From contig JAUIJL010000008.1 in the NCBI GenBank assembly GCA_030431255.1, forward strand, positions 1 to 64,000: a stretch of 64,000 nucleotides of DNA, in the 5' to 3' direction. Below are positions 1-64,000 of the stretch, in pieces. Every line of letters begins with the position of its first letter. The first letter of the stretch is position 1. The notes beneath the pieces are model-generated. The model did no database searches, was not told the DNA's origin, and saw only the letters and a program-made list of their open reading frames with translations. This DNA is from Thermoanaerobaculia bacterium. Lineage in GTDB: Bacteria; Acidobacteriota; Thermoanaerobaculia; Multivoradales; J023. Both the position numbers and the translations under genes were made by a program.

Positions 1-1358
1 TTGGTGGTGTTGCCCTGAGCGTCATATTCGAAGCCGGCGGTGATGCGCTCGCTGGTGCCGTCCATGCCGACGAGGGTAATTCGGGTCAGGTAACCCGGAT
101 GGCTCGGATCATCGTAGAGATAGGTCAGTGTGGTGCCGTCGGGGCGGTCGATGCGCGTGAGGTCGTCGCCGGTCCAGGTATAGGTCCAGGTCCGGGCGAT
201 GATGCCGTCGACACCGACTTCGGTGATGGTGCGGATCGTGCCGCCGAGGTAGGTGAAGTCTTCGCGTCGACCGTCGGGCATGGATACGGATTGGAGATCG
301 GGGCCGGAGTAGGTGGCGGTTTTGGCGTTGCCGTGGCGGTCCGTGGTGGAGCGCCAACGGCCGGTGGAGCTGAAAAGGGTTACCGTGCCATCCAGATCCG
401 AAAGGGTCCAGCCTGAGGCAGTCTTCTCAAGGGATCGGTACTCCGAGGCTGGGTCGACCTGATCGTAGAGGTCGTCCGAATTGGTGTCGGTGTAGGTGCG
501 GTAGACCGCCCGCTCGGTGATCAGATGCACAATATCCGGATTCGCATCCTGAATAATGCGTTGGCCGTAGGAGTGAGACCAATATCTGCCGTGATCCCAG
601 ACATCGCTTCCCGGCTGATTCGGTCGTCCGATGCCGCCGGCTTTGTAAAACCACACCGTGCCCGGACCGGTGGCCGCACCGCCCGAGCTGGCACCACCGC
701 CGAACGGCGGTGCCGCACCGCTGCCCGGACCGGCGCCCGTGGACTCGCAGCTGCAATCGTCACAATCGTTCTTTTCCGGCGGAGGCGGGCAGACCGCGCG
801 GGAGATCGTGGGCGCGGTGAGGTCGACGGTGGTGTGGACCACTTTTTCGCAATCGGAGATATCGTCGCAGACAGTGATCCGCAGGTTATAAACGTTTCCA
901 CCACTGGAAACACCACATCTGAAATTGCGCTCAATCCAGGCCTCACCGCTATCGGTTTGGATGCGGGCCCCGGCGTTGCCACAAGCGCCGGCAAAGGCGC
1001 CGAGGGGATAGGTCCAGCGGAGCTTGACCGGGCTGTCGGCAAACCCGATGGAGGTGGTGTTGTTGTGATTTCCGCGGAAGTCCATAGGCATCACCGCTCG
1101 CACGGTGCATTCTTCTATGGCTGGGTCGCAGCCCGCGGGGCGGACGCGGTATTCCACGTCGTAGGTGATGGGTTGGTAACAGCGAAAGATGCCGTCGCAA
1201 TTGGCGGAGGCGTTGATGTCGCCGGAGATGTTGGTGAAGCCGAGGTCGAGGTTGCTTTGGCAGACTTGGGCTTGGGCTGTACCTATGGTGAAAAACAGCA
1301 GAAAGCAATTCCAGTAAGCAGTGGGCAGGAAAAGGCTAGGGACGAATCGGCTTCGCAT
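1..1358 (-). CDS. RHS/YD-repeat cell-surface protein, N-terminal part (cut by left edge)
   Basis: The minus-strand frame is open from an ATG at 1358 (a GTG lies directly before it) to the window edge, with no stop. The N-terminus is a signal peptide ending in TAQA|Q, followed by a Cys-rich domain of about 230 residues with paired Cys (CDGIFRC, CDDISDCE, CDDCSC). A Gly/Ala-rich linker comes next. Then the pattern GWTLSDLDGTVTLFSSTGRW, followed by repeated 'G....Y.YD' units (DGTTLTYLYDDPSHPGYLT, FEYDAQGNTT), is typical of RHS/YD-repeat proteins just before their shell-forming repeats. Such proteins are secreted, very large, and often carry a toxin at the C-terminus. That end lies outside the window, so no toxin claim is possible. 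Family call confident from the repeats; function unknown. Confidence 0.8.
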   Translation of the reverse strand, partial: MRSRFVPSLFLPTAYWNCFLLFFTIGTAQAQVCQSNLDLGFTNISGDINASANCDGIFRCYQPITYDVEYRVRPAGCDPAIEECTVRAVMPMDFRGNHNNTTSIGFADSPVKLRWTYPLGAFAGACGNAGARIQTDSGEAWIERNFRCGVSSGGNVYNLRITVCDDISDCEKVVHTTVDLTAPTISRAVCPPPPEKNDCDDCSCESTGAGPGSGAAPPFGGGASSGGAATGPGTVWFYKAGGIGRPNQPGSDVWDHGRYWSHSYGQRIIQDANPDIVHLITERAVYRTYTDTNSDDLYDQVDPASEYRSLEKTASGWTLSDLDGTVTLFSSTGRWRSTTDRHGNAKTATYSGPDLQSVSMPDGRREDFTYLGGTIRTITEVGVDGIIARTWTYTWTGDDLTRIDRPDGTTLTYLYDDPSHPGYLTRITLVGMDGTSERITAGFEYDAQGNTT

Positions 1359-1567
1359 CACGATCTCTTAAAAAAAGAATTATTCTCGGAGAGGAGAATT
1401 ATCCTGAGTTGCGCTTTACATGACGAAATCTGAAGAAGATTGTATCAGTCACTCGTGTTGGCGAGCTGCTGATGGCCTGGGCTGCTAAGCTACCCACACT
1501 GAATCACTGGTACAGCGAGCCCGTGGACGCGCCTGCGAAGCCGTCCGGCGGGGCGAGGAGGTGCGGA

Positions 1568-2542
1568 ATGGCCTGGAATGAAGAGCTCACCCGGCTCAAC
1601 GAGGTGCTGGCGGGGCTGTATTTCATGACCCGCGATTCCCTGCGGGTGGTGGACAATGCCGGGTTGCCCAAGGCGCATATCGCCTTTCAGGATAAGGCCA
1701 TCGACAATTGGCATCAGATCTTGTTGGAGGCGGACCGTCGCGGCAAGGTCGCCGATGTGATCGACGCGGCGCTCCAGGATTATCCGGACGATCCGTTTCT
1801 GCTCCAGGCCAAGGAAGGGCGCTTGGCCACGGTCCGAGGGCCGGATTTGGATCAAGATCTGGATTGGCAGAGCGATGAGCCCGCGGCGAGCTTGGAGAAG
1901 ATCATGGGTCGGCAAAGCACGCTGTTGCCGATCAGTTTTTTGACGCGGGGCATGGAGCGAGCGCGGTCGGTGGCTCGGATTCGATTGGAAAAAGGTTTCG
2001 GATCGGGCTTTGTGACCCAAAACAATCTTTTGGTCACCAATCACCACGTGATTGCCGACGTCACGGCGGCCCGATCGGCGGTGGTGCAAATGAACGTCCA
2101 GAAGTCACCGGAAGGGTTGGATTTGCAGCCCGTGGAATTCCGCCTGGATCCGGACGCGGGATTTGCCACCTCCAAAGCCGACGATTGGACGGTTTGCCGG
2201 GTGGACGGAGACGCCAACGCCGATTGGGGGTGGATCGCCCTCGAAGCGGCGCCGATCGAGGTCAATGGCCGGGTCATCATCATTCAGCACCCCGCCGGCG
2301 GTCCGAAGCAAATCGCCTTCTACCACAACCTCGTGACCTATGTGGACGAGCGGGTGGTCCAATATTTGACCGACACCCTGCCCGGCTCCTCGGGCTCGCC
2401 GGTATTCGACGATCAATGGCGATTGGTAGCCCTGCACCACAGCGGGGGTCACATCCGTGAGCCCGGCACCAAGAAAATCGTCTTCCGCAACGAAGGCATT
2501 CGAATCGAAAAAGTGATCGCCGGGGTCGCTGGAATGGGATGA
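1568..2542 (+). CDS. EAD1-like domain fused to trypsin-like serine protease
   Basis: This 324-aa protein starts at the ATG preceded by a strong AGGAGG; a longer frame from 1472 lacks a ribosome site. Residues ~5-80 match the effector-associated domain EAD1 pattern (L..LY....S.RVV..AGL..., AIDNW..IL.EADR, VADVI..A...YP). Residues ~125-324 are a trypsin/V8-like peptidase: catalytic His in TNHHVIAD (about H160), Asp in the ADDWTV segment (about D205/206), Ser in GSSGSPVFD (about S277). There is no signal peptide, so the protease should be cytosolic. EADs are known adaptor modules that couple effectors (proteases, caspase-like, TIR) to partners by like-like contacts. The next gene, 4 bp downstream, carries the same N-terminal module. 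Likely a proteolytic effector; target unknown. Confidence 0.85.
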   Translation: MAWNEELTRLNEVLAGLYFMTRDSLRVVDNAGLPKAHIAFQDKAIDNWHQILLEADRRGKVADVIDAALQDYPDDPFLLQAKEGRLATVRGPDLDQDLDWQSDEPAASLEKIMGRQSTLLPISFLTRGMERARSVARIRLEKGFGSGFVTQNNLLVTNHHVIADVTAARSAVVQMNVQKSPEGLDLQPVEFRLDPDAGFATSKADDWTVCRVDGDANADWGWIALEAAPIEVNGRVIIIQHPAGGPKQIAFYHNLVTYVDERVVQYLTDTLPGSSGSPVFDDQWRLVALHHSGGHIREPGTKKIVFRNEGIRIEKVIAGVAGMG

Positions 2543-2546
2543 GCCG

Positions 2547-3902
2547 ATGAGCCGAATGCAAGCATTGGGACCCTTGGTCGATGTATTGGTGGATCTCTAC
2601 CCGACCGAGGAAGGTAGTCGGCGGGTGGTGGCCGAAGCCGGTCTGCACCACGGCCCGATTCCATTTCAAGACGCCGCCATCGACAATTGGTTCGCGATTC
2701 TCGAAGAGGCGGATCGTCACGACGCGGTCGCAGCGGTGGTGGCGGTGGCCCAGGAGGAGTATCCCGAGTCGGCGGAGCAGCTCGCCACGGCTCTGGAAGC
2801 CTACGAGCAGGCCGAGCCTGCTCCGGAGGACCTGACGGCGGCGGGGCCGTATCGCCTTAATCTGACGATGTTGATGGTGATGACCGGGGTCCTGCCCGTT
2901 TGGTTCTACCTTCACATCTACCCCCTGGTGCAACGGAGCCTGGCGGTGGGAGCCCTGGGCGCCGGTTTGGCCGCGGGTTTGGTGGCGGCCTGGAAGCTGG
3001 CGAGCACCTTCATGGGCAAGAAGCTGAGCCAAGCCGGCAAGTCCCGCTTCGACCAGCTGATGCGGAGCTCGGCCACCTCCCGGCTGTTGGGTATGTTGAC
3101 CCTTGCGACCCTGGCGCTCGCCCTGAGCACCACGTCCGTCTATCTGGTGCATGACCCCAAGCGTTCGGACGAGCTGGTGGTCACTCTGCACAAGACGGGT
3201 CCGGAGACGACCGACGGAACCGCCGCCGGCTCGGACAAGACTCTTGACTCCAAGACCCCCTTCGAGCCCAGGCCCAAGCTGCGCACGACCCCGACCCTTC
3301 CCTTGGACGGAGGGCCGATCTTCTTGCGGCCGCCCGGTGAGACCCTGGAGCTGTCGGTGGAAGGGTCGGCGGTTCTCGAGGTCGAGCCGGCGCGACAGCG
3401 GTTGTGGCCCTGGAAACGTCTCGAAATCAGACATATTCGGCCGCGCAAGCTCAGCGCGTTTCGTCTGGCGATGGGCCATCAGGTGATCGGCCGTTTGGCG
3501 GCGCTCGGGGATCCGGTGTTCAAGGTGTTCTCGCTCGAGGTCCTGTGGGATGGCGAGCCGGCGGGTCGGCTCGACGACGTTCGCCAAGGATTGATCTATT
3601 TCGGTGCCGATCGATCGACCATTGACGCCTTGCTCGAAGGGGAATCCACGGAGCAGAGAGAAAAGAGCCTCGGTAAATGCGTTGGCGGCAGTTCCTTAGA
3701 AGAGCTCATGGAGTTTTGGGATTCCGACCCTCAGGTATTGAATGCGACCCGACCGGCCGGCGCCCGGAAGCTGGAGATTCGGCTCATTCCTCGGCCAGCG
3801 GAGGCAGAGGATTTGAACCCTCCGGCGGAGATGGTAAAATCTACGGTGGACGTTTCCGCGGAGGCATTCACCGAGCCTGGGCTTCACACCGTCTGCATGT
3901 AG
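2547..3902 (+). CDS. EAD1-like membrane protein with three TM segments and extracytoplasmic domain
   Basis: This 451-aa protein starts 4 bp after the protease gene. Residues ~8-75 repeat the EAD1-like module of the neighbour, with the shared motif FQDAAIDNWFAILEEADR and a closing EEYPES. Residues ~104-127, 131-149 and 180-200 are hydrophobic helices. An odd number of spans would place the ~250-residue C-terminal part outside the cytoplasm. That part is mostly beta-rich in appearance, contains a Pro/Thr-rich linker (~210-270), and matches no family I recognise. With EAD1 inside and a large domain outside, the protein looks like a transmembrane receptor or anchor for the EAD1 protease. This role is inference from architecture and operon position. 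Confidence 0.75.
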   Translation: MSRMQALGPLVDVLVDLYPTEEGSRRVVAEAGLHHGPIPFQDAAIDNWFAILEEADRHDAVAAVVAVAQEEYPESAEQLATALEAYEQAEPAPEDLTAAGPYRLNLTMLMVMTGVLPVWFYLHIYPLVQRSLAVGALGAGLAAGLVAAWKLASTFMGKKLSQAGKSRFDQLMRSSATSRLLGMLTLATLALALSTTSVYLVHDPKRSDELVVTLHKTGPETTDGTAAGSDKTLDSKTPFEPRPKLRTTPTLPLDGGPIFLRPPGETLELSVEGSAVLEVEPARQRLWPWKRLEIRHIRPRKLSAFRLAMGHQVIGRLAALGDPVFKVFSLEVLWDGEPAGRLDDVRQGLIYFGADRSTIDALLEGESTEQREKSLGKCVGGSSLEELMEFWDSDPQVLNATRPAGARKLEIRLIPRPAEAEDLNPPAEMVKSTVDVSAEAFTEPGLHTVCM

Positions 3903-3914
3903 GAGCGACCATCA

Positions 3915-4847
3915 ATGAGCCGTAAACCGCCGAGTCCCAGCGTCTGGAGCCGATGGCCGGCGCGTGGCGTCGGCCCATGCGCATGGGCCTGTGTGCTGGG
4001 CACGATGCTCGCCTTCCCCTTCCCCTTCCCCTTCCCCTTCTCCGTGTCGGCCGCGACGCTGCCGGAGGTGGAGGTGTCGTTCGTTCACGAAGCGCCGGAA
4101 TTCGTTTTTCCCATGGGCGAGATTGAAGCCTTGGCTCGGGAGGAAACGATCCGCCGTCTGGGCAAAGCCTTCGGCTTTTTGCGGTGGCTGCCGAGTGGGC
4201 AGGCGGCTGCTCCAGACGCCGAATGGATCGTCAAGCTACGCCAGGAACAAGCGGGACCGGGTCTGATCATTTGGCTCGAGCACCACGCCAGGGTCGACGG
4301 CCGTGAGTTCGAGCTGCCCCAAAACCGTGAGCAAGAGGTTCTTTACGACCTCGGCAGCGTGATCCCTTCCCAGAGCCCGAGCCGGCTTCGGGATCGGGTG
4401 CGCAAGAAGATCGAAGAGCAGCTCCACGAGCAATTTCTCGACCTGGTGGAGGTCCAGCTCCTCCGTTCGATCGAGCTGGCCGATGACGTCCGGGCCGAAA
4501 ACCCTGAGCACGGCGTGGTGGTGCCCCTGCGGCTGAGCGATCTCAAGGCCACCCGCGAATCCCTGATCGGGGTGCGGCTGAAGATCAACGACCTGCACTA
4601 CGGCATGTTTGTGATCAAGGCCGCCGGTGACGTGTTGGAGGGTGATTTGGCGGGCTGCGTCCGTGGCCAGATCCAGCACTTCGAGGTGCCGCCGATCGAT
4701 CTTCAGCCGCCGACCTGGTGGCACGAAAGCCTGCCGGAAGTGATGTCCAAAGCTCAGACCAAAGAGGTCTACATGCACGAATACGATCTCGATATCGGTG
4801 CCGGCGCTTCTACCTCGGACGGCATCGTCACGGATCCGGGCGATTGA
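3915..4847 (+). CDS. Exported protein of unknown function in EAD1 operon
   Basis: This is a 310-aa protein with AGGAG about 10 bp before the ATG and a 12-bp gap from the membrane-EAD1 gene. Residues ~18-47 form a signal peptide whose core contains an unusual PFPFPFPFS run, encoded by a TTCCCC hexamer repeat. Cleavage is likely near SVSA|ATLP. The mature protein is charged and helical in the middle (RVRKKIEEQLHEQFLDLVE) and ends in an acidic, Gly/Ser-rich tail. I recognise no family. Its place between the membrane-EAD1 gene and a periplasmic TPR protein suggests it works with their outer domains. Confidence 0.65.
   Translation: MSRKPPSPSVWSRWPARGVGPCAWACVLGTMLAFPFPFPFPFSVSAATLPEVEVSFVHEAPEFVFPMGEIEALAREETIRRLGKAFGFLRWLPSGQAAAPDAEWIVKLRQEQAGPGLIIWLEHHARVDGREFELPQNREQEVLYDLGSVIPSQSPSRLRDRVRKKIEEQLHEQFLDLVEVQLLRSIELADDVRAENPEHGVVVPLRLSDLKATRESLIGVRLKINDLHYGMFVIKAAGDVLEGDLAGCVRGQIQHFEVPPIDLQPPTWWHESLPEVMSKAQTKEVYMHEYDLDIGAGASTSDGIVTDPGD
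4014..4043 (+). repeat. TTCCCC hexanucleotide microsatellite inside a signal peptide
   Basis: Four perfect TTCCCC units (4014-4037) and one variant (TTCTCC) lie in the coding sequence of the exported protein and encode alternating Phe-Pro in the hydrophobic core of its signal peptide. A change of one unit keeps frame but alters the length of the core by two residues. Confidence 0.8.
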
Positions 4848-4858
4848 GCGGGTCCGAC

Positions 4859-7081
4859 ATGATGCGATTCACAAGAAGCGGCTCTCAGCCGGTGGCGATC
4901 CATTGGGCGGCGATCCATTGGGCGGTGATCCGATGGACGGCTTGGGTTTCCATCGTGTTGACTTGGGTCCTCTGCTCGATGCCGTCCGCGAGCCTGGGAC
5001 AGGACGAGGACGTATACGCCAAGCAAGGGCGGGCTGCCCTGGCCGGGGGCGATTACGAGCGAGCGTTGGAGAGCTTCCGTGCCGGCTCGGAGACGGCTCA
5101 GGATCCGGATCAGCAAACCAAATACCTCTTTTATCAAGCGGTCACCCTGCAGAAACAAGGCAATCTCGAAGCGTCGGTCGGCCTCTACAAAGAGTATTTG
5201 CGGCGAAAGCCGGGCTCCGGTGCGGCCCTCAACAATCTGGCGCAGGTCTATGCCGAGATGGGAAGCCCTGAGCCGGCTGAGAAGCTTTTCCGACGAGCGA
5301 TCGCCCTCAACGACTCCCGCAACGCCTTCTATCGGCAGAATTACGCCGAGTTCCTCGATGCCCAAGGACGTTGGAAAGATTCCACCGCCACTTGGACCCG
5401 GCTGATCGACGGCAATCCGCGGGCGGAATCACCCCATCGGGCGATGATGGATCGCTATTTGGCGTCGGCGCCGGCGGATCGTCCCTGGAGATCGCTCCAG
5501 GGGCGGGAGCAACATCGACGCCAGAGCCGTGGCGAGGAGATGGTCGGTTATTTGTGGGGCCGTTGGGAAGACGGACAACCCGTCCGGGCGGTCTCGGGAG
5601 CGTTGGACGCCCTGGCCGATGCCGATAGCTGGCCGCCGGATTTGCGTCGCGAGCTGTTGACGGTGGTGGCGGTGGGTTTGGCCGCCCAGCGCTACGACGC
5701 CCGCAAATTTCTCGCCTCGGAAACCGCCAAACGACTGTCGACTTTGACCGGCGCCCCCAGGATCGAGCAAGGGGTGAACGAGCTGCTCCAGCTGCACGAC
5801 CCGGACAACCCGAAGCTGGATCCCTTCGAATACCGCTGGTGGAAATCGGGCGACTTGGAAGAGGACCCACCCCGGGGCGTGTGGCCCGCGGACGGATTTC
5901 TACGGTTGATCCGCTCCCTCGGTCGCGGCTACCAACAGGACGAAAATTCCGACTTGGCCGCCTCCTACTTCCGATTGGCGGCGGATTTTCGCGGGGACGA
6001 CGTCGACCCGGAAGCCATCAGCGATTTGGTGACGCTCTACGCCGGTGAGAATCGTTTGGAGCAGGTGGGTGAGATCGCCCAGGAATACGAGCAGCGGTTG
6101 TTCGGTGGCAAGGTGCAGGCCTATCGAGGCTCCAAGACCGAGAAGATTTTCGACTACCACCGGACCCTCGGCGGTATCTATTCCATCACCGGAGATTGGG
6201 GCGACGAAAACACGGTGACGTCGGCGATTTTCCAGCTCGACCGCGCTCTTGATATGTATCGACGTCTGGAGGACGAGGCCCCGGCGACGGCGCAGCAAAA
6301 GGCCCAATACACGCCCGAGCTCAACAGCCTCTTGGCCAAGGGATACGAATCCACGGACCGGATCGAAAAAAGCTATGAGGTGCGCATTGCCGCGGCGGAA
6401 ACCTATCAGCGGAACGGCGACACGGAGGCGGCCAAGGAAATCCTGCGACCGATCGCTACCAAACCTCCACCGTCCACGGCCGACGACCGAATCAAGACCC
6501 GCTACTCCGAGGTGTTGACCCAGGTGGAGCCCCAGGATCTGCAGCTCGATTGGAAGAAGACCCCGTCCCTGGATCTCTCCAATTCCCGGGAAAAGCTGCG
6601 CCGCGACTCATCCAGCGGCGTCCGTCCATTCAATCGAGGGTTGCGGTATTCGGAGACCGATGCCGAGCGGGCGGCCAAGCAATTCAACCTTGCCCTGGAA
6701 AAGGATCCGAAGCTGGACGAGGCGTACGAAGCCCTCACCCGGTTGTATTTGGAGCAGAAGGACTACGACAAGGCCCTGGAAACGGCCGAGAAATGGGTAG
6801 TCGCCGAGCCCGAGCACGACCAAGCTCATCTCTACCGTTTCATGGCGGCGGAGTCGACCGGCGATTCGGATAAATCTGCTGAGGCTTTGGCTACCTACGG
6901 CCGAGTCGATCCCAAGGGCGCGGCGAAGATCCACCTGGAAAAAGCCGCGCTCGCCCTGCGCTCCGGCGACACCGACGCCGCGAAAGTGAGCCTGTATTAC
7001 AGCCAAAAGCTGGCGGGCGACGATCAAGAGCTGGCGGCCACTATGCAACGCATGGTGAAGCAGCTGGAGCGGCAGCGCTAG
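4859..7081 (+). CDS. Exported TPR-repeat protein, last gene of EAD1 operon
   Basis: Start placed at the first of two adjacent ATGs (4859/4862), 12 bp after the preceding stop; the frame extends further upstream but overlaps the previous gene. The 740-aa product has a long N-terminal hydrophobic segment ending near SASLG|QDED, with a small duplicated motif (IHWA) encoded by a 15-bp direct repeat. Residues ~50-190 and ~590-735 contain tetratricopeptide repeats (e.g. GAALNNLAQVYAEMG, DEAYEALTRLYLEQKDYDKA), with further degenerate repeats between. It probably sits in the periplasm as a protein-interaction scaffold. No catalytic motif is visible. Its role in the EAD1 operon is inferred from linkage. 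Confidence 0.75.
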   Translation: MMRFTRSGSQPVAIHWAAIHWAVIRWTAWVSIVLTWVLCSMPSASLGQDEDVYAKQGRAALAGGDYERALESFRAGSETAQDPDQQTKYLFYQAVTLQKQGNLEASVGLYKEYLRRKPGSGAALNNLAQVYAEMGSPEPAEKLFRRAIALNDSRNAFYRQNYAEFLDAQGRWKDSTATWTRLIDGNPRAESPHRAMMDRYLASAPADRPWRSLQGREQHRRQSRGEEMVGYLWGRWEDGQPVRAVSGALDALADADSWPPDLRRELLTVVAVGLAAQRYDARKFLASETAKRLSTLTGAPRIEQGVNELLQLHDPDNPKLDPFEYRWWKSGDLEEDPPRGVWPADGFLRLIRSLGRGYQQDENSDLAASYFRLAADFRGDDVDPEAISDLVTLYAGENRLEQVGEIAQEYEQRLFGGKVQAYRGSKTEKIFDYHRTLGGIYSITGDWGDENTVTSAIFQLDRALDMYRRLEDEAPATAQQKAQYTPELNSLLAKGYESTDRIEKSYEVRIAAAETYQRNGDTEAAKEILRPIATKPPPSTADDRIKTRYSEVLTQVEPQDLQLDWKKTPSLDLSNSREKLRRDSSSGVRPFNRGLRYSETDAERAAKQFNLALEKDPKLDEAYEALTRLYLEQKDYDKALETAEKWVVAEPEHDQAHLYRFMAAESTGDSDKSAEALATYGRVDPKGAAKIHLEKAALALRSGDTDAAKVSLYYSQKLAGDDQELAATMQRMVKQLERQR

Positions 7082-7104
7082 GTCTGAGTGCTGGGGGAAC
7101 GACG

Positions 7105-7135
7105 GCCTGGGGTAGCGCTTCGCGCAACCCCAGGC
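7105..7135. terminator. Strong palindromic hairpin between convergent genes
   Basis: GCCTGGGGT (7105-7113) is perfectly complementary to ACCCCAGGC (7127-7135), with an inner GCGC/GCGC stem and a TTC loop. It sits between the stops of the EAD1 operon and the alpha/beta hydrolase gene, so it could end transcription in both directions, although no T-run follows. A similar CCAGGGT...ACCCTGG structure occurs at 42291, suggesting a dispersed REP-like element. Confidence 0.55.
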
Positions 7136-7247
7136 TGATGAAAACAACCGCTTCGCGGTAGCAGATGATCGTCGGAAGCTACCCCAGCACGTCGGTTGGG
7201 CCGCCCTCGATGAGGACGGCCCACGGCTCGCAAACAGAAGATCCGAA

Positions 7248-8807
7248 TCAGAAGGCGATTTGCCAGGTCTCGGCGAATTCCAGATTGTCGATCAGGAAGT
7301 CTTTGCCGGCGCTGTTGTCGATGAATTGCAGATAGATGCGATCTACGTTGTCCACGGAGCCGAAGGCCGACACCGGGACTCGGAAGGTGCGCATATAACC
7401 TTGATCCTCGATGGTGGTGCAGCCGAATCCGTTGCCTTCCAGGCAGAAGGAGCGGGGCTCGGGGATGTCACCGTAGGCGTCGAGGTCCACGGACGTCAGG
7501 GATCCGTCGTCGCGCACCCACAGGCGGGCGAGCACCGGGCCGTCGCCGGTGAGCTGTCCGAGACGCAGGCTGAGCTGGAGGTAGGTGCTGAAATCCCGTT
7601 CGCCGGCCGGGATATCCCAGCGGATCCAGGCGTAGTCCGCCGCCGGACGCACCCGCAATGCTCGGGCCGTGTGGGGCGTGGTGCTCAAGGTGGCGGCGTC
7701 GACCGCGGACGCGATGTCCATTTGCGAGGTCGAGACGTTGCCGCCGAGGCTGTTCGGGCTCAGGTTCAGATCTTGGAAGTTGTCCACCACCCGGCGGGCG
7801 ACGCGGGTGCTGAATTGGGTGCTGACCCCACTGGTCCAATCCCCGGGTACCAGGTTGCCGCGGATGTAGCCGTTGTAGAACTGCCAATCGTTCAGCAGCC
7901 AAGCATGCAAGAAGGCGTTGACGTAGCCCTGGGCGGTGCTCGGTTGATTCGTCTGGAACATCTCGGGGTTGTCGGTGAATCCGCGGTGGCTACCGCTCAA
8001 GAACAGCTTCATGCCCTTGTCGAAATCCCACGAGCTGGGGGTGGAGTATTCGTTGTAACCGCCGAGGTCGTAGGCGTCGAAGACCTGGCCCGGCGGCACG
8101 TCGGGGTCGCCCGTGCCACCGAAGACCAGATACGCCGAGGTCTCATGGCCGTAGAGGGTCTCGGAGGTATGCCGAGTGGGTGCCATGGAGACCACGGCCC
8201 GGGTGGTGAAATCGGGGTGGCCGTTGAAGTTGTCGGCCAAATAGCGGGCGGTCTCCCCGCCACGGCTGTGGCCGACGATGGCCGTATTGTGGAAGTCCAC
8301 GGGCTGGGCGAGGGCGAAGTGGTTGAGGAAATTATTTTCGAAGCACTGGCTGGTCAGATAGTCCTCGGCTTCGTCGGCGGCGTTTTGGTGATCGGTGCTC
8401 GACGGATGACCGATTCCCCCGGGGGGCACGGCGATGACGTCGATGCTGACGCTCAACATGCCGTTGCGCGCCAAGTGATTCTGTAGATAGTCGTAATCCG
8501 AATGGGCAAAACCGTAGCCGTGCAGGATCACCACCATGGGCATGTCGGGAATCGAATCGTTCCAGCACGACTGCCCATCCGGGGTCCACTTCATGCGTCC
8601 CGCGGTGCCGCCGCAGGTCCAATTCCAGGTACACAGACCGGAATACTCCGTATGCAACGCGGGATCGCTGTTGGCGGCCTTCGAGCTCAGCAGGAGGTTG
8701 TCGTCCGGGGTGAACGGATTTTCCAAGCCGACGGCTGGAAGGGCGCAAAGCAACAACAGCAGGACAAAGATTCGTGAAGTCGGGTTCTTTGAGGCATTGC
8801 TAAACAT
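7248..8807 (-). CDS. Secreted alpha/beta hydrolase with C-terminal binding domain
   Basis: This 519-aa protein has AGGAG before its ATG. A signal peptide spans residues 1-27 (VLLLLLCALPAVG). The catalytic alpha/beta-hydrolase domain covers about 85-310: oxyanion HGYGFAHSD, nucleophile S181 in GHSRGG, acid in the GGTGDPDVPPG loop, and His in SGSHRGF. This set resembles polyester- or chlorophyllase-type serine esterases. Residues ~345-519 look like a beta-sandwich carrying binding or sorting functions. The substrate cannot be read from the sequence. Convergent to the EAD1 operon and separated from it by the 7105 hairpin. Confidence 0.8.
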   Translation of the reverse strand: MFSNASKNPTSRIFVLLLLLCALPAVGLENPFTPDDNLLLSSKAANSDPALHTEYSGLCTWNWTCGGTAGRMKWTPDGQSCWNDSIPDMPMVVILHGYGFAHSDYDYLQNHLARNGMLSVSIDVIAVPPGGIGHPSSTDHQNAADEAEDYLTSQCFENNFLNHFALAQPVDFHNTAIVGHSRGGETARYLADNFNGHPDFTTRAVVSMAPTRHTSETLYGHETSAYLVFGGTGDPDVPPGQVFDAYDLGGYNEYSTPSSWDFDKGMKLFLSGSHRGFTDNPEMFQTNQPSTAQGYVNAFLHAWLLNDWQFYNGYIRGNLVPGDWTSGVSTQFSTRVARRVVDNFQDLNLSPNSLGGNVSTSQMDIASAVDAATLSTTPHTARALRVRPAADYAWIRWDIPAGERDFSTYLQLSLRLGQLTGDGPVLARLWVRDDGSLTSVDLDAYGDIPEPRSFCLEGNGFGCTTIEDQGYMRTFRVPVSAFGSVDNVDRIYLQFIDNSAGKDFLIDNLEFAETWQIAF

Positions 8808-8926
8808 GGGGTTCTCCTAGGGGTGAATCGGACATAGTTGTGGGATGAACGAACCATGGATTCCGATTTCTCACCCGAAGGAGATAAATTTCTTCTGGTC
8901 TTCCGCCGCGCGCTGCCTCCGCCGGC

Positions 8927-11881
8927 TCAGCCGCCGGTCAAGCGCCGTCGTGCGAGCCAGATCAGCAGGCCTGCGAGCACGAGGAGCCCACCCGGCGAAA
9001 GCGTCGGCACCTCGGGGATGGGCATCGAGTGGCCGAGCCCCGGATCGGTGATGTTCTCGCTGACGTCGAGGGCGTTGATCGCGAAGCCTTCGATGGTGAG
9101 TCGTCCGCCGTCGGCCACGGCGGTGATCATCTGACTGGTGAAGCAGGCATCGCCGTTGATCGCCGCCGCCAAATTCGCCGCCACCATCGCCGCCGTCTCC
9201 CCCGCCGTGGTCGTCACGGTCACGGAGCAGGTGGTCGAGTACCCATCGACCACGATCTCCACCTGCCCACCGGCCGCCGTGCCCTCGAAGTCCCAAGGCA
9301 CGGACCCCATCTCGCATTCGTCCGGATAGCCGTTGGCGTTGATGTCCTCGGAAAGACCTGAGGCGATGTCGTCGGCGTCGGGTAGGTTGTTGAGGTTGCA
9401 GTCGTGAAAAATGGTCACCAGTTGGGGAGAGCCGTCGGCCCGGCTCAAGATCCCGACGTTGCTGCCCGAGCGATCATCCCACTCCCCGACATCGTTCCCC
9501 GGATCGATCCACCACCCGATGTAGTACTGACCGTCCGGAACCTCCTTCGGCACCTTTGGAAAGTGCTGCACGACGGAGCCCAGCTCCCCACCGGGATGGA
9601 CCGTCGGTGTGTGGAACGAGCCCAGCTCGAAATCCGATTCCGTGATGTTCGTGTTGGTCGACGCGAAGTAGCGGATCTCGTAGGGCCGGGCCTCCGCTCC
9701 CGCCACGTCGAGGGTTCCGTTGAGAACCCGATGCCGGACCGACCACGGCCGGTGTCGAGGGATCGACGTGTCGGAAATCGAGTGATACCGCGTACCGGCA
9801 TCCGTCAAATCTGGAATCAGCTGGCGGAATAGCCAGTACCCCAGCTCAGGTAAATAAGAGTCTTCGACGGTCTGGTTCTGACGAACATTGTCCCTGGTGA
9901 AAACCCCGATGATGATCGTCTCGGGACCTCTCTCGAAAATCGCCGTCTCATTGGTAACTCGTAAGCCGTCAAATTCGGGCTTGGACGAACTTGCCTTCGC
10001 GCCGTTTTTGCCGTAGTCAGCAAAGTCGCGACTTCCATCTGGGCTATTTGGAATCGGCAATAAGGCACCTTCCCCGTTCAATAGTATTGACCCGAGCGCC
10101 AAGTTATTTTTGAAGATGCCTTTTGCGGCGACGGTACCCGTGCCCTTCGGCTCGACAAAACCGGGAAGTGCGCCTGTCACCATTTGCTCCATTAGGAGAC
10201 CGACGGCCCTCGGCTCGGCCGTGTTGAGGCCCATCCTGAAGTACCTCTCATGACCCTGCGCCTGATCATCCAAATCTAAGTCCGACAGGCCCGTATCTCT
10301 AAACATCGGCTCCCATTCCCATGACGGTTGGAGGAAATAACTAGGAGTCGGCTGGTCTTCGCCCAGCCCCACGCCACTTTGCCAGAGGATCGTTCGGTCG
10401 AGATCCGTGATGCCGGTGATCGGCCCGAAGCCGCTCGCCCAATCGCCGGCTCCCGCAAGCCAACGATTGAGACCGGAGCGGCCGAGAATGGCCTCCACGA
10501 GCATGCTGGTCGCGGCGTTGTCGCTCTGCTTCATCATCGCCAGATCGAGTCTCTCCAACGACAGATCTTTGCCGAGATCCGATGTGTCCAGTCCTGGGTC
10601 GTCCCGAGATTCGATCCACCATGGATTCCTCGTGAATGTCAGCGTCTGATTTGGGTCGACGCCACTTCCCGGCTCCGCATATTGCTGCCAAAGATAGCTG
10701 TGAATCGCGATCTTCGAGACGCTCGCGAGGTAAAAGGGGCGATCGCTCTGATATTCGACATATTGGCCCGTCCTGACATTTCTCGCGTAGATGCCGATGG
10801 TTCCCAATGTCGTTTCGTTGAAGATATCGAAGTCTTCGAAGTCTTCGATCAAACCGCGAATCGCCGAGGTCATCTCGAGCTCGCGTCCGTCGTCGACCAA
10901 CGCATCCAGCTCGTAAAGTGGTCCGTGCTCGGCGCCCCAGATCGCCGAATACGGGCCGTCAAGAAGACCTGGGTCGACCTCGAGGTCCACCATGTGCCGA
11001 GTCGCTGTGGAATGATCGTCGATGCGACCGAGCATCTCTTCCGCGCTCTGCCCGTACCAGACAATGCCCGAAGGGGCGGTGTGAAGCGCCATAATCAAGG
11101 CGAAGCGAGTCTCTCCGTGGTCCGGGCTCTCGAAGGCTTCGAGATCGATCGGTACCCCTACCAACCCTTTAAGGGGCGCGAGGCCGGACTCGGGATCGAG
11201 AGGATATTGCGGCACCAGGAGATCTTGCAGCTCGTCTCGATGCAACGGGTAATAGAGGACGGTCCGCGGTTGGCGAGCTCCCCCTTGCCAGATGCCCGCG
11301 AATCGCGTTTCACCCCCATATTCGTAGGCTTCGATGTCGATGATCTGCATCCCGGCTTCGAACCTCGACTCCATCACCGCTTGCAGCTCCGCGTCGTCCA
11401 TGGTGTAGCGAATAAAGGATTCATAGGGCTCGCCTCCCGGCAAGTAGATGCCGAAGAATCTTCGCTCTCCTCCGACCTCGACCACCTCCATGTCGAGCCA
11501 ACGGCCCGGAACGGTAGCCACACTGTTTTGGAATCCGAGCCAACCCACCTCATTGACGTCGAACACCCACTCGACGTCTCGCCCTAGAGAAAACCAAATT
11601 CCGCTGAGTCGGAGACCCTCCGATGTGCGCCGAACCTCGATGTCCATCAGCTGGCGACCCGCGTTGATCTCGGAGAAGTTACGGATCTGGAATGTATTGA
11701 AATCGAGATCCACCGCGCAGGTCGTGGGTGACGCCCCCATGGTCTGTCCGGGAGGCGGGCATTGAGCGGCGGCGAGGCCTCCGAAACCGGCGCTGAACAG
11801 TAGAGCCAACATGCTTTGCCGGATCTTTCGACGAAGCGATGTCGACGAAAAACGTTTCTCAATCAGACCGTGGGTCAACAT
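8927..11881 (-). CDS. Exported beta-lactamase-fold serine hydrolase with tandem-repeat domain and CTERM anchor
   Basis: Start chosen at the ATG with GGAGAG upstream (984 aa). The signal peptide ends at LAAAQ. Residues ~60-320 hold repeats of the pattern 'R.(M/I)D(I/L)E....GG..RF.(G/A)IW', as in bacterial tandem repeat domain 1. Residues ~345-700 are a class A beta-lactamase-type domain with S387-V-S-K390, an SDN triad (~452-454) and a KNG box near 640. A calcium-loop segment (DCNLNNLPDADD... EDINANGYPDECE) follows. The C-terminus is PTLSPGGLLVLAGLLIWLAR plus Arg residues, an IPTL/PEP-CTERM-like sorting tail. By analogy with this fold the enzyme may be a peptidase, transpeptidase or esterase rather than an antibiotic-resistance enzyme; this is inference. 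Confidence 0.8.
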   Translation of the reverse strand: MLTHGLIEKRFSSTSLRRKIRQSMLALLFSAGFGGLAAAQCPPPGQTMGASPTTCAVDLDFNTFQIRNFSEINAGRQLMDIEVRRTSEGLRLSGIWFSLGRDVEWVFDVNEVGWLGFQNSVATVPGRWLDMEVVEVGGERRFFGIYLPGGEPYESFIRYTMDDAELQAVMESRFEAGMQIIDIEAYEYGGETRFAGIWQGGARQPRTVLYYPLHRDELQDLLVPQYPLDPESGLAPLKGLVGVPIDLEAFESPDHGETRFALIMALHTAPSGIVWYGQSAEEMLGRIDDHSTATRHMVDLEVDPGLLDGPYSAIWGAEHGPLYELDALVDDGRELEMTSAIRGLIEDFEDFDIFNETTLGTIGIYARNVRTGQYVEYQSDRPFYLASVSKIAIHSYLWQQYAEPGSGVDPNQTLTFTRNPWWIESRDDPGLDTSDLGKDLSLERLDLAMMKQSDNAATSMLVEAILGRSGLNRWLAGAGDWASGFGPITGITDLDRTILWQSGVGLGEDQPTPSYFLQPSWEWEPMFRDTGLSDLDLDDQAQGHERYFRMGLNTAEPRAVGLLMEQMVTGALPGFVEPKGTGTVAAKGIFKNNLALGSILLNGEGALLPIPNSPDGSRDFADYGKNGAKASSSKPEFDGLRVTNETAIFERGPETIIIGVFTRDNVRQNQTVEDSYLPELGYWLFRQLIPDLTDAGTRYHSISDTSIPRHRPWSVRHRVLNGTLDVAGAEARPYEIRYFASTNTNITESDFELGSFHTPTVHPGGELGSVVQHFPKVPKEVPDGQYYIGWWIDPGNDVGEWDDRSGSNVGILSRADGSPQLVTIFHDCNLNNLPDADDIASGLSEDINANGYPDECEMGSVPWDFEGTAAGGQVEIVVDGYSTTCSVTVTTTAGETAAMVAANLAAAINGDACFTSQMITAVADGGRLTIEGFAINALDVSENITDPGLGHSMPIPEVPTLSPGGLLVLAGLLIWLARRRLTGG

Positions 11882-12019
11882 GGATTTCTCTCCAAGATCG
11901 ATGAAGCCGACACACGATTCGCTGACCGGAAGCAATCCGTAGTGAATCGCGGTTGCCCTGGGGGACGTGTCGTTGTCGTGCTGCTCTCGACCACTACGCG
12001 CATTGGCGAAGCGAATCGG

Positions 12020-15000
12020 CTAATCGCGAGTCGATTTTTTTCGCGCGGGCTCGATCAACACGGGTCGGGAGAGGCTCCAGGCGGCCTGAGTGACGACGGT
12101 GAGGCGGGCCGGTCCGGGGGGCAGGGTGTGGACGGGAAGGGTGTGGAAGGTGGTGGCGCTCCAACCGACGGCGGGGTCGGCGGGCAGGTAGAGCCGGCGA
12201 CCGTCGACTTGGCTGCGCAGATGGACGAGGGGATGGTCGGACGGGCAGTCTTGCCCACCGAGCCCGCCCGAGCCGGCCGACACGGCGCGGAACCCGCGAC
12301 CCTTGAGCACGATCGGCTCTCCGAGAGCGGCCGATTCGGGCCATTCGGTGATCGTAGGACGCGGGATCGACGCGAGATCCGGGCGCGGCTCGATGCGCCG
12401 CGTGATGTCGCCGACCACGAAGAGGCTGCCGTCGGCGAGCAGCACGGCGGCGGGCTCGATCCGCGACTTGGCGAGCTCCGGCCCGCGCCGCCAGAGCTTA
12501 CGACCCGCCTGGAGCACCTCGGTCACGCCGACCGGACCGTCGACACCCCGGCCCCCGGCCACCAGCACCCGACCGTCGGCGAGCCGCGTGGCGGACGGGC
12601 GGGAGCGCGCGACCTCCAGGCGACCGAGCGGCTGGCAGTCGTTGATGTGGCAGGCTTCGACGCTCGCCAGCGGAACGTCGGCCTGGCCGCCGATGACCAA
12701 TATCCGCACCAGGTCGAGGTCGGGCTCGATCCAGGGCAGCACCGCGTGGTGGGCGCGAGCGTCGAACAGCCGCCCCTGGGTGGCGACCGGCTCGAGGGCG
12801 GCGTCGAAGACCTCGAAACGATCGAGCGGCTCGCCGTCTGTGTCGAGACCTCCGACCAGCCACAGCCCGCCGTCGGGCAAGGCGATCGCACCGTGATGGA
12901 CCCTGGCTTCGGCGAGCGGCGTTGCCGGCGTCCAGCGATGGGACGGTAGGTCGTAGACCTCTTGGTCGGCCAGGGCCACGCCGTCGGTGTCGACACCGCC
13001 CGACACCACTGCTCGACCATCCACCAGGCGCGTGACCGTGTGGCCGGCGCGGGCGGTGCCGAGGGGCGCTGCCGCCGCCCAGCGGTCGGTCCTGGGATCG
13101 AAGATCGCGGCCCGCGCCGTGGGCCGACCGGCGGCGTCACGGCCACCGACCCAGAGCAAGCGACCGTCCGCGAGCCATGCCACGCCGCCGCCGGAACGTG
13201 GCTCCGGAGGCGAGGACGCTCGCTGCCGGCGATCGGACGCTGGATCGTAAATCCAGGGCTCCGGGACACCGACCACGAGCACGCGATTGTCGGGCAAGAG
13301 CGCGGCCCGCGGCATACCAGCGAGCGATCTGGGAGGGCTCGCGGGCATCGCGATGGGAGGGCCGCGCGGGTCGAGCAGCTCGGCCGAGCCGAGGGAGCTG
13401 CGCGTCTCCTCGCCCTCGCCACCGGCGATCAGCACCCGCCCGTCGGGCAGGAGCGTCGCTGTGTGACGCAGGCGCGCGTGCTCGAGATCGGGCGCCGCCG
13501 ACCACTGGTCGCGATCCGGATCGTAGAGCTCGACGCTCGCCAACCGCCCGTTCGAGTTGCCGCCGGCGACTACCACGCGCCCGTCGGCGAGCAACGTGGC
13601 CGTGTGGCGATTGCGGGCCTGCGCCATGGGCGCGGCAGGGGTCCATCGGTCGTCGGCCGGATCGTAGAGCTCGACGCTCACCACGCCGCCGGAGTCGTCA
13701 CCTCCCGCCACCAGAACGCGGTGGTCGCGCAGCAGTGTCGCGCTGTGTAGCCAACGCCCGCGCATGAGCGAGGCGGCGGAGGTCCATCGGTCGTCGGCCG
13801 GATCGTAAAGCTCGGCGGACCCATGCTGCTTTCGGCCCGCGGACCGGCCGCCGACGACGAGCACCCGTCCGTCGGCGAGACGGGTCGCGGTCGGGTTGTA
13901 CCGCTCCACCGAGAGGTCACCGATCGGGCGCCAGGTGTCGGCCGCCGGGTCGTAGAGCTCAGTCGACCGAGTCGGCCCGCCGGCCACGAGGATTCGCCCG
14001 TCGAGCAGAACTGTCGCGGCGAAGCTGTGGCGTGGCGTGAGCAGGCCGGCGAGGGGCTGCCAGACGTGGGATCCGGGATCCAGGATTTCGACGCCGGCCA
14101 TGCGCGACCCCACCTTTTCGCCGCCCACGGCCAGCGGCCGCCCGTCGCGCGAGAGAACGGCGACGTGCAGATCCCTGATCTCGGCCATATCGGGCAGAGC
14201 ACGCCAGGTGTCGAGCTCCGGGAAATAGACCTCGGCCGCGGCCAGCCGGATGCTCAAAAACGGTTCCCAGGTGGTGCCACCGGTGACCAGAACCCGCCCG
14301 TCTTGAAGCAGGGTGGCGGCGTGGCGCACTCGGCGGGTGGTCATGGGTGCGGCCCATGCTCGCTCGAGCGGCGGCGGGATCGCGGACGAAGCGGTCGGAG
14401 CCTGACGCTCCGGTAGCCGGCGGTCGGAGGTCGGGCCGAAACCTCCGCCGGCCATCACGAGGGCGAGACCGATAACGCCTAAGCCGGCAGCGCCTAAGCC
14501 GGCCGCGCCTAGGCCGGCAGCGCCTAGGCCGGCAGCGCCTAAGCCGGCCGCGCCTAGGCTGGCCGCGCGGCTTGAGACACGACGGAAGAACGGCGATCCG
14601 TCGCCACGCAAGGCCCGGCGCAGGGCCCGGCCGTCCGCGGGACGGTGCTTCGGATCCTTGGCTAGGCACGCCAGCACGAGGCGTTCGAGGGAGGGTGACA
14701 CGGCCACGCCGCGCCGCCGCGGTGGCACTGGCTCCTCGTGGAGCACGGCGCGGAGCACGGTGTGGGTCGCGCCTTCGAAGGGCGCCGCGCCGACCAGGCA
14801 CTCATAGAGCACGGCGCCGAGGGAGTAGACGTCGCTCCGCCCGTCCACGGCGTGGCCGGAAACCTGCTCCGGGCTCATGTAAGTGGGTGTGCCGATCAGC
14901 GTCCCCGCTCCGGTGAGCCGCGGGTCGTCGAGCGAGCGCGCCAAGCCGAAGTCCATCATTCGCGCGACGGGACCGCTCGGTGTCTCGGTGATCATCAGAT

Positions 15001-15592
15001 TCTCGGGTTTGATGTCGCGATGCACGACGCCGAGCCCGTGGCTGTGTCCGAGGGCATCGGCGATCTGCTCGACGATCGACAAGGCTTCGGCTTCCGGCAA
15101 CGGTCCGCGAGCGAGCCGGGCTCGCAGGGTCTCGCCCCGCACCCTCGGCATGACCAGGAAGAGCCGACCAGCGTCGACCCCGTGGTCGAAAATAGGCACG
15201 ATGCCGGGATGATCGAGACGCGCGGCGAGCCGGGCCTCGCGGCGGAAACGCTCGGCCATGTCCAGGGCCAGGGGATGGGCGGCCAGCAGCTTCACGGCCA
15301 CCGTCCGCTCGAGGCGCCGATCGACGGCCTCGTAAACCACGGCCATGCCGCCTTGACCGATTTCGCGGATCAGCTCGTAGCGCTCGGCGAGCACGGCGCC
15401 GAGGGCCGTCGAGGCCCAGGGCGGGGTGTCGAGAAAGTCGTCGGCTTCGTCGACGCGGGCGAGCAGCGAGCCGACCTCTCTCCGCAGCTCGGAGTCCTCG
15501 ACCTGCTCAATGAATCGCGGCCTCGACTCTCCCCGAAGCTCCAAAGCCCGCCGGAAGATCGACCGGATTCGCCGCCAGCGTTCAGCGTCCAT
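12020..15592 (-). CDS. Transmembrane Ser/Thr protein kinase with extracytoplasmic Kelch repeats
   Basis: This is a 1190-aa protein. An N-terminal region of ~70 residues is followed by a Hanks-type kinase (~71-335) with Gly loop GQGGMAVVY, Lys in VAVKLL, HRDIKPEN catalytic loop, MDFGLAR and GTPTYMSPEQ. A hydrophobic segment (~345-385) built of LGAAG repeats is the single membrane span. The remaining ~750 residues are Kelch/galactose-oxidase-like repeats ('DGRVLV.GG', 'ELYDP..D.W...', 'ARY.HTATLL'), which form one or more beta-propellers outside. The ECF sigma gene lies 6 bp upstream on the same strand. Kinase and sigma factor probably form one signalling pathway in which the propeller senses an external ligand; the ligand is unknown. 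Confidence 0.9.
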   Translation of the reverse strand: MDAERWRRIRSIFRRALELRGESRPRFIEQVEDSELRREVGSLLARVDEADDFLDTPPWASTALGAVLAERYELIREIGQGGMAVVYEAVDRRLERTVAVKLLAAHPLALDMAERFRREARLAARLDHPGIVPIFDHGVDAGRLFLVMPRVRGETLRARLARGPLPEAEALSIVEQIADALGHSHGLGVVHRDIKPENLMITETPSGPVARMMDFGLARSLDDPRLTGAGTLIGTPTYMSPEQVSGHAVDGRSDVYSLGAVLYECLVGAAPFEGATHTVLRAVLHEEPVPPRRRGVAVSPSLERLVLACLAKDPKHRPADGRALRRALRGDGSPFFRRVSSRAASLGAAGLGAAGLGAAGLGAAGLGAAGLGVIGLALVMAGGGFGPTSDRRLPERQAPTASSAIPPPLERAWAAPMTTRRVRHAATLLQDGRVLVTGGTTWEPFLSIRLAAAEVYFPELDTWRALPDMAEIRDLHVAVLSRDGRPLAVGGEKVGSRMAGVEILDPGSHVWQPLAGLLTPRHSFAATVLLDGRILVAGGPTRSTELYDPAADTWRPIGDLSVERYNPTATRLADGRVLVVGGRSAGRKQHGSAELYDPADDRWTSAASLMRGRWLHSATLLRDHRVLVAGGDDSGGVVSVELYDPADDRWTPAAPMAQARNRHTATLLADGRVVVAGGNSNGRLASVELYDPDRDQWSAAPDLEHARLRHTATLLPDGRVLIAGGEGEETRSSLGSAELLDPRGPPIAMPASPPRSLAGMPRAALLPDNRVLVVGVPEPWIYDPASDRRQRASSPPEPRSGGGVAWLADGRLLWVGGRDAAGRPTARAAIFDPRTDRWAAAAPLGTARAGHTVTRLVDGRAVVSGGVDTDGVALADQEVYDLPSHRWTPATPLAEARVHHGAIALPDGGLWLVGGLDTDGEPLDRFEVFDAALEPVATQGRLFDARAHHAVLPWIEPDLDLVRILVIGGQADVPLASVEACHINDCQPLGRLEVARSRPSATRLADGRVLVAGGRGVDGPVGVTEVLQAGRKLWRRGPELAKSRIEPAAVLLADGSLFVVGDITRRIEPRPDLASIPRPTITEWPESAALGEPIVLKGRGFRAVSAGSGGLGGQDCPSDHPLVHLRSQVDGRRLYLPADPAVGWSATTFHTLPVHTLPPGPARLTVVTQAAWSLSRPVLIEPARKKSTRD
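14477..14566 (-). repeat. Six 15-bp tandem units coding the LGAAG membrane segment
   Basis: Six consecutive 15-bp units of the type gcctaRgccggcMgc encode the LGAAG repeats of the kinase membrane span. Units differ by one to three bases. Copy-number change would keep the frame and alter the length of the transmembrane helix. Confidence 0.85.
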
Positions 15593-15598
15593 GGCGGC

Positions 15599-16201
15599 TC
15601 AGGCGAGCCCTTCGGCCTCGGCGCTCGGATGCGAGGGATCGAGCTCGCGTAGAAGCCACGCACGGGCGAGCTGCCAGTCGAGCTTGACGGTCGCCGGCGA
15701 GACGGCGAGCACCTCGGCGGTCTCGTCGATCGTCAGACCGCCGAAGTAGCGCAACTCGACCACCCTTCCCTGGCGTGGCGCGAAGCGTTCGAGATCGTCG
15801 AGGGCGTCGACGAGGCTCTCGAAATCGCGACCGCCGCGTACATGGTGAGCGTCGTCGAGATCGACGATCGTCAAACCGCCGCCGCGCTTGTCGGCTTGTC
15901 GACGCCGTACCTGGTCGAGGAGAGCTCGGCGCATCTGGCGCGCGGCCACAGCCAAGAAATGGGCGCGATTGCGCCAAGTCACCTGCCGCTGGTCGACCAA
16001 GCGCAGGAACGCCTCGTGAACCAGGACGGTGGGCTGAAGGAGCGGATCGGGACGCTCCTGGGCGAGGAAGCTCCCGGCGAGCCGCCGTAGGTCACGATAG
16101 ACGATGGGCGCCAAGCGGCCGAGTGCGTCTTGGTCGCCCTCGCTCCAGGCGATCAACCACTCGGTGACGCGATCGGTGTCGGCCGGCTCGTCGGCGCGCA
16201 T
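15599..16201 (-). CDS. ECF-type RNA polymerase sigma factor (TIGR02999-like)
   Basis: The start is the ATG at 16201, preceded by GGAGG; a longer frame has no ribosome site. The 200-aa product carries region 2 (APIVYRDLRRLAGSFL, PTVLVHEAFLRLVD, FLAVAARQMRRALLDQVRRR) and region 4 (RVVELRYFGGLTIDETAEVL, SPATVKLDWQLARAWL), typical of the ECF group found with Ser/Thr kinases in Acidobacteria, Planctomycetes and relatives. No anti-sigma gene is adjacent; instead the Kelch kinase follows within 6 bp. In related systems the kinase is thought to control the sigma factor by phosphorylation; here this is inferred from the operon. Confidence 0.9.
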   Translation of the reverse strand: MRADEPADTDRVTEWLIAWSEGDQDALGRLAPIVYRDLRRLAGSFLAQERPDPLLQPTVLVHEAFLRLVDQRQVTWRNRAHFLAVAARQMRRALLDQVRRRQADKRGGGLTIVDLDDAHHVRGGRDFESLVDALDDLERFAPRQGRVVELRYFGGLTIDETAEVLAVSPATVKLDWQLARAWLLRELDPSHPSAEAEGLA

Positions 16202-16355
16202 CCCAAGCCTCCACAAGAAAAATTCAACCGCCGGCTCGGGCTCTTTGGGGGCGAGAGCGCGGGGAATGACTCGAAACGACAAAGGTAATTTATGGAAATT
16301 ATAGCTCAAAGCGCCTGTCTGAAATCTCCCGGTCGGAGAATTCCACTGGACTGAG

Positions 16356-16403
16356 CGCGAAACGAAGACGCCGCGAAACGAAGATGCCGCGAAACGAAGA
16401 TGC
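16356..16403. repeat. Three 16-bp tandem repeats in divergent promoter region
   Basis: Three copies of CGCGAAACGAAGAYGC lie head to tail between the sigma-factor gene and the NCS2 permease gene, a region of about 270 bp that should hold both divergent promoters. Copies 2 and 3 are identical and copy 1 differs by one base. They could be protein-binding sites; no factor is known. Confidence 0.75.
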
Positions 16404-16475
16404 CGGGGTGGGGGCGATGGCCATCGATCGTCGTGCCCTGGCGGCGCGGTGCGCGCCGCGGGTTAAAATGTCGCG

Positions 16476-17840
16476 GTGAATCCTTCAACCTCAGAAGCTC
16501 CGCCCGAGCGACCGACCCGCGGAGCGGTGGTTTACGGCATCCACGACAAACTGCCGATGCTCGAGCGCATCCCCCTGGGTGCCCAGCATTTGGTGGCCAT
16601 GTTGTTGGGCAACATCACGCCGCCGCTGTTGATCGCCGGTGGATTGGGCCTGGTGGCTGGGGAAACGGCCTTCTTGCTGCAAATGGCGCTGATCATGGCG
16701 GGCGTCTCGACGATCGTGCAGGCTTACCCCATCGGACCGATCGGCGGGCGTTTGCCGATCGTCATGGGCACCACCATCGCGTTCGTCGGCGCGTCCATCG
16801 CCACGGGCAAGCAATTCGGCCTCGGCGCGGTCTTCGGCGCGTGCCTGGTGGCGTCGTTGGTGGAGATCGCGTTGGGTTTTTCCATCACTCGCCTAAAAAA
16901 GCTTTTTCCGCCCCTGGTCAACGGCGTGGTGGTGATGTTGATCGGTTTGACCCTCATTCCCGTGGGCATGGATTACGCCGCAGGCGGTCCCGGGGCCGCG
17001 GACTACGGCGCGTTTCACCATTTGGCCATCGCCGCCTTGGTCTTCGTTCTGACCCTTTTCCTGAATCAATTCGGCCGCGGTATTTGGGCCTACGGCAGCA
17101 TGTTGGTGGGGGTGATCGCCGGCTACGTCGTCGCGATCGCCATGGGTTTGGTGGATTTCCACTTGGTGGCGGAGGCCGGCTGGTTGGAGCTGCCCCGTCC
17201 CCTACCCTACTCCCTCGAATTCCACCTCGTGCCGATCGTGTTGATGTCGCTGGTTTACGTGATCACCACCATGGAGACCTTGGGGGATATCTCCGGCACG
17301 GTAGCGGTGGAAGGCCGCACCCCCACGGACGACGAGCTGCGCGGCGGTCTGGTGGCGGACGGCGTGATGAGTGGTTTCGCCTCCCTCTTCGGCGCCTTCC
17401 CCAATACGTCCTACTCCCAGAATGTCGGCCTGGTGAATTTTTCCGGAGTCGCCAGCCGACACGTCACCGCGGTGGCGGGTATGTTGTTGATCCTGCTCGG
17501 ACTAGTGCCGAAAGTAGGCGCCTTCTTCGCCACCATCCCACCGGCGGTGATCGGCGGCGGTGGATTGATCATGTTCGCCATGATCTTCGCCAGCGGACAG
17601 GCCATCGTGCACCGTCAAGTGGAGCTCGACCGTCGCAACATGATCATCCTGGCGGTGGCCATCGGCCTGGGGCTCGGATGCGAGCTGCGCAAAGACGTGC
17701 TCCAGAACCTACCGGAGATGCTTCAGACCCTGCTCGGCTCAGGTCTGGTGACCGGCGGATTCACGGCTTTGTTGCTCAATTTGGTGTTGCCCGAGCAGAC
17801 ATCAACTCTCACCTCGGACGAATCCGAGCCAACCCTTTGA
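16476..17840 (+). CDS. NCS2-family nucleobase permease
   Basis: This 454-aa integral membrane protein starts at a GTG (the ATG just upstream is out of frame and closes at once). The hydrophobic profile is that of a 14-helix NCS2 (xanthine/uracil) transporter: GAQHLVAMLLGNITPPLLIA at the start, the family signature SQNVGLVNFSGVASRHVTA in the middle, and a Gly-rich IPPAVIGGGGLIMFAMIFASG segment. These carriers import purines, pyrimidines or related heterocycles with protons or sodium. The selenoprotein gene begins 29 bp after its stop on the same strand, so the three genes 16476-19500 form a probable operon. Substrate undetermined. Confidence 0.9.
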   Translation: MNPSTSEAPPERPTRGAVVYGIHDKLPMLERIPLGAQHLVAMLLGNITPPLLIAGGLGLVAGETAFLLQMALIMAGVSTIVQAYPIGPIGGRLPIVMGTTIAFVGASIATGKQFGLGAVFGACLVASLVEIALGFSITRLKKLFPPLVNGVVVMLIGLTLIPVGMDYAAGGPGAADYGAFHHLAIAALVFVLTLFLNQFGRGIWAYGSMLVGVIAGYVVAIAMGLVDFHLVAEAGWLELPRPLPYSLEFHLVPIVLMSLVYVITTMETLGDISGTVAVEGRTPTDDELRGGLVADGVMSGFASLFGAFPNTSYSQNVGLVNFSGVASRHVTAVAGMLLILLGLVPKVGAFFATIPPAVIGGGGLIMFAMIFASGQAIVHRQVELDRRNMIILAVAIGLGLGCELRKDVLQNLPEMLQTLLGSGLVTGGFTALLLNLVLPEQTSTLTSDESEPTL

Positions 17841-17869
17841 CGAGCGCTCCTTCAAAAGAAAGGTATTCG

Positions 17870-18430
17870 ATGATCGAATTTCACAATCCAGAAGCGGATG
17901 TCGCGGTAAAAACCATCCCCTACGAGTCGGCGGTGCCGATTCGCGGCAAAACCGTGGAAATCGGTTTGCTGGCCAATGGATTCCCGGATTCGGAGACTTT
18001 CCTCGGCCATCTCGCCGAAGCCCTGGGGCGCTTGGAGCCCGGCATTCGAGTGAGCAGCTTCAATAAGGGCAATCCGACTATTCCCGCGGGCGAAAGTCTG
18101 TTGAACGAGCTGAAGTCACGCTGCGCCGGGGTGGTCGCGGCGTACGGGCATTGAGGGTCTTGCACCACCGGCACCGTGCGTGACGGATACAACCTAGCCC
18201 TCCTCGGAATACCCGCGGTCGCCTTGGTGACCGAAGAATTTAGTCCCCAGGGCGATTTCGTAGCTCAATCTTTGGGCATGCCGGATTTGCCCCGGGTTCA
18301 GCTGCCCCACCCGGTGGCGGGCACCGGCGAGCAGCGCATGCGGACAATCGCCGCCGAGGTCGCCCCTCGGATCATCGACGCCCTGGAATCCACAGAGTCG
18401 AAATCTTCAGCCCAGGAGCCGACATCGTGA
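17870..18430 (+). CDS. UGSC-family selenoprotein, in-frame TGA read as selenocysteine (Sec95)
   Basis: ATG at 17870 with AAAGG 8 bp upstream. The frame reads to a TGA at 18152-18154, and the same frame continues without another stop to TGA 18428-18430, giving 186 residues. The residues after the TGA are G-S-C, so the product reads ...AAYGH-U-G-S-C-TTGTVRDGYNLALLG.... This is the defining U-G-S-C motif of the UGSC (seleno)protein family, and the downstream part (IPAVALVTEEF, LPRVQLPHPV) keeps the family pattern, so the TGA is a recoded Sec rather than a broken gene. Gene callers would split it into 17870-18154 and 18176-18430. A thiol/selenol redox role is likely but the reaction is unknown. 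It overlaps the next gene by 4 bp. No selA, selB or selC is in the window. Confidence 0.88.
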
Positions 18431-19500
18431 CCGACCTGCTCACCGCGGTGGACGAGACCGTCGCTTTGGAAGAGCTGCACGCCCGCGGCTGTACCGACGG
18501 ATTGCCGGTGGTCATCCCGACCCCGGAGCGGGTGGAGCCTATGGTGTTGGCCTCGGGCCACGATGCGGACATGGTGCTCGGCACCATGGGTCCCGGCAAC
18601 GGCATCGCCACCATCGAGAAGGTGGCGGTGGCGGCGGTGATGGCCGGCTGTCTTCCGGATTACATGCCTTTGGTGGTGGCGGCGGTCAAGGCCGTGATCG
18701 CGCCCGTGTTCGACCTCACCGAGATGCAGGCCACCACCCACTGCACCGCTCCCCTGATGATCGTCAATGGACCGGCCCGTCACATCTGCGGACCGGTGGC
18801 CAGCGGCTACGGCGCCCTCGGTCCGGGCCACCGAGCCAACGCGTCCATCGGCCGGGCCTTGCGGTTGACCATGATCAACATCGGCAAGGGGCGTCCCGGG
18901 GTCTCGGACATGGCGCTCCTGGGTCATCCCGGCAAATTCACCTATTGTTTGGCGGAAGATGAGGAGAACAGCCCCCTGGCGCCGCTCCATGTGGACCTCG
19001 GATTCGAGCCTGACGATAGCGTGGTGACAGTGGTCGGCGCGGAGGCGCCCCACTCGGTGATCTTCAGCGGCAATGGGGACGATCCGCGGGCCTACGGCAT
19101 TCTGCTCGATATGTTAGCCATCGGCCTTGCCAATCCAGCGACCAACAATGCCGTGCTCACTTCCGGAACCGGGGTGGTCGTGCTCAATCCGGACCACGCC
19201 GCGGTGCTCGCCAAAGCAGGTCTGAATCGAAGGGATATCGCCGAGGAGCTGTGCCGTCGATGCGTGATGGCTCCGGAGCTACAAACCCGTTTGATGCCCA
19301 CCATGGTGGGGCCCAATCCCGAGCCGAGACCGGCGTTCACAGATCCGTCACAGATCTTGATCCTCATGGCCGGCGGCAACGGCCTCTACTCCATGGTCAT
19401 GCCGTCGTGGAGCACCGGCACCCACAAAAACTCACCGTCGTCGGTGAAGGTCGAGATCGGTTTTTCCTGCGAGATTCCGGGGCTCAGCCCCGGCGGATAG
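18427..19500 (+). CDS. Conserved-looking partner of UGSC selenoprotein, unknown function
   Basis: This 357-aa soluble protein starts at a GTG overlapping the selenoprotein stop (GTGA), which implies translational coupling. The N-terminus reads ALEELHARGCTDGLPVVIPT; Gly-rich stretches (MGPGNGIATIEKVAVAAVMAG, ILILMAGGNGLYSMVMPSW) and several Cys (GCLPDYMP, THCTAPL, RHICGP, CRRCVM) are notable. There is no signal peptide or TM segment. I cannot name a family with certainty. My recollection is that a protein of this kind neighbours UGSC genes in other genomes; that is memory, not something checked here. The Cys residues and linkage suggest a joint redox or organosulfur/organoselenium function. 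Confidence 0.7.
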   Translation: MTDLLTAVDETVALEELHARGCTDGLPVVIPTPERVEPMVLASGHDADMVLGTMGPGNGIATIEKVAVAAVMAGCLPDYMPLVVAAVKAVIAPVFDLTEMQATTHCTAPLMIVNGPARHICGPVASGYGALGPGHRANASIGRALRLTMINIGKGRPGVSDMALLGHPGKFTYCLAEDEENSPLAPLHVDLGFEPDDSVVTVVGAEAPHSVIFSGNGDDPRAYGILLDMLAIGLANPATNNAVLTSGTGVVVLNPDHAAVLAKAGLNRRDIAEELCRRCVMAPELQTRLMPTMVGPNPEPRPAFTDPSQILILMAGGNGLYSMVMPSWSTGTHKNSPSSVKVEIGFSCEIPGLSPGG

Positions 19501-19514
19501 GCTACCCAAACTCG

Positions 19515-19949
19515 TTACCGGCGATCCGCAAAGACCTCGTCCAAGGTCGACGCTGCGAGCACTTTGCGGCTCCAGCTCAAAAGGTCTTCCAAGGAGGCCT
19601 CTTGCAGGCGGGTCTCGAGCTCGGGGTCGACCCTGCCGAATTTATGCTCGATAAGCTCCAAGAGCACGGCCCGCCTCTCTTGGCGTCGGCCTTGCAGCTC
19701 GCCCTCCCGCAAACCTTTCTGCAGGCCGCTTTGCAGGCCTTCGGAGCGTGCCTGAGAGGCGATGTCTTCTCTCATGCGTTCGGCGATGTCTTCTCTCATG
19801 CGTTCTTTGATGCGTTCTATGCGTTGGCCGATCATGTTGGGAACCTCCTGCAGATCTCTGATTATCGGTAGTGTATCGCCCTCGGAGATTAAACGGGGCA
19901 AGACTGCCTGGTTGATGAAGGCGTGTCCGACGAGCCGCCTTCCGCCCCG
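19515..19949 (-). pseudogene. C-terminal remnant of an Rpn/PD-(D/E)XK-type putative transposase (DUF4351-like end)
   Basis: The open frame begins directly after a TAG at 19950-19952, and only a TTG (19901) could start it. It encodes a coiled, Arg/Glu-rich segment (KERMREDIAERMREDIASQA, then QSGLQKGLREGELQGRRQER) followed by an ending close to 'LERRFG..P.....I..A....LL.WS..VL.A.TLDEVF'. This is the typical tail of Rpn family recombination-promoting nucleases. The N-terminal nuclease domain (usually ~200 residues) is missing, so it looks like a decayed fragment. A short direct repeat codes the doubled MREDIA motif. It is convergent with the UGSC operon. Confidence 0.6.
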
Positions 19950-20011
19950 CTAGAAGACCTGTACGAGTCACAAGAGGCTTGCCGACCACGCCCGTGGAGT
20001 AAGATCGGTGC

Positions 20012-20689
20012 ATGAGAATCCTTGTGGTGGAAGACGAGACGGTGCTGGCGGATTCCTTGGTGGACTTGCTGGGTCGTGAGTCCCATGCGGTGGATTTGGC
20101 GACGGACGGAGAGCAGGCCGATGAATTGGTGGCCGGCAACGACTATGACTTGGTGATTTTGGATTGGACCCTGCCCCGCGGGCCCAGCGGTTTGGAGTTG
20201 CTCCGTCAGTGGCGGGCCTCCGGACTTTCCATGCCGGTGCTCATGCTGACCGCCCGGGCGGCGTTGGAGGATCGGGTCGGCGGGCTCGACGAGGGGGCCG
20301 ACGATTATTTGGTCAAACCGTTCGCCAACGAAGAGCTGCTGGCGCGGGCGCGGAGCCTGCTGCGACGTCGAGAGCGACCGATCTCCGCCCTCATCGCCGA
20401 TGACGTGGAGCTGGATCCACGGTCGCGAACCGTCAAGATCCGAGGCGAGGTGATCGAGCTGCCGCCCAAGGAGCTGGGCATCTTGGAGTATTTGCTCTCC
20501 AGGCTCGACGAAACCGTCAGCCGCACGGAGCTGGTGGAGCACGTTTGGGACGATTCCTTCGACGCCATGAGCAATGTGGTGGACGTCATGGTCTACCGGC
20601 TGCGTAAGAAAATCGACGGCGGGCAAAAGCGCAAATTGCTGACCACCGTCAAAGGTCAAGGTTACCGGCTGCTCAGCCGGCGAGCCTGA
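20012..20689 (+). CDS. OmpR-family response regulator
   Basis: This 225-aa protein has a receiver domain (1-115: acidic pocket VVEDE, phospho-acceptor D51 in VILDWTLPRG, Lys in DDYLVKPF) and a C-terminal winged helix (~125-223: PPKELGILEYLLSRLDETVS, SNVVDVMVYRLRKKIDGG, VKGQGYRLL). It is the first gene of a signalling cluster; a hybrid histidine kinase follows after 1 bp. It probably regulates this cluster or nearby exported proteins; no target site is visible. Confidence 0.95.
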   Translation: MRILVVEDETVLADSLVDLLGRESHAVDLATDGEQADELVAGNDYDLVILDWTLPRGPSGLELLRQWRASGLSMPVLMLTARAALEDRVGGLDEGADDYLVKPFANEELLARARSLLRRRERPISALIADDVELDPRSRTVKIRGEVIELPPKELGILEYLLSRLDETVSRTELVEHVWDDSFDAMSNVVDVMVYRLRKKIDGGQKRKLLTTVKGQGYRLLSRRA

Positions 20690-20690
20690 T

Positions 20691-22586
20691 ATGGCCGACC
20701 GCGGTTGGCCGGGTAGCGGTCGAGCGCTGCCGATGCTTTTATTAGGGAGCCTGCTCGGGCTTCTGGCCATGGACCTCGACCGTCGCCAGACGGTGATCGA
20801 CGAGCTGGACGCGGTGCGGCGGTTGGGCGAGATCCACGCCGACGCGGCGGTCGCGCATCTCTGGGTGGAAGAGCTGCTGTCCGGCGACGAGGTCGACGTC
20901 ACGGCCCTCGAGGAGCGGCTCAAGCGCTTGGACGCCGGTACCGAGGCGTTGATTTCCGGACCTTGGGCCCGCGCCCAAACCCAAAACGACGAGCAGCTGC
21001 GACGGCTTCGCCGGGACGTAGCGCAATTCCAGCAAATTACCGTGGACCGTTTGGAGGGCCGACAAGAAGGCCTGCAGGTGGGAATCGGCTCGCTTTTCGA
21101 CGTGGAATACGACCGGGTCTTTCAGCTCGTCTTGGATCGCGTCGCCCAGCTCGAGCAGAGCTTCGAGGCCCAGCGCAGCTGGGCGGAGCGGCGCCATTCC
21201 CGATGGTTTCGATCTCTGCTCGCCCTGTGTGGCCTGGCGGTTCTGGCGACCCTATGGCTGGGGCTGCGGCGCGAGCGGGAACGTCAGTGGGAACGTCGGC
21301 GGGCTGAGCACGAGCTGGCGGAAAAAGAGCAGCATGTGCTGAGGCTGCAGAAAATCGAGGTGCTGGGCCGGTTGGCGGGTGGCCTGGCCCACGATATCAA
21401 CAATTATTTGGCGGCGATTCGCAGCCAATGCGAGCTTCTGAAGTTGGAGCTCGAAGACCTGCCCGGACCTTCCGAAAAACACCGAGCCAGGTTGGACGCC
21501 GTGCTCGGCACCTCCGCCCGCGCTGGAGCCTTGATCGACCGGCTTCTGGCGTTCGGTAGCCGCAAGGCACAAGTCTCTGAAGCGATCGATCTTTGCGAGG
21601 TGATCGAGCATATGGCGCCGATGCTGCACGCCACTGCGCCTGGCGGCGTGCGCATCGAGATCCGGTGTCCCGCGGATCTGTGGCGGCTGGAGGCGGAAGC
21701 GGTCTCGCTCGAGCAGGCGATTTTCAACTTGGTCCTGAACGCCCTCGACGCGCTGGAGGGTCGTGGGCGGGTGGTGATCGAGGCGGCTTGTCGGCCCGAG
21801 GGCCTATCGACCCCGGAAGGCGAGCGGGTCGACGCGGTGGAGATCAGGGTGGCCGATGACGGCCGAGGAATCGACAGCGAGGATTTAGAGCATATCTTCG
21901 AGCCGTTTTGGTCGAGCAAAGTGTCGCAGGGTGGCGACGGTGCCGGCGGGCACGCGGGCCTGGGGTTGGCGATCGTGCAGAGCACCCTGGCCCGGGCCGG
22001 GGGCGAGATGTCGGTGCGCAGCGAGGTCGGGGTCGGTACCACCTTCACCCTTTTGCTGCCCCGTGCGGTCCGAGAAGATGCTGCGAGCGACGGGAACGCA
22101 CCCGCGCTCGATTTGCAGACGCTCGGTGGCGACGAGCGCGTGCTCTTAGTGGACGACCACGAGGAGCTGAGGGAGGCCACGGCCATGTTGCTCGAAACCG
22201 TCGGTTACGAGCCGGAGACCGCGGAGACTCTCGAGCAAGCGCGAGAAAAGATCCGCGACGGTGGCTTTGACGTATTGATCGTCGACCTGAACCTTCCCGA
22301 TGGCGACGGTTTGGCCTGGATCGAGGATTTGCGCCGGGAGGGCACGGCGTGGCCCGCGGTGGTCTACTCCGGGCGGGTCGCCGAAGGACGGGGCTCGGCC
22401 CCGGGACAATTGAAGAGGTGCCGAGAGCTGGGCATCCCCTGGGTAGCCAAGAACAGCCCCACCGGGGATCTGTTGGTGGCTTTGCGTCGGGTTCTCCAAG
22501 GGGAATCCGGTGATTCGGAAAACCCACCGGAGGGCCGTTCATCTTCGGTTCATGAAAGCTCTGGTAGCTTGGGCTCGGAGCGATGA
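20691..22586 (+). CDS. Membrane hybrid sensor histidine kinase with C-terminal receiver
   Basis: This 631-aa protein begins 1 bp after the response regulator stop, so translation is probably coupled. Two TM helices (~12-28 and ~173-191) flank a ~145-residue helical sensor region outside the membrane, resembling a four-helix-bundle sensor. The kinase core follows: H-box with H234 in GGLAHDINNYLAAIR, N-box NLVLNALDALEG, G1 VADDGRGID, F-box EPFWSS, G2 GHAGLGLAIV. The C-terminus is a receiver (~485-600) with LLVDDHEE and acceptor Asp in LIVDLNLPDGDG. It likely phosphorylates the OmpR-type regulator upstream and perhaps the next gene's receiver. Confidence 0.93.
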   Translation: MADRGWPGSGRALPMLLLGSLLGLLAMDLDRRQTVIDELDAVRRLGEIHADAAVAHLWVEELLSGDEVDVTALEERLKRLDAGTEALISGPWARAQTQNDEQLRRLRRDVAQFQQITVDRLEGRQEGLQVGIGSLFDVEYDRVFQLVLDRVAQLEQSFEAQRSWAERRHSRWFRSLLALCGLAVLATLWLGLRRERERQWERRRAEHELAEKEQHVLRLQKIEVLGRLAGGLAHDINNYLAAIRSQCELLKLELEDLPGPSEKHRARLDAVLGTSARAGALIDRLLAFGSRKAQVSEAIDLCEVIEHMAPMLHATAPGGVRIEIRCPADLWRLEAEAVSLEQAIFNLVLNALDALEGRGRVVIEAACRPEGLSTPEGERVDAVEIRVADDGRGIDSEDLEHIFEPFWSSKVSQGGDGAGGHAGLGLAIVQSTLARAGGEMSVRSEVGVGTTFTLLLPRAVREDAASDGNAPALDLQTLGGDERVLLVDDHEELREATAMLLETVGYEPETAETLEQAREKIRDGGFDVLIVDLNLPDGDGLAWIEDLRREGTAWPAVVYSGRVAEGRGSAPGQLKRCRELGIPWVAKNSPTGDLLVALRRVLQGESGDSENPPEGRSSSVHESSGSLGSER

Positions 22587-22634
22587 GCAGCCCACCTTCT
22601 CCGACCCGTCCAAGGGACCTTTAGGAGCTTGCCC

Positions 22635-23642
22635 GTGATTCTCTTAGCCGACGACAATCGAGATCTCCGCGAAGCGCTGGCCGAGCAGTTGCGCCGCCGG
22701 GGATATGAGGTGACGGAAGCGGCGGACGGCTCCGCCGCCTTGGAGCTTGCCTCCGAGAGCTTGGACCGGCTCCAAGCGTTGGTGACCGATTTCGATATGC
22801 CGGGTTTGGACGGTTTGAGCCTGGCGAGAAAGATCCGGCAGGAACGGCCGGATCTCAGGGTGTTGTTGATCACCAGCCGCCTTCCGGGCGAGCTGCCGTC
22901 GGGGTCGTCGTCGGTGGAGGTGTTGATGAAGCCCTTTGAGGCGGTCGAGGTGGAGCGCTGGCTCAAGGCCGAGCCGGCTCGACAGACGACGGAACGCGAG
23001 CTTGCCTCAGACCTCGACGTTGCCGACCAGAGCTCGTCCGAAGCTCTGGCCTCCTCTCGAGCTCAACAGCCGGGGTCCGCGGGTTTGGGACCGGCGAGAT
23101 TTGCGGCGGTCGCGGTCTCGACGGTCCTTCTCTGCCTGGCGTGGATGGGCGTCAACACCTGGTTGTCACCGGCGGGCGGGTCCAACGCCGCGAGCCGACA
23201 AGCCTTGCCCGATCCTCCGGCTGAAGACCCCACCCGTTCGGCGGCCATCGATGGTTTGAGCCCGTTGGGAGTCATGGCGGCTCCGCCGGATCGCTTCACC
23301 TGGAACCCGATTCCAGCGGCCACCGAATATCGGTTGTTCTTGACGGATATCGACGAGCTCGAGATCTGGAGCGTGGAAACGTCTGCACCCGAGACGGAGC
23401 TTCCGTCGGAGCTACGAGCCCGATGGCAACCCCTCACCGCCTTTTATCTCACCGTCCAAGCCTTTGACGCCCAAGGCAGGCTGTTGGCGTCGAGCGTGGG
23501 GGGACGATTGCGGGTTGTGCCCGCAATGCCGGCCGGCGGCGAATCGCAGCCCATGGACACACAGCCCATGGAAACACAGAGCGTGGAATCACAGACCCAT
23601 GCAATCGCAGAACAGCCTCAACTTTCAGGAGCCGGAACATGA
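22635..23642 (+). CDS. Receiver domain fused to TM helix and extracytoplasmic domain
   Basis: Start set at the GTG 7 bp after AGGAG (a TTG at 22629 is too close). The product is 335 aa. Residues 1-115 are a receiver (ILLADDN, acceptor ~D52 in LVTDFDMPGLDG, Lys in VLMKPFE). A TM helix at ~155-177 is followed by an outer domain (~220-300) with a fibronectin-III-like strand pattern (FTWNPIPAATEYRLFL, FYLTVQAFDAQGRLL). The end is a low-complexity tail with repeated P-M-(D/E)-T-Q. Receivers normally sit in soluble proteins; one attached directly to a membrane helix with an outside domain and no kinase is unusual and suggests signalling from inside to outside. It overlaps the next gene by 4 bp. Confidence 0.8.
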   Translation: MILLADDNRDLREALAEQLRRRGYEVTEAADGSAALELASESLDRLQALVTDFDMPGLDGLSLARKIRQERPDLRVLLITSRLPGELPSGSSSVEVLMKPFEAVEVERWLKAEPARQTTERELASDLDVADQSSSEALASSRAQQPGSAGLGPARFAAVAVSTVLLCLAWMGVNTWLSPAGGSNAASRQALPDPPAEDPTRSAAIDGLSPLGVMAAPPDRFTWNPIPAATEYRLFLTDIDELEIWSVETSAPETELPSELRARWQPLTAFYLTVQAFDAQGRLLASSVGGRLRVVPAMPAGGESQPMDTQPMETQSVESQTHAIAEQPQLSGAGT

Positions 23643-24682
23643 TGCTCAACAACCTCAGGACCCCGATCATCGCGGGGCTGCTGATGTCCATGCTCGGGCT
23701 GGGGGCCCTGGCGGCCGGTGCCGGGACGGAGCCTTTGACCCTTCGGGTCGAGGACGGCGTCGTGGTACCCGGACAAATCGCCGCCGTGGTCATTCGCACC
23801 TATTCGCCACGGGGATTGACCCAAGGGCAAATCTGCTTGGGTGGCGGGGGCGGAGCGCCACTGGTCCCGGGCACTGGCCCGGTCTTGGAGGAGCTGGTGG
23901 GCTTCGAGGTCTTCAGCCCCCAAGAAGACGCCGTGGTCGACGCGGACTTCGATGCCCAAACCGGCATGACTCTGCTCACTTTCCAATCGCCGAGCGCGGG
24001 GGTCAACGAAACCGATGGACCGATGGCGGTGCTCTTTTATCGGGTCTCGGCGTCCGCCACCCCCGGCACGTCCATCGAGGTGGCGATCGACCCTGGGGAT
24101 ACGGCGGTCTTCGATGCCCAATCGTCGGCGGTGGCGATCGAGCCTCGCTCCGGCACCCTCGACATCGAGCCGTCTTCGGCTCCGCTGGAGCTGACCGTGG
24201 AGAGCGGCGCCGGGTCGCCCGGGCAGACCTTGGACCTGGCGATTTCTACGGAGCGGAGCCTGCCTTTGGACAGTGGCCTCTTGGTGATCACCTTTGGTCC
24301 GGGCTGGCTGGCGGATGATTTTCCCGCGGGTTTCGAGCTGCTGACCGACGTTCGGTACGGTGCTGTGAACGTGGAATGGACGGTCCCGAGCCCGGGTCGC
24401 CTGGAGATCTCCCTGAGCTCGCCGGATCACACGTTCAACCGTGTTCCGGGGGACGTGCTGAGGCTGCGTTGGCCGATTCATCCAGGGGCGGAGGTGGGGT
24501 CTCTCCATCAGCTGACCCTGGATCCGGCTTCGTTCTTGGTCGGCTCGGGGGGCGGTAGCCTGGAGCTGGCCTTGGAGTCGGGGTTTGTGGAGATCCTGCC
24601 GGTGACGCCTCTCTTCGAGGACGGCTTCAATTCGGGGGGCCTTACGGCTTGGTCGAGGGTCGTCGGCGCCCAAGCGTTTTGA
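23639..24682 (+). CDS. Secreted cohesin-like protein with C-terminal DGF..G...W motif
   Basis: This 347-aa protein overlaps the upstream stop by 4 bp. The signal peptide (~1-25) ends in LGALAAGAG. Two similar beta-sandwich domains follow (~25-170 and ~180-325), with cohesin-like strands: 'LTLRVEDGVVVPGQIAAVVI', 'VLFYRVSASATPGTSIEVAI', and in the second copy 'LELTVESGAGSPGQTLDLAI'. The C-terminus has LFEDGFNSGGLTAWS, a motif shared with other exported proteins of the window. It is cotranscribed with the two-component genes and its last 41 bp overlap the end of the convergent CHAT gene. Possibly a surface partner of the receiver-TM protein's outer domain; that is inference. Confidence 0.78.
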   Translation: MMLNNLRTPIIAGLLMSMLGLGALAAGAGTEPLTLRVEDGVVVPGQIAAVVIRTYSPRGLTQGQICLGGGGGAPLVPGTGPVLEELVGFEVFSPQEDAVVDADFDAQTGMTLLTFQSPSAGVNETDGPMAVLFYRVSASATPGTSIEVAIDPGDTAVFDAQSSAVAIEPRSGTLDIEPSSAPLELTVESGAGSPGQTLDLAISTERSLPLDSGLLVITFGPGWLADDFPAGFELLTDVRYGAVNVEWTVPSPGRLEISLSSPDHTFNRVPGDVLRLRWPIHPGAEVGSLHQLTLDPASFLVGSGGGSLELALESGFVEILPVTPLFEDGFNSGGLTAWSRVVGAQAF

Positions 24683-27353
24683 AACCGAGGGCCCCGAGCC
24701 CAAACCAAAGCCCGAGCCCAAGGGCTGCGGCGACGGCCAAAATCAGCCATGGCCGAGCGAGCAGCCGACCGGCCGAGTCGGGGGCGGAGACCAGCGCCGG
24801 CGGATCACCCCACAGCACCCAGGCCGCCCACAAATGACCGTGATTCCAGCGCGGATCGGCCCGCAGGCGCCGTTTTACCTCGACCAGAGCTGCGGCCGGG
24901 GTTCGGCCGTCGCGCAAGCCTTCATAAAAGAGCTCTAGGACGATGGCGGAGGTGCGGTCCCCCACCGGCCATAAGCTGGCGAGCACCCCTTGGGAGCCCG
25001 CAGCGAGGAAGGCCCCACTCAACGAGCCCAAAGCGCCGAGGTCGCCGTCGTCCGAGACCGCTGATCGGCACGCCGCCAACACCGTTAAATCCGGGGAGCC
25101 GGGCAGGTCGGCGATCTCCGGGGGGCGCAGCAGGCCGTCGAGGGAGGGTCGGCTCTCATGGGGCGGTGCCGACAAGATCAATGCGGCTCCACGGCCGGGA
25201 TAGGGCTCCACCACCGCGTGGGTCGCGAGGTGGAGAACCGAAGCTCCTTGGGCGAGACCCTTGCGAAGAAAGGCCTCGGTGGCGTCGGGCCCCGTGGCCA
25301 AGTCGGCGGCACCTTGCAATAGCTCCGCGGCGGTCCGCAGCTCGGCCGCGGCCGCCGGCAATCGCGGCAGCGAGGCTCCGCCCAGCCATCGACGGGTCGC
25401 TTCAGATCCGAGGGCATCTCCTAGGCCGAGAAAACGATAAGCCGGAGCGGCCGACTCTCCGGTCCTCAACGACGCCAACGTGGCCGCGGAGGGCAAGTAG
25501 GTGATCCTGGCCAAGTCGACCGCCACGGTCTCTGCTTCCATGCCCACCGAGCCGTCGGCTTTCGGCACCGGCAGGAGCTCCATGGGCAGCACGCCCAACA
25601 CGCCATCGGTGACCACCAGCCATTCCGAGCCCGCTTTCAAGCCCAGGGGACCGAGCAAAACCCGACCGAGCCGGCTCAGGTCCTCGGCGTTGGGAGCTTC
25701 CGAAGACGCCAGCGCACGGTGGACGCGCAGCACCATGGGGTGCAAGCGGTCCGGGTCGGAGCGGGTCAGGGTCAGCGCCGAGAGGTCGCGGTGGCCGCCT
25801 CGGCTGGGTGGTAGGACCCACACATAAAGCCCATGTTCATCGAGCCAATATTCGGCCAGGCCGCGGCCCGCAAGTCTCTGCAGGAATCGGTCGATGTCGA
25901 GCACCCGGCCGGCGTCCTCGGCCGACTCCTGCTCAGTGGGCTTTCGTTGCAAAACCGCCGACAGCTCCCTTTCCTTCGCCCGCTGGACCACCTGCCAAGA
26001 CGTCTGGGTTTGCCGGCCGGGCGGCAGGGTTCCGGTGAGCACCCGGATGGCTGTGGAATAAATCGCCCTTCGATCCTTGAAGAATGAGCCTCGCAAATGG
26101 GGGCTCCGGACCCGATCACGGATCGATTCCACGATATCCAGGGCCTGATCGGCGTGGCGGCGAGCGGCCTCGGGCTCTCCGGCTTGGAGAAAGAGCTCCG
26201 CCAAACCCGCGTGCGCGGACCATCTGGGCTCGGGCCATCCACCCTCTGGAGTGGTTTCCAGACACTGCTCGAGGGCTCGGCGTGCCCGTTCCGCATCGCC
26301 CTGCCGGCGCCACAGCTCGCCCAAGAGGTAGAGGGCTTGGACCTCACCGTAGTTGTCCTTGGCCTCGCGAGCCAGCTCCAAGGCCCGGGAGTAGGCGAGC
26401 TCCCCATCCTCCGGCCGTTGAAGATTGAAATCGTAGGCTTGCCCTCGGATCAGCCAGACGTCCACCTGGCCGGCGAGGTCGTCCTGCCGGTCCAAGACCT
26501 CCTCTGCCCGATCCAGGGTGTTGAGGGCCTGTTGGGGGTCGTCGAGATTGCGATAGAGGGCGGCGGTATTGACCAGAAGACGGCTGAGTGGGCGAGGCTC
26601 CAGGTCGTCTTCTTGGAGCAATCCGTTGTAGAGCTCTAGCGCCGGCCGAAATTGGCTCAGCTTCTCCAGGGTCACACCGCGGTTGATCACCGCGGTCTGG
26701 CGTCTGGCGGCGGACCATTCTTGGTCGGGGTGGGATTCCGCCAGTTGTTGCGAGCGAAGGTGGAAGTCGAGGGCATCGGAGAAACGGCCTTCGGCTTCGG
26801 CCACCAGCCCCAAGTGGGTGAGATTGTCGGCGGCCGCCGAGGTTTGGCTCTGGCTCTCGTTGAGGGCTAGGGCCTGCTCGAACCGCTTCCGGGCGGCACC
26901 CGTGCGACCCGAATGCAGGAGCACGATGCCCAGGTTATTGAGGCCCCGGGCCAACCGAACCGGATCGTCGGCCTGTCTCCGAAGCTCGACGGCGCGCCGG
27001 CAATGCTCGATGGCGGATTCCGGCTCGCCGATTTCCGGCAGCAAGACGCAGAGGTTGTTTCGAGCCTGGGCTTCGTCGGCTGCTTGTGATGTTGGACCGA
27101 TCCCCGAGGGATCCACGCGTTCCAGGAAAAGGAGGTAGGCATCTCTGGCGGCACTCAGCTTGCCGTCGAGGTGCAGCTCGACGGCTTGCTCGAGAAGCGG
27201 CTTGGCCGGTGTGGCAGGGGCTACCGGCACGGTGTTCGCCCCCAGGGTGTCCCACCCGATCAGAGCACCGACGCAGATCCAAGCCGGGAGCAAGATGCGC
27301 GGGATGGAGCTGGGACGACAAAAAGTGGATCGGACCACGGCTGAGATTGCCAT
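24642..27353 (-). CDS. TPR-CHAT protease-like protein, exported and C-terminally membrane-anchored
   Basis: This 903-aa protein has an N-terminal hydrophobic segment (~18-40, ILLPAWICVGALIGW), TPRs (~55-410: ARGLNNLGIVLLHSGRTGAA, LYLLGELWRRQGDAERARRA and others) and a CHAT domain (~480-850). It shows the clan CD dyad: H712 in LHLATHAV and C762 in VLAACRSAV, plus GSLSGAFLAAGSQGVLASLW. A TM helix at ~868-891 and a basic tail end the protein. The signal-like start plus a C-terminal anchor would put TPR and CHAT outside the cytoplasm. CHAT proteins are caspase-like peptidases, often effectors activated by partners. Target unknown. Convergent with, and overlapping, the cohesin-like gene. Confidence 0.87.
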   Translation of the reverse strand: MAISAVVRSTFCRPSSIPRILLPAWICVGALIGWDTLGANTVPVAPATPAKPLLEQAVELHLDGKLSAARDAYLLFLERVDPSGIGPTSQAADEAQARNNLCVLLPEIGEPESAIEHCRRAVELRRQADDPVRLARGLNNLGIVLLHSGRTGAARKRFEQALALNESQSQTSAAADNLTHLGLVAEAEGRFSDALDFHLRSQQLAESHPDQEWSAARRQTAVINRGVTLEKLSQFRPALELYNGLLQEDDLEPRPLSRLLVNTAALYRNLDDPQQALNTLDRAEEVLDRQDDLAGQVDVWLIRGQAYDFNLQRPEDGELAYSRALELAREAKDNYGEVQALYLLGELWRRQGDAERARRALEQCLETTPEGGWPEPRWSAHAGLAELFLQAGEPEAARRHADQALDIVESIRDRVRSPHLRGSFFKDRRAIYSTAIRVLTGTLPPGRQTQTSWQVVQRAKERELSAVLQRKPTEQESAEDAGRVLDIDRFLQRLAGRGLAEYWLDEHGLYVWVLPPSRGGHRDLSALTLTRSDPDRLHPMVLRVHRALASSEAPNAEDLSRLGRVLLGPLGLKAGSEWLVVTDGVLGVLPMELLPVPKADGSVGMEAETVAVDLARITYLPSAATLASLRTGESAAPAYRFLGLGDALGSEATRRWLGGASLPRLPAAAAELRTAAELLQGAADLATGPDATEAFLRKGLAQGASVLHLATHAVVEPYPGRGAALILSAPPHESRPSLDGLLRPPEIADLPGSPDLTVLAACRSAVSDDGDLGALGSLSGAFLAAGSQGVLASLWPVGDRTSAIVLELFYEGLRDGRTPAAALVEVKRRLRADPRWNHGHLWAAWVLWGDPPALVSAPDSAGRLLARPWLILAVAAALGLGLWFGLGALGFKTLGRRRPSTKP

Positions 27354-27395
27354 GGTCCGATCCTAACCTACGCGCTGTTCGGGAGATCAGGAGAT

Positions 27396-29060
<1,665 letters not shown>

Positions 29061-29119
29061 CGATTGTCTCCTTAGGAATCTGGGCCGTGCGGTTCATTTC
29101 CTCCGACCGTGGGCCAAAG

Positions 29120-29135
29120 ATAGACGACCGTCTAT
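29120..29135. promoter_or_regulatory. Inverted repeat in divergent intergenic region
   Basis: ATAGACG-AC-CGTCTAT forms a 7-bp inverted repeat about 60 bp before the Calx-beta start, within the 265-bp gap shared with the ArnT-like gene. Its size and place fit an operator. Nothing else recognisable lies in the gap. Confidence 0.35.
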
Positions 29136-29325
29136 GAACGCATCATGAACGGGAAGAGGCTGGGCCATTTTTTTTCGGATCAAATTTTAGATGCCTTCGC
29201 CCTCACCCCTGCGCTTCCAAGAGATCTTCGCAAGATCGAAGGATTTTCCGGTCGGTTTTCTCTAACGAGGAAAGTGCCGGTCTCTTTGAGGATCCGCGAC
29301 GTTCGAATATCCAGGAGCAAAGGGC

Positions 29326-29379
29326 TTGAGCAACCTGACCGTCGATTTGATCAGCATCGTGATTCCGGCCTTCAATGAA
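29326..29379 (+). pseudogene. Possible 5' remnant of a GT2 glycosyltransferase gene acting as leader
   Basis: A TTG at 29326, with AGGAG 8 bp upstream, opens a frame reading LSNLTVDLISIVIPAFNES. 'ISIVIPAFNE' is the classic N-terminus of family-2 (dolichyl-phosphate-mannose-synthase-like) glycosyltransferases, which often precede ArnT-like genes. After this the frame loses similarity. The ArnT ATG (29375) lies inside the AAT-GAA codons in another frame and has no ribosome site of its own. This suggests a deletion that removed the GT2 gene but kept its start region. A chance match of ten residues cannot be excluded. Confidence 0.4.
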
Positions 29380-31105
29380 TCGCTCGTCCCATTCCAGGCT
29401 CGACCGACTGCAGGGCCTGCTGCCCGTCATGGTTTTGGCATTCGTGCTCTTCTTTGTCTCTTTGGGGGCCAGGGATCTGTGGAATCCGAACGAGCCGACC
29501 TATGGCCGGGCCGTGGTGGAGATGTTCGAAAGCGGCAATTGGCTGATTCCAACGGTCAACGACAAGGTCTTTGCCGAAAAGCCGATCCTTTACTATTGGC
29601 TCGCCTTGTTGGCCTCCTCGGCCTACGGTGAGGTCAACGAGCTCACCCTGCGGATCCCTTCGGCCATCGCCGGCTGTTGCAGTGTGGCGCTCACCTATTT
29701 CTTGGTGCTGCCCTATGTGGGACGCCGCCGGGCAGCCCTTGCAAGCTTGCTCTTCATCACTCTTTATCAGGTGTTTTGGGCATCCCGAGCCGTGCAGATG
29801 GATGTCTGGGTGATGTGCTCCACCCTCGGCGTGCTCTTGCCGTTGACCCGAATGCTCGACTTCGGAGCGTCACCCCGGCTTGCTTGGTGCCTTGCCGGAA
29901 TCGCCGCAGGCATCGGTTTCACCGCCAAGGGTCCGGTGACCTGGATCCTTCCCGCGGTGGTTTTCGGGGCCTATGTGGTGGCCCGCAAGCGGATCCGAAA
30001 GGTGGCGTCGGGCCCCTTGTGGATTCCCGTGGTCGTGGCTCTTCTGGTGGGCTCGCCCTGGTATCTCATGCTCTGGTTTCAAGGTCAGACCGATTTCATT
30101 CACGAGGTCTTGATTCGGCAAAACTTTTATCGCCTTACCGATGCTTGGGATCACGTCCAGCCCTGGTGGTACTACTTGGAGTACCTGTGGATCGACTACC
30201 TGCCATGGGCGTTTTTCCTGCCGGCGGCATGGTGGCTCAGACCCAAAGACGAGCACGAAGCGAATCTACACACCCTGAGCTGGTGGTGGATTGTCGGCAT
30301 GGTCGGCTTTTTTTCCCTGTCCGAGAGCAAGCGGGCTCCTTACATTCTGCCGATCGCGCCCGCCGTGGCCATCCTGGCGGCAGGGGTCATCGACCGATGG
30401 CTCTCCCGGACATGGAGCTCCAAGCTCGCGGGAGCGGAGTCTTCCGGCTCGGGCCTTTCCGGGATGTGGTATCGGCGGTCGGCACGCCGGCCGGCCTATG
30501 GGGCCTTCATCTTCCTGGCGGTGCTCTTCTCCGCCGCGTCCATCTACCTTTTGGGTCCGTGGCTCAAATCCAGGGGTGACGTGCCCGCTCATTTGGGGCC
30601 GATCGCCAACGGCCTGGGTATTTGGCTTCTGCTGTCGAGTCTGGTCGTTTGGGTGGGCATCCTGAACGCTCGTCGGGTCCCGGCCCTCGCTCCCATCGGG
30701 CTTTTTTCCACCATGCTCGGGGTGTACGTGTTGGCGGCGGTGTGGGCCTTGCCCGCGGCCGACGCCAATAAATCAGCGAGGGATTTCTCCGCCGAGGTTG
30801 CCCGGCTGATCGATGAGGACGGCCGGGCCCTCGCCTCCTTCGACTTTTGGGATTGGCGCGCGGGTTACTCGTACTACATGTCCCGTCCGATCGAGAACCT
30901 CAAGAGCCGCGAGCAGCTCAAGGACTTCTGGCAGCAGCCGAAACCCGTTTACATCTTGGTGGAAGAAGAATCCGAGCCCAAGCTGAGGAAGATCCTGCCG
31001 GGAGCAGAGGCGGTCTTGGAGGGTCGAATCGGCGGGCGACGGGCAATGCTTTTTTCCCGCTCGAAGCCGAGCAGCGACGCCGTCGCCCAATTGGACGAAC
31101 CCTGA
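29375..31105 (+). CDS. ArnT/PMT-like membrane glycosyltransferase (GT39/GT83 type)
   Basis: This 576-aa protein has about 12 TM helices. The first periplasmic loop has RDLWNPNEPTYGRAVVEM, the position of the catalytic acidic residue in ArnT and protein-O-mannosyl-transferase families, followed by NDKVFAEKPILYYWLALL, also typical. Further markers are SRAVQMDVWVM and the DYLPWAFFLPAAWW segment. The C-terminal ~90 residues form a soluble periplasmic tail. Such enzymes move a sugar from an undecaprenyl-phosphate carrier onto lipid A or another envelope acceptor. No partner that makes the lipid-linked sugar remains next to it (see the GT2-like leader). The acceptor is unknown. Confidence 0.88.
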   Translation: MNRSSHSRLDRLQGLLPVMVLAFVLFFVSLGARDLWNPNEPTYGRAVVEMFESGNWLIPTVNDKVFAEKPILYYWLALLASSAYGEVNELTLRIPSAIAGCCSVALTYFLVLPYVGRRRAALASLLFITLYQVFWASRAVQMDVWVMCSTLGVLLPLTRMLDFGASPRLAWCLAGIAAGIGFTAKGPVTWILPAVVFGAYVVARKRIRKVASGPLWIPVVVALLVGSPWYLMLWFQGQTDFIHEVLIRQNFYRLTDAWDHVQPWWYYLEYLWIDYLPWAFFLPAAWWLRPKDEHEANLHTLSWWWIVGMVGFFSLSESKRAPYILPIAPAVAILAAGVIDRWLSRTWSSKLAGAESSGSGLSGMWYRRSARRPAYGAFIFLAVLFSAASIYLLGPWLKSRGDVPAHLGPIANGLGIWLLLSSLVVWVGILNARRVPALAPIGLFSTMLGVYVLAAVWALPAADANKSARDFSAEVARLIDEDGRALASFDFWDWRAGYSYYMSRPIENLKSREQLKDFWQQPKPVYILVEEESEPKLRKILPGAEAVLEGRIGGRRAMLFSRSKPSSDAVAQLDEP

Positions 31106-31145
31106 GCCCTGCCCCGCGCAATTGGCGCGATCTACCGGCGCCGTC

Positions 31146-34100
31146 TCAGCCGGCGAGCACCTCGTCGATGGCTTTGAAGAGATCCTCGGAGCGAATGGGT
31201 TTGGCGACATAGCCGTCCATGCCCGACGCCAAGAGACGGTCCCGCTCCCCCTCCATGGCGTGGGCGGTCAGGGCGATGATCGGAATGCGGCTTTTCTCAC
31301 CGTCCATGGCCCGAATGCGAGCCGTCGCTTCTACGCCGTCCATTTCCGGCATTTCGATGTCCATGAGCACGACGTCGAAATCCTGCGCGGTCAAGAGGTC
31401 GATCCCTTCTCGGCCGCCGCCGGCGATCACCACCTCGTGGCCGGGTTGCTCGAGGAAGCTGGAGGCCACGAGCTGGTTGATCGGGTTGTCTTCAACCACC
31501 AGGAATCGAAGGGGGCGCGATCCGTTTTCGGGCACTGCCGTTGAGGCCGTTCCTGGGCCGGGCTCGATTTGAGCGACCGTGAGCTGGGCGGTAAACCAAA
31601 AGGTCGAGCCCGTGCCGACCGTGCTGTGGACCCCGATATCGCCCCCCATTTTCTCCACCAGCTGCTTGGAGATCATGAGGCCCAATCCCGTGCCACCGTA
31701 TTTGCGGGCGGACGAGCCGTCCACTTGGGAAAACGGCTTGAACAGCCGATGCATTTGATCCTCCGGGATGCCGATACCGGAGTCGGCGATTTCGAACCTC
31801 AGGGTGGTCGGCCTATCGACCTCGGGCGGGTCGGCATCGGGTCCGTCGGCTGTGGCTTCACCGGCGGTGGGCTCCACGCGGACACGGATCTCGACCCCGC
31901 CCTGCTCGGTGAATTTGATCGCGTTGCCCGCCAGGTTCAGAAGCACCTGGCGCAGCCGGTTTGGATCTCCCCGCAGGGCCGACGGGACCTGATCGTCGAG
32001 TTGAGCGGTGAGCTCGAGATGCTTTTCGATGGCCGCGGCTCTGAGCATGTCGAGAATGGACTGGACCAAGGATTCGAGATCCAGGTCCTTGAGCTCCAGC
32101 TCCAGCTCGCCGGCCTCGGCTTTGGAAACCGTCAGAATGTCGTTGACCACCGCCAACAGGCTGTCACCGCATAGGCGGATGACTTCCGCGCATCGACGTT
32201 GCTCCTCTTCGAGGTCCGAGCGGAGCAAGATTTCCGTCATGCCGATGACCCCATTCATGGGGGTGCGAATCTCATGACTCATGGTGGCCAGAAATTGACT
32301 CTTGATGTCGGCCGCCACGCGGGCCTCGTCGCGCGCTGCTTGCAGCTCCTGGGTGCGGGCTCGGACCTCCGCTTCGAGCCGGTCCCGTTCCCGACGGTGT
32401 TGGAAGGATCGAATCCAAATGCCCATCCAGATCAAGGAACCGGTCAGCGCCAACCAAGCGATCCTCGCCGGCCAGGTGAGATACCACGGGAACGGGGCCT
32501 TCAGCCGGAGGCTCAGCGAGTCGTAGATCTTGTCGTTCAAGTCTCGGGCTTCGAGCTGGAAAATATATTCGCCACCGGGCAAATTCATGTACTCCGTGCG
32601 GGTCTGGTCGGTCCAGTCGGTCCACTCTTCTTCCAGGCCTTGTAGGCGGAAGCGGTAGCGTGCTTCCGGCGGCTCGTCGAAAGTCGGAGCCACCCAGCCG
32701 AGCTTGATGCGGCTGCCGGCGTCGGGCAATTCGAGGAGCTCGGTCAGGGCCTGGTGCTCTTGGTTCACCATCAGCTCCCTGAGCAGGAGACGGCGGCCTG
32801 GTGGCGGGCGAACGCTTTGATCGTCGAGCTCGCCGTGGAATCGGAAGAGGCCCTTGGCGGTGGCAATCCAAGTGCGTCCGTCGGCGTCCGGGAGGTAGTC
32901 GTAGGCGGCCTGGGACGGCAAGAGACGAAAGACGCTCGAAGCCGTCTTGAGCTCCGGCCCGACCGTGTCGATCCACAGCGGATATTGATCGTCACGGGTG
33001 ACCCAGAATTTGCCGTCGCCTCCCGCGGTCACCCGGGCGATGCCTCCGGGATTCGGACCGAAGAGATCGCTGGGACGGAACCGCCCCTCGGATTCGTCCC
33101 AGACCTTGAGCCCCTCGGCCGTGGCGGCATAGATTTCGCCGAGGTGGGAAAAGAGCTTGACGCTGTTGATGGATTCCAGGCCGTGATCCGTGCCGAGCCG
33201 GGTCGGCGTGACGGACTCCAGCGCCTGGGGCTCCGGCGATTCGATCCGAACGACGCCGCTGTTGAGGGTGCCGAGCCAAAGGGAACCGTCGTCGGCTTCT
33301 TGGATCGAGCGGATCTGGGCGCCCAGATCCAAATCTCGACCCACCTGCCGCCAACCGCTGGGGCCCGGCTCCAAAGCCGCCAGGCTGCGCTCGCTGCCGA
33401 CCCAAATGAGCCCCGGCCGGTGCTTGGAGGCATGGAGGCTGAAGGCATGGCGGGCGTCGTAGATTTGTCGCAATTCGTCGCCGTCAACTTCATAGACTCC
33501 GCGCGCCGCACCCACCAAAACGACCTCCCGGTCTCCTCGAGTGGTGGTGAGCAGATTCCAACAGGGATTCGGTGCCTCCTCCAACCGCGTGAAGCCGGCC
33601 GGGTCGATGCGGAAGAGGCCGAGGGTGGTGGCGGCCCACAGGCGATTCTGGCCCCGCGCTACCGCTTGCACACGACCGTCGAGGCCCAACGTCTCACCAT
33701 AGGCGGTGAGCGGAATGCCCAACGCGGCGCGGGCGACGCCACGGCTGAGGCCGAGCCAAAGACCGGCGTCGCGATCCTCGAAGACCGACCACACCGCGTC
33801 GTCGGGAAGACCGACTTCCTTGTGGAGATGGTGCCTCAGGCGGCCCTCGGCGTCGATCACGACTGCCCCACCGGTCATGGTGGAGATGGCGAATCCTCCT
33901 CCGGCAAGGGCGACTCCTTGATACAGCCGGCTCGATTCCAGGATGGCGTCCGCCTCGGTTTCGAAGCGGGTCGGTGCCAGCTCCCGGGGCGGTCCCTGCA
34001 ACACGCTTTGCATCTCCTCCCGGGTCAAGCTCCAGAAGTGGCCCTGGCTGGTGGCGAAGATCCCCCGGCCGCCGGCTTGGGGCAGCCAGAGTCGCAGGCG

Positions 34101-34865
34101 CTCGTCACCGATGCCGACCAGCCGACCCGCGTCCCTCAGCTCGCCCTGGGAAAGGATCTGTATCCCACCTTCCGTGTCGGTGAGGAGCAGATGTCCGGAG
34201 ACCATGCCGGGCATCATCCTTTTGCTCAGGGGCCAGGACGTGAAGGCCTCGCCGTCCCAAGCGAGGACGCGGTCCAGGGTCCAAGCCAGGAAACCCTGTT
34301 CCGTGGGCCACAGATACCAAACGTCCCGCAGACCTTCCAGATGCGAGCCGTCCGGATCGAGGATCGGGGAGTAGCTGAGACGGCCCTCCAGGTCGCGGGT
34401 CAGTCGGCCGATCTCGCCGATGCCGCCGACGAAAACCGTGCCGGACCCGTGAACGGCCAGGGATCGGGCGATCGACCCATTGGACAAGGGCAGAAATTCG
34501 GTCCGTACACCGTCGTGCGCGGCGACTCCACTGCCCGTCGCCAGGTAGACGATTCCGTCTCGGTCTTGGGCGACCGCCCAAACCTCCTGTTCCAAAACCA
34601 CGGACGAGTAGTCGCTGAAGAGCGGCAGGCCCGGGGCTTCGTCCTGGGCAGAGCTCGGGGTCTGCAAGAAGACAGAGATCGTCCACACGCAGAGGGATAG
34701 GACACGGGGGAGGTTCCAGACGCGAAGGCGGTTCCGCGAATCGTTCAACGAATCGTTCGACTTGCGGTGAGAGGCGCATCCAAGGCTGCGATCTTTTGAA
34801 CCTGAAATCTGGTCTTTTGGGGCCGATTTATGGGAACGGATGAAAGGAATCAAATCTTGGAGCAA
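31146..34865 (-). CDS. Hybrid two-component sensor kinase with periplasmic propellers (HTCS-like)
   Basis: About 1239 aa from a TTG; no ATG is available near the N-terminus and the true start could be a TTG slightly downstream. A hydrophobic segment (~50-70, [18 protein letters not shown]) leads to two-component-regulator propeller repeats (~80-680: '[20 protein letters not shown]', '[15 protein letters not shown]'). A Y_Y_Y domain follows (~690-770, [16 protein letters not shown]), then a TM helix (~790-810). Next are HisKA with His in [19 protein letters not shown], HATPase ([32 protein letters not shown]), and a receiver (1119-1239) with acceptor ~D1169 in [12 protein letters not shown]. 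In Bacteroidetes such sensors detect glycans; the ligand here is unknown. Confidence 0.92.
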
Positions 34866-35037
34866 GAGTCTCTAGGGTTTGTCTGAAGAGGGCGGACAAC
34901 ACGGTCTTCTACGCATCCGCCTAGTATACAAGCCCAAGGGGCCGGCGAAATGGTGACCGCCGACGGTTGGTCCCAGAAATCGGGTCGAAGGACCACGGCA
35001 ACCCATTCGGGAGCAAGGCTCGTATATAGTGACCGAG

Positions 35038-35379
35038 ATGAGAGTGTGGTGTTTTAAAGTCTGCGCCTTGTTGCTGACCCTGGCCCTGATGCCCGGGGTT
35101 TTCGAGGTGCTCGAAAATTCGGCGCATTTGGTCAGCGAGGGGCATCTCGCCCACGCGGCCGCCGACGGCGACACCGACCAGCATGGGTCGACCGATCCCG
35201 AGCACGGATGCACCACCATCTTCCACTCCTGCGGCTGCCACGCCAGCCTTTCCTTCCTCGACAGCTCGGCCACCCCGACCCTCGGTCTTCGACACAGCGG
35301 CACCTTCGCGTTGCCCAGCGGAGATCGTTCAGTCACAGGTTTCTCGTCGAGACTCGATCGTCCTCCCCAGGCCGCCTGA
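35038..35379 (+). CDS. Small exported His/Cys-containing protein upstream of czcBA
   Basis: This 113-aa protein starts at the ATG inside the frame that also has a GTG at 35029. Residues ~1-25 are hydrophobic (VCALLLTLALMPGVFEVLE). The rest is rich in His, Asp and Cys (SEGHLAHAAADGDTDQHG, EHGCTTIFHSCGCHASL), as in small periplasmic metal-binding proteins that precede Czc/Cus efflux genes. It lies in the same direction as czcB, 251 bp upstream. It probably binds or senses the exported metal in the periplasm. It is short, so confidence is moderate. Confidence 0.65.
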   Translation: MRVWCFKVCALLLTLALMPGVFEVLENSAHLVSEGHLAHAAADGDTDQHGSTDPEHGCTTIFHSCGCHASLSFLDSSATPTLGLRHSGTFALPSGDRSVTGFSSRLDRPPQAA

Positions 35380-35400
35380 CGGCTGTAGCTATTCGACTCC

Positions 35401-35501
35401 GCACGCCTCGGCGTGCCGAAGACCCCTACGCATCGGCGTAGCGAGGTCCCGCGCCGCTGCGCGCTGACTGTCCAATGGTCGCCGGTGGGCTCATCCACCG
35501 G
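35401..35501 (+). promoter_or_regulatory. Series of three hairpins in the leader of czcB
   Basis: Three inverted repeats follow each other: GCACGCC/GGCGTGC (35401-35416), CTACGC/GCGTAG (35426-35441) and CCGGTGG/CCACCGG (35482-35501, 6-nt loop). They fill most of the 251-bp gap between the small metal-binding gene and czcB. They may terminate or attenuate transcription into the efflux genes. No known riboswitch fold is recognised. Confidence 0.4.
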
Positions 35502-35630
35502 TCCCATCGAAGAGCTGATAGCCCGTCCGAGCCCAACCCGCACATCCCTGAAGCGAAGGTGTGGATCGATCCCATAGTCGGATGCGATCTCGCCGGGGCT
35601 CGGCATGGCCTGAGAAATACGAGGATTTCC

Positions 35631-36995
35631 ATGTTACGCAATGATTTCAGCCGGCTTTTGAGCCGGCAACACATCTGTTCCCAAGGGTTTCGCTTGCGAA
35701 GCCTTCTGTGTGCTCCGGTGTTCGCCGTGGCGACGCTCCTGCTCCTGACCGCTTGCCCGGGAGCGGAATCCGGGTCGGGGCCGGCCCCGACCGATGGCCG
35801 AGCTCACGATCCGGCTTCGCCGTCGACCTCGAACCCGACGGCGGATCACGATCACGGATCCGACGAGGTCCACAATGATCACAGCGATCACGACGACGAA
35901 GCCACGGTCGTCGAGCTGAGCGAAACTGCGGCCGCCCAAATCGACATCCGCCTGGGGCCCGTGGAGTCCCGCGCTCTCGCCGCGGAGACCAGCACCACCG
36001 GTCAAGTGGGTTTCGACCCGACCCGTGTGGCCCACGTCAGCCCGCGGATCTCGGGCCGGGTGCATCGGGTTGATGTGCAGCTCGGGCAAAACGTCGTGGC
36101 CGGTCAGCGGTTGGTGGAGATCGATTCCATCGAGCTCGGCCAAGCCAAGGCCGATTTCTTGCAGGCCAAGGCCAAAGAGGAGCTTGCGCGCACCAACTTT
36201 GAGCGCATGGAAAGCCTGGTGGCCGACGGCATCGCGTCGCAACAAAAGGTTTTGGAAGCCGAAATGGAGCTGAAGGAGGCGAGCGCGGCGCTCTACACCG
36301 CCGAGGAGAGTCTTTACCTCTACGGTTTGGACGAGACGAAGGTCCGTGAGCTGAGCTACGGACGTCGCGAGGCCCCGATCTACGGATTGCGCGCTCCGTT
36401 CGCGGGCACCGTGGTGGAGCATCACGTCACCCTCGGCGAGCTGGTGACGCCGGAGCGCAACCTCTTCACCATCGCCGATCTGGATCGGGTGTGGATTTGG
36501 ATCGACGTGGCCCAGCGGGATTTGGAGCGGGTGCACGTGGGCGACCGCGCCGAAACCCGGGTCGACGCCTTTCCGGATCAGATTTTCGAGGGTGAGATCT
36601 CCTATTTGAGCGCCCAAGTGGACCCGGATACCCGCACCGTGCGCGCCCGCGTCGACGCCGAGAACGCCGACGGCAAGCTGAGACCGGGCATGTTCGTGGA
36701 GGTCGATCTCATCGACCCCCACCAGAGCGACGACGGACCGAGCCCGGATCAAAGCCTGGCCGTGCCGGCGGACGCGGTGATCCGCGACGGGCAGAGGTCG
36801 TTCGTCTTCGTCGCCGTGGACAAGCTGCGCTTCGAGCGTCGTGAGGTGCGCGTGGGGCGATCTGCCGGAGGATTCGTCGAGGTCTCTAGTATCGACGGCT
36901 CGCTCGCCCCGGGCGACCAAGTGGTGGTGGAAGGCGCATTCCTGCTCAAATCCGCGGCGTCCAAGGGCTCCTTGGGCGGTGGCCACGACCACTAG
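35631..36995 (+). CDS. czcB: Periplasmic adaptor of heavy-metal RND efflux (CzcB-like)
   Basis: Start set at the ATG with GAGGA upstream (454 aa). A lipoprotein-type signal (APVFAVATLLLLTAC) would place the N-terminal Cys in a membrane. A His/Asp-rich segment follows (TADHDHGSDEVHNDHSDHDD), suited to binding divalent cations. The membrane-fusion core has the lipoyl halves (VSPRISGRVHRVDVQLGQNV; GLRAPFAGTVVEHHVTLGE), a coiled coil (~175-235) and beta-barrel domains (VHVGDRAETRVDAFPDQIFE). It hands metal ions to CzcA, encoded 9 bp downstream. No czcC-type outer-membrane gene is adjacent. Confidence 0.92.
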   Translation: MLRNDFSRLLSRQHICSQGFRLRSLLCAPVFAVATLLLLTACPGAESGSGPAPTDGRAHDPASPSTSNPTADHDHGSDEVHNDHSDHDDEATVVELSETAAAQIDIRLGPVESRALAAETSTTGQVGFDPTRVAHVSPRISGRVHRVDVQLGQNVVAGQRLVEIDSIELGQAKADFLQAKAKEELARTNFERMESLVADGIASQQKVLEAEMELKEASAALYTAEESLYLYGLDETKVRELSYGRREAPIYGLRAPFAGTVVEHHVTLGELVTPERNLFTIADLDRVWIWIDVAQRDLERVHVGDRAETRVDAFPDQIFEGEISYLSAQVDPDTRTVRARVDAENADGKLRPGMFVEVDLIDPHQSDDGPSPDQSLAVPADAVIRDGQRSFVFVAVDKLRFERREVRVGRSAGGFVEVSSIDGSLAPGDQVVVEGAFLLKSAASKGSLGGGHDH

Positions 36996-37004
36996 GAGGG
37001 CATC

Positions 37005-40000
37005 ATGATTCAGAAAATCATCGACTTTTCTCTCGATAACCGGGTCCTGGTGATCACCGGTTGGCTGTTGGTGACGGCTCTGGGGCTGAACGCCCTGACG
37101 CAGCTGCCGATCGACGCGGTGCCGGACGTCACCAACGTGCAGGTTCAGGTGCTCACCAACAGCCCGGGATTGGCGCCGGAAGAAGTCGAGCGTTTTATCT
37201 CGTTTCCGGTGGAAACCGCCATGAGCGGCCTGCCGCGGATCGAAGGCATCCGCTCGGTGTCGAAATTCGGTCTGTCCGTGGTCACCGTCACCTTCGAGGA
37301 AGGCACGGATCTTTATTGGGCCCGTCAGCTGGTGGCCGAGCGATTGACCGCCGCCCGGGAGGAGATTCCCGAGGGGTATGGCGATCCGGAAATGGGCCCC
37401 GTGTCCACGGGCCTCGGGGAGATCTTCCAATTCGAGGTGCGCGGAGAGCCCATGTGTCCTCCAGACGGTCCGGATACGGAGGATTGCTACACCCCGATGG
37501 AGCTGCGTACCCACCTGGATTGGTTGGTGAGCTACCAGCTGCGGTCGATTCCGGGCATTGTGGAGGTCAATTCCTTCGGCGGCGAGCTGAAGACCTACCA
37601 GGTCACCCTCGACGCCGAGCGATTGCTGTCCTACGGCCTGGCCGTGGGGGATGTGTTCACCGCGATTCAGGCCAATAATCGCAACGTCGGCGGCGGCTAC
37701 CTCGAACGGGGTGGCGAGCAGGTGCTGATCCGCGGTGAGGGGCTGATCGAGTCCATGGAGGATCTGGCGTCCATCGTGCTCACCCACGACGAAAGCGGCA
37801 CCCCGATCTATGTGCGCGATGTCGGCCGGGTGGAGGCAGCGCCGATGATCCGCCAGGGGGCGGTGACCCGCGACGGTCGCGGCGAGGCGGTGGTCGGCAT
37901 TGTGATGATGTTGGCGGGTGAGAATTCACGGGTGGTGGTCCAGCGGGTGAAAGCGAGGATCGCCGTTTTAGAAAAGACCCTGCCGGAAGGCATCACCCTG
38001 GAGCCGTTTTACGACCGCACCGAGCTGGTGCAGCGGACGATTCGCACCGTGGCGCGCAATCTGGCGGAAGGCGGTCTGCTGGTGGTGCTCGTGTTGTTGC
38101 TCTTGCTCGGCAGCTTGCGCGGCGGATTGATCGTCTCCATGGCGATTCCACTGTCCATGTTGGCGGCCTTCATCGCCATGCGTTGGGCCGGCCTATCCGG
38201 CAATTTGATGAGCCTGGGCGCCATCGATTTCGGCTTGATCGTCGACGGCTCGGTGGTGATGGTGGAGAACATCGTGCGAGTCTTGCACCATCGGCGCGCG
38301 GACGATTCCATTCCGCACCTCGAAAAGGTCCGTCAAGCGGCCCACCAAGTGGCACGCCCCGTGGTCTTTGCGGTCGGCATCATCATGATCGTCTACGTGC
38401 CGATCCTGGCCCTGCGCGGTATCGAGGGCAAGATGTTCCGGCCCATGGCCATGACCGTGGTTTTCGCCCTGGCGGCGTCGTTGGTCTGTGCCCTGACCCT
38501 CATGCCCGTGTTGGCCAGCCTATGTCTCAAGCGGGTGTCGGAAAAGGAGCCGTGGCTCTTCCGGTGGGTGAAACGGATCTACGTGCCCGTGCTCGGCACT
38601 TCGTTGCGACGTCGGAAAACCACCTTCGCGGTGGCGTTGGGGCTCTTCTTGGCCAGTCTCGGCATCATTCCCATGCTCGGCGGCGAGCTGCTGCCCCGCC
38701 TCGACGAGGGCGCAATCGCCATGCAGATCTGGCGTTTGCCGTCCATTTCCCTGGAGCAATCGAATCAGATCTCGACGGTGGCGGAGCGGGTGTTGAAGGA
38801 GCAATTTCCGGAGGTCGAGACGGTGATCTCGCGCACCGGACGGGCGGAGATCGCCACCGATCCCATGGGCGTCGAAATCAGTGACTCGTATCTGATGTTG
38901 GCGCCCCGGGAGACCTGGCGTTTCGACACCAAAGAGGCCCTGATCGAGGCCATCGACGAGGCCCTGCAAACCCACGTGACCGGGGCCATCTTCAGCTACA
39001 GCCAGCCCATCGAGCTGCGAGTGTCGGAGCTGATCTCCGGTGTGCGGTCGGACCTCGCCGTTCATATCTACGGCGACGATCTGGCGTTGCTCAAGGAAAA
39101 AGCCGACCGAGTGGCCGCGGTGCTGCAGACCGTGCCCGGCGCCGCCGACGTCAAAGCCGAGCAGACCGTGGGCCTGCCCATGTTGCGCATCCGGGTCGAC
39201 CGGGAAGCGATCGCCCGCTACGGCATCCAAGCCGCCGACGTGCTCGACGTGGTCGAAACCTTGGGCGGCAAGGAGCTGGGGGTGGTGTTGGAAGGTCAGC
39301 GTCGCTTCACCCTCCAGGCGAGATTCGATGCGGAGGTGCTCAGCGACCTGAATCGGATCGAAAATCTGCGGGTCATGGCCCCGGCGGAGCCCGGCGAGGC
39401 GGCTCGGTGGATCCCCCTGGGGCGCCTCGCCGACATCCGCATGGAAGACGGTCCCGCCCAGATCAGCCGCGACCGCATCAGCCGGCGGATCAACATCGAG
39501 GCCAACGTGCGCGGCCGCGACCTGGCCTCCTTCGTCGCCGACGCCCAAGAAGCGGTAGATCGCGAGCTCGATCTGCCCCCGGGCTGGACCGTCGAATGGG
39601 GTGGTCAATTCGAAAATCTGCAAGCGGCCACCGCCAGGCTGGCGCTGCTCGTGCCCCTGGCCCTGCTGCTGATTTTCGTCTTGCTCTACTCCACCTTCGG
39701 CTCCGTCCGCTTGGCCATGTTGATCTTCTTCAACGTGCCCCTGGCGGTCACCGGCGGCCTGGTCGCCCTGCTGCTGCGGGGTTACCCCTTCTCCATCTCC
39801 GCCGGCGTCGGTTTCATCGCCCTCTCCGGCATCGCGGTCTTGAACGGCGTGGTCTGGGTGTCCTACGTGGTCGAGCGACGGCGCCAAGGCCTGAGCGTCG
39901 ACCAAGCGGTGCGGGAAGGCGCCTTAGCGCGCCTGCGCCCCGTCTTGATGACCGCCCTCGTGGCATCCCTAGGCTTCGTGCCCATGGCCCTCGCCACCAC

Positions 40001-40148
40001 CGCCGGGGCCGAGGTCCAACGACCCCTGGCCACGGTGGTGATCGGCGGGCTCGTGACCTCGACCCTGCTCACCCTGCTCGTCTTGCCGGCCATCTACGGT
40101 TGGTTTGTGGGTGGGGATCGAGGACGCGATAGCCGTAGCACTGAGTAA
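37005..40148 (+). CDS. czcA: Heavy-metal RND efflux pump (CzcA-like)
   Basis: This 1047-aa protein has AGGAGG before its ATG and is translated with czcB. It has the RND layout: TM1 (VLVITGWLLVTALGLNAL), a large periplasmic loop starting QLPIDAVPDVTNVQVQVLTN, a central TM bundle, a second loop, and five C-terminal helices. The proton-relay motif GAIDFGLIVDGSVVMVEN in TM4 has the Asp, Asp and Glu typical of the Czc (Zn/Co/Cd) subgroup, unlike the Cus subgroup. It exports divalent metal from periplasm and cytoplasm by proton antiport. The exact metal range is not determinable. Confidence 0.95.
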   Translation: MIQKIIDFSLDNRVLVITGWLLVTALGLNALTQLPIDAVPDVTNVQVQVLTNSPGLAPEEVERFISFPVETAMSGLPRIEGIRSVSKFGLSVVTVTFEEGTDLYWARQLVAERLTAAREEIPEGYGDPEMGPVSTGLGEIFQFEVRGEPMCPPDGPDTEDCYTPMELRTHLDWLVSYQLRSIPGIVEVNSFGGELKTYQVTLDAERLLSYGLAVGDVFTAIQANNRNVGGGYLERGGEQVLIRGEGLIESMEDLASIVLTHDESGTPIYVRDVGRVEAAPMIRQGAVTRDGRGEAVVGIVMMLAGENSRVVVQRVKARIAVLEKTLPEGITLEPFYDRTELVQRTIRTVARNLAEGGLLVVLVLLLLLGSLRGGLIVSMAIPLSMLAAFIAMRWAGLSGNLMSLGAIDFGLIVDGSVVMVENIVRVLHHRRADDSIPHLEKVRQAAHQVARPVVFAVGIIMIVYVPILALRGIEGKMFRPMAMTVVFALAASLVCALTLMPVLASLCLKRVSEKEPWLFRWVKRIYVPVLGTSLRRRKTTFAVALGLFLASLGIIPMLGGELLPRLDEGAIAMQIWRLPSISLEQSNQISTVAERVLKEQFPEVETVISRTGRAEIATDPMGVEISDSYLMLAPRETWRFDTKEALIEAIDEALQTHVTGAIFSYSQPIELRVSELISGVRSDLAVHIYGDDLALLKEKADRVAAVLQTVPGAADVKAEQTVGLPMLRIRVDREAIARYGIQAADVLDVVETLGGKELGVVLEGQRRFTLQARFDAEVLSDLNRIENLRVMAPAEPGEAARWIPLGRLADIRMEDGPAQISRDRISRRINIEANVRGRDLASFVADAQEAVDRELDLPPGWTVEWGGQFENLQAATARLALLVPLALLLIFVLLYSTFGSVRLAMLIFFNVPLAVTGGLVALLLRGYPFSISAGVGFIALSGIAVLNGVVWVSYVVERRRQGLSVDQAVREGALARLRPVLMTALVASLGFVPMALATTAGAEVQRPLATVVIGGLVTSTLLTLLVLPAIYGWFVGGDRGRDSRSTE

Positions 40149-40175
40149 CTTTCCAGGCAGCGCGGCCGTAGTGCC

Positions 40176-40198
40176 AAAGGCAGCGGCAACGTGCCTTT
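40176..40198 (+). terminator. Hairpin after czcA
   Basis: AAAGGCA (40176-40182) pairs perfectly with TGCCTTT (40192-40198) across a 9-nt loop, 28 bp after the czcA stop. There is no long U-run, so it is either a weak terminator or an RNA-stabilising stem. Confidence 0.45.
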
Positions 40199-40243
40199 AG
40201 TAGCGGTGCCGGCTAGCTCGCTGAACAGACCCGGAGCCACGAG

Positions 40244-40540
40244 ATGAAAACACGCAAGCTGAGACCCACCGCTTTCTTTCGCTGGGGCTCTTTTCTCGCC
40301 CTATTCGGGTTGTTTCTGGCTCTGATTTCCCTGTCCGAGGGGCTCTCTGGACCTGGGCTCGGCCTGGCGGTTGGGATCTACGTCCTGCTCAGCGTGGGGG
40401 GTTTGGAGCTTGTGGTTCTGCCGTATCTGACGCGGAAGGCCGAGAGGGCCCAGCGTTCGCCGAGCCCTCTTCTTTTTTCAGATGCCAGACTTTCCCGAGC
40501 TGCTCCACGAGATGACAGGTCCGATTTGAGCCTGGGGTAG
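40244..40540 (+). CDS. Small membrane protein of unknown function
   Basis: This 98-aa protein has CGGAG before its ATG. Two hydrophobic helices (~13-35 and ~37-62: WGSFLALFGLFLALISLSEG, GLGLAVGIYVLLSVGGLELV) are followed by a basic turn and a polar C-terminal tail with no recognisable domain. It lies downstream of czcA on the same strand, beyond a hairpin, so it may be separately transcribed. No family recognised. Confidence 0.5.
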   Translation: MKTRKLRPTAFFRWGSFLALFGLFLALISLSEGLSGPGLGLAVGIYVLLSVGGLELVVLPYLTRKAERAQRSPSPLLFSDARLSRAAPRDDRSDLSLG

Positions 40541-40574
40541 CCGCCAGATCGTGTTTGGCGAAGGCGGCGAGAGA

Positions 40575-42185
40575 TCAGCGACTGCGCTCAGGATTGCAGC
40601 CGCCGCCCCGTCGCGCTGCGGACACGGGGGATTCCGGGTCCATCCACGGCGGTGTCGGGGTGAGGGCTAGGCCTTGGCTCCAGGCGGTGGTGTCGCCGGT
40701 TTCGAAGCCGTCGAGGAAGATGGTGTCCGCGGACGGGGCCCCGACTTCCACGGATCCCATGTCGCAGGTGGCGATGGAGTCGGGGTCGGGGCCGTCCCAA
40801 TGGCGGAGATTGCCCCGTTGATCGGCGGTCAGCGGCCCGGACGGACCGGCGCAGCCGCTCGGATCTCCGGCGTCGATGGCCGGGCTGGTGTCCATGGGTT
40901 TCACGGTTTGGCCCGGACCCCCGTTGTTGGACATGCAGTTCAGATCGTGGTCGATGGGCGCGGCCAAGGTGCCGACGAGGTTGCCGGTGGACGTGCCACT
41001 GATCACGCACTCGGAGGCGTCGACGGCGGCCAAGAGGTTATATCCCTGGGAGTCGACGCTGCCCACGCAATCCGGGGCCACCGAGGCCCCGCCGCCGGCG
41101 CCGACGGAGGCGTCGAGGTTGCCGGCGACGATCGTATTCTTGGGACGAAAGGTGCCGGAGGTCATGAAGAGCCCTCCCCCTTGGCCGGTATCGTTTTCGT
41201 CGAGATCGGCCACGTTCCATGCAATGGTGGAGCCGTAAGATTCCACGGTGGGACTGCCATCGACATATAGGCCGCCGCCGTGCTCGTTGCTGTGATTTTC
41301 AGCCACGGTGATTTGGGTCAAGGTGCTCGGCTCCGCGCCGCGGTTGTCGGACCGCCAGACGATGCCGCCCCCGTGTCGATTCGCGGTGTTGTTGTGCACG
41401 GTGCTGTTTTCCGCGTTTAAGACCACCACATGGAGGCCACCGCCGTCCGCGGTCGCATGGTTCACGCGAATCAAGCTGCGGGTCATGTTGAGGGGGCTGG
41501 AGGTGCCCATGTAGATCCCGCCGCCGAAGCTGGAATCGTTGTCGCGCACGTCCGAATCGATGAGATTCACGGTGCCCGCGGAATAGATGCCGCCCCCGAA
41601 GAGAGTGGACGAGTTGTTGGAAACCAACGAGGACTGCAAGGTGAGCACGCTATCGAAGACCTGGACGAAGATGCCACCGCCGAAACCGATCGTATCGCCG
41701 TCGGCCACCCGGATCCGTTCCAGGGTGAGGCTCGCGCCGGGGAAGACTTCGAATACCCTATCCAGGCCTTGTGCTGAGATCGTCACCACGACGTCGGGAT
41801 TCTCCGGCCGGATAGTCACATCTTCACGAATGTCGAAATCGCCGGTTTGGTTGGTGTCCTCATTGGCTCCGGCAACGGCCATGTCGTGATCGCTGTCGAA
41901 GAAAAGGACAATGGTGTCGTGGCCGTTGCCGGCGGCGCAGGTGTCGACTTGGGTGTCCGTATTGGCGGCCTGAATAGCTTCCCTGAGGGTGCACCGATTG
42001 TCTGTGGCGATGCCGTCGGAAATCGTGGACACTTGGATCTCGGCCGCTTGGAGCGGGCTCGCGAGCAGCATGGCCGAGATCGACACCGCCATCAAGGCCG
42101 AGGGCGCTATCCAGGCCGAGAGCAGAGCGTGAAGCGAAGGCAGAATGCCGACGACGGACCGAATGAGCTTGGAATGTAAGGGCAT
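40575..42185 (-). CDS. Secreted right-handed beta-helix protein (choice-of-anchor Q type)
   Basis: This 536-aa protein has AGGAG before its ATG. A long signal segment ends LASPLQAAE. The mature start carries NRCTLREAIQAANTD, the hallmark of CSLREAI/polymorphic-outer-membrane beta-helix proteins. It is followed by repeated 'GGGI...' coils (FGGGIYSAGTVNLIDSDV, HGGGIVWRSDN, GQGGGLFMTSG). The C-terminal region has the choice-of-anchor motifs PAIDAGDP and DQRGNLRHWDG, then IFLDGFETGDTTAWSQ. It is likely a surface or secreted adhesin-like protein with no enzymatic residues evident. A close relative in architecture is at 58052. Confidence 0.85.
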   Translation of the reverse strand: MPLHSKLIRSVVGILPSLHALLSAWIAPSALMAVSISAMLLASPLQAAEIQVSTISDGIATDNRCTLREAIQAANTDTQVDTCAAGNGHDTIVLFFDSDHDMAVAGANEDTNQTGDFDIREDVTIRPENPDVVVTISAQGLDRVFEVFPGASLTLERIRVADGDTIGFGGGIFVQVFDSVLTLQSSLVSNNSSTLFGGGIYSAGTVNLIDSDVRDNDSSFGGGIYMGTSSPLNMTRSLIRVNHATADGGGLHVVVLNAENSTVHNNTANRHGGGIVWRSDNRGAEPSTLTQITVAENHSNEHGGGLYVDGSPTVESYGSTIAWNVADLDENDTGQGGGLFMTSGTFRPKNTIVAGNLDASVGAGGGASVAPDCVGSVDSQGYNLLAAVDASECVISGTSTGNLVGTLAAPIDHDLNCMSNNGGPGQTVKPMDTSPAIDAGDPSGCAGPSGPLTADQRGNLRHWDGPDPDSIATCDMGSVEVGAPSADTIFLDGFETGDTTAWSQGLALTPTPPWMDPESPVSAARRGGGCNPERSR

Positions 42186-42290
42186 CGAGTGATCTCCTGA
42201 AGAAAGTGTTTTTGGAATGCTTTCTCCAAGTCCACGACGAAACCTTCTTTACCCGGACAGCGGCTGGAAATTTTTAGCATCACCTGCAAT

Positions 42291-42342
42291 CCAGGGTTGC
42301 GCTTCGCTTACCCTGGGCTTTTGGAGATAACCCTTTCAGGGT
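42291..42342. repeat. REP-like palindromic elements
   Basis: CCAGGGT (42291) pairs with ACCCTGG (42310-42316) around a GCTTCGC core, and a second hairpin ACCCT-TTC-AGGGT lies at 42330-42342. Orientation and core (GCGCTTCGC) resemble the hairpin at 7105, pointing to a dispersed repeat family. It sits between the beta-helix gene and the end of the TPR kinase gene. Confidence 0.5.
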
Positions 42343-42370
42343 AAGAAGACGTTGGCCCGGGGTTGCGGAG

Positions 42371-45097
42371 CTACCCAGGGCCATCGGCCGAGGTCGGCAG
42401 GCAGTGCTCGGCGCACAGCTCCAGGAAGTCGGGGGATTTCCAGCCCCGACGGTGGAGCTCTTCCGCCAGGGGGCGGGCGTCTTGCACGCGGCCGAGCTCG
42501 AGCAGGGCTTGGACCTCGGCGTCCAGGAAATAGGGAGATTCTTGGGGGGATTCCCGGCTCTGAAGCCGCACGCGGGCCATGAGCTCGACCGCCTCTTCCC
42601 AGGCTCGGGTGGCCTCGTCGGCTCGACCCAGCTCTCGTTGGATCCGTCCTAATTCGAGCAGGTCCCAGGCAACGTCGTTGACGGCGGAGTGGTTTTCCGG
42701 GAAGCGTCGGGTCAGCCCGCGGATGATCTTCAGGCTGTTTTGGATCCCTTGCAGGGCTCCTTCCAGATTCCCCAGCTCCCGGTGAGCCGCTCCCAAGGTG
42801 GCGTGGGCGACCGCCAGCTCCCGTTGCCAATTGGCGTTGTTGGGTTCGAGCCGCACCAGGATCTGCCCCTGCGCCATGGCTTGCTCCAGCACGGGGATCG
42901 CGCCCGTCAAATCGCCGGAGCCGAGCAAGGCGTCACCCAATCGACTGAGACTCAGCTGGAGCTCCTCCCGCCACTCGGCGTGGTCGGGGTTTTTCTCCAC
43001 CAACCGCGAGCATTCCGAGTTGGCGGCTCGGTAGTATTCCAGGCTTTTTTCGAGGTTTCCCTCCTGCTGGTGCACGATACCCAAATAGCCCAGGCCGACG
43101 GCGGAGAGGTGGTGCCAACGGTCGGTTTCATCGGGGTTTTCCGCCTGGGCCGCGGCGAAGGCCTGGGCGCGATCCAAAACATCAAGGGCGACGTCGATCT
43201 CCCCCACCTCCCGCGCGATCCAACCGTGGATCACCAGACTCTTGAAGTGCAGATCCGCCCACTCCGGCGGCAGCTCGGCCAGGGCGGACAGGCCCTCGGA
43301 GAGCTCGAGGGCTTGTTGAGAGTGCTCGTAGGCCTCAGTGGGTTTGCCCATGGCCGACAAGGCGCTGGCCAGGGCCCGATGGCTGCGGGCCAGCTCCAAG
43401 GCCCGGACGCTCTCTTGGGGCTCGGCAACGGAGAGCTGCTCGAAGAGCCGACGGTTTTGGTGATAGGCCTGAAGCGCTCGCTCGTAATCTCCCTGCTCTT
43501 CGAAGACCTCTCCGGCGTTGAAGAGGGCGGCGGCGCGATTTCGGGCGTGGGCGAGGGACGCATCCGTCGGCCGGCGGCGGTAGTAGTCCAGGGCCCGCTG
43601 GGCGACCTGCTCCAATAAATCCAGACGGCCCACGGGCTCGAGCCCATGGTGCAAGTCTTCGAGCATGAAGTGCAGCAAGTCCTCGGCTTCCCGCTGCGCT
43701 TCGAGCGCGTTGTTGCGCTCGACCTCCAAGACCCGGGCGTTTTGCATGGCGGCGAGTGCGGAGAAGATCAGCGAGCCCAGGGCGACGGTGAGGGCGGTCG
43801 CGATCAAGGCGGCGATTTTCGGCCGACGTCGAGCCAGCCGCAGCCGGCGTTCGAGCCGACCTTCAGCCCGGGCCGCGATCGGTCGACCGTCTAGGAAGCT
43901 TTCCAGATCCTCGATCAGGGCTCGCACCGAGTCGTAACGCCGGTTGGGCTCGCGGCTCAGGCAGGTCGCGGTGATCACCGCCAGATCGTCGGGGGCGTCC
44001 GGTAGGTGCCGACGCAGGGGTGTCGGCTCGCTTTCGAGCAAGCGGAGCATGTGGAGCTCCGGCGGCTCCGAAGATTCCGGCAGCTCTGGTGTTTCCGGTG
44101 AGTCCCACGGACCTGCAGGACCAGGGCCGGATCCGGAGGGCGTAGGGTCGAGCGGCCGACGACCGCTGAGCAGCTCGTAGAGCAGCACTCCCAGGGAGTA
44201 GATATCGCTGCGACGGTCGACCTGGGCTCGCCGGCCGCGGGCCTGCTCCGGGGACATATAACCCGGTGTGCCGAAGATTTGACCGGTGGCGGTGACCGGT
44301 AGGTCGGCGTTTTCGATCAGGGCGATGCCGAAATCCAGCACCACCGTCCTGGCCCGACCGTCTTCGCCCTGCTCTACCAGTAGGTTGGACGGTTTGAGAT
44401 CCCGGTGCACGACCCCTTGCCGGTGGGCGTATCGAACGGCTTCGCAGGCCTGAAGCAAGAGGCGGATTCGCTCCTCACGACCGACGCCGTGACGGTCGCA
44501 ATAGCCGGTGATCGGCTCGCCCTCGACGAATTCCATCACCAGGTAGGGGCGATCGTGGATCACACCGCCGTCCAACAGCCTGGCAATTTGCGGATGTTTC
44601 AGCCCGGCGAGGATCTGGCGCTCCTGCAGGAATCGTCGATGGGCGATTTCGTCCGCGGGGCTGCGGTGGAGCACCTTGAGGGCGACTTTTTGATCGAAGC
44701 TGCCGTCGGATCGATGGGCGGCGAAAACGGTTCCCATGCCCCCTTCCCCGACCACATGCTCGATGGTGTAACTGCCGACGGTATCGCCGAAACGGAGTCC
44801 GACCCCGCTTCGGGTCTGGATCGCCCGCTGCAGCAGGTCGGGAAGGTGGTCCTCGAGCGGCTGGTCGAGCGGGCCGGCCGTGGCGGTGCCCAGGATCGGA
44901 GCCAAGAGCCGTCGAAGGTCCGGGTCGGCCTCTGAGCCCGCCTCAGGGTCGGCCTCAGAGCCGTCTTTGGGGTCGAAGGAAGCGTCGACGAGGGCTTCGA
45001 TCCGACGCCACCGCTCGAGCTCGTCTTGTGGCTGGTCGGGCTGGGCTTCGATCTGGTTTTCCCGCTGATTTTCCTGCATCGAGGGCATGATATACAT
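42371..45097 (-). CDS. Transmembrane Ser/Thr protein kinase with TPR domain
   Basis: Up to 908 aa; starts at M1, M4 or M7 are all possible (MYIMPSM). After an acidic N-terminal region (~100 residues) comes a kinase (~110-375): GEGGMGTVFAAH, Lys in VALKVL, HRDLKPSN, LDFGIAL, FGTPGYMSPEQ. A TM helix (~430-455, ALIATALTVALGSLIFSAL) follows. The rest (~460-900) is a long array of TPR-like helices (GDYERALQAYHQNRRL, LGYLGIVHQQEGNLEKSLEY) outside the membrane. The ECF sigma gene starts 72 bp away in the opposite direction. This is the same sigma-kinase pairing as at 12020-16201 but with TPRs instead of Kelch repeats. Confidence 0.92.
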   Translation of the reverse strand: MYIMPSMQENQRENQIEAQPDQPQDELERWRRIEALVDASFDPKDGSEADPEAGSEADPDLRRLLAPILGTATAGPLDQPLEDHLPDLLQRAIQTRSGVGLRFGDTVGSYTIEHVVGEGGMGTVFAAHRSDGSFDQKVALKVLHRSPADEIAHRRFLQERQILAGLKHPQIARLLDGGVIHDRPYLVMEFVEGEPITGYCDRHGVGREERIRLLLQACEAVRYAHRQGVVHRDLKPSNLLVEQGEDGRARTVVLDFGIALIENADLPVTATGQIFGTPGYMSPEQARGRRAQVDRRSDIYSLGVLLYELLSGRRPLDPTPSGSGPGPAGPWDSPETPELPESSEPPELHMLRLLESEPTPLRRHLPDAPDDLAVITATCLSREPNRRYDSVRALIEDLESFLDGRPIAARAEGRLERRLRLARRRPKIAALIATALTVALGSLIFSALAAMQNARVLEVERNNALEAQREAEDLLHFMLEDLHHGLEPVGRLDLLEQVAQRALDYYRRRPTDASLAHARNRAAALFNAGEVFEEQGDYERALQAYHQNRRLFEQLSVAEPQESVRALELARSHRALASALSAMGKPTEAYEHSQQALELSEGLSALAELPPEWADLHFKSLVIHGWIAREVGEIDVALDVLDRAQAFAAAQAENPDETDRWHHLSAVGLGYLGIVHQQEGNLEKSLEYYRAANSECSRLVEKNPDHAEWREELQLSLSRLGDALLGSGDLTGAIPVLEQAMAQGQILVRLEPNNANWQRELAVAHATLGAAHRELGNLEGALQGIQNSLKIIRGLTRRFPENHSAVNDVAWDLLELGRIQRELGRADEATRAWEEAVELMARVRLQSRESPQESPYFLDAEVQALLELGRVQDARPLAEELHRRGWKSPDFLELCAEHCLPTSADGPG

Positions 45098-45168
45098 GGT
45101 ATTCGATATCTCATTTAGAATCCTCTTCCGAGCCGCATGCCCAAGGGACCTTTCGTTTAGGAATCTCG

Positions 45169-45825
45169 ATGTCCGAGCCGATCCAGAGCCCCAGCGATGG
45201 CGACGTGACCCAATTGCTTCACCAACTGGCGGACGGGGAGACCGCCGCTCTGGACGATCTCCTGCCGTTGGTCTATTCGGAGCTGCGTCGCATTGCCCAC
45301 GGTCAGCGCAAACGGGGTCGGCGCACGCCCACTTTGGTCACCACGGAGCTGGTCCACGAGGCCTATTTGCGCTTCGCCAAGAAGGACCGGCAGGTCTACA
45401 AGCATCGCGAGCATTTCTACGCGGTCGCCGCCTTGGCCATGAAGCAGATCCTTTTGGACGAGGCCAAGAGCCGTCTGAGCCAGAAACGGGGCGGTGAGGT
45501 GGAGGCGGAAACGTTGGATCCGAATCAGGTCCGCATCGATCAGCAGGCGGAGCTGATGGTGGCTTTGGACCGCAGCCTGGAGAAGCTGGGAAAGCTCAAA
45601 TGGCGGGTGCGAAGGGTGGCGGAATATCGATATTTCGGTGGATTGACCGAAGAAGAAACCGCCTGCGCCGTGGGGGTCGACGTGCGCACGGTGCGCCGGG
45701 ATTGGGCAAAAGCCCGGGCCTGGCTGACGATCGACCTCGGTTTCGACGGCCGAGGGCCGGCGGGCGCGGGTCAAGGAGCTCCGGCCGATCCCCTTGCGGA
45801 GCCTGCTCGGTTGGAGCTCACGTAG
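45169..45825 (+). CDS. ECF-type RNA polymerase sigma factor (TIGR02999-like)
   Basis: This 218-aa protein has AGGA before its ATG. Region 2 (PLVYSELRRIAHGQRKRGR, TTELVHEAYLRFAKKD, FYAVAALAMKQILLDEAKSR) and region 4 (RVAEYRYFGGLTEEETACAV, DVRTVRRDWAKARAWL) match the kinase-associated ECF group and the paralogue at 15599. It ends in a short Gly/Ala/Pro-rich tail. The divergent arrangement with the TPR kinase suggests a shared promoter region and joint regulation. Confidence 0.9.
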   Translation: MSEPIQSPSDGDVTQLLHQLADGETAALDDLLPLVYSELRRIAHGQRKRGRRTPTLVTTELVHEAYLRFAKKDRQVYKHREHFYAVAALAMKQILLDEAKSRLSQKRGGEVEAETLDPNQVRIDQQAELMVALDRSLEKLGKLKWRVRRVAEYRYFGGLTEEETACAVGVDVRTVRRDWAKARAWLTIDLGFDGRGPAGAGQGAPADPLAEPARLELT

Positions 45826-45859
45826 GCAGAAGTTGACTCTGGGTTACCTGGGTACCAGA

Positions 45860-46111
45860 ATGGTGCCCATGAAGAAATCTATCGAAAGAACGCAGACGGG
45901 TGTCCGGATCGAGAAACGGATGCTCAAGGTTTTAAAGGCGCTGGCTGAGGCGTTGGACATGACCCTCGGTGATTTGCTCGAGGGCATGGTGCTTCACTGT
46001 TTCGAAGGCAAGACGCCGTTTTCCGAAGAAACCCTCGCCAAGATCCAGCAATTGAAAGACGTCTACGGCCTGGATTTGACCGCCGCCGACAGCCACACAT
46101 TGAAGGAATAG
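45860..46111 (+). CDS. Small ribbon-helix-helix-like protein
   Basis: About 83 aa from the ATG at 45860 (an alternative ATG is at 45869); no strong ribosome site is seen. The core 'TQTGVRIEKRMLKVLKALAE' followed by 'LDMTLGDLLEGMV' looks like a beta strand plus two helices, as in Arc/CopG-type DNA-binding proteins, with a further helix after it. It follows the ECF sigma gene by 34 bp on the same strand. Possible autoregulator or antitoxin-like protein; no toxin gene is adjacent. The family call is tentative. Confidence 0.55.
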   Translation: MVPMKKSIERTQTGVRIEKRMLKVLKALAEALDMTLGDLLEGMVLHCFEGKTPFSEETLAKIQQLKDVYGLDLTAADSHTLKE

Positions 46112-46121
46112 AAGAGCCCAA

Positions 46122-46193
46122 TGTAGGGGAGGGCCTTGCGCCCTCCCGCTCTTCTGGGATTCGAAACGGGCGGGGGCAAGCCCCGCCCCTACA
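46122..46193. repeat. Paired REP-like palindrome (TGTAGGGG family)
   Basis: The outer arms TGTAGGGG (46122) and CCCCTACA (end 46193) are inverted copies. Each half holds its own hairpin: GGGAGGG-CCTTGCG-CCCTCCC on the left and GGGCGGGG-CAAG-CCCCGCCC on the right. This two-headed layout is that of bacterial interspersed mosaic or REP doublets of the 'GTAGGGGCGGGGC' type seen in many genomes. It sits between convergent genes. Confidence 0.75.
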
Positions 46194-46226
46194 TCGGATG
46201 TGTCAGAGGCCCTGTCGTGGGCGGGC

Positions 46227-47315
46227 TCAATCGAACCAACCCTTCCGGTAGAAGTAGTAGGCGATGGCGAAGCCGAGGGTCGCCATCACTCCGAGCAGGA
46301 TGGGATAACCCACGGGCGAGGAGAGCTCGGGCATGTTCCAGCGCGAGACCCCGGGGTCGAAATTCATGCCGTAGATGCCGGCGAGGAATGACAGCGGCAT
46401 GAAGATGGTGGCGATGGCGGTCAGCCGTTCCATGGTGCGGTTGGCTTGGTGGCTGACGGTGGAAAGGTGGATATCCATCAAGCCGCCGGCGACCTCTCGG
46501 CAGCCGTCGAGCAGGTCAGTGGCTTCCAGGACGTGATCGTGGCAATCCCGCAGGAAGAGCCGGGTGGTTTCGGAAATCAACGAGGATTCGTCGTTGATCA
46601 ACGCCCGAATCACCTCGCGGGACGGTGCCACGGCGCGCCGGGCTTCCAACACCTCGGCCCGTGCCGCTTGAATTTGGTCCATGGCGTGAGGGTGGGGAGA
46701 GCGCAGCTCGGTTTCGAGGGTCTCCAGGTGATCGCGCAGGCTCTCCAACACCGGCACGTAGTGGTCGATGGCGGCGTCGAGCAGAGCGTAGGCCAAATAG
46801 TCGCTGCCGAATTGGCGTAGGCGCCCCCCTCCCCTCCTCAACCGCTCGCGCACGGGCTCGAAGGGATCCCCCGGCCGCTCTTGAAACGTCAGCACGAATC
46901 GATCGCCGAGGCAAAAGCTGACCTGCTCTAAACGGATGGAAGATTCGCGTTCCAGGAGCTGAAGGATGAAGAAGAGCTGGTCGGCGAAATCCTCGACTTT
47001 GGGTCGCTGGGGAATGTTGACCACGTCCTCCATGGCCAAGGGATGGATGCCGAAAAGCTCGATCAGCTCTTCGAGGGTTTGTTGATCCCCCAATCCCACG
47101 ACGTTGATCCAGGTGACGAAATATTGGTCCAGGAAAGGCTTGAGCTCGTCGGTGCGGCAATGGTCCTTTTCCAACAGGCGTTCCTGGTCATAGGCCATCA
47201 CCGAGATGCTGGGCGCCAGGGAGTGATGCTCGACCCGAATCTCACCCGGACGGCTGCCGGGGCGGTGGGTGCGCTTCTTGTGCCGTTTGAGCAGCTTGAC
47301 GGGAGATTTGATCAT
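46227..47315 (-). CDS. corA: CorA-family magnesium/divalent cation channel
   Basis: Start taken at the ATG overlapping the upstream MscS stop (ATGA), giving 362 aa; a longer upstream frame overlaps MscS. The soluble N-terminal domain has GIHPLAMEDVVN, the long stalk helix follows, and two C-terminal TM helices carry the defining GMN motif (LAGIYGMNFDPG), then a basic end (YYFYRKGWFD). This pentameric channel admits Mg2+ and sometimes Co2+/Ni2+. It is cotranscribed with MscS and the DUF432-like gene, which suggests a role in ionic or osmotic balance. Confidence 0.92.
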   Translation of the reverse strand: MIKSPVKLLKRHKKRTHRPGSRPGEIRVEHHSLAPSISVMAYDQERLLEKDHCRTDELKPFLDQYFVTWINVVGLGDQQTLEELIELFGIHPLAMEDVVNIPQRPKVEDFADQLFFILQLLERESSIRLEQVSFCLGDRFVLTFQERPGDPFEPVRERLRRGGGRLRQFGSDYLAYALLDAAIDHYVPVLESLRDHLETLETELRSPHPHAMDQIQAARAEVLEARRAVAPSREVIRALINDESSLISETTRLFLRDCHDHVLEATDLLDGCREVAGGLMDIHLSTVSHQANRTMERLTAIATIFMPLSFLAGIYGMNFDPGVSRWNMPELSSPVGYPILLGVMATLGFAIAYYFYRKGWFD

Positions 47316-48181
47316 GGGTCGGCTTTGGGGGTTGGGCTCGGACCTTCGACCACGCGAATGGGAAGCGGCTCGGTGGTGCTGCCGGTGAAGAGGGATCGGT
47401 GTGGGAACGGTATCTCGATACCGTTGGCCGTCAGCGCCTCGAAGATCTGCTGCTGTAAGCGGTTGGTGCCTTCCCAATAATTCGGTGTCGAAAACCAAGC
47501 ACAGAAGCGCAGCAGAATGGCCGAGTCACCATAACCTTCAAACCAGAAAGTGGGTTTCGGCTCGTCGAGGCAATAGAGGTTGCTTTCCGCCACTCCCATT
47601 AGGATCTCCTGCACCCGATCGACGTTTTCTTTGTAGGCCACGCCGAGGGTCAGGTCCAGACGCCGGATCGGATGGTGGGTCAGATTGGTGATCTCCGACT
47701 TCAGCAACGACTCGTTGGGCAATCGCACCAGGAGATTGTTGAAGGTGCGCAGCTTCACCGACAACAAATCGATGGAGGTCACGACCCCGGTTTGGGTGCC
47801 GACCTTGATCACATCGCCGATTTTGAAGGTCTGCTCGCCCACCAGGAAGAGACCGCTGATCAGATTGGACACCGTGGTTTGAGAGGCGAAGCCCAAAGCG
47901 AGGGTGAGAATGCCCGCGGCGCCGAGCAACACGCTGGGATCCACTCCGGAGGCGTCGAGCGCGATCAGCGCGCTGAGCAAGACCAGAGCGTAGTAGCAGG
48001 CCTTCTCCACCACCAAGGCATGCTGCGGGCTCAGCCGGGGACGGGCGACTCGACGAAACACACCGCGCGCGAATCTGGCGAGGGCGAAGCCGATCAAGAA
48101 CACCACCAAACCCCGCGCCGTGTTGACTACGGTCGGAGATTCGAAGAACCCAGCGACTAGACGCCAGAAATCTGTGGCCAC
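47312..48181 (-). CDS. MscS-type mechanosensitive ion channel
   Basis: Start chosen at the GTG preceded by AGGAG (289 aa); a longer frame has no ribosome site. The N-terminal TM helices are followed by the pore helix region (LGAAGILTLALGFASQTTVS) and the MscS beta domain (FKIGDVIKVGTQTGVVTSID, LRTFNNLLVRLPNESLLKSE), then an alpha/beta C-terminal domain. It opens on membrane tension to release solutes. It starts 12 bp after the DUF432-like gene and overlaps corA by 4 bp. Confidence 0.92.
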   Translation of the reverse strand: MATDFWRLVAGFFESPTVVNTARGLVVFLIGFALARFARGVFRRVARPRLSPQHALVVEKACYYALVLLSALIALDASGVDPSVLLGAAGILTLALGFASQTTVSNLISGLFLVGEQTFKIGDVIKVGTQTGVVTSIDLLSVKLRTFNNLLVRLPNESLLKSEITNLTHHPIRRLDLTLGVAYKENVDRVQEILMGVAESNLYCLDEPKPTFWFEGYGDSAILLRFCAWFSTPNYWEGTNRLQQQIFEALTANGIEIPFPHRSLFTGSTTEPLPIRVVEGPSPTPKADP

Positions 48182-48192
48182 TGAGGAGGCTC

Positions 48193-49005
48193 CTAGATGA
48201 AGAGCGCGTGCCGAGCACGCAGAAAGATATTCCGATGGGCGCGGGCCCTCGGCTCTGAGATGATCCGGGCTCCCACGGCCGCGGGCGGTGGGCCTTTGCC
48301 GAGGTCGACTTCCGCCGATCCGCCGCCGCCTACAACCCTGATGACCACCGATTGAGACCAAAAATTCTGGTGGTCGTCCACGTAGAGGGACAAGTTGGGT
48401 GCCGGCAAGGTGAGGCGTTCGAGCCACACGTTGTCCGAGGTTCGGTTTTCGATCCGCAGCTGGGTCACCGCGCGATTGGGCAGCAGGGGCAGGTTTTCCA
48501 AATTGAGCCGCGCGTTGGTCTTGATCGCATAACAGAGCTCACCGCGGGTGGTGGAGGGGCCGAACCAGGTGTCGGACATCGGCCAGGTGGCGACCTCCAG
48601 CACCTGTCTCGGCGGTGAGCCGAGCTGGATGTCCATCCACAAGGGTGAGCTGACGTAAAGGGTGATGACCGCGCCGGACATGATCAAGAACGGGGTTTCG
48701 GGGCGGGCGACGATCGGTCGATCCGCGAGCCGCGGGCTGAGATCGATCGTGTTCGAGGGGTCCTCGGTGACCACCCGCAGCAGATCGGCGTCCTCGGCTT
48801 CGAGCAAGGCCTCGGACGGCTCGGTGATTTCCAAGCTGTCGTCGACCGTTTCGTCGAAGTGGCGATAACAAATCAACCATTCATTGGGTAGGTGTTGCGC
48901 TTGTAGCTGGAACGGTCCGATACGCCAGGATCCGGAATGGCCCAGGGGAAGCTCGGATGGATCCCACCATGGTTGTGGGCTCTGGGGGGAGGAAGACTCA
49001 CTCAA
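48193..49005 (-). CDS. DUF432-like protein linked to MscS
   Basis: This 270-aa protein starts at a TTG preceded by GAGGAGG. It is soluble and mostly beta-rich, with several Trp in the first 60 residues (SGSWRIGPFQLQAQHL, NEWLICYRHFDE). The pattern, length and position directly before an MscS gene fit the DUF432 family, often found beside mechanosensitive channels. Function is unknown; it may act with the channel in osmotic response. Family assignment is from memory of this gene order and the N-terminal pattern. Confidence 0.6.
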   Translation of the reverse strand: MSESSSPQSPQPWWDPSELPLGHSGSWRIGPFQLQAQHLPNEWLICYRHFDETVDDSLEITEPSEALLEAEDADLLRVVTEDPSNTIDLSPRLADRPIVARPETPFLIMSGAVITLYVSSPLWMDIQLGSPPRQVLEVATWPMSDTWFGPSTTRGELCYAIKTNARLNLENLPLLPNRAVTQLRIENRTSDNVWLERLTLPAPNLSLYVDDHQNFWSQSVVIRVVGGGGSAEVDLGKGPPPAAVGARIISEPRARAHRNIFLRARHALFI

Positions 49006-49297
49006 GGCGTTTCGCCTCCTCGGAAACCGCCACGGGGATGCCCCAAAGGGTGACGACAGGCGTCGATGTAGCGGGGTCTAAGTCTATTTTCATCAAATAA
49101 TTAGGTGCCGATCCCGGCCCTCGGGAGGGCGCGGTGTGACGCGGTGGAGCTTACCAAATCCAAGACCCGAAAGCGCCGTATTCGAAGCGGGTGCCGCGAA
49201 GCGCGCGGCTTTGAACGGCTCCATGCTTCGTCATAGGATTCCGGAATTCGCTACGGATCGACCGGATCCTTGCCCCATGCTCTGAGGACTGCTCGAA

Positions 49298-50749
49298 ATG
49301 TTGTTTCATGTCTTGTTGCTCGGCGATGCCCCCGAGATCGATCTTCTGGCAGACGCTCTGCCCAGCCCGGACGTGGTGGTCGGCCGGGTCGCCGCGACGT
49401 CCTTTTGGTCCGAGCCGGGGCGCCATTCCTTCGATTTGGTGGTTCTGTGCCACGGGGACCTCACCGACGACCTGAGCTCCGCCATCGGTCGAGTGCGGTC
49501 TTTGGAGCAGCGACCCGAGGTCGTGGTGCTGGCGGAGAGCCTTACGGATCGCGAGATTCTGGATCTCCAGGCCGCCGGCTGTTTCGCCGTGGTGCCCTCG
49601 GGTTTGACCGAAGAGCCGCTGACCCGGGCGATGCAAAAAGTCGTGGAGCGGCGACGCGAAACCCTGGCGGCGCGGATGGAATCCCACGGCCCACGGCTCA
49701 AGGCCGACGATTGGATCTGCCGCAGCAGCGCCACCCAAAACGTCGTGCGCATTGCCCGCAGGGTGGCGGTTTCCGACACCTCGGTGCTGCTCTTGGGAGA
49801 GACCGGAGCGGGCAAAGAATGGCTGGCCCGGGTGATTCACGGCGAAAGCCCACGGGCTTCGGGACCGTTCGTGGCGGTCAACTGCGGGGCGATCCCAGAG
49901 GGTTTGCTCGAAAGTGAGCTCTTCGGCCACGAAAAGGGGGCCTTCACCGGGGCGGTCAAGGCTCGCAGAGGTTTCTTCGAGCAGGCCCACGGTGGAACCC
50001 TTTTCCTCGACGAAATCGGCGACATGGCCGGCCATCTCCAGGTCCGGCTCCTCCGTTCGTTGCAAGATCGCTCCATCCAGCGCCTAGGAGGAGAGGAGGT
50101 CGTGCCCGTGGACACGCGGGTGATCGCGGCCACCCATCGAGATCTGAAAGCGGCCATGGACGGCGGCGGCTTCCGGCGGGACCTCTACTACCGGCTCGCG
50201 GTGGTGACCTTGGTGGTGCCCGCCTTGCGCGAGCGCCCGGAGGATATCCCCTTGCTGGCGGATAGGTATTTGCGGGAGTTTGTGCGTAAATTCGATCGAT
50301 CTGAGATCGAAGGTTTCACCGCGTCGGCGCTCGAGGCGTTGGGGGCTTATCCTTGGCCGGGCAACGTCCGCGAGCTGATCAATGTGATCGAACGGGCGGT
50401 TCTTCTATGCGACGGAGATCGGATCGATTGGGTCGATTTGCCGCTCGAGGTGGCGGCGCCGGCCGAGCCGGGATCCTCCGCCACGGGGGACGAGGCCTGG
50501 GTGGAAGACATCGAGCATTGGATCGACCAACCGGTGGACGTTGGACGGCAGGCGGTGGTCGCGGATTTCGAACGTCGGTACTTCACCCGCTTGCTGCAGC
50601 GGAATCGGGGCCATATCGGCCGCACCGCCGAGCAAGCGGGTATCGACCCGAGGACGCTCTACAACAAGCTGCGCCAGCTCGGTCTCAAGAAGTCGGACTT
50701 TAAAGGATTAACGCCTCAGGCCTCGTCGAAGTCTTCCCAAGATTCCTGA
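49298..50749 (+). CDS. Sigma-54-dependent NtrC-type activator with degenerate receiver
   Basis: This 483-aa protein has an N-terminal receiver-like domain (~1-120) that lacks the usual acidic pocket; the strand that should end in the phospho-acceptor Asp reads FDLVVLC, placing Cys51 there. The AAA+ domain has Walker A GETGAGKE (167-174), GAFTGA (214-219) for sigma-54 contact, LFLDEIGDM, and R-fingers. The C-terminus is a Fis-type HTH ([20 protein letters not shown]). It should bind enhancer sites and activate sigma-54 promoters, but probably not by classic phosphorylation. No kinase gene is adjacent. The end overlaps a small convergent gene by 34 bp. Confidence 0.9.
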
Positions 50750-50946
50750 TCTTCGGCCACACGACGCAGCTGAGCGTGCAGCTGGTAGCGTCCTTTGCCG
50801 TGCTCGGCTTGGCGATCCATCCGAGAGCCTCGCTCACCTTCGGAGGCGAAGCGGTTGTTGCCACGGGCGGAGACTCTGCGCGCCAATCGTTTCGGGACCG
50901 GGATGTCGGAGGACGTTTCATTCCACTCGTTCCACATCTGAGGCAT
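50716..50946 (-). CDS. Small charged protein of unknown function
   Basis: This is a 76-aa protein with AAGGAG 8 bp before its ATG, which decides this start over a longer frame (to 51168). It is rich in Arg, Glu and Trp ([39 protein letters not shown]) and ends in an acidic stretch ([12 protein letters not shown]). No TM, signal or known domain. It overlaps the tail of the NtrC-type gene convergently. Upstream is a 358-bp gap that holds only short AT-rich palindromes before the RimB-like gene. Confidence 0.55.
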
Positions 50947-51113
50947 GGGACGACTCCTTGTATCGTCTTCGAGCCGACTCCATGTCGGCATACCCCAAAT
51001 CTGAGCAAAACCGATGCCGGCTGGCCCTCCATCCGAAGCTCGCTCAAATTGGGCCTCGAAGCCTGGAATGGTCGAATCGACGATGCTTTTCGGAATTCGA
51101 GTTCGATCTTTTT

Positions 51114-51131
51114 TCGGAATTCGAATTCCGA
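51114..51131. promoter_or_regulatory. Perfect 18-bp palindrome
   Basis: TCGGAATTCGAATTCCGA is self-complementary and lies in an AT-rich patch (51090-51145) with further TTCGGAATTCGA copies, in the gap between the divergent 76-aa gene and the RimB-like gene. It may be an operator; no protein is known. Confidence 0.35.
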
Positions 51132-51304
51132 TTCCGAAATTTCGGGTTAGCCTTGAACCAACGAACAAGGTCCCGGAGAAGAGCGCAGGCCGGCACTGAG
51201 CTTGCTACGTGTTAGCTACTTACTGAGAGATCTCGCGCGTTTTGCGCGCAGGGACCATTGCGCGGATCGACCTCGAAAACGCGCGGAACCTTCAAGGAGC
51301 CGGG

Positions 51305-52309
51305 ATGGATTCAAATAAGCACCCGTCAGCGGGTGAGCCCCTCGACCATAGCCAAGCATCAAGCCCTCAGCAGGAGATTTCTAGGGGACACTCCACACTG
51401 CTGACCCGAGTGGACCTGCCGGACTTCGGCATCGCCGGGCTGAAAGCGCGGCTCGACGCGACTCTCGAAGGCTCGCGATTGGCGGTCGATCCCTGGGAAG
51501 AGATCGACTACGAGGGTGTTCCGGGGTTGAGATTCAAAGTCTTCCCGATTCCGGAGGAATCGGTATTCGTGATCGCTGAAGCGCCTTTGGTGAGAGTCGC
51601 CACGGAAGAACGGGGACCATTGATCCGGTCTCCGTTGACCCTCGACGGAGCGACCCACGCGGTGAATTTCGAGCTTTGTCCACGGCGACCGGACGGCCTG
51701 TGCCTGGAGCTCGGACGGGACGTTCTGTGGAATGATTTCGACGAGTCGGACCTAGAGGACGGCAGCGACGGATTCGAGCAGGAAGATGCGGACGAGGAGC
51801 GGGCGGAAGCCTCGGAGCCGACCGGAAGTGTCGGCGACGGTGATGCCGCGGAGCTGACGGTGATCGGTTGGCGGGAATACGTGCACCTGCCGGATTGGGG
51901 ATTCGAATGGGTGCGGGCAAAGGCCGATACCGGTGCCCGATCCAGCGCGGTCGACGTCTCCCACATCGAAGAGCTACCCGGAGATCGGGTCCGATTCGAG
52001 GTGATGGTGAAACGTGGAAAACGTGAGAAGCGCCGCATGGTCGAGGCGGATATCCTGCGCCGCGCGCGAGTGAAGTCGAGCTTCGGCCGGGCTCGCGATC
52101 GGATCTTCGTCGAAGCACGGTTGACCATCGCGGGCCGCACGATCGAGACGGAGGTGGGTTTGGTGAATCGGGAGAATATGCTCAGCCGCATGCTCTTGGG
52201 CCGCCGGACTCTCGAAGGAGCATTCCTGGTCGACTCCGGTCGCCGGTTCTTGCACGGTCAGCGTCGTCGAGGAGACGCTGAAGGCGCGGGCTCAACGGCG
52301 ACACCATAG
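51305..52309 (+). CDS. RimB-like retropepsin-type protease (ATP-dependent zinc protease family)
   Basis: Start set at the ATG with AAGGAG upstream (334 aa). The C-terminal ~140 residues match the family long annotated as 'ATP-dependent zinc protease': GWREYVHLPDWGFEWVRAK, the aspartic motif ADTGARSSAVDV, and VNRENMLSRMLLGRRTLEG. These resemble retropepsins and work with RimK ligases. An N-terminal extension (~180 residues) with an acidic linker is not part of the usual family and I cannot name it. The RimK-like gene is 134 bp downstream, separated by a tandem repeat. Confidence 0.82.
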   Translation: MDSNKHPSAGEPLDHSQASSPQQEISRGHSTLLTRVDLPDFGIAGLKARLDATLEGSRLAVDPWEEIDYEGVPGLRFKVFPIPEESVFVIAEAPLVRVATEERGPLIRSPLTLDGATHAVNFELCPRRPDGLCLELGRDVLWNDFDESDLEDGSDGFEQEDADEERAEASEPTGSVGDGDAAELTVIGWREYVHLPDWGFEWVRAKADTGARSSAVDVSHIEELPGDRVRFEVMVKRGKREKRRMVEADILRRARVKSSFGRARDRIFVEARLTIAGRTIETEVGLVNRENMLSRMLLGRRTLEGAFLVDSGRRFLHGQRRRGDAEGAGSTATP

Positions 52310-52341
52310 GCCGTTCCAACGCCTATTCATCCAATACCCAT

Positions 52342-52397
52342 TCCATTCAGTGGTATCCATTCGGTGGTATCCATTCGGTGGTATCCATTCGGTGGTA
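52342..52397 (+). repeat. Four 14-bp tandem repeats just upstream of rimK-like gene
   Basis: Four head-to-tail copies of TCCATTCRGTGGTA (first copy with A, the other three with G) end 46 bp before the rimK-like ATG. The unit length is not a multiple of three and no gene runs through. They could bind a regulator in an array or arise by slippage. Confidence 0.85.
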
Positions 52398-52443
52398 TTC
52401 ACCCCACACACCACAGCACATCAACTACACAAAGGTCTTATCC

Positions 52444-53646
52444 ATGAGAATTGCCATCCTGTCGCGAGGTCCCCAGCTCTACAGCACCCGCCGTCTGGTG
52501 GAGGCTGCCAAAGCGAGGAAGCACGAGGTCGACATCGTCGACGTGCTCAAGCTCGCGATTTCCCTGGAAGAGGGCTATCCCGATATCCACCTTCGGGGCA
52601 AACCGCTCAAAGACTATGACGCGGCCATTCCGCGCATCGGTGCCTCGGCCACTTTCTTCGGCACCGCCGCGGTACGCCAGCTCGAACAGATGGACGTCTT
52701 TTGCGCCAATACCGCTCAAGGGATCCTGAGCTCGCGCGACAAGCTGCGCTGTTTGCAAATTCTCTCCCGTCACGACATCGGTATTCCCGCCACCGAGTTC
52801 GTCAGGCGTCGACAGGATGTGCTGCCGGCGATCGAGCGGGTCGGAGGCGCGCCGGTGATCATTAAATTGCTCGAGGGCACCCAAGGGGTCGGTGTGATTC
52901 TGGCGGACAAGATCGAAATCGCCGCGGCCATCGTCGAGACCCTGCAGAGCACCAAGCAAAACGTGTTGATCCAAAAATTCGTCGCTGAATCCAAGGGTCG
53001 CGACGTCCGGGCCTTCGTCGTCGGCGATCAGGTGGTGGCGGCCATGCGTCGACGGGCCCAGGGACAGGAATTCCGCTCCAACGTGCACCGGGGCGGCAAG
53101 ACGGAAGCGGTGCAGCTGAGCGAGCAATATGCCGAGACCGCCGTTCGTGCGGCTCAAATTGTCGGCCTGCGGATCGCCGGAGTCGACATGTTGGAAGGGG
53201 CCAACGGGCCCCAGATCATGGAAATCAACTCCTCCCCCGGTCTCGAGGGCATTGAGACCGCCACCGGCATCGACGTGGCCGGCGCGATCATGGACTACGT
53301 GCAAGAGCAGGTTCGATTCCCGGACCTCGATCTACGTCAGCGGCTGACCGTCAGCAAAGGATCCGGGGCGGCGGAGATCCCGATCGGTGCTCGTTCCGAG
53401 CTGGTGGGCCTGACCATTGCGAGTTGCGGCTTGCGGCAAAAGGACATCGTCATTCTGACCCTGCATCGGGACGGCAAAGCCATCACCAATCCGCGCGCCG
53501 ACCGGGTGTTGCAAGAAGGGGATCGGCTGCTGTGCTTCGGCAAGCTGGCGGTGATGCGCGACTTCGTGCCCGAGCACAAGCTGCCGCGAGTCCGCAAGCT
53601 GAAGAGAACCCGTGTGCCGGCATCCTCCGGTTCCGACGCCCGATGA
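52444..53646 (+). CDS. rimK: RimK-like ATP-grasp ligase fused to a TrkA_C (RCK_C) domain
   Basis: This is a 400-aa protein. Residues 1-290 are a RimK-type ATP-grasp ligase: N-terminal RimK domain (YPDIHLRGKPLKDYDAAIPR), lid and ATP/Mg residues (PVIIKLLEGTQGVGVILAD, FVAESKGRDVRAFVVGD), and EINSSPGLEGIE at the active site. E. coli RimK adds Glu residues to ribosomal protein S6. Residues ~310-385 are a TrkA_C domain (IGARSELVGLTIASCGL, LQEGDRLLCFGKL), known as a ligand-binding module in potassium transporters; here it likely regulates the ligase. The AstE-like gene overlaps its stop (ATGA). Confidence 0.9.
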   Translation: MRIAILSRGPQLYSTRRLVEAAKARKHEVDIVDVLKLAISLEEGYPDIHLRGKPLKDYDAAIPRIGASATFFGTAAVRQLEQMDVFCANTAQGILSSRDKLRCLQILSRHDIGIPATEFVRRRQDVLPAIERVGGAPVIIKLLEGTQGVGVILADKIEIAAAIVETLQSTKQNVLIQKFVAESKGRDVRAFVVGDQVVAAMRRRAQGQEFRSNVHRGGKTEAVQLSEQYAETAVRAAQIVGLRIAGVDMLEGANGPQIMEINSSPGLEGIETATGIDVAGAIMDYVQEQVRFPDLDLRQRLTVSKGSGAAEIPIGARSELVGLTIASCGLRQKDIVILTLHRDGKAITNPRADRVLQEGDRLLCFGKLAVMRDFVPEHKLPRVRKLKRTRVPASSGSDAR

Positions 53647-54773
53647 GCGCGAAGAGGTCCAAAGCGCCGACATCAGACGAAGGAGAGCCACCGAGTCGGG
53701 CCGGTCAAGACGTGGAGGTGATCGAGATCGCGGGTTTTCGGATCGGCCGAGGAGAGCAAGTGGACGGCGCCCTGGCGGTCACCCAGAGCTACAGTGGCGC
53801 CGACGTCTCAATTCCCTTGCGGGTGATCCGAGGCAAAGAGCCGGGGCCGGTCGTGCTGATCACCGCCGCGATTCACGGCGACGAGCTCAACGGCACAGGC
53901 ATCATTCGGGAGCTGTTGATCGACTGCCCGTTCGAGCTAAGAGCGGGTACCTTGATCCTGGTGCCGGTCATGAATATTTTGGGGTACGAGCGCAATGCGC
54001 GCTACATGCCCGACCGGCGGGACCTTAATCGCAGCTTTCCCGGCGCGGCCGAGGGCAGCTTGACCAGCCGCGTGGCCTATCGGCTCTTCGAGGAGCTGGT
54101 GAGGAAAGCGGACTTTTTGGTCGATTTCCACACCGCGGCCGCGGGCCGTACCAATTTCCCCAACGTGCGAGCGGATTTGAGCATTCCGGGAGCCGCGCGC
54201 ATCGCTCGCGCCTTCGGCTGTCCGCTGGTGGTCGACCACAAGGGCGCCAAGGGCTCGGTGCGCTTGGCCGCGGGTGAGGCCGGCTGCGCGGCCATGATCC
54301 TCGAGGCGGGAGAGGTGTGGAAGGTCGAGCCGACGGTGGTTGAGGTGGGTCTGCGGGGAATCCGCAATGTGCTGATCGAGCTCGACATGGTCGACGGCAA
54401 ACGGGTGCGGCCGGCGTATCAGGCGCGGGTGGATCGCTCGACTTGGCTGCGCTCCAATTCCGGTGGTCTATTGCGTTTCCACGTCGCTCCCGGGGATGTG
54501 GTCACCGAAGGGCAACCCGTGGCCGCCTGCACGTCCCTGCTCGGCGAGCAGCGGGGATTGATCATCGCGCCCATGGACGGTGTGGTCATCGGTTTGACCA
54601 CCCTACCCTCGGTCAAACCCGGGGATCCGGTGTGTCATCTGGCGGTTCCCCATCGCGGCATCGAGCCGATCCTAAAAGCCCTGGGTCGAGCGTCGGAAGA
54701 GAGTCTGCACGAACGATTGCACCGGGACTTGGCAACCAATGTGGCGGTCGAGGAGCTGGACGAGGATTGGTGA
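53643..54773 (+). CDS. Succinylglutamate desuccinylase/aspartoacylase-family hydrolase (M14-like)
   Basis: This 376-aa protein overlaps the rimK-like stop by 4 bp. Zinc ligands are in HGDELNG and DFHTAAAG, a conserved Arg motif in ARYMPDRRDLNRSFPG, and the catalytic Glu is in ILEAGEVWKVE. A C-terminal beta domain with a lipoyl-like fold (GGLLRFHVAPGDVVTEGQPV) is typical of this subfamily. In this operon (RimB-like protease, RimK ligase, AstE-like amidase) the enzymes probably add and remove amino acids on a common peptide or cofactor. The substrate is unknown. Confidence 0.88.
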   Translation: MSAKRSKAPTSDEGEPPSRAGQDVEVIEIAGFRIGRGEQVDGALAVTQSYSGADVSIPLRVIRGKEPGPVVLITAAIHGDELNGTGIIRELLIDCPFELRAGTLILVPVMNILGYERNARYMPDRRDLNRSFPGAAEGSLTSRVAYRLFEELVRKADFLVDFHTAAAGRTNFPNVRADLSIPGAARIARAFGCPLVVDHKGAKGSVRLAAGEAGCAAMILEAGEVWKVEPTVVEVGLRGIRNVLIELDMVDGKRVRPAYQARVDRSTWLRSNSGGLLRFHVAPGDVVTEGQPVAACTSLLGEQRGLIIAPMDGVVIGLTTLPSVKPGDPVCHLAVPHRGIEPILKALGRASEESLHERLHRDLATNVAVEELDEDW

Positions 54774-54819
54774 TCCTCTCGGGCGGGAATGCCCACGTTT
54801 TCCGGCTAAGATCAACCGG

Positions 54820-55260
54820 ATGTCGATCAAGCTGAGAGATCCGAGGATGATCCGAACCGTGCTGCTCTACGGCGGAGCGATGGCCGTCACGGTTTTTGCC
54901 TTGCAGTGGTTGGAATACCAATTCTTCGTCCGCGCCCTCTCGTGGGAGATCTACATCTTTTTGATCGCCCTCTTCTTCACTGGCTTGGGGGTTTGGGCGG
55001 GCCATCGGCTGACCACCCGGAGCGAGCCGAAAGCCTTCGAGAAAAACGAGCGAGCGATCGATTATCTGGGTATCAGCGAGCGGGAATACGAGGTCTTGCA
55101 GCTTTTGGGCCGGGGCCTCTCGAATCGCGAGATCGCCGAAGGTCTTTTCGTTTCGCCGAATACGGTGAAGACCCACCTGTCGAATCTCTACGGCAAGCTC
55201 GAGGTCAGCCGTCGCGCTCAGGCGGTGAACAAAGCCAAAGAGCTGAAATTGATCGAATGA
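54820..55260 (+). CDS. Membrane-bound LuxR-type transcription regulator
   Basis: This 146-aa protein has two N-terminal TM helices (~11-30 and ~41-60, LLYGGAMAVTVFALQWLEYQ and IYIFLIALFFTGLGVWAG), then a LuxR/GerE HTH (~83-143: LGISEREYEVLQLLGRGLSN, SPNTVKTHLSNLYGKLEVSR). It has no receiver domain. A DUF4199 membrane protein gene follows in the same direction after ~140 bp, a pairing common in Bacteroidetes and Acidobacteria. It likely acts from the membrane on nearby promoters. Confidence 0.85.
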   Translation: MSIKLRDPRMIRTVLLYGGAMAVTVFALQWLEYQFFVRALSWEIYIFLIALFFTGLGVWAGHRLTTRSEPKAFEKNERAIDYLGISEREYEVLQLLGRGLSNREIAEGLFVSPNTVKTHLSNLYGKLEVSRRAQAVNKAKELKLIE

Positions 55261-55404
55261 GGCTGCCGGATGGGGGCCCAAACGGGGGATTTTCGTCGAT
55301 TCACCCGTTCGGGTGATGTGAATTCTCGTTGTTTTTCCTAGGGTCCGGGCATCGTCGACCGAAGGGGTCGGCCCAATCTGAGGCTCTACTATGAGGAGAT
55401 CGTC

Positions 55405-55938
55405 GTGAAAAAAATCATCATGCTCTACGGGCTCGTTTCCGGTGCGGTGATCATCGGCAGCATGATCATCGGGTTGCAGATGGCGTCGGATCACGAAGGT
55501 ATCGCGGCCATGGAATGGCTGGGTTATCTGATCATGATCGTGGCCTTGAGCATGATCTTCGTCGGCATCAAACGCTATCGGGATCAGGAGCTCGGCGGAG
55601 TGATTCGGTTCAAGACCGCTGCCTTGGTGGGTATCGGCATCGCCACCGTGTCGAGTCTGGTCTACGTGGTGGCTTGGGAAGCGAATCTGTCGCTCACGGA
55701 CTACGCCTTCATCGACCAATACACCGCCTCGGTGATCGAAACCAAAAAGGCGGAGGGGTTGTCGGGCGCGGATCTCGAGGCCTTGGAGGCAGAAATGGCG
55801 GCGATCAAGGTGAAATACGGCAATCCCCTATTTCGTCTGCCGATGACGTTTTTGGAGATCTTTCCCGTGGGGCTTCTGATCGCTTTCCTGGCGGCGGCGC
55901 TCCTGCGCAACAACAAGGTGCTGCCGGCGGAGGCTTGA
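55405..55938 (+). CDS. DUF4199-family membrane protein
   Basis: This 177-aa protein starts at a GTG with GAGGAG upstream. Four TM helices are visible (LYGLVSGAVIIGSMIIGLQM; LGYLIMIVALSMIFVGIKRY; TAALVGIGIATVSSLVYVVA; LEIFPVGLLIAFLAAALL). The charged segment ~130-150 between helices three and four is rich in Glu/Lys. The hydrophobic pattern, length and neighbour match DUF4199. Function unknown; perhaps a sensor or partner of the membrane LuxR protein. Confidence 0.8.
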   Translation: MKKIIMLYGLVSGAVIIGSMIIGLQMASDHEGIAAMEWLGYLIMIVALSMIFVGIKRYRDQELGGVIRFKTAALVGIGIATVSSLVYVVAWEANLSLTDYAFIDQYTASVIETKKAEGLSGADLEALEAEMAAIKVKYGNPLFRLPMTFLEIFPVGLLIAFLAAALLRNNKVLPAEA

Positions 55939-55962
55939 GCGAGGCGCCATCGAGAGCCGGAA

Positions 55963-56736
55963 TCAGGTCCCGGGATGGTCGACCCACATCAACCAGCCGT
56001 CTCCCTCGATGGTCGGCCAGGTCTCGCTTGCGGGGTCCGATCGGCAGAGCTTCTCGAGCTCGGCCGACTCGGGCCCGGAATCGAAAGAAAAGCAGTAGAC
56101 CAGGGTGCCGAGACCGTCGGAAGGCGAGTAGCGGACCGCCAGGCGAGGCCCTCGAGCCAGGGCGAGGGCGCTCGTTTCGCTGACCTGGAAGACCGGCCCG
56201 CGTAGGATCACGGGGCCTTCGACACCGGTTTTGTCGCGCAACCAAAGCAGATCATCACCCACGAGTTTTTCTCCGGGGCCGATCAGCATGAGGTGCTGCG
56301 ACGGCAGGGTGAAGTGGCACGGCTCGGTGCGCATGACTTCCACCTTGAGGTCGGGCTGGTCGCCCTTGCGGGGATCTAGCCACGGCTGCTCGAGGCAAGT
56401 GCCTCTGAAGACATGGGAGACGGACAACGCGTGGCGCCACATGTTGACGTCCTTCAGATACTCCTCGAAGTACACGTTGCTTTTGCGCTCGGCGGCGACG
56501 TCGATCCTTTTTTTGGCCAGGAATCCGCTCAGCCAAAGGTAACCCTCCTTCGTCTCGCCGGCACTCTCGACTTCCACATGCCAGGCAACGGGCGGGCAAC
56601 CCAGGCACTCGGCGCGGACCTTTGCGCTCGACATGAGCGAGCCGAGCGCGAATAGAGCGACCAGGGCCGAAAGCCTCGTGACGGACGGTCTCGGCAGATT
56701 CAGAATCGTTTTACAGGTCTTCGAGTGTTTTTCCAT
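55963..56736 (-). CDS. Secreted protein of unknown function
   Basis: This 257-aa protein has an N-terminal signal peptide (~20-42, LSALVALFALGSLMSSAKVRA) and a mature start with ECLGCPP. It has several Cys (CLGCPP, GTCLEQ, EPCHF, VYCFSF, LEKLC), suggesting disulfides in the periplasm. The beta-rich pattern has no family match that I know. The ATG is followed by a Lys-rich start (MEKHSK). It is the last gene before the transposase region, transcribed the other way. Confidence 0.6.
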   Translation of the reverse strand: MEKHSKTCKTILNLPRPSVTRLSALVALFALGSLMSSAKVRAECLGCPPVAWHVEVESAGETKEGYLWLSGFLAKKRIDVAAERKSNVYFEEYLKDVNMWRHALSVSHVFRGTCLEQPWLDPRKGDQPDLKVEVMRTEPCHFTLPSQHLMLIGPGEKLVGDDLLWLRDKTGVEGPVILRGPVFQVSETSALALARGPRLAVRYSPSDGLGTLVYCFSFDSGPESAELEKLCRSDPASETWPTIEGDGWLMWVDHPGT

Positions 56737-56766
56737 GGACTGAGCCTAGCGAGCGACATCTCCGAT

Positions 56767-56782
56767 CCGATGACGTCATCGG
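56767..56782. promoter_or_regulatory. Perfect 16-bp palindrome containing TGACGTCA
   Basis: CCGATGACGTCATCGG is fully self-complementary and lies 31 bp before the start of the secreted-protein gene (minus strand), in the 215-bp gap shared with the transposase. Position and symmetry fit an operator for a dimeric regulator. No known bacterial factor is assigned. Confidence 0.5.
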
Positions 56783-56951
56783 GGCGGATTCGCACCCTTT
56801 GCGGCGACAAAAAGGCGGGCGGCAACCAGCCCCGTTGTCGACACGGTTCTTGATCATTATCGCTGGATCGCAGAGTCGGTGCGGGTTTTTCCGTCCAAAC
56901 CTCCATGTAGGCAATGGTGCCTTTCAGACCCACTTCATGGAGGCTTTTTAA

Positions 56952-57911
56952 ATGCCCAGATTTCCCCGACTTTGGACTCGACCCAATGCCGGTGTCGAGG
57001 TCATGAATCGTTGTATTCAAGGCCGTCACCTGCTCAAACCATGCCCGCGGCTAAACGCAATCATCATCGGTACGTTGGCCAAAGCCAGGGAGCTGTATCC
57101 GGTCGAAATCTACAGCGGCGCATTTTTGAGCTCGCATTGGCACGTCCACCTACAAGCTCCGACGGTGGAAATCCAGTCTCGATTCATGGCTTTTTTCACC
57201 CGCAAGCTCTCGATCGAGTCGGGGATTCTCTACGATTGGAAGACCTCCACATTTCCCGATCGATACCATGCGTCGGAAGTGTCCCCGGAGCCCGAGGCGC
57301 AGATTCAACGGCTCGTTTACCATCTCAAAAACGGTGCCAAAGAAGGGCTCGTCGCCGGCCCTCTGGATTGGCCCGGCGTCAACTTTGTGGACGCTTTGAT
57401 CACCGGTGAGCCTCTGCGGGGGATCTGGATCGATCGATCCGGCTACTATCGCGCCCGTCAGCGGGGAGATGACGTCACGCTCGACGATTTTACGGAGCAT
57501 CTGGAGCTGCCGATCGCCCCGCTTCCGTGTTGGGCTCACTTGGATCAGTCGTCCCGTCGCGCTCGTGTCTTGGACATTATCCGCGAGATCGAAAGAGAAA
57601 CCGCCGAGCGACATGCAGTAGAGGGCACGGCTCCGCTGGGCGCGGAGAAGATCGTCGCCGGCGATCCCCACTTCTATCCGGCGGAGCTCGAGAAATCGCC
57701 CCAGCCCCGATTCCATGCGGTGCGCAAGGACGTCCGTCAAGCGATGCGAGAGGCGTTTTCTTTGATCCTCGCTGCCTACCTCAAGGCAGCGGCGCTGCTG
57801 AAGGCAGGTGATCGGACGGTCGAGTTTCCGGAGAATACGTTTCCTCCTGGCCTGCCGTTCGTCGAGCCGGCTTGGGTCGGCCATGCCTTGAAGTCACCGG
57901 AGCCCGGTTAA
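56952..57911 (+). mobile_element. REP-associated tyrosine transposase-like gene (Y1, IS200-type fold)
   Basis: The 319-aa gene product has the HUH motif H64-V-H66 within SSHWHVHLQ and the catalytic Tyr (~Y122) in RLVYHLKNGAKEGLV, both set as in Y1/RAYT proteins. It is longer than IS200 transposases and has a C-terminal extension. No IS ends are seen directly flanking it. RAYTs are domesticated enzymes thought to spread REP palindromes; REP-like hairpins are present elsewhere in this window and a possible stem (AGGGG..GAC/GTCCTCT) lies just downstream at about 57976-57995. Confidence 0.82.
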
Positions 57912-58051
57912 TACTCGGCTTTGCCGTTGTCCGCTTGCCTCACACTGTCGGAACGTAAAATACCCATTCTGGGGGAGGGGGGACGTGTGTCCTCTTTAGG
58001 GTTGGAATCGAGATCCTTCGGTGAGATCGAAAAGGATCTAGTTGGCCGAGC

Positions 58052-59707
58052 TTATTCTCCTGGCACGGGCTCGACGGCGCCTGGTGTGCAGGTCGATCCG
58101 CGAGGCACACCCCGTTGGTCCGTGCCCGAGCAGCCGCTCAAGCTTTCGATGATGTCGGAGTCCCTCGGCACGACGGTGGGGGTCGGACCGCCGTGGTCCA
58201 AAAGCGGGCTGATGGGCACATCCTGGAAAGTGACCGTGGCGCAGGGCAGCTCGTTTTGACCCCCCTCGTTGACCTCTGGCCATTGGATGTTGCCGGTGCC
58301 CGTGTGGGTGACGTTGCAGCTGGTATTTTCGAATTCGAAAACCTTGTCGTTGTCGACGATCAGGCTGCGTTCGAGGTCGAGCCCGGAGCCGCCGGCGATG
58401 GCGCTGGCAAAGGACACCTCGCCGGAATTGCTGTTGCGCACGATGGTCAGGTGGCTCAAGGTTCCGGTGATGGCGTCGTCGACCGCCATGCCCGCGCCGA
58501 GGTTGCCGGTGGCGAAATTGTCCGCCAGGGTGACGTTGGTCATGTTCAGGGTTTGGGAGCCCGGGTTGGTGAAAACGGTCATGCCGCCCCGGCTCGCCGA
58601 CGTATTGGCGGAGATGGTGGAATCGACGATGGTGGCCTGGAGTCCTTGCAGATACAGACCGCCGGCTTGCAAGGAGCCCTCGTTGCCGTGAATCGTGCTG
58701 CGGTCGAAAGTCATGGGGCCGACCCCGTTGTTGGACACCCGCATGAAGCCGCCGCCCCGGGCGTTGGCCGTGTTGTTGGACAATACCGAGCCACAGACGG
58801 ACATGGTTTGATCGTTGCCGTCGCTGTAGATCGCTCCCCCGTTGCCGCCGTTGCCTGGATTGCCGCCGGTGCCGGTGGCCGTATTGCCGTCGAGAATGCT
58901 GTTGACCAGCTCGAGATGGGCGAAGAGGTGGCCGAGGGCGCCGCCGCTGCTGCATCGATTGTTCTGGAACACGCTGCCGACGATGGTGGTCGGAGTGGCG
59001 CCGAAGGAATAGATGGCCCCGCCGGCCACGTCCTGACCGCTGGTCGGCCCCACGTTGTCGAAGAAATAGCTGTCGATCACATTCAGGGTGCCGAAGGTTC
59101 CTCGGTAGATCGCCGCCCCTCCATTGTCGGTGGTGGTGCCCGGCAAGCTCTGGGTCGAGCCGTCCCGGAAGGTAAGGTTCTGCACGGTCAGGGTGCGGGG
59201 CTGCTCAAACGGGGGACGAAAGTCGATGATGCGCGTGGCGCCGCCGCCGCTCAGGGTGATCAACCCGCCGCCGTCAATCACCAAATCGATGTCGATCTCG
59301 AGCTGCGACGTCAACGTGATGGTGTGGGGCGCGGATCCGCAGTTGAAACGGATGGCGCCGTTGTTGGCGCCGAGGGCGGTGAGCAGCGCCGCCTCCGTGC
59401 AGCTGCCGGGCGTGCCCGTGCCGACGGTGGTGGCGCCGCTGGTGTCGGCGGCGGAAATCGGCGGAATGCAGACTTCGGGGGGTACGATCGCTCCCGCGCC
59501 GGATGCGGAGGTCCACCCGAGCACGGTGCCCTGCTCGAAGCCGTTGGTGAAGATCTCGTCGGTGGAAGCGCTTCTGGCGGCTTCGGACGAGGCCGTGGAG
59601 AGCATCACCACGAAGGTGAGGAGCGTCGAAAGGCTCGGTCTGCGGGCTGACGGGCGCTGGACACGCTCGATCGAGGGACGGCGGCGTTGAGCTCGGGCTT
59701 GGGGCAT
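58052..59707 (-). CDS. Secreted right-handed beta-helix protein with N-terminal motif variant
   Basis: This 551-aa protein has GGAGG before its ATG. A basic N-terminus and signal segment (~23-45, LSTLLTFVVMLSTASSEAA) lead to EIFTNGFEQGTVLGWTS, the DGF/NGF..G...W motif that in related proteins sits at the C-terminus. After C-rich and Thr-rich stretches, beta-helix coils follow ('GGAIYRGTFGTLNVIDSYFF', 'GGAIYSDGNDQTM', 'AGGLYLQGLQATIVDS'). It ends with the choice-of-anchor motif TDQRGVPRGSTCTPGAVE. Likely secreted or surface-bound. Related in layout to the protein at 40575. Confidence 0.85.
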   Translation of the reverse strand: MPQARAQRRRPSIERVQRPSARRPSLSTLLTFVVMLSTASSEAARSASTDEIFTNGFEQGTVLGWTSASGAGAIVPPEVCIPPISAADTSGATTVGTGTPGSCTEAALLTALGANNGAIRFNCGSAPHTITLTSQLEIDIDLVIDGGGLITLSGGGATRIIDFRPPFEQPRTLTVQNLTFRDGSTQSLPGTTTDNGGAAIYRGTFGTLNVIDSYFFDNVGPTSGQDVAGGAIYSFGATPTTIVGSVFQNNRCSSGGALGHLFAHLELVNSILDGNTATGTGGNPGNGGNGGAIYSDGNDQTMSVCGSVLSNNTANARGGGFMRVSNNGVGPMTFDRSTIHGNEGSLQAGGLYLQGLQATIVDSTISANTSASRGGMTVFTNPGSQTLNMTNVTLADNFATGNLGAGMAVDDAITGTLSHLTIVRNSNSGEVSFASAIAGGSGLDLERSLIVDNDKVFEFENTSCNVTHTGTGNIQWPEVNEGGQNELPCATVTFQDVPISPLLDHGGPTPTVVPRDSDIIESLSGCSGTDQRGVPRGSTCTPGAVEPVPGE

Positions 59708-59855
59708 GTCGAGCCTCCGATGTGTTGGGGTGGCCGGCTGGATGTGGGCAGCTGTCCCGCTAGCATCACCGACAAAGCCCTTGGACGCAACCGATCCTGG
59801 CCGCGACAGATTTGCCGCGGCCAGGATCCGAAGACCTCGACGAACCCGAAGACCT

Positions 59856-62800
59856 CTACTTGAAGATCGGCTTGATCACCGAGGTGGTGGTGAGCAAGGT
59901 CTCCTCCTGTTGGGCGGCACCGCCGCCGCACAACCCACGATTCAAGATGAACCGATAGGTGGTGCTCGGCGACAGGCCGGTGAGGTTGACGGTTTGGCAG
60001 CGGGTGCAAGGTCCACACAGGGGCCCGACCCCGGTGCCACTGTGGGTGGTGTAGGGCGTTTTCGGCAGCTGCCGGACTTTGGCGTAGCTGCTGATGGGAT
60101 ATTCGCAGTAGCTGCTGTCCATCACAGTTTTATAGGTGATGGTCGCGCTCGTGCTCGCGATGTTGCTGACCTGCACGTCCGCGACCGTGTGAAAGGGTTG
60201 TCCAGGGCTGGTGCCCGGGCCGACCGTGGTCCAAGACCCGCATTTCGAGCCGTAGCCGTCGTAGGAGAACGCGCGGAAATCCCGATCCGAATAGTAGTCC
60301 TCCAGATGGAAGATCTGCTCGTGGTACTCGTCGGGATTGCCGTCGCATTGGATCTCCTGGGCCTCCGTGGCTCCCTCGTTTCGACCCGCCAAACAAGAGG
60401 CGGTGGCGGTGCCGGGAGTGCGCCAATGGACCGCCGCGCACAGCAGGACCTTGTCGGTCACCGTGGGTGTGGTCATCGGGAACGACGCGCCACACGTGGA
60501 GAGATCCGGATTCGGCAGCTGGAGCTCGAGAGTTTTCAAGTGCGTGCCACCGCCGGCGTCGGACAGCTCGAGGTCCAGATCGTGGCTTCCCGGCCAGACG
60601 GGGCCGGTCCAATCGAGGTGTCCGGCGTCGTCGAGGCTCATGCCGGACACGGGATTGAGCAAGCTCATGGTCAACGGCGGCGCGCCGAAAGCGGAGAGAT
60701 CGAGGCTCAGGGGGGAGCCGAGAGCGACGGTTTTGCTCCAGCCGCCTTCTCGATTCTCGGAAATGAGCCGGGACGGATCCGCCAAATCGACGCGATCCCA
60801 AACCGGAGGCACCGAGCCCCCGGACGAGGACGCCGCGGCTTTGGAGGATTCCGAGCCGGGGCCGGTCACGGTCGCCGCCGCGGTGGAGCCGGCCGCAGGC
60901 GAGACGGCGGCGCCGTAGCGGGCGACCAAGCGCCAGATGCGAGACTGTCCGTCGATCATGCCCTCGCCGACGATGTCGCCGTAGTCGTTCAGCCCATAGG
61001 CATGGGTCAGATCCCAGACGGCGTCACCGAAGGTGGCGTCGAGGTTGACCAATGGATCGCCGGCTCGGCCGGACCAGCGGAACGCGAAGGCATCGCCACC
61101 GTTCGAGCAACTACCCACCGTCGTGCCGAGCCGATTGATATCGAGGATCGAGGATCCCCCGCTACAAGCGGAAGCGCCGATGGTGATGAAGCTGTTGTCC
61201 GATGTGTTCCAGAGGAATCCTTGGCTCCCGGCTGTTTGTCCGACGATTTTTCCTGCGGCGAAACCCTCCGCGGATTCGCGGATCAGCGTCGGCAAGCCGG
61301 CTCGCACGTGCCAGGTTCCTGGGGCGGTCCAATAGGCCGCCACCCAGCCGACGGAAATATTGCCGCTACCGTAGCCGAGTGTGGTGGCCAGAACCGATGC
61401 GTCGTGATTGGCGAAAAGGGGTCCATAGACGTGATTCCATTGATCGTCGGGAGCACCGCTGGTGGGTAGGCCGAGCAAATGGCTGGTGGTGATCGAAACA
61501 CCGGCCTCTCCGGAATAAGGCCGTCGGAAAGCATCGTCCACGCCATCGTCTCGCAAGGCCTGTCCGTAGATCCACGAGCCGTCTTCCGACAGGTGCGCGG
61601 AGCGAACCCAACGGACGCCGGTGCCGGGATGGACGGTGATGTCGGCGCCATCGATATGGGCGATCACCGCGATGTCGTCCGAGGGCGCGGTGGCGCTGAA
61701 TCCCGCCCAGCCCTGGTGGTTGACCCCTCCGGCGGCATAGACATTGTGGTCGCTCGTCGGACCGAATACGTAACGGCTCGGCGCCCCGTCCATGCCGGAA
61801 AGGATGCCCGTCCATTTGCCGCTGGTGGGTCGGAAATGGCCGGCGGCCTCCCCCAAGTTGTTGATGTCTTGAAAGCTGGAGCCAATGCTGTGGGCGACTC
61901 CCGACCGCGCCCACAGGACATGGTTGTCGATGTTGGCGGTTTCGCCGTCGGGTTGCCACGTCAGGCGCACCCGTCCTTTGCGCTCCGGCACATAGAACAG
62001 CAGGATCTCATGGGTTCCGGGGAAGAGCTCGAGGGTGAAGCGCTCGGCCCAATCGCCCGGATCGGGACGGTGGGAGATCACGTAGCCGTCGATCACCAAG
62101 GAATAGGCTCCTTGGGCCAAAAGGTCGAAGTGCACGGTGGGCTCACCCGGGCCCGAGACCTCGAAACGCTGACGCCATTCCAGGCTCATATCGTCTTCCT
62201 GCAATCCGCACGCTCCGCCGTCGAATCCGTCGAGGGGCCAGTTGATGTCGAGGAATCGCCCTGACTCAATGGAACGGCTGCGGCGCAGCGCGCCGCCGAA
62301 ACCCGAGCCTTCGTGATAGAGCAAATAGGGGCCGTTGGGATCGAAAGGACCGAAACAAGCTTCGCTGGTCACCTCCACACAGGTCGAAAGGGCGCCTTCG
62401 CCACAGGAATTGGCCGAACGCATGCGATAGCCGTAGGTCGCGCCACCCTCGGCCTCGGCATCCAGGAAGGAACCGGCGCCACGGGCGTCGCCGACATACG
62501 AGAAACTCGTGGCGGGCTCGCCGCATCCGCCCTCGGCGCGATAAAACTGATAGAGGTCCACCGCCGGCAAGGGGGTGAAGGACAGCTCGATGCCGCTGTC
62601 GTCGTTCGAGCTCACGCCGAGGTCGGTGGGCACGGTGCTCGGTCGTCCCGCGCATTCGGCGCTCGACACCACCAGGGCGTAACCCTGCCGCTCGCTGTTT
62701 TCGCCGCCGTTGCCCGGGATGTCGGTGCCTCGGACCCGCAAAGTGTAGAGGCCGGTGCCCGCGGCGGTGAATCGAACCTGCTCCACGGTGTCGACGGCGT

Positions 62801-64000
62801 CGGCGGCGCCACCGACGGTGGAGCTGTCGTTGGTGAAGACGTTGCCGAGAAAGACGGTGCCCGAAGGGTCGATGACCTCGAGATCCAGGTTGTTGACCAG
62901 GCTGAGGGCGGCGGTGGGATCGCCACCCGGATCGAACCAGGCGAGGGTCACCCGCAGCTCCTCACCGGCGCTCGGCACCCAGATCTCGTAGCTGTGCAAG
63001 TCGCCGGTTTCTACGCCCCGCTCGTGGGCCACGTCCCAATGGCGGACTTGGCGATCATCGCCGTTGAAATAGAGGTTGTTGTCGAGAAATACGCGGCCCC
63101 ACCCGGTGTCGTTGCCGGGGTTGGAGGTATCCATGCGGGTGCCGTTGAGCAGCATCGCCTTCATCAACATGCCGCTCGGGGTCAAGGCGTCGTCGGCTTC
63201 CCGGGTGCCGGCGGGATAGAAGCCCTCCATGAAGTATTGCCGAATCAACGCGGCGGCGCCGGATACGTGGGGCGTGGCCATGGAGGTGCCACTCTTCTGC
63301 ACCGTCGCCGGGCAGGAGGCGGTGGTGTCGTTGTCGTCGCCCGAGGCGGCGGAGATGTTGCTGCCCGGGGCCATGATGTCCGGCTTGCGACGGTTGTCGT
63401 CCGTGGGACCGCGATTGGAGTAATTGGCGCGCACCGTGCTGTTGCCGTTGCCGAAGGCGCCGACGGTGGTCACGTTCTTGGCGCTGCCCGGGGAGAAGAT
63501 GCTGCCGGCCGCGGCTCCGCCGGAGGTATTGCCGGCGGCCACCAACATCAAGATGTCCGAGGTTTCGAAGAGCTGCTGGTCGGTGGCGGAGTCCCGCGAG
63601 GTATAGGCACCGGCGGTGTTGGAGCCCCAGCTGTTGTTGTGGATGAAGGATTGCGCCTCGCGGGCCTGGATCAACACGGGGCCGAGATCGTTGGGCATTT
63701 CCAAGCACCCCGTGCTGTCGTTGCCGCCGTCTTGCACCAAGATCTGGGCGTTGGGGGCCATGCCGTCACCGGCTTCGAAACCGGGCAAGGCAGGCGTCGA
63801 GCTGGAGACCGTGGGATCGTCACCGGCGACGATGCCGGCCACATGGGTGCCGTGGAAACCGGTAGAGCTGGAGCCGCAGGTCTGATTGTCGTCGTATTCC
63901 GAAGCCGACGGCATGTTGAAATAACCCACCACCTTGCGCTCGGGGAACAAAGCCCCCACCTCCGGCGGGCTCACGGAGGTATCGGCGTCGGTTTCGTCCG
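59856..64000 (-). CDS. Large secreted subtilisin-family (S8) protease, N-terminus beyond right edge
   Basis: The frame is open to the window edge; the residues before the internal GTG at 63974 (DETDADTSV) continue it, so the start and the catalytic Asp probably lie outside. About 1380 residues are visible. The peptidase domain has His in GFHGTHVAGIVAGDD, the oxyanion Asn region SFIHNNSWGSNTA and Ser in KSGTSMATPHVSGAAALI. Then come a P-domain-like beta sandwich, a fibronectin-like domain, a PA14-like region (~550-690), a propeller-like region (HSIGSSFQDINNLGEAAGHF), an Ig-like domain and a C-terminal fibronectin-like end. A secreted multi-domain degradative protease is likely. Confidence 0.88.
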   Translation of the reverse strand, partial: DETDADTSVSPPEVGALFPERKVVGYFNMPSASEYDDNQTCGSSSTGFHGTHVAGIVAGDDPTVSSSTPALPGFEAGDGMAPNAQILVQDGGNDSTGCLEMPNDLGPVLIQAREAQSFIHNNSWGSNTAGAYTSRDSATDQQLFETSDILMLVAAGNTSGGAAAGSIFSPGSAKNVTTVGAFGNGNSTVRANYSNRGPTDDNRRKPDIMAPGSNISAASGDDNDTTASCPATVQKSGTSMATPHVSGAAALIRQYFMEGFYPAGTREADDALTPSGMLMKAMLLNGTRMDTSNPGNDTGWGRVFLDNNLYFNGDDRQVRHWDVAHERGVETGDLHSYEIWVPSAGEELRVTLAWFDPGGDPTAALSLVNNLDLEVIDPSGTVFLGNVFTNDSSTVGGAADAVDTVEQVRFTAAGTGLYTLRVRGTDIPGNGGENSERQGYALVVSSAECAGRPSTVPTDLGVSSNDDSGIELSFTPLPAVDLYQFYRAEGGCGEPATSFSYVGDARGAGSFLDAEAEGGATYGYRMRSANSCGEGALSTCVEVTSEACFGPFDPNGPYLLYHEGSGFGGALRRSRSIESGRFLDINWPLDGFDGGACGLQEDDMSLEWRQRFEVSGPGEPTVHFDLLAQGAYSLVIDGYVISHRPDPGDWAERFTLELFPGTHEILLFYVPERKGRVRLTWQPDGETANIDNHVLWARSGVAHSIGSSFQDINNLGEAAGHFRPTSGKWTGILSGMDGAPSRYVFGPTSDHNVYAAGGVNHQGWAGFSATAPSDDIAVIAHIDGADITVHPGTGVRWVRSAHLSEDGSWIYGQALRDDGVDDAFRRPYSGEAGVSITTSHLLGLPTSGAPDDQWNHVYGPLFANHDASVLATTLGYGSGNISVGWVAAYWTAPGTWHVRAGLPTLIRESAEGFAAGKIVGQTAGSQGFLWNTSDNSFITIGASACSGGSSILDINRLGTTVGSCSNGGDAFAFRWSGRAGDPLVNLDATFGDAVWDLTHAYGLNDYGDIVGEGMIDGQSRIWRLVARYGAAVSPAAGSTAAATVTGPGSESSKAAASSSGGSVPPVWDRVDLADPSRLISENREGGWSKTVALGSPLSLDLSAFGAPPLTMSLLNPVSGMSLDDAGHLDWTGPVWPGSHDLDLELSDAGGGTHLKTLELQLPNPDLSTCGASFPMTTPTVTDKVLLCAAVHWRTPGTATASCLAGRNEGATEAQEIQCDGNPDEYHEQIFHLEDYYSDRDFRAFSYDGYGSKCGSWTTVGPGTSPGQPFHTVADVQVSNIASTSATITYKTVMDSSYCEYPISSYAKVRQLPKTPYTTHSGTGVGPLCGPCTRCQTVNLTGLSPSTTYRFILNRGLCGGGAAQQEETLLTTTSVIKPIFK

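Follow-up and report, generated by a model that had tools for sequence, protein, structure and literature searches.

A gene that seems to be truncated by a stop codon in a Thermoanaerobaculia bacterium almost certainly encodes, to judge from its sequence and its relatives, one intact selenium-containing protein of the UGSC family, a family that is known but uncharacterised. Together with the gene that follows it, here called the partner, it very probably forms a functional unit. Leaving the chemistry aside, we regard the joint statement, that the protein is a selenoprotein and that it works as a unit with its partner, as quite likely. Both genes lie in the window, by which we mean the whole stretch of 64,000 nucleotides that was analysed (Table 1).

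The reading frame of the UGSC gene runs from an ATG at 17870 through the sequence H-U-G-S-C, in which codon 95 is TGA, and continues for 91 more codons to a second TGA, a stop overlapping the GTG with which the partner gene begins at 18427. A preliminary description of this DNA had placed the first TGA exactly at the U of a U-G-S-C motif, with 91 codons of family-like sequence behind it and a stop overlapping the next gene, and our reading of the frame confirms it on each of these points. The U/C-G-S-C motif stands in frame, and the Pfam family PF24696 ('UGSC'), which has a single occurrence in the host genome (G000), spans the TGA, matching residues 23-173 (151 residues) with an E value of 3.1e-38 and 132 bits against a cut-off of 25. 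The NCBIfam equivalog NF041046 (UGSC family (seleno)protein) matches residues 29-172 with an E value of 3.3e-30, and its 105 bits fall below the curated cut-off of 125, so that automatic naming of the protein may fail. The sole other Pfam row was PF20348 (DUF6643; E 0.0016, 19.4 bits), below its cut-off of 27, and a search of PDB sequences with the UGSC profile gave no convincing match (best E 0.14). As the preliminary description had also foreseen, mechanical calling of open reading frames yields two pieces, one ending at 18154 and the other an 84-aa frame at 18176-18430; for automated annotation, the gene is a clean example of stop-codon rules splitting a gene.

Table 1. Coordinates of the features discussed, with the evidence for each.
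Feature	Position	Strand	Details and evidence
NCS2 xanthine-type permease (pbuX)	16476..17840	+	TIGR03173, E 4e-131; ends 29 bp 5' of the UGSC start
Predicted UGSC-family selenoprotein gene	17870..18430	+	186 aa with Sec95; stop codon 18428-18430; frame, family match, relatives, AF2 model
In-frame TGA, predicted U95 of the UGSC motif	18152..18154	+	TGA in 108/108 aligned relatives; Sec machinery of the same genome
SECIS-like element CCGGCACCGTGCGTGACGG	18168..18186	+	Candidate hairpin, 3 + 3 bp with a G.A mismatch in between and CGUGC as the loop
Partner gene	18427..19500	+	357 aa; GTG start overlaps the UGSC stop; downstream of UGSC in 80/80 close loci; co-occurrence

The TGA is shared by the relatives of the gene. 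Aligning the family at the U position, as the preliminary description had proposed, we found TGA in all 108 alignable relatives out of 109 loci, with the motif reading UGSC in 106 of them and USSC in two. The remaining locus (L023) had no UGSC match at the cut-off used and is absent from this count; a family search gives one in-frame TGA there too. The relatives were collected in two sets. A scan of genomes by contig supplied the close set, which consists of the best 80 of 104 confirmed relatives (L050-L129). Their identity to the window protein is 47-67%; they are mostly gammaproteobacterial MAGs, and the 80 loci are not independent. The distant set stems from a scan of 396 genomes of the phylum, 40 of which have UGSC, and it comprises 29 further loci (L021-L049). 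It should be noted that the peptide pattern behind the close set had Cys at the U position, and the search therefore could not favour TGA. Some UGSC matches of the phylum scan have no in-frame stop. None of the 80 close relatives ends at this TGA; their frames stay open for 79-102 codons beyond it. A true nonsense mutation in an ordinary gene, whether as a pseudogene or as a sequencing error, would likewise look like a single in-frame TGA, and has virtually no chance of being the explanation here: it is refuted by the presence of TGA at the same codon in every aligned relative, and it also runs against the frozen SECIS-like codons described below, the intact downstream frame and overlapping next gene, and the Sec machinery of the host.

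The host genome (10,192,622 bases, or 10.19 Mb, in 54 contigs; completeness 98.83) carries the genes for this machinery. The search for selA, selB, selC and selD that had been suggested found all of them above their cut-offs: tRNA-Sec at 72.7 bits (cut-off 47), which ARAGORN also reports as tRNA-SeC with anticodon tca, selA at 458.7 bits (cut-off 268), selB at 358.7 bits (cut-off 242) and selD at 359.6 bits (cut-off 125). Among 14 well-known control genomes, five pass the cut-off for tRNA-Sec, two that for selB, one that for selA and two that for selD. The tRNA-Sec model alone is thus the least specific of the four, and SelA, SelB and SelD carry more weight than the tRNA score. The host selD gene (L018, G000:C48:70921-71844) contains one in-frame TGA, read as C-G-U; it is probably itself a selenoprotein gene, so that the host probably has at least one further selenoprotein. 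The claim that this organism uses selenocysteine is therefore supported, both by the machinery and by the SECIS-like frozen codons, and we infer that the UGA of the UGSC gene is decoded as selenocysteine. Homology search alone does not tell which residue is inserted, and the UGA could in principle be read as something else, through suppression by Trp or Cys or through recoding of the whole genome. This is very improbable, given the tRNA-Sec with its tca anticodon, the SelA, SelB and SelD genes, following residues that fit U-x-x-C and the frozen SECIS-like stretch; moreover, the UGA that closes the frame itself overlaps the start of the next gene and apparently serves as an ordinary stop there.

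Selection acts on the RNA sequence just 3' of the UGA, as expected of a SECIS element. We compared codon use in the window gene and its 80 close relatives at 56 columns in which one residue is common to at least 73 of the 81 sequences (Met, Trp and TGA were left out). Codons +5 to +10 after the UGA (ACC GGC ACC GTG CGT GAC) are frozen: codon +5 is a single codon in 74 of the 75 sequences with Thr, and each of codons +6 to +10 is the same in 81/81 (98.7-100% overall). At the remaining 50 columns, the commonest codon accounts for 28-85% of the sequences. The element CCGGCACCGTGCGTGACGG is identical in 81/81 sequences at 18 of its 19 positions and in 80/81 at the other one. It can pair as CCG-g-CAC [CGUGC] GUG-a-CGG, with a distance of 20 nt from the UGA to the loop, and if it does so its loop CGUGC would agree with the bacterial SECIS, described in the available text of PMC1088965 as a stem-loop with a small apical loop containing a guanosine. 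Support for a SECIS is drawn here from the freezing of codons, because folding of the 65-nt region is unsupportive (energy z +0.94; 167 of 200 shuffles fold equally well or better); the predicted pairing of the window sequence also varies with the length folded. Since the hairpin is invariant in the close subfamily, no covariation is visible there. In distant subfamilies, a hairpin of another kind occupies almost this position: with the stem taken from one of 17 distinct sequences, all 17 form at least 6 of 9 pairs (background, 136 of 1064 windows in the same genes), the loop starts with GU in 15 of them, and L026 swaps a C-G pair for G-C. An Rfam search of 17600-18700 returned two chance rows alone (mir-598 and HOTTIP_3), which lie far below their cut-offs and were rejected.

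All 80 close loci have the partner immediately 3' of the UGSC gene and in the same orientation; it is fragmented in L070, and in L101, L106 and L122 the contig ends within it. By identity to the window proteins, it is better conserved than UGSC itself, with 58-78% (60 rows) compared with 47-67% for UGSC (61 rows). Among the 29 distant loci, the partner is found within flanks of 1.5 kb in 16 and is missing from the flanks in 13, of which 12 are copies in genus g4; in genomes of that genus, another UGSC copy stands next to a partner, or a further partner gene lies elsewhere. The gene order also varies, with the partner first in L204, L205 and L206 and divergent in L202, and L203 has no partner within 7 kb of UGSC. 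Across the 396 genomes of the phylum, UGSC occurs in 40, the partner in 39 and both in 38, each gene being present in 17 of 210 genera, a count that relatedness inflates. The one-sided genomes are two with a weak partial UGSC match alone (G134, G151) and one with a piece of the partner alone, at a contig end (G121). In-frame TGAs within distant partner genes (L180, L183, L184, L188, L190, L191) were dismissed as natural stops. The preliminary description had left out both this conserved pairing of UGSC with the next gene and the long-known status of the family (PMC2398784).

Family searches with the partner gave no Pfam match at E up to 10 (HMMER filters drop many weak matches) and no NCBIfam match at 0.001. 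Nor did a convincing solved relative emerge: by sequence, the best PDB row had an E value of 0.02, with unrelated names among the hits, and by fold the best rows reached a Foldseek E value of 0.96 and a VIA Z of 6.0 over 83 residues. Two candidate folds, Toblerone (Z 5.4, rmsd 6.8, 150 aligned) and fumarate hydratase (Z 4.9, rmsd 5.5, 193 aligned), were discarded as lying at noise level.

On the other side of the UGSC gene, the xanthine-type permease is possibly co-transcribed with it. The short gap of 29 bp on the same strand, together with the TIGR03173 match, could suggest that the pair serves nucleobase metabolism. We consider this improbable: in the flanks examined of the 109 related loci, tblastn at 1e-5 does not find the permease at any of them, and the neighbours at other UGSC loci are varied, including fumarase, P450 and luciferase-like monooxygenase genes (by Pfam) and CoA-transferase-like and SDR-like genes (by eye). 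The fumarase neighbours (16 loci) and thioredoxin-reductase-like neighbours (14 loci, by eye) come from related MAGs, in sets that overlap, and so seem to reflect inherited synteny. Further upstream in the window, the minus strand at 12020-15592 carries a 1190-aa open reading frame that reads, by eye, as serine/threonine kinase-like in its first part and as kelch-like repeats after it, the two being separated by a GLGAA repeat.

Gene fusions tie the pair together more closely. In genus g60, UGSC and the partner form a single polypeptide, UGSC first, in 8 of 9 copies from three genomes (L048 and L200 in G037, L049 in G250 and L201 in G113:C100); the one separate pair is in L201. Five of the fused copies (three in L200 and two in L201) are without U-x-S-C, Sec and Cys being replaced by Ser or other residues, so it appears that the UGSC fold can exist without the redox pair. 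In the phylum scan, each of the ten g60 genomes carries at least eight UGSC matches. Two fused copies in L200 (G037:C67) begin with a twin-arginine-like stretch (by eye), and one of them has a weak hit to a TAT family. A UGSC/Unknown_1 fusion similar to those of g60, consisting of a UGSC domain and a conserved domain of unknown function, is mentioned in the available text of PMC2398784, and it is our guess that Unknown_1 is the partner described here.

The partner is also joined to a second kind of domain. We scanned 30 of the 41 distant partner open reading frames listed; in 23 of them, spread over six families with g4 dominant, a CPTC motif precedes the partner domain on its N-terminal side. 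Pfam recognises AhpC-TSA in five of the 30 and Thioredoxin_2 in three; L204 and L205 may be compared with these. Since the partner domain is joined to UGSC in one lineage and, in other lineages, to a thioredoxin-like domain, the three are likely to belong to one redox system, and the partner itself probably forms a redox enzyme with UGSC.

A possible clue to the chemistry comes from selenoprotein B. The window UGSC protein and the C-terminal Sec domain of GrdB/PrdB (PF07355) both have U-x-x-C, G-I-P exactly 18 residues past the U, and P-H-P; their identity is about 15-24%, and the N-terminal part of GrdB is absent from UGSC. When a GrdB gene of the phylum (L140) is read through its TGA, it gives U-A-T-C ... 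G-I-P ... P-H-P, and BLASTP of the window protein against it aligns U with U (pairwise E 0.004). Comparison of the UGSC and GrdB family profiles by hhalign again aligns U with U, at a score of 33.7 (P 2.8e-4, probability 41%), or 30.9 (P 7.1e-4, probability 26%) with query and template exchanged. The 71 controls scored lower, with at most 22.6 for 60 column shuffles, 16.4 for the reversed profile and at most 21.1 for ten other profiles. A narrower alignment (A3) against one GrdB sequence reached a probability of 6% and was too weak for use; no solved relative of that GrdB piece was found. PF07355 itself has no match in the window UGSC protein at E up to 10, none in G000 and none in the partner. 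In L140, the PF07355 match stops just before the Sec; the model apparently breaks off at the UGA and may thus be blind to the shared domain. Across L140 and L141-L163, PF07355 matches end just before the Sec codon in many of the genes hit. The phylum of the host also has short GrdB-like open reading frames with U-P-M-C or U-P-N-C motifs. Overall, the similarity of UGSC to the GrdB Sec domain is weak, lies above the controls and is suggestive, and we would give true homology of the two an even chance. No title linking UGSC with PrdB or GrdB was among the literature matches listed.

The predicted structure bears on the same question. An AF2 model of UGSC, built from a 62-row alignment (mean pLDDT 91.7, pTM 0.85), shows by DSSP five strands alternating with helices, with Sec95 lying after the third strand (87-93) and ahead of the helix at 96-111. 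The best Foldseek matches are flavodiiron/flavodoxin-like proteins (E 2.5e-5, TM 0.45, rmsd 5.0), while the VIA rows are CheY-like, lumazine-synthase-like and similar domains. The best of the latter, 8s7v_H (Z 11.0, rmsd 3.8, 134 aligned), was not taken as an informative fold match: a de novo design scores practically as high (Z 10.9), and the match indicates no more than a 'common alpha/beta sandwich'. We therefore model UGSC as having a flavodoxin/CheY-like fold, an assignment that reads the alternation of strands and helices and not the strand order, unlike the thioredoxin-like fold among whose members UGSC is counted in the available text of PMC2398784 and PMC13188914. Those publications, and the fact that UxxC is typical of thioredoxin-like selenoproteins, would favour a different account, in which UGSC is a thiol oxidoreductase with a thioredoxin fold, of the type that handles peroxides, disulfides or methionine sulfoxide, and the partner, instead of being one half of a GrdB-like enzyme, is either an electron donor dedicated to UGSC or its target. 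We think this unlikely, as the model is confident and places the Sec after the third of five alternating strands, and its structural matches are flavodoxin-like, CheY-like and lumazine-synthase-like, thioredoxin chains being absent among the 50 matches listed by Foldseek and by VIA, although matches lower down could hold them.

We propose instead that the U-x-x-C redox pair Sec95-Cys98, placed in a flavodoxin/CheY-like domain where the helix following strand three begins, would be catalytic, and that UGSC and the partner would act together as one redox enzyme, the partner supplying the substrate site or being an intimate reaction partner. The selenolate of the Sec would attack or reduce a substrate held by the two proteins or between them; a Se-S bond with Cys98 would then form and would be reduced by a thioredoxin-like donor. 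In several other families this donor would be the domain to which the partner is fused; in the subfamily of the window, where the partner starts at its own domain, it would be a free thioredoxin. The likeliest chemistry would be that a small molecule is reduced or reductively cleaved, as happens with selenoprotein B of glycine and proline reductase. That the system is a thioredoxin-fed redox enzyme (a selenol reductase) seems to us reasonably probable. Only tentatively do we go further and suggest a two-part selenoenzyme reductase, in which UGSC would be a stand-alone, flavodoxin-like relative of the GrdB/PrdB Sec domain, the partner would provide the substrate site and thioredoxin-like proteins the reducing power. 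We found no earlier description of such a two-part UGSC-partner reductase in the literature text available.

Among relatives of the host, the single further genome of its genus in our sample (G334) is without UGSC, and two of six other genomes of the same family (G397 and G399) have it, at 32-34% identity. The window UGSC is a member of a GHUGSCTTG subfamily, which has a SECIS-like sequence of its own and differs from the (A/G)DUGSC subfamilies that occur in the phylum of the host. In a partner tree, the window partner groups with rows from Halieaceae and other Gammaproteobacteria, in a set of 14 rows with support 99 that includes one Myxococcota record (the tree was made by a quick method and has long outgroup branches); its highest identity is 78% (L065), and it stands far from the G397 copy. 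The simplest reading of these sequences would be horizontal transfer of the UGSC-partner pair.

The UGSC family was in print by 2008 (PMC2398784) and appears in later papers, and the dominance of Sec in it is already known, the GOS data comprising 255 Sec and 21 Cys forms according to the available text of PMC2398784. UGSC proteins are named there and in the accessible part of PMC9402790 as being among the most abundant selenoproteins of marine and other aquatic metagenomes. The window protein shares with the family (PF24696, NF041046; GOS selenoproteome, PMC2398784) the UGSC motif, the position of the Sec and the aquatic relatives. Besides the fusion with Unknown_1, the portions available of the selenoprotein literature on UGSC name neither a function nor a partner. 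Thus, the family itself is known, and the partner and the link to selenoprotein B are leads that may be new; the flavodoxin-like model may in addition correct the published fold assignment. The partner and the thioredoxin-like link give a defined protein pair for expression and assay. If our proposal is true, reductive chemistry of the selenoprotein B type would extend from anaerobic amino-acid fermenters to aquatic bacteria.
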